Virus record (IMG/VR): IMGVR_UViG_3300018421_000118
Location: 1 to 31,407 of that record
DNA length: 31,407 nt
From: a virus
Reading direction: 5' to 3' (one strand)
Positions 1-31,407 of this stretch are shown here, piece after piece (positions within the stretch are counted from its first letter, which is position 1; every line of letters starts with the position of its first letter). The notes beneath the pieces are model-generated. The model had not been told where the DNA came from. It saw nothing but the letters and a program-made list of their open reading frames with translations, and made no database searches. The translations under genes were made by a program, and so were the position numbers.

Positions 1-17
1 CAGCCCCTTAGTATAGT

Positions 18-1076
18 TTATGCTAGGTTATAGTTAGCAGTGATTAGTCCTTCTGGACGTAAAATCTTACGACCGTATAGTTGCATACCACGAACGATAT
101 CTGCAAATGTGTCTGGTGAACGGAATGATTCAGTCTTTGCGATCTGATCCGCTACCGCCACTGCAGAGTCGTGACCTGCGACTAGTACGCCGTAGTTAGC
201 TTCTGAACCCGCTGATGCAGAAGTACCCGGACCTGTACCTTCGTATGGAAGGTTGTTCGAAGTATATACGCGGAAGCCACGGATAAGGTTTGGCATACGA
301 CCATTGCGTACTTCATCGCCTCCACCGTAGTCAGCGTTAACCAACTTCGCGTCTTCGTCCATCAAGATTTCCTTGAAGACTGGGTCTACTACAACCCAAC
401 GACCATCTGTGTCTACGTTAGCCGCATCCAACAAACGAGCCATACGGTTCAGGATAGCTAGTGGTGAAGTGATTGCACCTGTACCGCCACCTGCCGCTGT
501 CGGGATAGAAGTAACTTCTGCTTCGCCGCCGATGTCAGAACCACCGAAATCAGTGATGTCCAATTTGTTGGCTGCTAGAAGTTCGTCGTTACCTGCAGTT
601 GAGTCTGCTTTTGTACCGCCTGTATCCAAAGCTGTACGGCGACCCCATGCAGAACCTGACCAGTCCCAACCAGACATATAGCCTAGTACTTCACGGTCAA
701 ACGCATCACGAAGTTTATAGCCAGCACGATCTGTTGCTAGATCGACAAAATTGATGTGACTATGAGCCTCTTCGATGTCGTCCATTGCGAATTGGAAGTA
801 GTTCGCTTCAGTGACGACCATAGTGAAATCGGCATCTGTCAAATCTTGTGTCGCAAGTGTTGTACCACGTGCGTAAGAGTTGATTGTGATATCTGGTTCT
901 TTGATGATCTTGACGCTATCGCCCATGTTTGCGATTTCGCCAGAGTAATCGGTATTTGCGATATCTTCTACAACAGAAGAGTTACGGAAAGCCTTCTGGA
1001 CTTTCTTGGAATAGATTACTGGCGAGAAATTACCGTTTGGTAAGTTGCCGTAACCTGATGCTACTGGAAATGCCAT
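18..1076 (-). CDS. Major capsid protein (HK97/P22-type fold expected)
   Basis: The 352-residue product should be the main subunit of the icosahedral head. Its length, its place directly after the scaffold gene, and a body rich in Gly, Ala, Asp and Ser fit phage coat proteins. The N-terminal part (MAFPVASGYGNLPNG, then a stretch about residues 25-60 with 'EDIANTDYSGEI') resembles coat proteins of marine podoviruses that I recognise only by pattern. A Gly/Ala/Ser-rich region around residues 195-205 is probably a flexible loop. GGAG lies 8 nt before the ATG. Unlike its neighbours it is not joined to the preceding gene: a 262-bp gap holds its own promoter and two hairpins, consistent with very high expression. 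Capsid assignment is fairly sure; the precise fold subtype is inferred. Confidence 0.85.
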   Translation of the reverse strand: MAFPVASGYGNLPNGNFSPVIYSKKVQKAFRNSSVVEDIANTDYSGEIANMGDSVKIIKEPDITINSYARGTTLATQDLTDADFTMVVTEANYFQFAMDDIEEAHSHINFVDLATDRAGYKLRDAFDREVLGYMSGWDWSGSAWGRRTALDTGGTKADSTAGNDELLAANKLDITDFGGSDIGGEAEVTSIPTAAGGGTGAITSPLAILNRMARLLDAANVDTDGRWVVVDPVFKEILMDEDAKLVNADYGGGDEVRNGRMPNLIRGFRVYTSNNLPYEGTGPGTSASAGSEANYGVLVAGHDSAVAVADQIAKTESFRSPDTFADIVRGMQLYGRKILRPEGLITANYNLA

Positions 1077-1338
1077 TTGAGTGTCTCCTTGAATGAAATG
1101 GCTTGGAATTAACTCTTAGTGTGTTTTTGTGTTGCCTAAGAGCAGCTAGATCAGACAATTTAACATCAGTGTCAGTTTGTAAGGAGTATCGCCAAAGCGG
1201 GTCCAAACGCGCTGGTAGACTTAGTATATTATCTGGAAGGGTTGATAGAGGTATACCTAATAGGTGTCTCTATCCTAATAAATCAATGGTTTCATTGTAC
1301 CATAGTAACGTAATTAAAGCAACACCTAATTACGTAAA
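1077..1338 (-). promoter_or_regulatory. Leader region of the capsid gene: two hairpins
   Basis: This 262-bp gap separates scaffold and capsid genes and I see no gene in it. Read on the minus strand, the predicted transcript (start near 1287) meets a hairpin at 1244-1274, with a 7-bp outer stem (GATAGAG/CTCTATC) and a nested ACCTA/TAGGT inverted repeat. A second 7-bp stem follows at 1113-1119/1136-1142 (CTCTTAG/CTAAGAG) about 36 nt before the start codon. Neither has a U-tract, so they are not intrinsic terminators. Roles in message stability or processing are inference. Confidence 0.6.
1294..1322 (-). promoter_or_regulatory. Sigma70-like promoter of the capsid gene
   Basis: On the minus strand TTGCTT (1317-1322), a 17-bp spacer and TACAAT (1294-1299) form a good promoter, strengthened by TGG directly before the -10 (extended -10). 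Transcription would begin near 1287 and run only into the capsid gene. Confidence 0.6.
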
Positions 1339-2112
1339 CTACCGAGCTGCGCCCGATATATCATAGACAAAAGCACCTGATCTCATGGCTTCACTAATGG
1401 CTGCTTCGTTTTGTTCAAACTCACGATCAGACATAGCTGCGACCATGCTCTCAGAGAACTTAGCCTTACCGCCAGTAGTAGGAGCGGCTGATGTAGTACG
1501 CCCCACCGCCTGTGCGGCTGATTTCGTTGACTTGCCGCGACGACCCATATCTGCCTTATACAGATCAATTGTACGTGCGGCCCACTTAGCGTCAGTGTTG
1601 TTCTTATACACACTGTCCTGCATTGCAGATGGCTGTAGAGCTACCCACTCATGGAACTTTGGGTCTTTCCTAATCTGTGCAAAGTCAGGATGTAGTTTCA
1701 TAAGTTCTTGCTCTGCGCTCTGGCGATACAGTTTACGCTCAAAATTCTCTACTTGTTGTAGACGCTTCTCGCCTTCGGCTAGAACTTCATTGGCACGTTT
1801 ACGGGCAATGGTGTCCACAATCTTTGCAACATCTGGATAGCGTTTGCTCCACTCATCGACTTCTTCGTCAGTCTTGGGGAACTTAATTTGCTTACGGGTA
1901 GCGGCCTCTAGTTGGGCTTTTACCTCTGCCAGTTCTTTATCCTTTTGGTCACGTACCGTCTGGATGTGGCGTTGGATATCCTGATACCGCTTCTTATAGC
2001 TTTCCTCTTCGGCATTTAACTGTTCAGCGGCTGGCTGTTGTTGCGATAGCTCTTCACTGTATGTCAAATTTTCATCAGGCTCTTCGGCTCTTTGGTATTT
2101 ACGTTTTTGCAT
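1339..2112 (-). CDS. Capsid scaffolding protein
   Basis: The product (257 residues from the chosen start) is highly charged and mostly helical. It has a long coiled-coil-like stretch over roughly residues 30-90 and a basic, Ala/Ser/Thr-rich C-terminal part, the usual make-up of internal scaffolds that guide procapsid assembly and then leave. It sits immediately before the capsid gene, the standard position. I start it at ATG 2112 because GAGG lies 6 nt upstream (GTGAGGAAATCATG); an in-frame TTG at 2148 would add 12 residues but has no ribosome site. The role is inferred from position and composition, not from a motif. Confidence 0.75.
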   Translation of the reverse strand: MQKRKYQRAEEPDENLTYSEELSQQQPAAEQLNAEEESYKKRYQDIQRHIQTVRDQKDKELAEVKAQLEAATRKQIKFPKTDEEVDEWSKRYPDVAKIVDTIARKRANEVLAEGEKRLQQVENFERKLYRQSAEQELMKLHPDFAQIRKDPKFHEWVALQPSAMQDSVYKNNTDAKWAARTIDLYKADMGRRGKSTKSAAQAVGRTTSAAPTTGGKAKFSESMVAAMSDREFEQNEAAISEAMRSGAFVYDISGAAR

Positions 2113-2148
2113 GATTTCCTCACTGGGTCCGACAAGTCGGGTATCCAA

Positions 2149-3300
2149 TTAAACCATAAATGCTATCTTCTGTTTTTTAAGCATTGCTGGTAGGGGTTTT
2201 GATACAGGCTCAAGTTCTTCCTCTGTATCCTCTAACTGGTCTTCCACTTCTACTGTGGCGACCTCTACATCAACGTCCTCTTCTGGTACGTCGATCTCTT
2301 CGTCCTTGACTTCTTCTGCCTCAGACTGTTCTACGTGCTGTATCAGGCCGTCCATCTCCATAGACATCAACCCCATTTCGGCCTCAGCTTGCATTTCTTG
2401 AATATGTTTTAGCCCGTGCCACGATACTACGTGAGCGGGTAGGATGTATTCACCCTCTGAGATCATCGCCTCGATGTCATCTCTTACGTTATTAGCAGTC
2501 GATCCAATTGGAATAGGGTTGCCAGATACTTCGTCGTAACCCGCAATGCCTTCTTCCATGCCGCCAGTACACTCGTCGCATCCACAAGCCATACCGCCGT
2601 GGTACATCTGCAGCTTCTCATCGTCTAAGATTTCGTCGTCCACGTTCTTCTGAATAGCCTCTCCACGCGCCCTCTCGTAGGAGTCTACTTCGCCATTTTC
2701 ATTCAGATCAGCCTTCTTTTCATCTAATTGAAACTTCTTAGCTGCCATTTCTCTGCCCTCTTCTGTGGTGATACCCTTGGTGGCGGTTGCTATGCCGCCC
2801 AGTGCAAAGCCAGTATCACCGCCCTTGTACCAGTTAATGATTGGTGAGGTGTCTACGCCTATCTTCTCTAGACCTAGTAGACCTGCCGCACCCGCTAGTT
2901 TTAAGCTGTCCTTTAGGCCAAACTCTTCGCCTTCGTCCTTGTCGTCGTATCCCTGTTGGACCGCGTCTAGGATTTCCTGAGCTTCCTCTGGCGTATAGTC
3001 GTCTGACATAAGTAACTTACCGTTTTCGTCGGTGAAGCTGTGTATCTCAGCGTCTTGCTCCTCTAGTTGCTGGACTGCGCTCTCGCCGTAAGCCTTGGGC
3101 CAGTTAACGCCTGAATTGATTGCGTTATCTATGGCTATGTCTATCGGCTGCTCCTCTCCATCCCAGATAGTTGGGATCAGAGTTTGGCGACCATCGATGT
3201 CAACGATTACGGTTCTTACCGTAGACAGTGACCCATCCTCGTTCACCTTGGCAGTGCCGTTAGCAATATTATAGAAGTGGTGTTCTAGAATAGGGTCCAT
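2149..3300 (-). CDS. Virion-associated protein with an EF-hand-like calcium loop
   Basis: I do not recognise a named function for this 383-residue acidic protein, but it lies in the head-assembly block between portal-proximal genes and the scaffold. Residues 28-48 (VRTVIVDIDGRQTLIPTIW) resemble a beta segment common in phage structural proteins. Residues 198-209 (DLNENGEVDSYE) match a canonical EF-hand calcium loop, with D1, N3, N5, G6, D9 and E12 in place. A Cys cluster follows (C239, C241, C244). Residues 266-312, with 'SEGEYILPAHVV', match a segment often seen in marine podovirus virion proteins. The C-terminal part, about 327-363, is strongly acidic. AGGA precedes the start by 7 nt. Confidence 0.55.
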   Translation of the reverse strand: MDPILEHHFYNIANGTAKVNEDGSLSTVRTVIVDIDGRQTLIPTIWDGEEQPIDIAIDNAINSGVNWPKAYGESAVQQLEEQDAEIHSFTDENGKLLMSDDYTPEEAQEILDAVQQGYDDKDEGEEFGLKDSLKLAGAAGLLGLEKIGVDTSPIINWYKGGDTGFALGGIATATKGITTEEGREMAAKKFQLDEKKADLNENGEVDSYERARGEAIQKNVDDEILDDEKLQMYHGGMACGCDECTGGMEEGIAGYDEVSGNPIPIGSTANNVRDDIEAMISEGEYILPAHVVSWHGLKHIQEMQAEAEMGLMSMEMDGLIQHVEQSEAEEVKDEEIDVPEEDVDVEVATVEVEDQLEDTEEELEPVSKPLPAMLKKQKIAFMV

Positions 3301-3309
3301 AAAATATCC

Positions 3310-5262
3310 TTACTGAGGTGTAGCAAAGCCTTCTTCAGGCTGCTCTTCAGCCGATACTAATCCTGCAGAACCAATTAAACCTGCAGTAGCAATACCAATA
3401 TCACGGCGGTCTCCGATATAATTCTTCCAGCTAGGTACGCCGCCAGCACCTACCTTTTCAGCTTCGGCAATAATCATTTCACGTGCGCCGTTTGCATCTA
3501 GAGTACCGTCATCAACCATACGCCAAATAGCATCCACGCTTGAGATAAAATTCTTGTTGTTTTTCATCTCTTTAGGGAACAATGTACGTAACTGCTCCCA
3601 AGATACGGACTGCATCTCACGCGGTAGTACATTCCTTAGCTTGGCTGCTTCTGTAGTTGCATCAAAGTACAAACCGTAGCTGCCGCGCATTCCAGTCTCT
3701 GCCTTACCTAAGTTAGACCAACGGGCTGGGTTACCTGTTGCACTGGCACCAGTAAGACCTTGGTTAACTTCGTTAGAGTTCTGACCAAGAGGTCTAAACA
3801 AACCAGCCGCAATTTGGTGTGTGTCTACGGTTACATCTTTAGGACTGTCTGGATTCAGAATGTTGTTAAAGAAGTTACGTACTTTGTGCGCCCCGCCTAG
3901 CTCAGGTGAGATGCTTTCTAACGTACCATCGCCATCTAGAATACGGATAGCCTTAGCCATATTATCGAAGCTCTGGTGTACTAGCTTAGAGGGTGCGCCT
4001 GACTTTGTAGCAACTACACCAAGTATATCGCCTTCAGGACTTACCTCTCGGAAGTTAGTGCCAAAGTGTGCTTCATCATAGGCGCGTATCCACATTGCTT
4101 TCTGTAGTGGGGTCTCCATTTCACCCCAAGGTCTACCGCGTACTGTCTCAAACTCTTTCTGCTTCTGCCAAGCTGTACCGCCCTTAGAGCCACCTTTCTT
4201 CTCAGTGGTAGCAATAGCATCCATCTCTGGGGTCCACGGCGCATTGTTGCCTAGTTCCGCATTATGCTTAATAATACGTTCACCCATACCCACGTTCTGA
4301 TACCAGTCTTTTCCGGGGCTTAGGGCTGCTAGAACACCTGCAGTCTTTGTATCAGAGATACCAAAACGGTCTGATAATCCTAGTGCAATACGGTTAGCAC
4401 CACGATACCAATTGGCTGAGTCCTTAGCTATTCCTAGACGGTCTGACATATCGTAGAGACTTACGATGTTATCAGTCATACGAGAGATTACGTTTTGTGC
4501 AGTCTGAGTAACATCTTCTGACCACAAGTTACGCAAACCGGGATAGTTCTCTGCCATCATAGCAAAGTTCTGTGCCATAGCAGAGTTACCGCGCATAAGT
4601 GCTTCAGTATCAGATACCATAGTACCTGTACCAATCTGACCTGCATCTCCACCTTTTTCTTCTGGTGTAGTTGGTAGACGGGTGTCTACTCGACGATCAA
4701 TGTCGAGCATCTCTTCTGTCTGCCCTGCCGCATCTTTTGCTGTAGCAAACACATTACCTAAATTACTGCCTACCATAGCAGGATCATACTCAGGCATATT
4801 TCTAGCCACCGCACGTACACCCATAGCACCTGCACCTGCAGCGGGTATTAGAGAAGACGCATTAAGAGCATCACCTAAGATACTTTCTCTAGCAGCATTA
4901 ATCTGATCGCCTGTGGCGTTAGTGATGTCTACGCCATACATATCCATAAGTCGGTCATCGAGGTCTTGAGTAAACAAAGCCTTGGTGCTGTCTACTACAT
5001 CTCGTACTGCTTCTTTAGTTGTCTCAATAGGTGCCTGTACAAAGTCTTTTGCACCTTCGTATATACCCTGACCAGTCTCCTTCAAGAAGCCAATCTCGTC
5101 TTCATTAATGTAGCGTCCTAGCTTTTCACCAAAGCTATCATACTCATTATCTAGACCTACGACATTATCCAGAATAAGCTCACCGTAGCCCATTCCTTTT
5201 TGTGTCTTTTCAAGATCGTCTTCTGGTTTGTCTTCCCCGAAGAAGTACTCGTAAAAGCCCAT
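3310..5262 (-). CDS. Large virion-associated protein with a DNA-glycosylase-like (HhH-GPD-like) core
   Basis: This 650-residue protein is encoded two genes after the portal and probably travels in the head or is ejected. The N-terminal third is acidic and helical, with an Ala/Gly-rich stretch near 138-152. Residues about 285-480 carry a recognisable pattern: 'LAALSPGKDWYQN' (311-323), then 'ELGGAHKVRNFFNNIL' with K460, then 'VTVDTH' with D480. In endonuclease III-type glycosylases an 'LSAQ..D..N' segment is followed by a catalytic Lys and, 18 residues later, by the Asp of 'VDTH'; here the Lys-Asp spacing is 20. A 'SVSWEQLRTLF' segment (552-562) follows. The fold and any activity are inference. 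The start overlaps the previous stop as TAATG. Confidence 0.5.
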   Translation of the reverse strand: MGFYEYFFGEDKPEDDLEKTQKGMGYGELILDNVVGLDNEYDSFGEKLGRYINEDEIGFLKETGQGIYEGAKDFVQAPIETTKEAVRDVVDSTKALFTQDLDDRLMDMYGVDITNATGDQINAARESILGDALNASSLIPAAGAGAMGVRAVARNMPEYDPAMVGSNLGNVFATAKDAAGQTEEMLDIDRRVDTRLPTTPEEKGGDAGQIGTGTMVSDTEALMRGNSAMAQNFAMMAENYPGLRNLWSEDVTQTAQNVISRMTDNIVSLYDMSDRLGIAKDSANWYRGANRIALGLSDRFGISDTKTAGVLAALSPGKDWYQNVGMGERIIKHNAELGNNAPWTPEMDAIATTEKKGGSKGGTAWQKQKEFETVRGRPWGEMETPLQKAMWIRAYDEAHFGTNFREVSPEGDILGVVATKSGAPSKLVHQSFDNMAKAIRILDGDGTLESISPELGGAHKVRNFFNNILNPDSPKDVTVDTHQIAAGLFRPLGQNSNEVNQGLTGASATGNPARWSNLGKAETGMRGSYGLYFDATTEAAKLRNVLPREMQSVSWEQLRTLFPKEMKNNKNFISSVDAIWRMVDDGTLDANGAREMIIAEAEKVGAGGVPSWKNYIGDRRDIGIATAGLIGSAGLVSAEEQPEEGFATPQ

Positions 5263-5477
5263 TATTCGGCTCCCTTAATTACCTCATCTCTCAGAGTATG
5301 AAAACGCCGTAGCTCTGCTATTGCGCCCTGTATCTCTAGGATTCGGTTGTGGTCTTTGGTTGTTTCGAGCAGACTGTGCATAGTCTTGATGCGGCGATCT
5401 GCGTAGTCTTTTAGCGTCTGGTGTTGGTCCTTATCGTTTACGAGCGGTAATAGAGAACGATAAAACTGTTTATCCAT
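5262..5477 (-). CDS. Small helical protein between portal and virion protein genes
   Basis: This 71-residue, highly charged and probably all-helical protein has no motif I recognise. It is joined on both sides by TAATG stop-start overlaps, to the portal gene before it and the 650-residue virion protein gene after it, so translation is very likely coupled. Its place in the head block suggests a minor structural or assembly role, which is inference only. The tight overlaps make the gene itself credible. Confidence 0.7.
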   Translation of the reverse strand: MDKQFYRSLLPLVNDKDQHQTLKDYADRRIKTMHSLLETTKDHNRILEIQGAIAELRRFHTLRDEVIKGAE

Positions 5478-7624
5478 TATTGTACTGGACCTTGCTGTGG
5501 TGGTTGTTGTGGTTGAGGTGCGTTCCCGCCGTTTGCTCCACCGCCGCCGCCAGTAAACCCTGCAGCGTCTGGCTCTGGTGCCGCTCCCGCTGCTATATTA
5601 CCATTGCCGTTACCTGTAGGGTCTTGCGGAGAGGGTGCGCCTTGAGGCTGTTCGCCTTCGGGGGCGGGGGGCTGTTCTGGCATTAGTGCCTGTATCTCAG
5701 CCATCATCTTTTGCTGGATAGCTGCCTCGCGTGGATCGTTGAGTATCTTGTCCTCGTCCAAGTCCATAGAGGATGCCAACTCGCGTAGGATGTAATCGTA
5801 TTTAACAAACGGAGCCATCTGTGGGTTGCTGGTCATCTGCATAAACTGTAGTAGTCGCTGGCTACGTACTTCGTTGCGCATTAGGCTCTCAGTGCCACGC
5901 GCCTTAACGTCTAGGTCACCGATAAACTCTTTGTTGAAGTTGAACTGCATATTGAATGCAAACAGAGCCTTGCCCAGTGGACCTAGCAAATAGTCGTCGA
6001 TATTACGAACAACGGCCTTAATGTTCTGAGCCGCTGCACCCATCAACATAGACATACCACTGGCAGTACGTCCCACACCGCCAACTGCGCCAGAGCCGTG
6101 ACTGTATGACGGAATGCCTGTGGCCTCGTCGGCTAACTGACGGCTCTTGTCGAACATCATCAATAGCTCTTGTGATACGTTAGGGAACTTGGTGCCGAAG
6201 ATGGCCTGTCCCGGTGCGCCAGCTTGTCTACGGAAGACCTTGCCCGGATACACTGACATATCCTGCCCCGGTACTAGGTTAGTCTCATCTACCTCTATAA
6301 GTAGATTGCCACTCAACGCAGAGTTGTCCACAGCCATCCGCATAAAGCCGTTCATTAGCAATTGGGTGTCTTCCATATTCTCAGCTACGCCTACACCGAA
6401 GAAGCTGTATGGGTTTAGTTCATATGGTACGGATAGGTAGGGGATGCGGCTAGGAGTGAACGGATTTAGCACCATGCGGATAATCTGGTTGTTACATACC
6501 CAGATATTCACTTGGATTTCGTCTTTGTCTTCTAGTTCCTTTGGAATGTCGATGTCTGCCTCTTCCGCAAGCTCTGCGTCCAAAATACCCCAGTATTCTA
6601 GTACCTCGTAGCGATCCATGTCGGATGATACGGAGTCGTCCTCTAGTGCGTCTTCCCAATACTCACGTTGGTAGGATGGTCCGTACTCTAGGGCTATCTC
6701 GATGCTCTCGTCGCGGAAGTGTGGACGCTTCTTCAGGCTGCGCATCTGAGTGCGGTTTAGTCGGTGACGTTGAATAGTAAATTCAGCCTCAGACATATTA
6801 CGTGCGTCTGGGTCTGGGTAGAAATCCCAGATGGAGACATATTCCATCTTCGGAATAGTTTCGAACAGCGGATCGTAGTTACCTTCCTCGTCCCAGCGCG
6901 GATATTCCTTGTCCATAGCAAATGGACCCTTGAATACGCCCGTACCGAACAGAGTACACTCGAATGCTACTGATCGTAGGTGCTTTGGCGCGTCAGTCTC
7001 GTCCAACTGGTCGTGCATTAGCTTTTCCATCTTCTGGGCTGCACGTTTTGCTGGCTCAAAGGTAATAGACCCCGGAAGTGTACCCGCTCCGACCTCTAAT
7101 TCGTCTTTGACTGGCTCTAGTCGCTCCTTATACAGTCCCAAGTCCTTCGCAATGTCGGGACGGGCTATAGATTTGGGTACGGAGTACTCCACATTCACCG
7201 TATCCTTGACTTTTTCGTCTGTCAGGGCGTTTGGATTGTAATTTACTGCGTCTGCCACGTTATTTGGGAACTGACGGGCCTCAATACCGATAGGAAACTT
7301 AGATCCAGCGAATAATACGTCCACGACTTGGGCATATGCCGCCAAGACTTTGGTCTTAGTGACTTTTATGAAGGCTTTTGACTTCTCGGCCTCTGTAAAT
7401 TGGACTTCTTGGGAGTATAGGCCGCGATAATTGCGGTAGGAGTCCAGCCAACGCTCCTCGTCTACCAGTCGAGCGTCTTTTGAGCGGCGATATTGGCTCT
7501 CTACGAAGGCTACAGCCCCAGAGAAGCTGGTATTTTCCTCTACAACGTCACCGTCCTCTTCCAGAGGGACCGCTAGGGTGGTATCTGTAACGTCTTCTGG
7601 TAAGGGTTTGTCCATTAATGCCAT
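5477..7624 (-). CDS. Portal protein (podovirus head-tail connector)
   Basis: At 715 residues this is the right size for a podovirus portal, the dodecameric ring through which DNA enters and leaves the head. It directly follows the large terminase gene, the usual order. The N-terminal part, about 35-115, has the 'RWLDSYRNYRGLYS' and 'FIKVTKTKVLAAYAQVVDVLF' patterns of portals of this marine podovirus type. The middle has the mixed 'YVSIWDFYPDPDARN' segment typical of the wing domain. The C-terminal part, from about residue 640, is Pro/Gln/Gly/Asn-rich and probably disordered. The start lies 3 nt after the terminase stop with only a weak ribosome site, so coupling is likely. Confidence 0.88.
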   Translation of the reverse strand: MALMDKPLPEDVTDTTLAVPLEEDGDVVEENTSFSGAVAFVESQYRRSKDARLVDEERWLDSYRNYRGLYSQEVQFTEAEKSKAFIKVTKTKVLAAYAQVVDVLFAGSKFPIGIEARQFPNNVADAVNYNPNALTDEKVKDTVNVEYSVPKSIARPDIAKDLGLYKERLEPVKDELEVGAGTLPGSITFEPAKRAAQKMEKLMHDQLDETDAPKHLRSVAFECTLFGTGVFKGPFAMDKEYPRWDEEGNYDPLFETIPKMEYVSIWDFYPDPDARNMSEAEFTIQRHRLNRTQMRSLKKRPHFRDESIEIALEYGPSYQREYWEDALEDDSVSSDMDRYEVLEYWGILDAELAEEADIDIPKELEDKDEIQVNIWVCNNQIIRMVLNPFTPSRIPYLSVPYELNPYSFFGVGVAENMEDTQLLMNGFMRMAVDNSALSGNLLIEVDETNLVPGQDMSVYPGKVFRRQAGAPGQAIFGTKFPNVSQELLMMFDKSRQLADEATGIPSYSHGSGAVGGVGRTASGMSMLMGAAAQNIKAVVRNIDDYLLGPLGKALFAFNMQFNFNKEFIGDLDVKARGTESLMRNEVRSQRLLQFMQMTSNPQMAPFVKYDYILRELASSMDLDEDKILNDPREAAIQQKMMAEIQALMPEQPPAPEGEQPQGAPSPQDPTGNGNGNIAAGAAPEPDAAGFTGGGGGANGGNAPQPQQPPQQGPVQ

Positions 7625-7626
7625 AT

Positions 7627-9498
7627 TTAGTACCCAAATGTTGCGTCAGCGGGTTGCCAACGCTGTTGTGGAATGCCTTGACCCCAGTCGAAGGGCGATC
7701 TAGCGCGTGGTCTGCTCATTACTGCGTATCTGACGCTGTCGTATGCGTGGTCTGAGGCGTATCTGGGGTCGATATCGTCTGTGCCACGCGGATCAGATGG
7801 TATGACGGGCAGGTCGGCTATGATTTGTCGGCAGGTATTGAAGAATACTATGCCAGCTTGGCCCGTTTCCTCGTTTACTTTTAGCACTTCGTGCAGTCTG
7901 TTCTTACCTGCGATACGTGCGCCATTAGTCCTGTCGCTTGGTCGCCATCTACAGCCCATAGAAATCATCTCTTCTGCTATAGACGGGCCGATTTGACCTC
8001 TATTGTGCCAACAACTACTGTCTAATACCCCGTAGTCGATGCGTTCTGGACCCTCTGCCTCTAGGACTGCCTTAGCCAAGTCGCGTCCAGTGTGCTTACT
8101 GAGGTATAATTCCCTGTAACAGACTAGGGTGTCGTAGTTTGGATCAATTGCAAACCAGTGAACAGCACTATAAGAACTATATCCAAAGTCACAGGACCGA
8201 AACCGCCGCCAATCTGGGGGAATGTCATAAGGTTCGACAACGTGTGTCGCCTGTCTAAACTCAGGAAATGCCGCTCCATCTGCAACTGCCCAGTCTCCCT
8301 CTAGTAATTGTCTACGTTGCATCTCAGGGAGAGAGAGTAGGTTGGCCTCGTACTGCCCACCTTCCATAAGATAGGGGTTATCTTTCAGGCTAGCTGGTAT
8401 AAATCGCCTGTAGAACAGCGGCTCACCAGCCTTCTCATGCCCCTCTGGAAAGACTAAGTCATCTCCAGAGTCTAAATCCTTTGCCACGAACTTCGTATTC
8501 GCTGGCGCGGGGTCTATAAACATCCGCTTCACCCAGCCGTGACCACTTCCTCCGGGGTTAGTAGTCGCCCTCATGTAGATGGGCAGGGTAGGGTCGGTAG
8601 TACGTAGTCGAGACCTCATATAATTCCACGCGAAGGGGGTGGGATACTGGGTCAGTTCGTCGAATGCTACATACGAAAACGCCTGACCTTGGTAGCGTAG
8701 AACGTCTTGATCTCTTTCCAGATATGTGAGCCACAGTTTTGCACCTGATGGAAACGTCCACTGAGACTTCTTCTCAGCCCATCTAGCTCCTTGAAACGCT
8801 TTAGGATATAGCTCTTGGCTTTTCCAAATAAGTTCACGTAATTCGTCATTAGTTCTACGTAGTATTAGGCCATTAAAATTAGGGTTTGAGAAGTACCGCA
8901 TAGGGTCTGCGAGTAGTCCATACGACTTGCCACCTCCAGCGGCCCCGCCATATAACACTTCTCTCTCTGAAGCCGCGAGGAACTCTGTCTGTGGTCCCTC
9001 ATTAGGAGCAAATATTACTTCTTGCTTCTTCTTCTCAGATTCTATCACAGAAAAATCTAGATTGGAAGTATCTAATTGTTCTTCTGGTTGTAATCCTTCG
9101 AGGCGTTTCTTAGCAATAGTTAGTAGGCGTTTAGCGTCAGTCTGCTTGCGCTTCGCCGCCGCTAGTCTCTTCTCTTCTGTAGTCTTGGGCTTACGCTTTC
9201 TATTCTGCTTCGCCAATTCCTTCAGGCGTTTAGAAGGTGTCGGACTGTCTGGTCCTCTACGGTCCTTCCAAATGTGTATTAGACCTTGGTGCGATATCTT
9301 ATCGCCAGTCTTAGAAGTCAGCCACTCAGCCGTCTTTCGACTGGAGTGTCCCTCTTCCAAATAGTCTAGAGCCTCTTCTACGAGTACTGCCTTCGCCTCG
9401 TCTGGTACTAGGACTAGTGGGTCGTCCTCAGATGCCACGTAGGCGTATGGTATCTTCGCTGTCTTGTTGGCTCTGCTCTTATTAAGCCAGATGCTCAC
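7627..9498 (-). CDS. terL: Terminase large subunit with an N-terminal HTH-like extension
   Basis: This is the packaging motor: an ATPase that pumps DNA into the head and a nuclease that cuts it. Walker A is GGAAGGGKS (184-192), Walker B is VAFDE (277-281), and the coupling motif ATTNPGG lies at 311-317. The RNase H-like nuclease acids are D437 (CDFGY), D493 (LDSS) and D583 or D587 (SDHAYD). Before the ATPase is an unusual segment of about 160 residues: a helix-turn-helix-like part (about 33-80, 'GHSSRKTAEWL...HQGLIHIWKDRR') and a Lys/Arg-rich linker. The start is GTG, sharing GTGA with the stop of the small subunit gene, so translation is coupled. Assignment is secure; the HTH reading is inferred. 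Confidence 0.93.
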   Translation of the reverse strand: MSIWLNKSRANKTAKIPYAYVASEDDPLVLVPDEAKAVLVEEALDYLEEGHSSRKTAEWLTSKTGDKISHQGLIHIWKDRRGPDSPTPSKRLKELAKQNRKRKPKTTEEKRLAAAKRKQTDAKRLLTIAKKRLEGLQPEEQLDTSNLDFSVIESEKKKQEVIFAPNEGPQTEFLAASEREVLYGGAAGGGKSYGLLADPMRYFSNPNFNGLILRRTNDELRELIWKSQELYPKAFQGARWAEKKSQWTFPSGAKLWLTYLERDQDVLRYQGQAFSYVAFDELTQYPTPFAWNYMRSRLRTTDPTLPIYMRATTNPGGSGHGWVKRMFIDPAPANTKFVAKDLDSGDDLVFPEGHEKAGEPLFYRRFIPASLKDNPYLMEGGQYEANLLSLPEMQRRQLLEGDWAVADGAAFPEFRQATHVVEPYDIPPDWRRFRSCDFGYSSYSAVHWFAIDPNYDTLVCYRELYLSKHTGRDLAKAVLEAEGPERIDYGVLDSSCWHNRGQIGPSIAEEMISMGCRWRPSDRTNGARIAGKNRLHEVLKVNEETGQAGIVFFNTCRQIIADLPVIPSDPRGTDDIDPRYASDHAYDSVRYAVMSRPRARSPFDWGQGIPQQRWQPADATFGY

Positions 9499-9869
9499 TC
9501 TTCACTTTTCGGTGGCAATATAAACATTGCACCGCCTGTATTTTTAACTTCTACTTGGTCCTTCTTGATCAAGCCAGTGCGGTCTAGAATCTGTGCAGCC
9601 GCCGCAATAGAGTTTCTGGCTCCCATAGCACTCGGATCGTCGAGTACGTCTACCATTCCCCATGCAGCTTTAGGCGCGTTCATAGCCATCACCATAGCCG
9701 CTCGTTCATTGATCTCTTCCTTGAGTGCGGCTACCACGACAGTGCTAGAGGTGTTGTCTGCGTAGCCAGCCACCTTCATAGCCTTCTTGATATTGCCCTT
9801 GCACTCCTCAGTCATCAGGGCATCTAGAAACAGCTTCTGCTTGTCTGTTAATTCTTTCTTCTGTTCCAT
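9495..9869 (-). CDS. terS: Terminase small subunit
   Basis: The 124-residue product should recognise the packaging site on phage DNA and hand it to the large subunit. Residues 8-55 ('LTDKQKLFLDAL...AMKVAGYADNTS...VVVAALKEEI') match the N-terminal helix-turn-helix domain of phage small terminases. The middle, about 60-105, is helical and Ala-rich as expected for the oligomerisation part. GAGG lies 5 nt before ATG. It overlaps the large subunit gene by 4 nt. Confidence 0.88.
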   Translation of the reverse strand: MEQKKELTDKQKLFLDALMTEECKGNIKKAMKVAGYADNTSSTVVVAALKEEINERAAMVMAMNAPKAAWGMVDVLDDPSAMGARNSIAAAAQILDRTGLIKKDQVEVKNTGGAMFILPPKSEE

Positions 9870-9871
9870 AA

Positions 9872-10138
9872 TTACCTCAAGTAAACGAATGCTAGGCCGA
9901 CTGCGCCAGTGCAGATCATCCAGAATATGCGCTCCGCGAATGCGATCTTCTGACCACGGGAAATGGCCTGACGCTCCATCTCGTCTAGGCGGTCATCGAC
10001 CTTCTGAATGCAGCTATCGAATTTATCCATTCGCTTGAAGAGAGTTAGCATTCGTTCTTCCATCCGCGCCATTGCGACTACTGCTTCGGATAAACGATCT
10101 AGTTTCTCTTCCATGCGACTCAGCCTATCATCGGACAT
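9872..10138 (-). CDS. XhlA-like coiled-coil membrane protein, lysis candidate
   Basis: The 88-residue product has a coiled-coil-like stretch over about residues 1-62 with regular hydrophobic spacing, then one membrane segment at about 70-86 (IFWMICTGAVGLAFVYL), ending in Arg. This is the plan of XhlA-type proteins, small phage membrane proteins that take part in host lysis. No endolysin is visible in the window, so its partner would lie outside. AAGGA precedes ATG. It is followed at 2 nt by the terminase small subunit gene. The function is by analogy of architecture. Confidence 0.6.
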   Translation of the reverse strand: MSDDRLSRMEEKLDRLSEAVVAMARMEERMLTLFKRMDKFDSCIQKVDDRLDEMERQAISRGQKIAFAERIFWMICTGAVGLAFVYLR

Positions 10139-10141
10139 TAC

Positions 10142-10279
10142 CTATCCTTTTTTCTTCTGCTTCTTCTTAGGCCAGCCCTTTTGCATATCACTGTACGCCG
10201 TAGGACTTATTGTGCTGTTCTTCTTGGAGCGGCTGGTCCCAGCCTTCTTCCGCTTGTTAATATTCTTGACTAGGGACAT
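10142..10279 (-). CDS. Very small basic protein (45 aa)
   Basis: Reading the minus strand from ATG 10279 gives a 45-residue, Lys/Arg-rich protein (MSLVKNINKRKKAGTSRSKK at the start, a conserved-looking 'YSDMQKGWPKKKQ' near the end) and a TAG stop. I recognise the same pattern (KRKKAGTSR...KGWPKK) as a recurrent small protein of marine phages with no known role. The charge suggests nucleic-acid binding, possibly DNA condensation in the head, but that is inference. It fits exactly between flanking genes, with gaps of 6 and 3 nt, which supports it being real. Confidence 0.65.
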   Translation of the reverse strand: MSLVKNINKRKKAGTSRSKKNSTISPTAYSDMQKGWPKKKQKKKG

Positions 10280-10285
10280 ATCTAC

Positions 10286-10525
10286 CTACCACTTCTTACA
10301 CGACCAGTATCTCGCGGTGAATTTATCCTTCGCCGTGTCGCACTTGTGTCTCGCTCGGAATGACTTTCGACGCTCTGGATTACTCTTCTTAATGCGCATC
10401 TCTGGGTCGCCAAATCTGATGATTTTTTCTTTGCCATTCTTACAAGCCTTAACGACAAATTTTTTAGGTCCATCAGGTGTTCGCTGAGGCTTGTTGCATT
10501 TCATTTTGCTCTTATCTAGGGCCAT
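10286..10525 (-). CDS. Small basic Cys-containing phage protein (79 aa)
   Basis: Starting at ATG 10525 (TAATG overlap with the previous gene) gives 79 residues. The longer reading, opening with 'MAIHCDCRLG', lies inside the neighbour and is discarded. The segments 'IRFGDPEMRIKK', 'RRKSFRARHKCDTA' and 'TARYWSCKKW' are a pattern I recognise as a widespread, conserved phage protein of unknown function. Four Cys (in MKCNK, VKACK, RHKCD and YWSCK) could bind a metal. It lies among virion and lysis genes. Confidence 0.75.
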   Translation of the reverse strand: MALDKSKMKCNKPQRTPDGPKKFVVKACKNGKEKIIRFGDPEMRIKKSNPERRKSFRARHKCDTAKDKFTARYWSCKKW

Positions 10526-10977
10526 TAGAAACCTACGAAGTAATAGTATAGACCGCCACCAGCTCCACCCCAGACGACAATCACAATGAATAGCCACATG
10601 ATTATTTCTAGGAACTCTTGGCGTTCCTTCTCACGTTGCTTCTGGGCTTCCTTACGAGCGGTACGGGCCTTTGCCTGATACTCCACCCAAGCGTCATACA
10701 TTCCGGGTCTACCGTAGAGTCGCATATGGGATTGGAGTTGAGCCTTTTGCTGGTTGATCTTCTCCAGTGCTAAGAACTCTTCGAAGTCCGTAGCATCCTT
10801 ACCCATCAGCTTATTCCACGGGCTTTTCTTTTTGGCTTCTGCCTTTGCCTTCAGGTCTTCTTCAGCACTTACAAAAGATGCTATAGACTTACCGACATCA
10901 GCCAACTCCCGTGAATTAGCAATCGCCTGTTTAATCACCCCGAATGCGGCATTGGCAGCGGCTAATTCCGCTAGCAT
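10525..10977 (-). CDS. Helical protein with a C-terminal membrane anchor (150 aa)
   Basis: The product has an Ala-rich helical N-terminus, a charged middle ('EEFLALEKINQQKAQL', about 66-82), a basic coiled-coil-like part (about 100-121), and one membrane segment at about 122-148 ending in an aromatic/Gly tail. I recognise the general pattern from other marine podoviruses, where it is annotated as hypothetical. Holin, spanin accessory or virion membrane protein are all possible. It follows the preceding gene by 11 nt and overlaps the next as TAATG. Confidence 0.65.
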   Translation of the reverse strand: MLAELAAANAAFGVIKQAIANSRELADVGKSIASFVSAEEDLKAKAEAKKKSPWNKLMGKDATDFEEFLALEKINQQKAQLQSHMRLYGRPGMYDAWVEYQAKARTARKEAQKQREKERQEFLEIIMWLFIVIVVWGGAGGGLYYYFVGF

Positions 10978-10988
10978 TCTCGTTGCCC

Positions 10989-11189
10989 CTAAATTCGTTC
11001 CCCCGCCAATTCAATCGCCTTGCAAGACCCGAAGGCAAACTTGCCCTCTTGCTGCCTTGTGAACAAAAACGACTGAAGACTGACGTTGCACTCATTAGCC
11101 TCGAAGAAGCTCTCCCTGTATGCGTACAACGTACAGTCAGTAGCCATAGGACTTGTGCATACAACCGCTATGGCTACCCAAGTAATCAT
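10989..11189 (-). CDS. Small exported or membrane-bound Cys-rich protein (66 aa)
   Basis: The 66-residue product begins with a short hydrophobic stretch (MITWVAIAVVC) and has four cysteines (C11, C19, C34, C56), as in small periplasmic proteins held by disulfides; C11 could alternatively be a lipobox-like Cys, but the basic N-terminus is absent. I recognise no family. Its start overlaps the stop of the preceding 48-codon gene as ATGA, which argues for coupled translation. Position next to membrane proteins makes a lysis or envelope role plausible, no more. Confidence 0.55.
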   Translation of the reverse strand: MITWVAIAVVCTSPMATDCTLYAYRESFFEANECNVSLQSFLFTRQQEGKFAFGSCKAIELAGERI

Positions 11190-11332
11190 TTCTTCTTCTT
11201 AGCCATGCCACCATAACTGTATGATGGTTTCTTCTTCTTCATAGCCATGCCACCGCCATACATCTTAACTTTCTTGGCATTACCAGTGGCCTCGCAGCTA
11301 CCACCAGCACGGGCTGCTTTAGGTTTAGGCAT
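11186..11332 (-). CDS. Very small Lys/Gly/Met-rich protein (48 aa)
   Basis: Minus-strand ATG 11332 opens a 48-residue reading frame: a basic N-terminus (MPKPKAARAGGSCEATGNAK) followed by two similar Gly-Met-Lys units ('MYGGGMAMKKKK' and 'SYGGMAKKKK') ending at TGA. The repeated Y-G-G-M-A-K pattern resembles small basic proteins seen in other marine podoviruses. No function is known to me. It overlaps the gene before it by 8 nt and the gene after it by 4 nt (ATGA), so it is embedded in the operon. Confidence 0.6.
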   Translation of the reverse strand: MPKPKAARAGGSCEATGNAKKVKMYGGGMAMKKKKPSYSYGGMAKKKK

Positions 11333-11588
11333 ATCCCTCATCGTCAAAGTCCTCTTCTAATAAATCAGGTATAAATCGTTTAGGGTCTAAGGGTACTTCC
11401 ACCGAGCAGTCTTCCGTTGCGAAGTATCGTCCATAGCCGTCGAACTCTTGGGCCATTGGGTTGTCGTCTAACTCTTTTTGAGAGATGAGACCTTCTTCGA
11501 GGAGGAGTTGTCGGATACGATCAAAGGTTAATACCTGACCTGTACGCTCTTGAATTGCTGCACGAATATAGTACAGATTAAATGACAT
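11325..11588 (-). CDS. First gene of the late block, unknown function (87 aa)
   Basis: This 87-residue acidic protein heads the minus-strand structural operon. The N-terminal part, 'FNLYYIRAAIQERTG...FDRIRQLLLEEGLIS', looks like a small helical domain that I have seen in marine phage hypothetical proteins; the C-terminus is rich in Asp and Glu. A promoter lies close upstream (-10 at 11605-11610), giving a leader of only about 10 nt, with AGGGG near the start. No function can be given. Confidence 0.75.
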   Translation of the reverse strand: MSFNLYYIRAAIQERTGQVLTFDRIRQLLLEEGLISQKELDDNPMAQEFDGYGRYFATEDCSVEVPLDPKRFIPDLLEEDFDDEGYA

Positions 11589-11604
11589 TTTTAGTTACCC
11601 CTTC

Positions 11605-11634
11605 ATTGTAACATCTATCTATGTGTCGGGTCAA
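11605..11634 (-). promoter_or_regulatory. Predicted late-operon promoter
   Basis: On the minus strand TTGACC (11629-11634), an 18-bp spacer and TACAAT (11605-11610) lie just before the first late gene. The -35 hexamer and 18-bp spacing are the same as in the early promoter at 17931-17960. Confidence 0.6.
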
Positions 11635-11667
11635 GCCCTTATTTATGTAGATAGTTAAGTATTTACG

Positions 11668-11696
11668 TTGACGGATAGCTATTTAATTGGTATAAT
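11668..11696 (+). promoter_or_regulatory. Near-consensus sigma70 promoter facing away from all nearby genes
   Basis: TTGACG (11668-11673), a 17-bp spacer and TATAAT (11691-11696), preceded by TGG, make the best promoter match in the window. It points right, yet every gene from here to 17392 is on the other strand, so its product would be a non-coding or antisense RNA. Confidence 0.6.
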
Positions 11697-11754
11697 GAAT
11701 TGTCGGTTGAGCGGTATACTATACACTAACTGTACCTAGTACCCACTCCCTAGT

Positions 11755-11771
11755 AGACTACTTTAAGTAGT
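11755..11771. repeat. 17-bp perfect palindrome with a central base
   Basis: GACTACTTTAAGTAGTC reads the same on both strands around one central base. It lies 10 bp beyond the DUF1127 stop codon and has no U-tract on either side. It could be a protein-binding site or a weak hairpin. Confidence 0.45.
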
Positions 11772-11780
11772 CGTCCCGCC

Positions 11781-11924
11781 TCAGTCTTCATAAACAATCC
11801 GTCTAATGTCGCCACGGGCTATACCAATGTCGTGTAGCTCTTGGTCTGTCATGTTTGCTAACTGCCAGAATGCTACTCGACGCATTTGTGCTTTCTGGAT
11901 GGACTCGATAATTTTCTTGAACAT
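11781..11924 (-). CDS. DUF1127 family microprotein (47 aa)
   Basis: Minus-strand ATG 11924 opens a 47-residue frame with AGGAG 6 nt upstream. Residues 18-44 (AFWQLANMTDQELHDIGIAR and onward) match the DUF1127 motif: aromatic and Leu residues, then L-x-DIG-[IL]-x-R. Such proteins are abundant in Alphaproteobacteria. Some are stress-induced, and one in Rhodobacter (CcaF1) affects RNA turnover, so a phage copy could act on host RNA metabolism; this is inference. It has its own extended -10 promoter at 11952-11960 and is separated from its neighbours, suggesting it is expressed alone. Confidence 0.75.
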   Translation of the reverse strand: MFKKIIESIQKAQMRRVAFWQLANMTDQELHDIGIARGDIRRIVYED

Positions 11925-11951
11925 AGTAATCTCCTAACAATATGTGGTCTC

Positions 11952-11960
11952 ATTATACCA
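11952..11960 (-). promoter_or_regulatory. Extended -10 promoter of the DUF1127 gene
   Basis: On the minus strand TGG is directly followed by TATAAT (11952-11957). The -35 region is poor, which is common for extended -10 promoters. The leader would be about 20 nt and includes AGGAG before the gene at 11924. Confidence 0.5.
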
Positions 11961-12001
11961 ACTAATTGTGATTAGGAGTACTCAGGTAATGGGAATACCC
12001 G

Positions 12002-12418
12002 CTATGCAGTGAGGTACTCTATGGCCCGATTCAGGAAAGTAATATCGTCACAGAAGCCGCCCAAAGCCCTATTGCATCTGTGACATAGCCAACCCCTAAA
12101 CTTATTCGTTTCATGGCAGTGGTCGATTACCCAAGGGGTATTCTTCTTGCCGCCGTAATCCTTAACCTGCTCGGCACTCTGCTTGCAGATAGGACACACG
12201 TAGTCTTCTTTAGGGGCAGGGTTCTCTCTTCGTAGCCGATTGCGTACAGCCACCATCTCATTCATGCACTTCTTGCACTCAGGACGAATGAGACCGCCAT
12301 TTACCTTACCAAAGGCAGACAGTGGCTTAATATCTCTGCACTTAGTACACTTCTTCGAGTGTACGTCTGCCTCGGTAGGTTTCTCCCAGCCGAATAGGTC
12401 TAGCTGGTTAGTCTTCAT
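12002..12418 (-). CDS. Endonuclease VII-type HNH nuclease
   Basis: From ATG 12418 the protein has 138 residues. The C-terminal half matches phage T4 endonuclease VII: a zinc site C75-x2-C78 with C112-x2-C115, and catalytic D99, H100, H102 and N116, in the same order and context as T4 D40, H41, H43 and N62. The N-terminal half carries a second pair of CxxC motifs (C24/C27, C48/C51), a probable extra zinc finger. Such enzymes resolve branched DNA before packaging or act as homing nucleases; a free gene here fits branch resolution. It overlaps the preceding gene by 11 nt; a longer start at 12463 would lie inside that gene. Confidence 0.88.
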   Translation of the reverse strand: MKTNQLDLFGWEKPTEADVHSKKCTKCRDIKPLSAFGKVNGGLIRPECKKCMNEMVAVRNRLRRENPAPKEDYVCPICKQSAEQVKDYGGKKNTPWVIDHCHETNKFRGWLCHRCNRALGGFCDDITFLNRAIEYLTA

Positions 12419-12734
12419 AGGCAGAACCAAATAAGTCAGCGACTGTGTGGTCACTGTCTTCAATAGTCTGCGCTTTTTCTCTTAGTCGATCTGCTTGCCT
12501 GTTTAGCTCTGCGGCTATGGCGTATAGCTCTTGGTAGTCTTCTTCTACGTCATCCACTATTGTAGTAATGATGTCGTAGAACTCTTTATTTACGACAGCC
12601 TTCTCAGTTTCACCTATCTCTAAGTGAGAGACCACGATCATTGTGCCGTTATCAAGGACTTGTAGGTCGTGATCTATGAAGAAGGGCAAGCCGTCAGCGA
12701 ATAGTACGCCGTCCTCGCCATAATCTTCAGCCAT
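12408..12734 (-). CDS. Acidic protein of unknown function (108 aa)
   Basis: The product has a beta-rich N-terminal half ('LPFFIDHDLQVLDNGTMIVVSHLEIG') and a long acidic helix after about residue 55 that looks like a coiled coil. I recognise no family. GGAAG lies 5 nt before ATG. A strong promoter is found at 12769-12797 with a CCTGTTAAC site across the expected start of transcription, so this gene and the endonuclease after it form a regulated two-gene unit. Confidence 0.7.
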   Translation of the reverse strand: MAEDYGEDGVLFADGLPFFIDHDLQVLDNGTMIVVSHLEIGETEKAVVNKEFYDIITTIVDDVEEDYQELYAIAAELNRQADRLREKAQTIEDSDHTVADLFGSAYED

Positions 12735-12748
12735 GTAGTCTTCCGTTG

Positions 12749-12757
12749 CCTGTTAAC
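12749..12757 (+). promoter_or_regulatory. CCTGTTAAC candidate operator 1
   Basis: CCTGTTAAC lies 12 bp downstream of the -10 box of the minus-strand promoter, over the expected transcription start. The same 9-mer occurs at 17915, 17939 and 20892. Confidence 0.5.
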
Positions 12758-12768
12758 GAATACTAGCT

Positions 12769-12797
12769 ATTATATTCTAACAATCAACTAATTGCAA
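12769..12797 (-). promoter_or_regulatory. Sigma70-like promoter for the 12734-12002 unit
   Basis: TTGCAA (12792-12797), a 17-bp spacer and a perfect TATAAT (12769-12774) on the minus strand. Confidence 0.6.
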
Positions 12798-13485
12798 GTA
12801 TGAATACTTTACAGAGTGGTTTTCTAATTCCACTACTCTAGATGTAGTGCCTTTACATAATATTTCTCGTAGTCCCGTACTGGGGCCATTTACAGTAGCA
12901 AAATCCCAATCTCTGGTCAGTGGTGTATACGGACCCAGTATGGGTGGGGGTGGCAGTCGCCCCGCCCCGAAGCGGGAGCAGCCTGAGATCGAGCGATATG
13001 CGCAAGCTATTGATTTCATTACGTTTTCTTTATTCCGACGACTGGATAGTTCACAGGCGCAATAGAATTAACGCAATAAAACCAGCAACTTATCAGAAAT
13101 AAAATCTACAGCCTGTGGCATATTGTGCCATGCATGGATTTGTGCCTGAGATATCGGCTCAGCGATGGCCTTATTTGCGCAGACAATCGGCATGACGACA
13201 TCAGGAGACAAGAGCGAAGGCCGACGATGTATATGCCCACAGCCCCTGTCTCATTCTCCCAGCCGCTCACCCGATCCGATGACCCCATACCCGCGTCCAA
13301 TCGCCAACGTCACTCAGCGGCCCGCTCTGAGCCTCTGACAGGGTGTTTAGCGCGAAAGCCCCTATGCTCTGAGAGGCGATATAAAGCCCACTGAGTGAGG
13401 GTATTTGTTCTGGGTATAATTATGCCACTTAGCTGTTAGGCCACTGTGTGAGCTTCTCAGAGCCTCTCAGGCCATAGCATCAGGC
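12798..13485. other. Long stretch with no trusted gene
   Basis: Several short reading frames exist on both strands, but none has a good ribosome site and protein-like composition together. The best is on the minus strand at 12777-13019 (80 codons), whose end overlaps the promoter at 12769-12797. The part from about 12940 to 13400 looks more GC-rich than neighbouring genes. It contains a GC hairpin near 12958-12975, one copy of a 35-bp repeat (13369-13403), a related partial copy (CCACTGTGTGAG, from 13441), and a 9-bp inverted repeat CTGAGAGGC/GCCTCTCAG (13369-13377 and 13462-13470). It could be a decayed cassette, a non-coding RNA or a replication or packaging site. Confidence 0.4.
13369..13403. 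repeat. 35-bp direct repeat, copy A
   Basis: This matches 15778-15812 at 33 of 35 positions. It begins CTGAGAGGCGATATAA and ends CCACTGAGTGAGGGTA. It lies 83 bp beyond the terminator of the 15655-13540 operon. Confidence 0.85.
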
Positions 13486-13514
13486 AAAGAAAAACCCCGC
13501 TCGAAAGCAGGGTT
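13486..13514 (-). terminator. Intrinsic terminator of the 15655-13540 operon
   Basis: On the minus strand AACCCTGCT-TTCG-AGCGGGGTT forms a 9-bp stem (one G-T pair) with a UUCG loop, followed by TTTCTTTG. It starts 26 bp after the last stop codon. Confidence 0.85.
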
Positions 13515-13539
13515 CTTTGTCTGTTTATGTTGGCAGGGT

Positions 13540-13785
13540 CTATGCTTTGCCTTCCCTCATCCGCATGGCCTCGGTCTTTTGTTCGAAGGCCAGCCGCGTC
13601 TTTTGAGAACTGCCCTGCCAGTGATTGAGCCATAGATCACCGCGTCCGATCATCCCGATGTAGCGCGATGGTTTGGCACTGTCTCCACAGCGCAGCCACT
13701 GCCCACGTTGGAGCTTTAGCTGACCGCTCTGGATCGCGGTTTGGATCGATGGCTCCCAGACGTTTAGCGTAGGTAGATATCTCAT
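13540..13785 (-). CDS. Last gene of accessory operon 1, unknown function (81 aa)
   Basis: This basic 81-residue protein has a Trp/Gly-rich centre ('LQRGQWLRCGDSAKPSRYIGM...LWLNHWQGSS') that may be a small beta domain, and a charged helical tail. I recognise no family. The start overlaps the previous stop as TGATG, with GGGAGAGG just before it, and a strong terminator follows 26 bp downstream. It is clearly part of the operon starting at 15655. Confidence 0.65.
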   Translation of the reverse strand: MRYLPTLNVWEPSIQTAIQSGQLKLQRGQWLRCGDSAKPSRYIGMIGRGDLWLNHWQGSSQKTRLAFEQKTEAMRMREGKA

Positions 13786-14057
13786 CAGAACCTCTCCCGC
13801 AGACGTTTCAATAGTTCATGTTCAGCGATCCTGCGCTTTTTAGACAATGCCAAAATTTCGTCTGCACCATATAAACCCTCGCCATCCTCTTGATATTCTG
13901 CGCGGGTTAACATCCGATTGGTTGCGCCAAAACAGGCCAGCACTTCGCCATCGTCTGCATTAGCCATTGCATCACGTATTTTGGCCTCTGGGTCATCTAC
14001 AAATAGATGTTCCAATTGCACCGTGCCAGCGTTCCAAGCTCTCGTATAATTATTCAT
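13785..14057 (-). CDS. Unknown acidic protein (90 aa)
   Basis: I start this at ATG 14057 because it forms an ATGA overlap with the preceding stop and has GGAG 9 nt upstream; a second in-frame ATG at 14072 would extend it into the previous gene. The product has 'NAGTVQLEHLFVDDPEAKIRDAM' near its start and a charged helical C-terminus ('LSKKRRIAEHELLKRLRERF'). No family is recognised. Confidence 0.6.
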   Translation of the reverse strand: MNNYTRAWNAGTVQLEHLFVDDPEAKIRDAMANADDGEVLACFGATNRMLTRAEYQEDGEGLYGADEILALSKKRRIAEHELLKRLRERF

Positions 14058-14242
14058 AGCTGATGTCTCCAACGTGCAGACAATGCGCAGGGTGCCAACG
14101 GCCCCATCTCATCGTCCACTATTTTGATGATTTCCTGATCCGCTTCTATGTCGATAGGCTCGACGTATTCATCGAAGTAGACCACAAAAGACTGAGTGCT
14201 TACGCAGACATCTGATGCCGCGTCTAAAAATATGCGTTCCAT
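14054..14242 (-). CDS. Unknown small acidic protein (62 aa)
   Basis: The chosen ATG at 14242 has GGAGG 9 nt upstream and a TAATG overlap with the gene before; a longer in-frame reading up to 14425 lies inside two neighbours and is rejected. The product starts MERIFLDAASDVCVSTQSFV and then has a run of Asp, Glu and Ile ('EPIDIEADQEIIKIVDDE'). No function can be given. Confidence 0.6.
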   Translation of the reverse strand: MERIFLDAASDVCVSTQSFVVYFDEYVEPIDIEADQEIIKIVDDEMGPLAPCALSARWRHQL

Positions 14243-14391
14243 TATATCTGGCCTCCGAAGTATTCCAGCAGCGTCAATGCACTGGCGACAAATTGAATTG
14301 AATGAAAGATCACGAAGGTTAACCCCAGAGTGATCACTGAGAGCTGGAGGGCTAATAGAAGCCCTGCCATAATTCTTTCCGCTCTGGTCAT
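14242..14391 (-). CDS. Small membrane protein (49 aa)
   Basis: Minus-strand ATG 14391 gives 49 residues that are mostly hydrophobic: after MTRAER comes 'IMAGLLLALQLSVITLGLTF', then 'VIFHSIQFVASALTLLEYF'. This is either one long or two short membrane helices. Its start overlaps the DUF2786 stop as ATGA, and its stop overlaps the next start as TAATG, exactly filling the space between two genes. The leader GGGCAATCAG before ATG resembles the GGACCAATCA leaders of nearby genes. Function unknown; small phage membrane proteins of this kind include superinfection-exclusion and inhibitor proteins, but nothing here proves that. Confidence 0.65.
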   Translation of the reverse strand: MTRAERIMAGLLLALQLSVITLGLTFVIFHSIQFVASALTLLEYFGGQI

Positions 14392-15113
14392 CTGATTGCC
14401 CTCTGAGCCGATCCAGCCCGAACACCTGACCGAAGCCCTACACGATCAGCGGCAGACCGTCCCGCAGCCGAAGCGTTTGCGCTGCGCGTTGTTGTCTGCC
14501 TACGTGCCGATCTCAGGTTGGGGTTCTGTTTGCGGAATGCATCATCCAATGCCCTGTCCGACATCACCACCAGCGAATTGCCTGTGGCCTCTGACACCGT
14601 GGCATCTTGCTGCATTAATTCTTTGTGCATCTGCAAGAGGCGATGATACAGCCTATGCGCCATGCCGTTCATAAAGCTGGAGCGGATCGACGCGCCGTGA
14701 TGATACCATGTCTCACGTAAATAAGCCTCAGTGCCTCGATAGTTCAGGAACTCCAACTCCATTGCAGACTGGATCGTGCTTATCAAATAAATGGCATTAT
14801 CGACTTTGTGCTTCTCACCAAAGATGAATAGCGTGGCACCTGACTTGTACATTTTGGTGCTGGTAAAGATACCGACACCCATCACACAGCCCACCACTGG
14901 ATGCATCCGCTGGTTGCCTAATTGCATTTTCTCAGTGACGTATTCAGCGTCCAATATATCCGCATCTGTCAGCGTCATGTTGTATTCGTGCTGGAGCTTC
15001 TGCATGGCCTCAGCCGCCGCTATTGCCTCAGCCTCAGTACAGCCATTTTCGACTGTACGCTGGGCAAATGCTCTGAGCTTTTTAATCACTGCTTTTCTGG
15101 TTTGTTCTGACAT
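14388..15113 (-). CDS. DUF2786 domain protein
   Basis: The 241-residue product opens with a DUF2786-type segment (about residues 7-46: 'VIKKLRAFAQRTVENGCTEAEA...AAAEAMQKLQHEYNM'), a small helical domain of unknown function found in phages and bacteria. The middle, about 70-180, is a mixed alpha/beta domain with 'GVGIFTSTKMYKSGATLFIFGE' and the His-rich 'TWYHHGASIRSSFMNGMAHRLYHRLL', where the His and Glu residues could form a metal site. The last 45 residues are Arg/Ser/Ala-rich and probably disordered. The start carries the leader AAAGGACCAATCAG before ATG. Role unknown. Confidence 0.75.
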   Translation of the reverse strand: MSEQTRKAVIKKLRAFAQRTVENGCTEAEAIAAAEAMQKLQHEYNMTLTDADILDAEYVTEKMQLGNQRMHPVVGCVMGVGIFTSTKMYKSGATLFIFGEKHKVDNAIYLISTIQSAMELEFLNYRGTEAYLRETWYHHGASIRSSFMNGMAHRLYHRLLQMHKELMQQDATVSEATGNSLVVMSDRALDDAFRKQNPNLRSARRQTTTRSANASAAGRSAADRVGLRSGVRAGSAQRAIR

Positions 15114-15137
15114 CTGATTGGTCCTTTCGTCAGTTGG

Positions 15138-15329
15138 TTAAATTTCGATATCTGGGTTTTCCATTTTGAAGATATGTCGAGCCATATCATTCAATAGGTT
15201 TAAATTTGGGCCAGCGTTTTCTCGATGCTCATCAGCGCATGATCCGCAAAAGTGCCAGCCAAGGTTGGGGTCATAAGACCCCTCAGTGGCATTGCAGCGT
15301 ACACAATTTTTGATATCTGAATTGCTCAT
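15138..15329 (-). CDS. Small zinc-ribbon protein (63 aa)
   Basis: I start at ATG 15329, which has GGAG 8 nt upstream; a longer reading from 15392 overlaps the preceding gene and lacks a site. The product has two CxxC pairs (C9/C12 and C28/C31) 16 residues apart, the plan of a treble-clef or zinc-ribbon knuckle, followed by a helical tail. It probably binds one zinc and may contact nucleic acid or protein. No partner is visible. Confidence 0.65.
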   Translation of the reverse strand: MSNSDIKNCVRCNATEGSYDPNLGWHFCGSCADEHRENAGPNLNLLNDMARHIFKMENPDIEI

Positions 15330-15343
15330 TTTATTGTCTCCTA

Positions 15344-15655
15344 TCAAAAAGGGATTTCGTCGATTTCTTCGATGCAGCCGTTGTTTGCACAAACCTCAAA
15401 ATGCATCTTGAAATTGTATTCATTCAAAGAACACAGGCTGACCATATCGACACCGTCTTTATTCTGTAGGCTCAGGCGATATGCCTCGGCCTGTGCGTCT
15501 TCATATGCCACCTCTGGGTGCGGCACCTCTGGCCCTCTATAATATGGGTTGCGTTCCCAAGTGTCGTAGCTCGACACCAGCCAAGCACAGTCGGCACGTT
15601 CATGGCCTACACTCCAAACCCACTCTTGAATTGCTTCTGCTTCAGTTGCGAACAT
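15344..15655 (-). CDS. First gene of accessory operon 1, unknown function (103 aa)
   Basis: The product is acidic and aromatic-rich ('EAIQEWVWSVGHERADCAWLVSSYDTWERNPYY' in two parts around residue 20), with a C-terminal half holding two Cys and many acidic residues. I recognise no family. It opens the operon 15655-13540. Its leader AAGGACCAATCAA before ATG is nearly identical to that of the DUF932 gene, and a TTAATTGTGGAC element lies 80 bp upstream, at the same distance as for the operon starting at 17392. Confidence 0.65.
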   Translation of the reverse strand: MFATEAEAIQEWVWSVGHERADCAWLVSSYDTWERNPYYRGPEVPHPEVAYEDAQAEAYRLSLQNKDGVDMVSLCSLNEYNFKMHFEVCANNGCIEEIDEIPF

Positions 15656-15734
15656 TTGATTGGTCCTTCCTGTTCATAAGTTTAAGCGGGACACACTGGC
15701 CCCAGCCCACACTTAGCACGGGGTCACGGTTTAG

Positions 15735-15746
15735 GTCCACAATTAA
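15735..15746 (-). promoter_or_regulatory. Shared TTAATTGTGGAC element, copy 1
   Basis: This 12-bp sequence is exactly repeated at 17471-17482. Both lie 79-80 bp before the first start codon of an operon, which fits a promoter element or activator site. No good sigma70 -10 box is evident at either. Confidence 0.5.
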
Positions 15747-15777
15747 TTGCGTTAATAGCACATTTAATTAAATGGCC

Positions 15778-15812
15778 CTGAGAGGCGATATAAGGGCCAC
15801 TGAGTGAGGGTA
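15778..15812. repeat. 35-bp direct repeat, copy B
   Basis: This matches 13369-13403 with two differences. It is placed 86 bp beyond the operon 2 terminator, the same layout as copy A. In this copy GGCCCT (from 15774) and AGGGCC (ending 15797) can pair around the left half. Confidence 0.85.
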
Positions 15813-15897
15813 ACGGTTTTCAGGTGTATTGGGTCATAAAAAACGGTTCCCCCTATTTGTTCTTTTTTGTTCTCATAAAAGCAGAACACTTTAGAAC

Positions 15898-15925
15898 AAA
15901 AAAAGACCCCGCCGAAGCAGGGCCA
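15898..15925 (-). terminator. Intrinsic terminator of the 17392-15950 operon
   Basis: On the minus strand GGCCCTGC-TTCG-GCGGGGTC forms an 8-bp stem (two G-T pairs) with a UUCG loop and is followed by seven T. It starts 25 bp after the stop codon at 15950. Confidence 0.85.
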
Positions 15926-15949
15926 GTTCAGGGTGGGTTCTTTTTAGGT

Positions 15950-16234
15950 CTACTGTACTGTGACCGCTAATTCCTCATCAGACGCATTTAGCTCGGCCTT
16001 AAATTCCATGCCCATATCTGCACCTGATAAAAATGCATTTAGGGTGGTGCTTAGAGCTTGCCCCTGATGTTCAGGACATGAGGTCATAGCAACGTGAATA
16101 CCCAGTGCCTCAGCCAATGCCCAAAGTGCCACTGGGCTGCCATCTTCTGGATCGTGCTTTGCGTCAAATTTTCTGACAGTATCGACTGCGGCCTTTTTCA
16201 CAGCCAAGATTTTTTTAGCGGTAATACCTGACAT
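15950..16234 (-). CDS. Unknown protein after the DUF932 gene (94 aa)
   Basis: The start at ATG 16234 has GGAGG upstream (GGAGGCGGCATAATG) and a TAATG overlap with the DUF932 stop; the 12-residue longer reading has neither. The product has a basic helical N-terminus ('TAKKILAVKKAAVDTVRKFD') and an Ala/Leu-rich middle, 'VALWALAEALGIHVAMT'. No family is recognised. Tight coupling to DUF932 suggests the two act together, which is inference. Confidence 0.65.
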   Translation of the reverse strand: MSGITAKKILAVKKAAVDTVRKFDAKHDPEDGSPVALWALAEALGIHVAMTSCPEHQGQALSTTLNAFLSGADMGMEFKAELNASDEELAVTVQ

Positions 16235-17094
16235 TATGCCGCCTCCAAAAAACGTGGGCTGCTCATCCACTGGTTAACCTCGACCTCTCGGTTCATCATC
16301 GTGATGGCCTCGGTCTCGGAGCGGTTGGCGGTCTGGCGAAGCTCAAACCCATTGCCCAGCGTATGACTTGCGTAATTAGTGAATGCAGACATCAGACTGA
16401 ATTTATTGTGACCTCGAACCGCGGCCTCTTGCATATAAAGCTCAAACATTTTCTCCTGCTTCTGCTTCGAGGGAATGATGTCTTCTAGCAGTGCCTTGAC
16501 CGATGTCTCTTGCATCGATGTCTGCGCAAACACCTTGAGCTTATCGCTCTCGGCATAGAAATCATTCTTTGCTCTGCGCAGTTCATTAATAAATGCTTCG
16601 AGCGAGAACTGGCTGCTGTTCTTGCGGCGAACTGTAGAATATTCCCCACTGATGCATCCATTGGTGCAGAACATATCGATGTTGCCAAACAGTGTCGTGT
16701 TCGATCCAGCCTTACCATCGACACCGTGCAGCGCGATGATCCGCTGACGTATCGATGTCTTGTGTCCTGTGTCGGTCTCGATCTCAGTGCTGATCGATGG
16801 AAACTGAACATCCATGAGAGCGAACCCACCCATGCGGCCTGACTTGAAGCGAACCTCTGCGCCAGCGATGTCATCACCTTGCAGGTTCTCGGTCACTTGA
16901 TCCCAGACCCCATTGAAGAAGTCAGCGTGTGACGCGCATTTGAAGCCCTCACCAACGTGGCCCATTGCCTCGCCAGTGATTGGATTAATCACGAACTTAT
17001 GACCAGCCATGCGCGATGGCTCATATACTGGATCAAAGTTGAGTGATGTCGGGATGTCGATGTTGCGGTTTATTGTTGTAAAATCTAGAGGCAT
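16234..17094 (-). CDS. DUF932 family protein
   Basis: From ATG 17094 the product has 286 residues. The chosen start follows the leader AAGGACCAATCAA; an upstream frame to 17175 has no site. The pattern 'VINPITGEAMGHVGEGFKCASHADFFN', the beta-rich region ending 'IALHGVDGKAGSNTTLFGNIDM', the 'FCTNGCISGE' segment and a helical C-terminal half are those of the DUF932 phage/plasmid family, whose biochemical role is unknown. It is about the usual size for the family. It is the largest gene of accessory operon 2. Confidence 0.8.
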   Translation of the reverse strand: MPLDFTTINRNIDIPTSLNFDPVYEPSRMAGHKFVINPITGEAMGHVGEGFKCASHADFFNGVWDQVTENLQGDDIAGAEVRFKSGRMGGFALMDVQFPSISTEIETDTGHKTSIRQRIIALHGVDGKAGSNTTLFGNIDMFCTNGCISGEYSTVRRKNSSQFSLEAFINELRRAKNDFYAESDKLKVFAQTSMQETSVKALLEDIIPSKQKQEKMFELYMQEAAVRGHNKFSLMSAFTNYASHTLGNGFELRQTANRSETEAITMMNREVEVNQWMSSPRFLEAA

Positions 17095-17182
17095 TTGATT
17101 GGTCCTTATACCTAGTTGAATAGAAAGCTCAGTATGTCGAGCCAGAGTGAAAGTCCCCCATATAGAAGGAGACAATAGCGGA

Positions 17183-17392
17183 TCACTTTACCGCCGCGAT
17201 TTTGCCGTCCTTCATAGTGACTTGTCCGAACCACTCACGGCCTTGGCCTGTGATATGTGGGCGGTTGCATACTGTCAGTGTCCCATTGGCCTGATACTCA
17301 GGGCCGAACATCGATGTCTCAATATACTTCAGACGCTGACCGATGTTTTCCTTCATCACTTTTTTGGACGGGTAGTTGGCTATTAATGTCAT
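17183..17392 (-). CDS. First gene of accessory operon 2, unknown function (69 aa)
   Basis: The 69-residue product is slightly basic, with a C-terminal half that looks beta-rich ('ANGTLTVCNRPH...REWFGQVTMKDGKIAAVK'). I recognise no family. AAGGAG lies 7 nt before ATG inside the leader CAACCAACGAACAAGG, a 16-mer that recurs at 30700-30715. The TTAATTGTGGAC element is 79 bp upstream. An 88-bp gap separates it from the DUF932 gene. Confidence 0.6.
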   Translation of the reverse strand: MTLIANYPSKKVMKENIGQRLKYIETSMFGPEYQANGTLTVCNRPHITGQGREWFGQVTMKDGKIAAVK

Positions 17393-17470
17393 GTGAACTC
17401 CTTGTTCGTTGGTTGTTATCGAGCCGCACTGGTGGCGACTGTTCGAAGTCTACCTTAGTGACGTAAATAA

Positions 17471-17482
17471 GTCCACAATTAA
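17471..17482 (-). promoter_or_regulatory. Shared TTAATTGTGGAC element, copy 2
   Basis: Exact 12-bp copy of 15735-15746, 79 bp before the start of the gene at 17392. Confidence 0.5.
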
Positions 17483-17581
17483 ATGACCTAACAAATTCCA
17501 GAGAAAAACACTCAGGAAATCTGCATTATCTGCGAAGAGCAAAAAACTACGACGAGCGGCAGGAGACAGGTAAATTTTGTG

Positions 17582-17608
17582 TTGATCTCACTTTTAGACT
17601 GCTATAGA
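17582..17608 (+). promoter_or_regulatory. Predicted promoter of the one-gene early unit
   Basis: TTGATC (17582-17587), a short 15-bp spacer and TATAGA (17603-17608) preceded by TGC (extended -10). Transcription would begin near 17615, right at the hairpin element. Confidence 0.45.
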
Positions 17609-17614
17609 CAAGTA

Positions 17615-17638
17615 TTCACCTGTTCGCGCAGGGAAATT
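17615..17638 (+). repeat. Hairpin element A (paired with element B at 17864-17887)
   Basis: CCTG-TTCGCG-CAGG forms a short stem that TTC/GAA can extend past a bulged A, followed by a run of T. The copy at 17864-17887 agrees at 21 of 24 positions; two of the changes turn stem pairs into G-T pairs, so the stem is kept. It could be an attenuator or a protein-binding RNA. Confidence 0.6.
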
Positions 17639-17674
17639 TTTTTCAAATAAAAAGAGCAAAGGAGCCAATAAAAT

Positions 17675-17860
17675 ATGACTAATTTAATAACTGACATAAA
17701 AGATGCGCTCTATAATGCTACTAAAGCTGCGCAGACAGAGGGCAAAGACTATAGTGTTGTTTACCTACCAGATTCAGATACGGCAATACACATGGCTACA
17801 GATAGTGACCCAGAGGCATACGGCTGGGAGATCATAACTACGGTCCAGATACGTAGATAA
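17675..17860 (+). CDS. Small acidic protein of a one-gene early unit (61 aa)
   Basis: The product (MTNLITDIKDALYNATKAAQ at the start) has a helical N-terminus and a likely beta C-terminus ('YGWEIITTVQIRR'). I recognise no family. AAAGGAG lies 8 nt before ATG, an excellent ribosome site. It has its own promoter, a similar hairpin element on each side, and a strong terminator 28 bp after the stop, so it is expressed separately from the early operon, perhaps first and strongly. A small host-takeover or regulatory protein would fit, as inference. Confidence 0.65.
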   Translation: MTNLITDIKDALYNATKAAQTEGKDYSVVYLPDSDTAIHMATDSDPEAYGWEIITTVQIRR

Positions 17861-17863
17861 GCA

Positions 17864-17887
17864 TACACTTGTTCGCGTAGGGAAATT
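17864..17887 (+). repeat. Hairpin element B
   Basis: Near-copy of 17615-17638 (21 of 24 identical) with stem CTTG/TAGG around the same TTCGCG loop. It lies between the stop codon and the terminator. Confidence 0.6.
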
Positions 17888-17888
17888 A

Positions 17889-17911
17889 GATCGCTTCGGC
17901 GGTCTTTTTTT
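17889..17911 (+). terminator. Intrinsic terminator of the one-gene unit
   Basis: GATCGC-TTCG-GCGGTC, a 6-bp stem with a UUCG loop, is followed by seven T. Confidence 0.85.
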
Positions 17912-17914
17912 ATG

Positions 17915-17924
17915 CCTGTTAACT
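17915..17924 (+). promoter_or_regulatory. CCTGTTAACT candidate operator 2
   Basis: Direct copy of the site at 17939-17948, 24 bp away. The pair brackets the -35 box of the early promoter. Confidence 0.5.
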
Positions 17925-17930
17925 TTTTAG

Positions 17931-17960
17931 TTGACCGACCTGTTAACTCCATAATAAAAT
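17931..17960 (+). promoter_or_regulatory. Predicted main early promoter
   Basis: TTGACC (17931-17936), an 18-bp spacer and TAAAAT (17955-17960). It heads the plus-strand early genes that begin at 17993 and is overlapped by two CCTGTTAAC sites. Confidence 0.55.
17939..17948 (+). promoter_or_regulatory. CCTGTTAACT candidate operator 3
   Basis: This lies inside the spacer of the early promoter, where a bound protein would block polymerase. Confidence 0.5.
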
Positions 17961-17992
17961 GTCGCTCATCAACATTTAGAAAGGACCAATCC

Positions 17993-18157
17993 ATGTTGAA
18001 GTTAATTAACGACTACCTCGAAGACATGACCTTACCGAATGCTCACAAGGTCTTGGACTATGCACGTAAGCACCCGACTTGCTTCGTCGGACTTAACCGC
18101 ACGGAGATCAGTATCTACAAGGCTATCGTCGCCAACTTGGGTAAGGAGATAAGATAA
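17993..18157 (+). CDS. First gene of the early operon, unknown function (54 aa)
   Basis: ATG 17993 is preceded by AAAGGACCAATCC, the same leader type as three accessory genes; a longer frame from 17912 would start inside the terminator and is rejected. The product (MLKLINDYLEDMTLPNAHKV onward) is a small, probably all-helical protein. No family is recognised. It is followed by a TAATG overlap with the next gene, so it belongs to the early operon. Confidence 0.65.
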   Translation: MLKLINDYLEDMTLPNAHKVLDYARKHPTCFVGLNRTEISIYKAIVANLGKEIR

Positions 18158-18345
18158 TGGAATACTCAGCGACCTTCCAAGAGGAGTTACAGTTGAACCA
18201 TGAACCCAGCCTAAATCATTGGGCGCATCTCATAGCAGAAGGTGAGATGGCAGATGGCGGTAGTAACTATGACTATGAATATGAGCAAGCGTGGCATTCT
18301 TTAGATGCTGAATTTAACTACAACTACGAATACAGAGAGGTTTAA
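18157..18345 (+). CDS. Unknown acidic Tyr-rich protein (62 aa)
   Basis: This short protein is very acidic and rich in Tyr, Asn and Glu near its end ('NYDYEYEQAWHSLDAEFNYN'). Acidic small early proteins are often DNA mimics or inhibitors, but nothing here proves that. AAGGAG lies 8 nt before ATG and the start overlaps the preceding stop as TAATG. Confidence 0.6.
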   Translation: MEYSATFQEELQLNHEPSLNHWAHLIAEGEMADGGSNYDYEYEQAWHSLDAEFNYNYEYREV

Positions 18346-18348
18346 GTA

Positions 18349-18717
18349 ATGGAAGCTAAGATCGTTATTACTCAGCGTATGCTAAACAAGTCCATTATTG
18401 ACGCTAACAAGTCGGTGGTAAACTTCGCCAAAAAGTGGCTAAATACGACCTTTGACGACCTAGAGAACGGCGAAAAGACTACTGTCCCAGCCGTGTTCGA
18501 GGACGACACTGCCACTGAGATACGTCTGTACCGTAGACCTCGCGGCGACAAGCTCATGTCCATCAAGGACATCAAGAAGCACGTGTCAGTGGGCGACACT
18601 ATCACCTTCAAGCATGAGGCTGGGCTTACCTACGTAGAGGTATGCGGTAAGGACAATGTCGTGACACTATCCCCACGCAATCACTTTGTGCGTGTATGTG
18701 TGGAGAAGGCGGCATGA
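18349..18717 (+). CDS. Unknown basic protein (122 aa)
   Basis: The product has a helical N-terminal third and a beta-rich C-terminal part with 'ATEIRLYRRPRGDKLMS', 'VSVGDTITFKHEAGLTYVEV' and 'VVTLSPRNHFVRV'. The 'RLYRRPRG...VGDTITF' run loosely recalls B3 or EcoRII-N-like DNA-binding barrels, which I offer only as a hint. AGAGAGG precedes ATG. It overlaps the next gene by ATGA. Confidence 0.65.
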   Translation: MEAKIVITQRMLNKSIIDANKSVVNFAKKWLNTTFDDLENGEKTTVPAVFEDDTATEIRLYRRPRGDKLMSIKDIKKHVSVGDTITFKHEAGLTYVEVCGKDNVVTLSPRNHFVRVCVEKAA

Positions 18718-18986
18718 ATACTAACAAAAATATATCAAAGCTAGCGTTTACTATTAGCTCACTCACCAAGCTAATCGGATCAGAAATAACCGCTGTCTCT
18801 GGGGATGCTACAATGTTCTCTTGGTCAGATAATGAAGGTTACTGGTTTCACCTACACGTGGATAAGGAGACTGGAAAATTATCTGCCACCATAGATGATA
18901 TCGTATTTGGGAATGAGAAGGAGATGTATGCAGTCATTGGCTACTGTCAATATCATTCCATTGAACATAAGGGGGTGGGTCAATAA
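18714..18986 (+). CDS. Unknown protein before the integrase (90 aa)
   Basis: I start at ATG 18714 (ATGA overlap with the previous stop, GGAGAAGG upstream). The product is mixed alpha/beta, with a helical start ('ISKLAFTISSLTKLIG') and 'GYWFHLHVDKETGKLSATID' as likely strands. No family is recognised. It overlaps the integrase start as TAATG. Confidence 0.6.
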   Translation: MNTNKNISKLAFTISSLTKLIGSEITAVSGDATMFSWSDNEGYWFHLHVDKETGKLSATIDDIVFGNEKEMYAVIGYCQYHSIEHKGVGQ

Positions 18987-20110
18987 TGAAGGCTCCCTAC
19001 GTAAGACCACGCATGAGAGGCAACACTAGGGTCTATGACCTACGGCCTACTCCTGAATTAAAGAAGGCGTTTCCCGATATCAGTCGGGAGACCTACACCA
19101 CCCCGCAAGAGGCCAACGCCAGAGGCTACGAGTGGAAGCGTAAGTTCGAGGCTTGGAAGGCTGGTAACCACGAAGACATCTACGTAGACAACCGCTCTGT
19201 CGAGGCTCTGGTCAATCACTACAAGTCGTCTATGGCCTACGGTAACATCAAGGCGGCTGCTACTAAGAGATCGTATGAGGGACACCTACGGCACGTGTTG
19301 CCTGTCTGCGTATCTAACACACAGTTTGCTAAGATGAATGTGTCAGACGTTGACTACGAGTACGCGCAGAAACTGTGGCTACACATACAGTCTGACGTAA
19401 GTACACACAAAGCCAACCACACATTCAAGGTTCTCAAGCTAGTTTGGAATGAAGGTCTACGCTCTGGGAAGGTAAAGTCTAATCCCTTTGCCTTGGTCAA
19501 GCTGCCCAAGCTGCCAGACAGACAGGTTCTGTGGCCCGAAGAACATATATGGGGTATGGTACAGCACTGCGACGACATGGGCTACCACAGTATGGGTACA
19601 ATGCTGGTCATGTGCTACGAGTTCTGCCAGCGGCCTGTGGACGTAAGGACTATGCGGTGGGCTAACATAGACGGTAGGACTGGCGTGTCACACTTCACTC
19701 AGAAGAAGACAGGCAAGCAGATGTCTATCAAGGTAACTAACTCTGTTAAGCAACGTCTGCACTTACACCAGCACCGTAACTCTGATGATTACATATTTGC
19801 ATATGAGAATACTGGTAGACCCTACAGTCAGGATCGATGCAATAAGTTCTTTAGAGCCGCTGCCGATAGCTACGGACTGCCAGAGGTTCCGCTTGTAGGC
19901 CAGTTCAATGAAGATGGTAGCCAGCGATATACCAAACTGTGGATGGCTGACCTTCGACGCACAGGAGCTACTCACGCGAGTAGGGCAGGGTGTACTGACC
20001 GACAGTTGATGGCTCTGACAGGTCACAAGAACCCACAGATGTTAGTGATCTACGCCTTAGAGGGCGAGACAGAGAGTACAATGGCTAATCAGAAACGAGG
20101 TTTAATTTAA
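18986..20110 (+). CDS. int: Tyrosine-type integrase
   Basis: At 374 residues this has the length and layout of a phage integrase: an N-terminal arm-binding part (about 1-65), a SAM-like core-binding domain (about 66-170) and a catalytic domain. Catalytic residues visible are R216 (CQRPVDVR), K241, R324 (DLRRTGATH), H347 (LTGHKNP) and nucleophile Y356 (YALEG). The His normally two positions before the Leu of box II is Ala (A321), a known but less common variant. It probably joins phage DNA to a host tRNA-Asn gene through the attP at 20804-20848, three small genes downstream. GGGGTGGG precedes the start, which overlaps the previous stop. Confidence 0.92.
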   Translation: MKAPYVRPRMRGNTRVYDLRPTPELKKAFPDISRETYTTPQEANARGYEWKRKFEAWKAGNHEDIYVDNRSVEALVNHYKSSMAYGNIKAAATKRSYEGHLRHVLPVCVSNTQFAKMNVSDVDYEYAQKLWLHIQSDVSTHKANHTFKVLKLVWNEGLRSGKVKSNPFALVKLPKLPDRQVLWPEEHIWGMVQHCDDMGYHSMGTMLVMCYEFCQRPVDVRTMRWANIDGRTGVSHFTQKKTGKQMSIKVTNSVKQRLHLHQHRNSDDYIFAYENTGRPYSQDRCNKFFRAAADSYGLPEVPLVGQFNEDGSQRYTKLWMADLRRTGATHASRAGCTDRQLMALTGHKNPQMLVIYALEGETESTMANQKRGLI

Positions 20111-20373
20111 TGGGATTTCAGCGTGACGTAACAATCACTCAGCGGGGTAGGGCGTGTCGCCTATTTGGTCAGGACTTTGTCAGTGTGGCCCAAGCCGCTC
20201 GACACTTTAACATCAGCCATAGTTTTGCACGTGAGATGGTTAATGGTGACAGGCACAAAGAAGGTGACCGCGACGAGATACGTAGAAACTGGGTTAACAA
20301 GCACATTAACCAGATGACCCCTGAAGAGCGTCAGAGGGCCAAGGAGCGTGAAGAGGCTAATCGTGATGAGTGA
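20110..20373 (+). CDS. Small helix-turn-helix protein, possible excisionase or regulator
   Basis: The 87-residue basic product has a helix-turn-helix-like segment at about residues 22-50 ('DFVSVAQAARHFNISHSFAREMVNG') and a charged helical tail. It directly follows the integrase with a TAATG overlap and is the first of three small genes between int and attP. Excisionases (recombination directionality factors) are small, basic, winged-helix or HTH proteins in just this place. The repeat-like HTH also recalls DNA-binding modules of homing endonucleases. A role at the CCTGTTAAC sites is another option. Confidence 0.65.
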   Translation: MGFQRDVTITQRGRACRLFGQDFVSVAQAARHFNISHSFAREMVNGDRHKEGDRDEIRRNWVNKHINQMTPEERQRAKEREEANRDE

Positions 20374-20575
20374 TGCGGGTATAATTGGCGTAGAGACTGT
20401 AGAAGAACACGAAGACGGTTCCGCTACGTATCAGTTCCACATGGACGACAAGTGCAGAAACTTACTGACAGAGGAAGGCTTGAAGCTGGTACTCTACTGC
20501 GCAGCCGCTAAGATGGATATACAGTTAGTATACGACTTCATTGAAGATCACATTAGAGAGATGACTGATGGTTAA
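20366..20575 (+). CDS. Conserved phage protein of unknown function (69 aa)
   Basis: I start at ATG 20366, with GAGG about 9 nt upstream and an 8-nt overlap with the preceding gene; a GTG at 20348 would add six residues. The product's 'GSATYQFHMDDKCRNLLTEEGLKLVLYCAA' (in two parts) is a pattern I recognise from many phage genomes, always without a known role. It is a small alpha/beta protein. Confidence 0.7.
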   Translation: MSDAGIIGVETVEEHEDGSATYQFHMDDKCRNLLTEEGLKLVLYCAAAKMDIQLVYDFIEDHIREMTDG

Positions 20576-20708
20576 GATCAAATACATATGCAAGAAGACT
20601 GGCGCAGTGTTCGCCTACAAGAACACAACTAAATCAGTGGCTGATAAAGAAATCAACAATCCCATGCTGAAAGAATGCAGAATGGAGATTGAGTCGGTCA
20701 AAGAATAA
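20568..20708 (+). CDS. Very small basic protein (46 aa)
   Basis: ATG 20568 overlaps the preceding stop by 8 nt and opens a 46-codon frame ending at TAA 20708. The product (MVKIKYICKKTGAVFAYKNT, then a charged helix) has two Cys and may be a small beta-hairpin plus helix. No family is recognised. It is the last gene before the attP region. Confidence 0.5.
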   Translation: MVKIKYICKKTGAVFAYKNTTKSVADKEINNPMLKECRMEIESVKE

Positions 20709-20762
20709 TAACGTGAGTGGCAAAAATGGCAGACTGCCACAAAGCTATCTGCCATGCCACTT

Positions 20763-20770
20763 ACACCTAA
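20763..20770 (+). repeat. Left arm of an inverted repeat around attP
   Basis: ACACCTAA here is exactly inverted at 20903-20910 (TTAGGTGT), on the far side of the tRNA-like core. This is a possible pair of integrase arm-binding sites. Confidence 0.35.
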
Positions 20771-20803
20771 TATACAGATATTTATCTAATTATATCAGTG
20801 AGT

Positions 20804-20848
20804 TGGCTCCGGCGGTAGGGATCGAACCTACGACCAATTGATTAACAG
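20804..20848 (-). other. attP core: 3' part of tRNA-Asn(GUU)
   Basis: Read on the minus strand, these 45 bp match tRNA positions 32-76 one for one: anticodon loop CTGTTAA (anticodon GTT), stem half TCAAT, 5-nt variable loop TGGTC, T-stem GTAGG/CCTAC around loop TTCGATC, acceptor half CGCCGGA, discriminator G, and CCA. The bases before it (ACAACAT) cannot pair as an anticodon stem and no 5' half exists, so it is not a working tRNA gene. With an integrase gene 700 bp away it is the expected attachment core, with strand exchange inside the anticodon loop or beyond. Confidence 0.85.
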
Positions 20849-20851
20849 ATG

Positions 20852-20881
20852 TTGTTTGTTATCAATGACTTATGATATACT
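20852..20881 (+). promoter_or_regulatory. Weak promoter for the primase gene
   Basis: TTGTTT (20852-20857), an 18-bp spacer and TATACT (20876-20881). The CCTGTTAAC site begins 11 bp after the -10. Confidence 0.4.
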
Positions 20882-20891
20882 TACATTAATA

Positions 20892-20900
20892 CCTGTTAAC
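20892..20900 (+). promoter_or_regulatory. CCTGTTAAC candidate operator 4
   Basis: This lies at the expected transcription start of the primase promoter, and between the arms of the 9-bp inverted repeat at 20847-20855 and 20916-20924. Confidence 0.5.
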
Positions 20901-20965
20901 TTTAGGTGTTTTAATACAACATCTAATTAAGTGTTGACTAAATTGTTTTTGGCGATAAGCTGACG

Positions 20966-20985
20966 CTGTCCCTGCGAAGGGGCAG
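20966..20985 (+). promoter_or_regulatory. GNRA-capped leader hairpin before primase
   Basis: CTGTCCCT-GCGA-AGGGGCAG gives an 8-bp stem (one G-T pair) with a GCGA tetraloop, ending 19 bp before the primase ATG. No U-tract follows, so it is not a terminator. Confidence 0.55.
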
Positions 20986-21004
20986 TATAACCAACGGACT
21001 AGAT

Positions 21005-21760
21005 ATGACCTACTTAGAACAGCTAGAAATAGTAAAGACTATTAATATCAGAGAGGGGGATACTATAGTAATCCAATGCCCTTTCTGTGGTGGATATAAG
21101 AAGCTAGCAGTCTCTAAAATAGATGGTCAACTAAAGTGGTTCTGTTATAGAGCAAGCTGTAATGGAAGAGGCATATACCAAGGTAGACGTTCTCTTCAGT
21201 CATCTAAAGACTATCTAGCAAAAGTATCTAAGACAACTGCTAAGGTTAAACCCTTACCTGAGATAACTACTTCAGTAGATAACCACAAACCAGCCATCGA
21301 CTTCCTGAAGTCTGTGAATAGTCTAGAGGCTTACCAGAACGGATGGATAGATGTACGCTACGCACCAGCCGAAGACCGTGTAATGTTCTACGCAGACAGA
21401 GGTGCAGTGGGTAGATGCCTGAAACCCTATGGACCTAAGTGGATGACTTACGGTGTCATCGAAGGCGGTGTACACGTAGGTGAGGGAAATAATGCCGTAC
21501 TCGTAGAAGACGTACCATCAGCCTGTAGTGTGAGTAGACTAGATGGCTACGTAGGGGTGGCAATGTTGGGTACAAACTTGACTACTGCTATAAAGCAGTC
21601 AGTTAGTTGTTATACTAATAGGTATTTAATTCTTGACAAAGACGCGAATAGTAAGGCACTTAATACAATCAGAAGTAAAGATAAGACTCTAAGACTGAGA
21701 CTCACTGAGAAAGACTTAAAATGGCTCACTACAGAACAGATACAGAATTTACTACGGTAA
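21005..21760 (+). CDS. DNA primase (T7 gp4 primase half)
   Basis: The 251-residue product makes RNA primers for replication. It has an N-terminal zinc finger (C25-x2-C28 and C47, C52; 'CPFCGGYKK' and 'WFCYRASC'), a linker, and a TOPRIM domain with E168 in 'VLVEDVPSA' and D211-x-D213 in 'LILDKDA', as in T7 gene 4 primase. Unlike T7 gp4, the helicase is a separate protein, encoded at 22346. The gene has its own weak promoter with a candidate operator, separate from the small early genes. Confidence 0.85.
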   Translation: MTYLEQLEIVKTINIREGDTIVIQCPFCGGYKKLAVSKIDGQLKWFCYRASCNGRGIYQGRRSLQSSKDYLAKVSKTTAKVKPLPEITTSVDNHKPAIDFLKSVNSLEAYQNGWIDVRYAPAEDRVMFYADRGAVGRCLKPYGPKWMTYGVIEGGVHVGEGNNAVLVEDVPSACSVSRLDGYVGVAMLGTNLTTAIKQSVSCYTNRYLILDKDANSKALNTIRSKDKTLRLRLTEKDLKWLTTEQIQNLLR

Positions 21761-22028
21761 ATAGCGTATTTACGTGGTCCTTTATTCTTGTTGGGGGTAA
21801 TGGGGCTAGAGTAAATCGCAGAATATCTAAATGTCTGGCAAAGTGTCGTACTACCAATGCGTGTGTAGCGATATACTGGATCAGAAATAACAGTGACTTG
21901 CAGAATCCCCCTAGCGGCCCTCCGATTCATTCCTTATAGCTGCCAATCACTATCCAGAGGACAACTGGGTTAACAACAACCACCGTCTAGGCCACCAGTA
22001 CAGACGTTAAAGTTAAAGGAATGGTATA
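21761..22028. other. Gap after primase without a trusted gene
   Basis: A plus-strand frame 21721-21939 overlaps the primase end by 40 bp and has no ribosome site or recognisable composition, so I do not call it. The rest shows only the AAAGGA ribosome site of the next gene near 22015. Confidence 0.4.
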
Positions 22029-22235
22029 ATGAAAGCTAGAGGAATAGCTATAATCGATCTAGAAATTGAGGGGGGCTTCCGAGAAGCTGCTGCTGAAGAA
22101 GAAGCATTAGAGAAACTGATTCGTGAATACTGTGAAAAGAACCCACGGGTAATCACTTATCAATGTGAACTCAGAGAACGCAGAGGTGAGGCTGGTTCTG
22201 TAGACCTGAGTAAAATGAAATTCAGAGCCAACTAA
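22029..22235 (+). CDS. Unknown small charged protein (68 aa)
   Basis: The product is a charged, likely helical protein with 'EEEALEKLIREYCEKNPRVI' in its middle and a basic end. No family is recognised. AAAGGA lies about 9 nt before ATG. It is followed by a strong terminator 26 bp after the stop, so it ends the primase transcription unit. Confidence 0.6.
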   Translation: MKARGIAIIDLEIEGGFREAAAEEEALEKLIREYCEKNPRVITYQCELRERRGEAGSVDLSKMKFRAN

Positions 22236-22260
22236 CACTACTCACGTAAAGAAACTAATT

Positions 22261-22290
22261 AGCCCCTTCTGCAAAGTTGGGGCTTTTTTT
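22261..22290 (+). terminator. Intrinsic terminator between primase and helicase units
   Basis: AGCCCC and GGGGCT pair around a 12-nt loop and are followed by seven T. Confidence 0.85.
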
Positions 22291-22345
22291 ATTTCACTAA
22301 TTGGTCTAATATAGCACTCTATTAATTGTTAATGGATAGCGAAGA

Positions 22346-23563
22346 ATGGACCAATCACTTCTTAAAAGCTGCCTTAACCACTCATTCTATGAGGAAAATA
22401 AGGCAAAACTTCGAGCATCACTGTTCGACGAGACTATGAAAGATGTATTCGAGACAATTATCTCGATGCACGATAAGTTTGAGAAGGACATTACGCCTCT
22501 TGAACTATTTACTTACTGGAAGTCTAAAAATCCTACATCGACTGGTTCGTGGTCGGCTGAGATTGAAGACCTAGTAAATTCTATTTCCAATGCTGATGAC
22601 ATAGACAGTGCCGTTGCTACTGACGTTATAGAGACACTCTGGCGGCAGCACATTGGTCTAGACATTGCCCAGCTAGGTATCTCCATGTCCGAGGGGGATG
22701 CCTCTGCAATGGACAAGCTGAATACTCTCTTGGACCGTGTAGCAGATGGATACCTACCAGATAACTTTAATGACTACATAGTCACAGACGATATCTACGA
22801 GCTATTAGCTACTGTATCAGACGACAATAGATTTAAGTTTAATATCGAGACCCTGAGTAGAAATGTATATGGCATTGGGCGCGGAGAGTTCGGTGTCATT
22901 GCAGCATACTCCAACGTAGGTAAGACTGCATTTGCTATTAGCCTATGCGCTGCACCAGACGGCTTCTGCCAGCAAGGTGCCAAGGTTGGTTACATAGCCA
23001 ACGAAGAGGTAGGTAAGCGCACTAAGCTACGTGCCATGCAAGCGTTCACTGGTATGACCAAAGAGGAGATGGACTTTGAGCCACAAGCCGCAGCCGCACG
23101 GTATGCAGCTATACGTGATCGCCTTATCTTCGTAGATAGTCAGGGCTGGGACATTCAGCAACTCGATGCGTTTCTGAGCCAACAGAAATTTGATGTCGTC
23201 ATCGTGGATATGGCAGACAAGATCGCACTCACGCAGACTTTTAACTCTGGGCATGAACGCCTGAGAGAATTGTACTACCGCCTACGTGAATTAGCCAAGA
23301 AGCACAACGTGGCCTTAATAGGTCTTTCACAAGCGTCTGCCGAGGCAGAGGGAAAGACACGCCTAACGCCAACAATGCTGGAAGGCAGTAAGGTGGGTAA
23401 GGTAGCGGAGACAGACATCTTGCTGGGGTTAGGTAAGATGAATGACAAGGAAAACCCTGACGATCCTTCGCGCTGGATTACGGTGATGAAGAATAAAATC
23501 TCAGGGTGGCATGGCACAGTCATGTGTCAGCTAGACCATAAGACTTCGCGCTATGAAGTGTGA
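22346..23563 (+). CDS. Replicative DNA helicase (DnaB/T7 gp4 helicase type)
   Basis: The 405-residue product unwinds DNA at the fork. The N-terminal part, about 1-140, is helical as in DnaB N-domains. The RecA-like ATPase has Walker A AYSNVGKT (187-194, with Ala in place of the first Gly), E220 in 'ANEE', Walker B VVIVD (284-288) and sensor Q329 in 'GLSQAS'. The C-terminal 'VMKNKISGWHG' holds the expected basic residues near 382-390. It follows a terminator, so it needs its own promoter, which I could not place with confidence in the AT-rich 22290-22340. The ribosome site is weak, and the first codons ATGGACCAATCA resemble the GGACCAAT leader motif. Confidence 0.88.
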   Translation: MDQSLLKSCLNHSFYEENKAKLRASLFDETMKDVFETIISMHDKFEKDITPLELFTYWKSKNPTSTGSWSAEIEDLVNSISNADDIDSAVATDVIETLWRQHIGLDIAQLGISMSEGDASAMDKLNTLLDRVADGYLPDNFNDYIVTDDIYELLATVSDDNRFKFNIETLSRNVYGIGRGEFGVIAAYSNVGKTAFAISLCAAPDGFCQQGAKVGYIANEEVGKRTKLRAMQAFTGMTKEEMDFEPQAAAARYAAIRDRLIFVDSQGWDIQQLDAFLSQQKFDVVIVDMADKIALTQTFNSGHERLRELYYRLRELAKKHNVALIGLSQASAEAEGKTRLTPTMLEGSKVGKVAETDILLGLGKMNDKENPDDPSRWITVMKNKISGWHGTVMCQLDHKTSRYEV

Positions 23564-23702
23564 AGCCAGATTACCGCCACACATTGAACTACAGGTACGA
23601 CAATTTGGTGTGATGGCTGAGAAAAAACCACAAGAGGTAGCCGCGAGAGTGCAAGAATATAGACGGCCTACCTTTGACGAGCATGGGGAGCCAGACTTTT
23701 GA
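23553..23702 (+). CDS. Very small protein between helicase and polymerase (49 aa)
   Basis: ATG 23553 lies inside the helicase end (11-nt overlap) and opens a 49-codon frame that stops at 23702, overlapping the polymerase start. The product (MKCEARLPPHIELQVRQFGV onward, ending 'FDEHGEPDF') is charged and has no family I recognise. It fills the only gap between two replication genes in a compact operon, which supports it. It also carries the GGGGAG ribosome site of the polymerase near its end. Confidence 0.5.
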   Translation: MKCEARLPPHIELQVRQFGVMAEKKPQEVAARVQEYRRPTFDEHGEPDF

Positions 23703-25849
23703 AGAAACTAGTACTAGACTTAGAGACCACCGTCGAGCGTATAGAAGGGCGCATAGATAACAGCCCGAAGAACCCAAATAACAGATGTGTATCGGCCCAC
23801 TACGGCTGGTTGTCTGACACGACAGTAGAGGACGTACATAATGACGTATGGTATCACAACGAGAAGCCATATCCTGACGGCATAGATCAACTAAGAGAAC
23901 ACCTCGCAGAAGCTGACTTGCTTATCTGCCACAACGCAAAGTTTGATGTAGAGTGGCTACAGGAAATGGGCTTCGACATACCTGCGCAAGTATTCGACAC
24001 GATGATAGCAGAGTACTTACTAGCCAAGGGGCAGAACAGAGGTCTGTCGCTGAAGGACAGTGCCATCAGACGTAAGACTGAGAGCATCAAGAAATCAGAC
24101 CTGATTGATGAGTTGTTTAAGAGTGGTACAGGCTTCGAGGCAATGCCACTAGATACGGTAATAGAGTATGCCGAGGCCGATGTCAGAGCCACTGGGGAGC
24201 TATACCTCGCGCAGCAAGAAATCTTCGAGCGTGAACACAATCAGAGCCTGAAGAAAGTAATCCCATTTATGAATGAGATGCTGATGTTTCTATGCGAAAT
24301 AGAAATGAATGGCGTGAAGATAGACATGGACGCTCTACTAGAGGTGGAAAAGGAGTTTGAAGCCGAAAAGGTGGAACTGGAGAAGCGGCTGAGAGAAATC
24401 GCTGAAATGGTCATGGGCGACGAGCCAGTAAACTTTAACAGCGGTGTCCACATGACCAAAGTCATCTACTCACGTGAAGTAATAGACAAGGACATACACC
24501 GACAGACGTTTAACATATTCACAGACGATGAGGGCAAACCTCTCAGACCACCTTATATGAGTACCAATCAGTTTGTGGATGCTGTTCGCGCAACTACTAA
24601 AGTTGTATTCCGCACCAAGGCACACAAGTGCAGAGACTGTAATGGCGTAGGCTCCATTCAGCAATACAAGCAGATCACTCGACAGAAGAATGGTAAGAAG
24701 TATCGTATACAAGGTGACCCCTACAAGAACCGTACTAAATGCAAGCCGTGTAAGGGTTTAGGTGCTATTTACGTATCTACTGGGGAAGTAGCGGGGCTGA
24801 AGTTATCTCCAAGCTCACCATATGACGCTAGTATCAACGGATTTAAGACTGATAAGGAGACTATTCAGTCATTGATACGTCAGGCAGAGCGTAAAAAGAA
24901 AGATATCGCCGTAGAATTTCTCACAAAACTTTCTCGCCTGAGTGCCGTGTCTGTCTACTTAGATAGTTTCGTCGCAGGTATTAAACGAGGTACACGATCT
25001 ACGGGTCTTCTCCACGCAAACTTTAATCAGTGCATCGCCTCTACTGGTCGCCTTTCTTCGGGCGGCGGTATGTCATTAAATTTGCAGAACCAGCCTAAGA
25101 GAGGATTTCCTGTACGTAAGTGCTTTGTAAGTCGGTTCGAAAACGGTCTACTTTTAGAAAGTGACTACTCAGGTCTTGAATTTAGAACGGCTTGTGAGTT
25201 GTCGCGGGATGGTCAGGGCATTGCCGACATCATCGAAGGTAAGGACATACACCGACAGACTGCGAGTATCTGCCTACAGAAGTCTCCTGAAGAGGTGAGT
25301 AAGGCAGAGAGGCAGGGTCACAAGTGGGCTAGCTTCCAGCCGCTGTTTGGGGGTACGGGCGCAGGTCAACCAGAGCATATCAAGGCATACTTTGACCGTT
25401 TCTATGAAATCTACGATGGCATCTACACGTGGCACCAATCTCTTATGACAGGTGCGCTGAAGAATGGCACTGTCGAGACACCATCTGGTCGCCAGTACTT
25501 TTGGCCTAACGTCATACGTACTCGAAACAATCGAGTGACCAAGGCTACGCAGATACTGAACTACCCAGTACAGGGCTTCAGTGCAGACCTAGTGCAGTTG
25601 GCGTGTATAAGAACTTTTAGGTTATTCAAAGAAAAAGACCTGATCTCAAAGCTGATACTCACGGTACACGATAGCATCGTCGTCGATACTCATCCTGATG
25701 AAGAAGAAATCGTCAAAGAAATACTCACAGAGGCGATGACGAAGGTCGGAGAAGAGGCAGAAAAACGATTTAATTACAGCATAGTAGTTCCTCTAGAAAT
25801 AGAAATAAGTCGTGGGACAAATTGGCTTGATCAAGAGGAATATGCTTGA
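23699..25849 (+). CDS. Family-A DNA polymerase with a DnaJ-type zinc-finger insert
   Basis: The 716-residue enzyme copies phage DNA. The proofreading domain has D7 and E9 (LDLET), H78-N79 with D83, and Y157/D161. Residues about 308-358 form an insert with C311-x2-C314-x-G-x-G and C348-x2-C351-x-G-x-G, the DnaJ central-domain zinc motif; this arrangement is described for the HMO-2011 phage group. The polymerase core has motif A D489, motif B R538-x3-K542-x3-F546-x3-F550, and motif C H657-D658. F546 aligns with E. coli Pol I F762; F550 replaces the usual Tyr. The start is TTG at 23699, supported by GGGGAG 9 nt upstream. Confidence 0.93.
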   Translation: MKKLVLDLETTVERIEGRIDNSPKNPNNRCVSAHYGWLSDTTVEDVHNDVWYHNEKPYPDGIDQLREHLAEADLLICHNAKFDVEWLQEMGFDIPAQVFDTMIAEYLLAKGQNRGLSLKDSAIRRKTESIKKSDLIDELFKSGTGFEAMPLDTVIEYAEADVRATGELYLAQQEIFEREHNQSLKKVIPFMNEMLMFLCEIEMNGVKIDMDALLEVEKEFEAEKVELEKRLREIAEMVMGDEPVNFNSGVHMTKVIYSREVIDKDIHRQTFNIFTDDEGKPLRPPYMSTNQFVDAVRATTKVVFRTKAHKCRDCNGVGSIQQYKQITRQKNGKKYRIQGDPYKNRTKCKPCKGLGAIYVSTGEVAGLKLSPSSPYDASINGFKTDKETIQSLIRQAERKKKDIAVEFLTKLSRLSAVSVYLDSFVAGIKRGTRSTGLLHANFNQCIASTGRLSSGGGMSLNLQNQPKRGFPVRKCFVSRFENGLLLESDYSGLEFRTACELSRDGQGIADIIEGKDIHRQTASICLQKSPEEVSKAERQGHKWASFQPLFGGTGAGQPEHIKAYFDRFYEIYDGIYTWHQSLMTGALKNGTVETPSGRQYFWPNVIRTRNNRVTKATQILNYPVQGFSADLVQLACIRTFRLFKEKDLISKLILTVHDSIVVDTHPDEEEIVKEILTEAMTKVGEEAEKRFNYSIVVPLEIEISRGTNWLDQEEYA

Positions 25850-25874
25850 TTGAAGCACTTAACTAATGTATAAT
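25846..25874 (+). promoter_or_regulatory. Sigma70-like promoter of the recombination and nucleotide genes
   Basis: TTGATT (25846-25851), a 17-bp spacer and perfect TATAAT (25869-25874) lie just before the gene at 25901, overlapping the polymerase stop codon. Confidence 0.6.
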
Positions 25875-25900
25875 GTAAGTCCACTATTGAGGAATTAGTT

Positions 25901-26731
25901 ATGTCAGAACTAGCAGTACAAGAAAATCACTACACAATGGAAGAAATCGCAGCACAACTTGGTGCAGCATCCAAGTCGGGACCGACAATCCCCACTCTTA
26001 AAATGAACTATGAACCAGATGATGCCCCATTAGGATCATTCTATCTTAAATCAGGATCGAATAGCCCTGTGAGCAGTCATGTATATGCTACAGAAAATGT
26101 ACGTATTCGAGCTTTTAGTAATCATATTCAGTATCAACACTGGGATGACAAAGAATTAGTAAATAAAAGCATTCTTCTTAAAAGCCAGCGTGAAGAGGCC
26201 CGCGATATGCTGGGCGGTTTTGCCTGTGGTATGCCAGAGTTTGAAACATTGATGGCTATGTCTCCTGAAGAGCGTAAGAAGTATGAAGGTATGGATCGCT
26301 ACCGTGTAATTCGTGGTCTAATTACGTATACAGGTAAGACCATCGATGGTGATGAAGTAGCCATTGAAAACCAGCCATTCAAGCTGGAGACTAAACGCAA
26401 AAACTATGGACCATTCTGGCATGATGTAATCAAGCGTCTACCAAATGGTATGAACTTGTGGGATTTTGAGAGTATTCTGTCCATCGACAAGCGGAAGAAC
26501 TCTTACGGTAAAACCTATTACGTAATGCGCTTTAATCCACAGTTTGCAAACCCGCTGCCAATGGACCAGATGACGTATGATAGTCTTGCCTACGTCACTA
26601 AGTTGGTGACTGATGAGAACGCTCGTATCAACCAAGCCTATAAAGAGGCATTGAATATTGAGCGTGAGGTCGGAGAGGCCGCAACAATAGTAGACAAGGT
26701 AGAACAGGCTCTAGACGCAGACGTAGCATAA
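25901..26731 (+). CDS. Putative single-stranded DNA-binding protein
   Basis: I cannot place this 276-residue protein in a named family with certainty. It has its own strong promoter, follows DNA polymerase, and precedes a RecE-like exonuclease, the usual place of a phage ssDNA-binding or annealing protein. The middle is beta-rich and aromatic ('RIRAFSNHIQYQHWDD', 'YRVIRGLITYTGKTI', 'YYVMRFNPQFANPL'), as in OB folds, and the C-terminus is helical with a few acidic residues. GAGGAATTAGTT precedes ATG. The role is inferred from position and composition. Confidence 0.5.
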   Translation: MSELAVQENHYTMEEIAAQLGAASKSGPTIPTLKMNYEPDDAPLGSFYLKSGSNSPVSSHVYATENVRIRAFSNHIQYQHWDDKELVNKSILLKSQREEARDMLGGFACGMPEFETLMAMSPEERKKYEGMDRYRVIRGLITYTGKTIDGDEVAIENQPFKLETKRKNYGPFWHDVIKRLPNGMNLWDFESILSIDKRKNSYGKTYYVMRFNPQFANPLPMDQMTYDSLAYVTKLVTDENARINQAYKEALNIEREVGEAATIVDKVEQALDADVA

Positions 26732-27501
26732 TGGGCGTTGTAGAGAATATGTCTAATGAGGTGTACCACCAGCAAGGTGGTATATCCTCTTCGGCGGTAA
26801 AGACAGTATTCAAAAAGTCAGTGGCTCACTGGAAAGGTGAGAAGCGGAAGACCTCTGCGGCATTCGACTTGGGTACGGCGGTCCACGCTCTATTACTAGA
26901 GGAAGATCGTGACCTAGTAGTCAAGGGACCAAAGACCCGCAACTCCAAAGGCTTTAAGGATTTACAGGAAGACCTAGAGCAAGATCAGGTATTACTTACG
27001 GAAGTAGAATACCACGTGGCTAATCGTATGGCGGCAGAGACTTTAAAGAATAAAGTATGCCACGATGCCCTGAGACACAAAGATCGAGTAAACGAGGTCA
27101 GTATCTTTGCCGAGTGTGAAAACACAGGACTTATACTCAAGACGAGACCCGACCTGTACATACCCTCTGAGGGAATTGTCTACGATATTAAGACCACACA
27201 GGATGCAAGCCCAAAGGGGTTCGCCTCAGAGTGCTGGAAATACTCGTATCCAATTCAAGCAGCCTTCTATCTTTACGTATGTAATCTTGGCGGTATCGAG
27301 GTGGATCGCTTCCACTTCATAGCGGTGGAGAAGTCTGCTCCCTACGTAAGTCATATGCACGTAGTCAGCCCTGAGTTGTTGGTGAAGGCTACGGAGCAAA
27401 TGCATAAGACTTTGGAGATTATTAAGGAAGCAATCGACAAAGAGGACTTTGGCACAGGGTGGGGCGAATATAGCCTCTTAGAACCCCCTAAATGGCTATA
27501 A
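26731..27501 (+). CDS. RecE/Cas4-like PDDEXK exonuclease
   Basis: The 256-residue product should degrade one DNA strand to start recombination or to break down host DNA. It shows the RecB-type nuclease motifs: GTAVH (48-52), E122, D141 in 'TRPDLYI', D152-I-K154 in 'VYDIKTT', and Q176 in 'YPIQAAFY'. Size and order fit the PDDEXK family that includes exonuclease VIII. Its start overlaps the preceding gene as TAATG, so it is made together with the putative ssDNA-binding protein, a typical recombination pair. Confidence 0.82.
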   Translation: MGVVENMSNEVYHQQGGISSSAVKTVFKKSVAHWKGEKRKTSAAFDLGTAVHALLLEEDRDLVVKGPKTRNSKGFKDLQEDLEQDQVLLTEVEYHVANRMAAETLKNKVCHDALRHKDRVNEVSIFAECENTGLILKTRPDLYIPSEGIVYDIKTTQDASPKGFASECWKYSYPIQAAFYLYVCNLGGIEVDRFHFIAVEKSAPYVSHMHVVSPELLVKATEQMHKTLEIIKEAIDKEDFGTGWGEYSLLEPPKWL

Positions 27502-27866
27502 AAACATCCAGTGCCAAGGCGAAGGGCCGACGACATCAGCAATGGGTTAGAGACCGCATTCTCGCTCTATTCCCAAGGCTGCTCCTCCCTGACGATGTCA
27601 GAAGCACTTCGATGGGGGCTGGCGGTGAGGACATTCAGTTAAGTCCCGCCGCCAGACGCCTCTTCCCATACTCTGTAGAGTGTAAGGCTTTCAAGAGTTT
27701 CGCCATCTACAAAGTTATGGATCAAGCCGCTGAGAACTGTCCGAAGGGAGCGGAGCCAGTGGCAATTATTAAAGGTGATCGCCAGAAACCCTTGGCTGTC
27801 ATGGACGCAGAACACTTTTTTAAATTAGCAGGAGCAAAACGTGACAGAAGACCTACCAGAAAATAG
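27492..27866 (+). CDS. Small PDDEXK nuclease, Holliday-junction-resolvase-like
   Basis: The 124-residue basic product has a clear PDDEXK core: D47 in 'GAGGEDIQLS', E63-C-K65 in 'SVECKAF', and a helix with Q78. Small phage nucleases of this size are often resolvases or flap nucleases. It overlaps the exonuclease gene by 10 nt and the next gene by 26 nt. The window also has an endonuclease VII-type enzyme on the other strand, so two branch-cutting activities may serve replication and packaging separately. Confidence 0.75.
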   Translation: MAIKTSSAKAKGRRHQQWVRDRILALFPRLLLPDDVRSTSMGAGGEDIQLSPAARRLFPYSVECKAFKSFAIYKVMDQAAENCPKGAEPVAIIKGDRQKPLAVMDAEHFFKLAGAKRDRRPTRK

Positions 27867-28155
27867 CATAACGCTAGTCATTAGCTTGGATGAAGAAGCT
27901 GAAACGCTCTCCATTACCTCTGCGCAGCACACTAGTGAAGACTTAGACCCAGAACAAGCTCAGACACTTGTAGACATCTACAATGGCCTCTGCCTAGTCC
28001 TAGACGGTGGCATGGATTACCTACGCTTTGTAGGCGGTATTCTGAGCAAACTGGAAGAATACAATAATTCGGAAATAGACTTCGAGCCAGACGACGAACT
28101 TCTGGAAGCTATTGCAGATGCTAAAGTAGTTAAATTTCCAAGGAAGCTACACTAA
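27841..28155 (+). CDS. Unknown acidic protein (104 aa)
   Basis: The start is GTG 27841, with AGGAG 6 nt upstream. The product is acidic, with a beta-like first third ('SITLVISLDEEAETLSITS'), then helices ('EQAQTLVDIYNGLCLVLDGG'). No family is recognised. It lies in the recombination and nucleotide-metabolism operon and overlaps its neighbours on both sides. Confidence 0.65.
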   Translation: MTEDLPENSITLVISLDEEAETLSITSAQHTSEDLDPEQAQTLVDIYNGLCLVLDGGMDYLRFVGGILSKLEEYNNSEIDFEPDDELLEAIADAKVVKFPRKLH

Positions 28156-28439
28156 TGCATTCAAGAAATAGAATGAATGCTGATAGCTATGTAACTCCAG
28201 ATATGGTGGAGAAGCCGCCACACTACAACGGTAGCCATATCGAGTGCATCGACGCAATGGAAGCTATGGCAGAGGGCTGCGATATCCCTAGCCACGAAGC
28301 CTATTGCTGGCAGAACTGTTTCAAGTACCTCTGGCGGTGGCCCTATAAGAATGGCTTAGAAGACCTGAAGAAGGCGCGTTGGTACTTGGACCGATTAATA
28401 AAAAAGGTCGAGGAAAACCAACATGATTTCAAAGGATGA
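28155..28439 (+). CDS. DUF3310 protein (T7 gp1.7-like, nucleotide-kinase-related)
   Basis: The 94-residue product has the DUF3310 pattern: 'PPHYNGSHIECIDAMEAM', then 'NCFKYLWRWPYKNGLEDLKKARWYLDRLI'. The family includes T7 gp1.7, reported as a nucleotide kinase, so a role in making DNA precursors is likely. It stands between the recombination genes and MazG/ribonucleotide reductase, which fits. The start overlaps the previous stop as TAATG. Confidence 0.85.
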   Translation: MHSRNRMNADSYVTPDMVEKPPHYNGSHIECIDAMEAMAEGCDIPSHEAYCWQNCFKYLWRWPYKNGLEDLKKARWYLDRLIKKVEENQHDFKG

Positions 28440-28863
28440 TATCGTGGCATTTGAGTATTATGACCACGACAATGAATTAATAAGAGATTCAAATACTTAC
28501 CTAAACAAGACACCGCTGAATATGGTGGAGCAGTTTGCTCGTATATACGGACAATCTACGGGCCACACTTGGGAGAAGGGTAGCAACAAGGATATGCTGC
28601 GCTTCAATCTTCTGGATGAGGAATTTCAGGAAGTAGCAGATGCAAATACACCTGAAAACCTACTGAAGGAATTAGCTGATCTTGTCTACGTAACATACGG
28701 TTTCGCAGCCACATTCGGCTGGGATTTAGACGAAGCAGTTCGTCGTGTCCACGCATCCAACATGAGCAAGTTGGGTAGCGATGGGCAACCAATCTATCGA
28801 GAAGACGGAAAGGTACTAAAGGGGCCACACTACGCAGCCCCTGACTTAAAAGATTTAGTTTGA
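28423..28863 (+). CDS. MazG-like nucleotide pyrophosphohydrolase
   Basis: The 146-residue product belongs to the all-alpha NTP pyrophosphohydrolase group: E66-E67-x2-E70 in 'LLDEEFQEV' and E83-x2-D86 in 'KELADLVYV' are the magnesium-binding acids, followed by 'GWDLDEAVRRVHASNMSKL' with N113 and K116. Such phage enzymes hydrolyse nucleotides, perhaps modified or alarmone forms, to adjust pools. The C-terminal 'LKGPHYAAPDL' is typical of this subgroup. It overlaps DUF3310 by 17 nt. Confidence 0.85.
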   Translation: MISKDDIVAFEYYDHDNELIRDSNTYLNKTPLNMVEQFARIYGQSTGHTWEKGSNKDMLRFNLLDEEFQEVADANTPENLLKELADLVYVTYGFAATFGWDLDEAVRRVHASNMSKLGSDGQPIYREDGKVLKGPHYAAPDLKDLV

Positions 28864-28874
28864 GGAGCAAATCA

Positions 28875-30617
28875 ATGATAAAAAACGAATACGGACCAAC
28901 CCTATCAATTTCTGAGGAAATTCATGCCCAGAAGTACAGGTCTGAGGGGGAAACTTTCCGCGAGGCTATGACACGTGTAGCCGAAGCACTGAAAGATAAT
29001 GAATCTCATTTCAATAACTTTCGAAATATTCTATATAACCAGCGTTTCCTACCAGCGGGTCGAGTACAGTCGGCTATGGGCGCACCCCGCCGCGTAACCC
29101 CATATAACTGCTTCGTTTCTATGACTATCGAGGACAGTATGGAAGGTATTATGCAAGCCGCACGTAACGCAGCCAAGACTATGCAGCTTGGTGGCGGTAT
29201 TGGCTATGACTTCAGTACTCTACGTCCACGTGGCGCACTCATACGCAGCCTAGATAGCCGCTCCAGTGGCCCAATGAGCTTCATGGGCATCTTCGACGCA
29301 ATCTGTAAGACAATTAGCTCTGCAGGACACCGTAGAGGCGCACAAATGGGTGTCCTACGTGTAGACCATCCAGATATTGAGCAGTTTATTCGCGCAAAGA
29401 ACAATAGCACTGAGCTTACGCAGTTTAATATCTCAGTCGGTGTCACAGACGCATTTATGAAGGCAGTCAAAGAGGATACTGAGTTTGACCTAGTCTTCGA
29501 GGGGCGTGTCTACAAGACAGTTTCCGCACGTGCGTTATGGGACGACATTCTACGTAGTACGTGGGATTGGGCAGAACCGGGAATCCTGTTTATTGACCGT
29601 ATTAATCGCAAGAACAACCTACACTACTGCGAGAAGATTGCAGCGACTAACCCCTGTGGTGAGCAACCCCTGCCGCCAAACGGTGCGTGTCTACTAGGGT
29701 CGTTCAACTTGGCTAAGTACGTAGTGGAGCATGAGGGCAAATACGTCTTCAACATGAACCAGTTACGCAATGACATTCCTCACGTAGTACGTGCAATGGA
29801 TAATGTGGTGGATCGTGCCACGTACCCTCTACCTGAGCAGGAGCAGGAAGCTAAGAGCAAACGCCGTATGGGTCTGGGTGTTACTGGCGTAGCTAATGCC
29901 ATCGAGGCACTGGGCTTTGAGTATGGCAGTGAGCCTTTCCTACGTACCTTAGAAGAGATTATGGGGGTTATTAGGAATGTGGCGTATCGTACTTCTGTGG
30001 AATTGGCTATTGAGAAGGGTCCGTTTCCTCTATTTACTCAGGCATATCTTGGCTCTGAGTTTGCTACTACTCTGCCTCACGATATTCGTGATCTCATTAG
30101 CAAGCACGGTATTCGTAACAGTCATCTTCTTTCTGTTGCTCCGACAGGAACTATCAGCCTGTCAGCCGATAACGTATCCTCTGGGATTGAACCCGTCTTC
30201 TCGCATTACTACGATAGAACTATCCAGACCTTCGACGGACCCAAAGTAGAGCGGGTAGAAGACTACGGCTATCGTGTATTTGGTATAAAGGGTAAGACAG
30301 CCGACGAGCTATCAGTGTTTGACCACGTTAAAGTTCTTAACGTAGCCTCTCGCTATGTAGACAGTGCCTGTTCGAAGACCTGCAACGTAGGAGACAACAT
30401 TACTTGGGAAGAGTTCAAGGATGTCTACATGAAAGCCTACGAAGGTGGATCGTCTGGATGTACGACTTTCCGCGCATCAGGTAAGCGTTATGGTATCCTG
30501 AATGCAGCCGCTTCAGAGGATATTGCCGAAGAGCCACAGACTGAAGAAGATAACTTTATTGAAGAGGGTGGGGCGTGTTATTTTGACGTAGCCACTGGCC
30601 TAAGAAAATGTGAATAA
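28875..30617 (+). CDS. nrdJ: Class II (B12-dependent) ribonucleotide reductase
   Basis: From ATG 28875 (GAGGAG 7-8 nt upstream) the product has 580 residues; an upstream in-frame start adds five and lacks a site. It reduces ribonucleotides to DNA precursors using adenosylcobalamin. Active-site residues are N259, C261 and E263 (NPCGE), with redox pair C79 and C272; the 11-residue spacing of C261 and C272 matches the Lactobacillus class II enzyme. C568 and C579 near the end are the expected C-terminal relay cysteines. No small subunit is present, as expected for class II. It ends the early operon and is followed by convergent terminators. Confidence 0.92.
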   Translation: MIKNEYGPTLSISEEIHAQKYRSEGETFREAMTRVAEALKDNESHFNNFRNILYNQRFLPAGRVQSAMGAPRRVTPYNCFVSMTIEDSMEGIMQAARNAAKTMQLGGGIGYDFSTLRPRGALIRSLDSRSSGPMSFMGIFDAICKTISSAGHRRGAQMGVLRVDHPDIEQFIRAKNNSTELTQFNISVGVTDAFMKAVKEDTEFDLVFEGRVYKTVSARALWDDILRSTWDWAEPGILFIDRINRKNNLHYCEKIAATNPCGEQPLPPNGACLLGSFNLAKYVVEHEGKYVFNMNQLRNDIPHVVRAMDNVVDRATYPLPEQEQEAKSKRRMGLGVTGVANAIEALGFEYGSEPFLRTLEEIMGVIRNVAYRTSVELAIEKGPFPLFTQAYLGSEFATTLPHDIRDLISKHGIRNSHLLSVAPTGTISLSADNVSSGIEPVFSHYYDRTIQTFDGPKVERVEDYGYRVFGIKGKTADELSVFDHVKVLNVASRYVDSACSKTCNVGDNITWEEFKDVYMKAYEGGSSGCTTFRASGKRYGILNAAASEDIAEEPQTEEDNFIEEGGACYFDVATGLRKCE

Positions 30618-30627
30618 TCAATAAAAT

Positions 30628-30664
30628 AGCCCACAGATCGCTTGACCTATGGGCTTATTTTTTG
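30628..30664 (+). terminator. Bidirectional intrinsic terminator
   Basis: AGCCCACAG and CTATGGGCT form a 9-bp stem with one mismatch, followed by TTATTTTTT on the plus strand. The minus-strand side ends in ATTTTATT, so it can stop transcription from both directions. Confidence 0.8.
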
Positions 30665-30699
30665 TTAAAATACTAGCGAATGAGGTCGAGATTGGTCCA

Positions 30700-30715
30700 C
30701 CTTGTTCGTTGGTTG
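30700..30715 (-). repeat. 16-bp repeat of the accessory operon 2 leader
   Basis: The 16-mer CCTTGTTCGTTGGTTG (plus strand) is identical at 17400-17415, where it carries the ribosome site of the gene at 17392. Here no start codon follows; a GATTGGTCC (the reverse of the GGACCAATC leader motif) lies right beside it at 30690-30698. Confidence 0.5.
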
Positions 30716-30717
30716 AG

Positions 30718-30750
30718 ACCCCTGCCAGAGATGGTGGGGGTTTCTTTATT
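30718..30750 (+). terminator. Second terminator after the early operon
   Basis: ACCCCTGCCA-GAGA-TGGTGGGGGT forms a 10-bp stem (two G-T pairs) followed by TTTCTTTATTT. It lies directly against the stop codon of the convergent late gene. Confidence 0.8.
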
Positions 30751-31407
30751 TAAGGAAACAAATCCATCATCTGATCATCGACTGTCACCGTAGGACGTTC
30801 ATCCTGTTGAGTTGCTTCGCTCAAGGCAGAGGACGTTGCTATAGGGGCTTCCGATGCTCTATTCACAATTCCTCTGCCTGTCGCCGTAGCTGCTCCTACA
30901 GTTACGTCCTTGGCGAGTTTACCAGCTTTCTGCGTCTTGCTGAGACCTTTAAACTCAGAACCATACTTGATCATAAACTCTTTGACACTGTCCAAGGCAC
31001 CGCGTCTAATATTTGGATTATCTTGGATGGCACCCTTTAGTACTCTTGGCTGAAGCATAAGGATTTTCATCTGCTCCAGTTTGTTGCCCATAGGCAGTCC
31101 AGCTACGAGCTTCTTAAATGCAGCCGAACCAATAGCCGCCGCCTGTAGCTGAGAGCCTTCGCCCATACCAAACATGGCACCGAAGTTAGCACCGAAGATA
31201 CGGGCTGTGTTACTGACTATGTCACTGGCTGGCTTGACTACTTCATTAAACTGGGCAGGGGTCATTGTGCTACGTTGAATGCGCAAACCCTCTTGAATTA
31301 GCTGACCAATGTTGCTGATGTCTTCAGAGCTAATTACGCCTTGCTGCTCCATAATTTCTAGGATGCTGAGGTCATCAGCCCGTCCACTCAGTGGTCGAGT
31401 AAGCTCA
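30750..31407 (-). CDS. Virion protein, C-terminal part (cut by window edge)
   Basis: The reading frame stays open from the stop at 30750 to the right end of the window, so the gene continues outside; the first Met inside (31352) is probably internal, since the residues before it, 'LSGRADDLSILEI', are protein-like. About 218 residues are seen. They are helical, rich in Ala, Gly and Met ('IFGANFGAMFGMGEGSQL'), with a polar tail. This suits the C-terminus of a large internal virion or ejection protein of a podovirus, but the family is not certain. It converges on the ribonucleotide reductase gene. Confidence 0.6.
   Translation of the reverse strand, partial: ELTRPLSGRADDLSILEIMEQQGVISSEDISNIGQLIQEGLRIQRSTMTPAQFNEVVKPASDIVSNTARIFGANFGAMFGMGEGSQLQAAAIGSAAFKKLVAGLPMGNKLEQMKILMLQPRVLKGAIQDNPNIRRGALDSVKEFMIKYGSEFKGLSKTQKAGKLAKDVTVGAATATGRGIVNRASEAPIATSSALSEATQQDERPTVTVDDQMMDLFP

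Follow-up and report, generated by a model that had tools for sequence, protein, structure and literature searches.

What role would a 45-bp piece of a tRNA-Asn gene, lying without its 5′ half a short distance past an integrase gene, play in the genome of a marine podovirus? This question is raised by the virus record considered here, whose 31,407 bases were analyzed over their whole length (hereafter, the window) and represent part of the genome, of about 54 kb in total, of an HMO-2011-type podovirus. The reading that we favor, with a probability of roughly 0.75, is that a temperate phage uses the segment as the common core of its attachment site (attP), with strands exchanged in an overlap at roughly tRNA positions 39-45 and the anticodon-loop positions 32-38 lying outside the exchange.

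The phage and its integrase

The + strand of the window carries genes for an integrase, a primase, a DnaB-like helicase, a family A polymerase, an exonuclease, a RusA-like resolvase, and a ribonucleotide reductase, and the − strand those for the terminase, the portal, and the capsid. Two properties identify the phage as HMO-2011-type. Its polymerase has two CXXCXGXG motifs, CRDCNGVG at 311 and CKPCKGLG at 348, and such a pair, placed between the exonuclease and polymerase domains, marks the DNA polymerase of this group (PMC6918029); in addition, the integrase gene is located upstream of the primase-helicase-polymerase module, in a gene order identical to that of CRP-738. The latter, Roseobacter phage CRP-738 (MZ892992), is the closest isolate, with 95.7% identity in the polymerase, 93.9% in the integrase, and 88.5% at the DNA level across 66% of the first 25 kb. 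Its host, Rhodobacteraceae FZCC0089, is a member of a Roseobacter lineage near HIMB11 (PMC9038755).

The features around the segment are as follows, in window coordinates:

18986-20110, + strand: gene of a tyrosine integrase (int), 374 aa, recognized by PF00589, PHROG 1, and the catalytic residues
20110-20373, + strand: short ORF of 87 aa that follows int and precedes attP, an excisionase (xis) candidate by position alone
20348-20575, + strand: short ORF of 75 aa, likewise between int and attP
20804-20848, − strand: predicted attP common core, tRNA-Asn(GUU) positions 32-76 with CCA, identical to the last 45 nt of a full gene
21005-21760, + strand: DNA primase, the first replication gene past attP (PHROG 47, 8e-16)

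A first-pass annotation of this DNA had placed an integrase gene in the same region, and this assignment holds: int matches Pfam PF00589 (7e-14) and the PHROG 1 integrase family (1.8e-37), and all the residues expected of a tyrosine recombinase, namely R216, K241, R324, H347, and Y356, are present. Its box II (residues 321-324) reads ADLR instead of the usual HxxR, the relatives having A, S, or N, and the remaining catalytic residues are kept. A profile search of the PDB returned no solved relative at E 0.001. Neither of the two small ORFs belongs to a PHROG family (for the 87-aa ORF, at E 0.001), and no excisionase candidate was recognized by the PHROG search between int and attP.

A 3′ part of tRNA-Asn(GUU)

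The segment, located about 0.7 kb past the end of int, reads TGGCTCCGGCGGTAGGGATCGAACCTACGACCAATTGATTAACAG (20804-20848). Its reverse complement, CTGTTAATCAATTGGTCGTAGGTTCGATCCCTACCGCCGGAGCCA, is base-for-base equal to positions 32-76 of tRNA-Asn(GTT), the numbering being counted backwards from CCA taken as 74-76. The reference gene, which ARAGORN reads as tRNA-Asn(GTT), is 75 nt long, consists of TCCGGCGTAGCTCAGCGGTAGAGCAGTTGA followed by the 45 bases, and occurs in 35 copies among the fetched IMG/VR loci. The identity breaks off sharply at C32, where the tRNA strand continues with AACAT in the window versus GTTGA in the gene, and since ARAGORN and Rfam report no tRNA gene over the window, the 5′ half is absent; on both points the first-pass description of the 45 bp was accurate. 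A 25-base stretch of the segment, with 3 mismatches permitted, has a single match in the window and none in 100 shuffles, and the G+C content of the segment is 53% versus 36% in the surrounding intergenic DNA. The presence of this tRNA segment in the window cannot be chance.

An exact 3′ part of a tRNA, adjoining an integrase gene and devoid of the 5′ half, is what defines an attP directed at a tRNA gene, and it is very likely that 20804-20848 serves as such. Joining the parts in silico rebuilds a gene that ARAGORN reads as tRNA-Asn(GTT).

Conservation of the site among related phages

Relatives of the integrase, 90 in an alignment scan of viral contigs, were fetched, further sites were sought by sequence pattern, and duplicates were merged. 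The outcome was 51 distinct sites, each on a locus with an integrase of the family (25-99% identical), which belong to related phages and hence are not 51 independent events. In every one of them the tRNA 3′ part is downstream of int, at a distance of 106-2290 bp (median 955), with its tRNA strand antisense to int, and the core is conserved while its flanks diverge widely from site to site.

The core comes in three host-like alleles: one with the GTAGG/CCTAC T-stem, found in the window; one with GTTGG/CCAAC, found in CRP-738 and others; and one that combines GTAGG with a T-loop change and the acceptor CGTCGGA. The change from GTAGG/CCTAC to GTTGG/CCAAC is paired, and the partner of the acceptor change, TCCGACG, is present in full tRNA-Asn genes with that allele. 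Such paired changes are what one would expect of sites linked to functional host tRNA genes.

Positions 39-44 are identical to the host in all 51 sites and position 45 in 50 of them; one of the pattern searches fixed only 46-76 and so could not force the identity at 39-45, while the invariance of 46-76 was largely set by the patterns. Going further toward the 5′ side, positions 32 to 38 match the host in 92, 73, 63, 75, 88, 98, and 84% of the sites, respectively, and positions 24-31 are near background. The loop segment is other than CTGTTAA in 27/51 sites (e.g., CTACCAC, CTACTAA, CCTACGC, or CTATCAA), and despite this divergence C32 (92%) and A37 (98%) are mostly retained.

Some members of the wider group are arranged differently. 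Two close relatives, L108 and L113, have kept int and are missing the att segment: L108, around its position 2740, is without the stretch equal to window 20709-20925, and the corresponding place in L113 is 3455-3510, by either natural loss or an assembly artefact. No tRNA 3′ part was found near int, with the same pattern, in the subgroup I phages HMO-2011, CRP-1, CRP-2, CRP-207, CRP-345, and CRP-603. In L144, whose integrase is 48% identical, the corresponding place holds a different tRNA 3′ part, GCAGGTTCGAGTCCTGCCTCGCCTACCA, at about 4637 on the − strand, which is, judged by its sequence, an apparent switch of the integration target.

Where the strands are exchanged

The comparison divides the 45 bp into the following parts:

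20804-20841, − strand: tRNA positions 39-76, the essentially invariant core in the family comparison
20835-20841, − strand: TCAATTG, positions 39-45, the predicted overlap, placed by the 5′ end of the family invariance and by the comparison of CRP-3 and CRP-212
20842-20848, − strand: CTGTTAA, positions 32-38, the anticodon-loop-like segment, which differs from the host in 27/51 sites

The anticodon loop is where the first-pass annotation had the strands exchange. In the lineage of the window the loop is identical to that of the host, and its own sequence is thus compatible with an exchange inside 32-38. A different picture comes from modeling the lysogens of four relatives (L117, L205, L136, and L161): with the exchange 5′ of the loop, they acquire Gly, Val, Ser, and Asp anticodons, respectively, on a tRNA-Asn body, and with the exchange 3′ of the loop, tRNA-Asn(GTT) is rebuilt in all of them. 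Because the loop varies in more than half of the family sites and in CRP-3, and because an exchange inside it would ruin the anticodon of several relatives, the earlier placement is disfavored here; an exchange 3′ of the loop, within about 39-45, appears more likely, and the segment 32-38 is probably a site contacted by the integrase and not exchanged sequence.

For CRP-3, integration into the tRNA-Met(CAT) gene of FZCC0040 has been shown by sequencing reads and PCR (PMC6918029). A search with a T-arm pattern locates a tRNA-Met 3′ part at 3171-3208 of CRP-3, which the published primers attL-R (2829-2849) and attR-F (3642-3662) face from both sides. The loop segment of this site, CGTATAC, is unlike CTCATAA, the loop of initiator tRNA, which we take to be that of the CRP-3 host, so in CRP-3 too the contiguous match would be 39-76. 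CRP-212 and CRP-235, phages of the host strain of CRP-3, likewise have the tRNA-Met 3′ part, with the loops CCAATAA and CCCAGAC. The T-stem is GCAGG/CCTGC in CRP-212 versus GTAGG/CCTAC in CRP-3, a paired change at positions 50 and 64, and if CRP-212 uses the same gene as CRP-3, the exchange has to fall within 39-49. The family, CRP-3, and CRP-212 data would all be accommodated by an overlap of 7 bp at 39-45. An overlap symmetry test gave scores of 0.51 for a center at 42, 0.56 at 44.0, and 0.51 at 40.5, so that center 42 is not singled out.

Flanking motifs

Two motifs outside the core are candidates for additional binding by the integrase:

20792-20798, − strand: CTGATAT, candidate arm-type site, just past CCA
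20861-20872, − strand: TAAGTCATTGAT, candidate arm-type integrase site, 24 bp outside the loop

The 15-mer TAAGTCATTGATTTT is present with at least 12/15 matches in 21/51 sites versus 3/2040 control windows, a control only partly independent because the motif was derived from the same sites. It mostly stands at a fixed offset, 23-27 bp outside the loop; the tRNA-Met sites and L144, with its third tRNA, have related forms of it. On the other side, TGAT-like bases are found at fixed positions, 7-10 past CCA, in most of the family sites. The attP core of the window is also surrounded by a 24-nt imperfect inverted repeat (20774-20797 and 20873-20896, 83% complementary); across the family, inverted repeats were not better than those obtained after exchanging flanks among loci.

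Host and prophages

The first-pass expectation that the 45-mer would name the host was not borne out, as the allele is widespread, serves unrelated prophages and satellites too, and is not the one that CRP-738 carries. The 45-mer itself was found in 98 viral stretches, many of which are intact tRNA-Asn genes or elements without the int family. The host is likely a related roseobacter, on the basis of the kinship to CRP-738 and not of the 45-mer.

Among the other users of this tRNA, three loci (L045, L049, and L082) contain islands whose integrases are unrelated; each island has a full tRNA-Asn at one end and a partial copy at the other, and the two share positions 30-76. The elements at 499-10930 of L045 and 55-10819 of L049 are about 10.5 kb long, carry integrase, large terminase, portal, and capsid genes, and look like capsid-encoding satellites in the same tRNA-Asn gene. 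At 48-10160 of L082 there is a similarly bounded element, which carries a primase/helicase-like gene and whose integrase shares 68% identity with the L049 one.

Regarding prophages, the family is common in viral contigs, with its 90 relatives, yet a scan of 84,980 species genomes for int gave no prophage relative with the patterns used, and one spurious match, despite the strictly kept attP. None of the full tRNA-Asn genes in the fetched viral loci has a family integrase on the same locus, and the absence of a prophage from these loci and from the genome collection is no proof of absence. The search for a full tRNA-Asn in plasmids gave no match.

Proposed mechanism and alternatives

In the proposed mechanism, the target with which the integrase encoded at 18986-20110 recombines attP would be the tRNA-Asn(GUU) gene in a roseobacter-like host. 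The 5′ half of that gene, joined to the 3′ part brought by the phage, would make up an intact tRNA-Asn at one junction, and the other would be marked by the 3′ fragment displaced from the host gene. The exchange would take place in an overlap of roughly 7 bp, positions 39-45 (window 20835-20841), which comprises the 3′ strand of the anticodon stem and the start of the variable loop. The adjacent segments, 32-38 and 46-52, would be the core-binding half-sites of the integrase, and TAAGTCATTGAT and CTGATAT, outside the core, its arm-type sites. The predicted attL is made of host positions 1-38, phage positions 39-76, and ACTCACTGATATAAT. The sequence identity, the conservation and orientation of the site across the family, and the CRP-3-like layout uphold the first-pass proposal of a tRNA-Asn(GUU) 3′-part attP implying integration into the host gene; from them we infer that this phage integrates, as well as the exact position of the overlap.

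Regarding the place of the exchange, the anticodon loop, which is classical for sites centered on the anticodon and belongs with the T loop and the T-acceptor junction to the three known tRNA crossover subsites (PMC4383910), is the unlikely but serious alternative. An attP for tRNA-Asn recombining there would agree with the identity of the window over the whole loop and with the islands in L045, L049, and L082, whose unrelated integrases share 30-76; it is opposed by the 27/51 family sites whose loop differs, which in several cases would cost the tRNA its anticodon, and by the different loop of CRP-3, a proven integrator. Moving the exchange further 3′, into the T loop or the T-acceptor junction, is highly improbable: these are subsites of other integrases (PMC4383910) and the T-arm is fully shared, but the invariance of 39-45 would be left unexplained, and the T-stem difference between CRP-212 and CRP-3 (positions 50 and 64) would produce an adjacent mismatch if both use the same gene.

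The other two alternatives concern the function of the segment. It is rather improbable that the site is an attP of the past, inherited by phages whose lifestyle has become effectively lytic. The lack of a prophage relative in the species genomes and the loss of the att segment from L108 and L113, with int kept, speak for this possibility, whereas a relative integrates in culture (PMC6918029) and 51 divergent phages have kept an exact or almost exact core whose alleles are host-like and whose T-stem changes are paired; such a core amid scrambled flanks would need continuing selection. Next to no weight is given to the idea that a tRNA gene has decayed here or that the segment encodes a tRNA-like RNA of other function. 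Some phages do carry tRNA-Asn genes, and full copies are clustered in other viral contigs, but the segment has no 5′ half, no match in ARAGORN or Rfam, and no terminator-like element, and its position and orientation relative to int are fixed in all relatives.

Beyond the preferred reading, an attP with its overlap at roughly 39-45, we see even odds for a more general proposal, namely that HMO-2011-type integrases use a crossover subsite beyond the three known ones, whose 7-bp overlap (39-45) lies in the anticodon stem, on its 3′ strand. In that case the phage would never carry or replace the anticodon, and this integrase clan could switch among tRNA-Asn alleles, tRNA-Met, and another tRNA without a change in geometry.

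Significance

These findings offer a concrete predicted integration site for an abundant group of marine phages, for which the literature consulted shows lysogeny in CRP-3 only; judged against this literature, tRNA-Asn is a new predicted integration target for HMO-2011-type phages. The attP alleles track host-like tRNA alleles, which means that the att core marks the lineage of the host coarsely, and not its name. The contrast between a strictly kept site and the lack of detected prophages bears on the real frequency of lysogeny in HMO-2011-type phages. The sole point likely to surprise a specialist is that the crossover probably lies on the 3′ side of the loop; if true, this would add a subsite to the rules by which islands are found in tRNA genes and to those of integrase choice.

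Comparison with known systems

The phages with tRNA-dependent lysogeny also have a tyrosine integrase and an attB in a tRNA gene, and in their case the core is only about 10 bp and the tRNA is not restored (PMC10865867). The phage described here was not assigned to this class: its 45-bp core restores the tRNA, and there is no tRNA gene in the window, which is part of a genome of about 54 kb.

CRP-738 has the corresponding tRNA-Asn core at 2934-2978; it differs from the window in having the GTTGG/CCAAC T-stem allele, i.e., two differences in 45 bp, and the literature consulted on CRP-738 holds no report of its integration site. The layout is also that of CRP-3, a member of HMO-2011-type subgroup III, in which a tRNA 3′ part running through CCA follows int in antisense orientation and precedes the primase gene. 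CRP-3 also has a motif like the one here, about 25 bp beyond the loop, and, as in the family, a loop segment unequal to that of the host. In contrast, the tRNA is tRNA-Asn here and tRNA-Met in CRP-3, the two integrases are only about 30% identical, and the integration of CRP-3 was shown experimentally.

More generally, as in the phages and islands with tyrosine integrases collected by Islander (PMC4383910), the phage carries the 3′ end of a tRNA gene that would be restored on integration; unlike in those sites, the invariance appears to begin at position 39, between the anticodon-loop and T-loop subsites.
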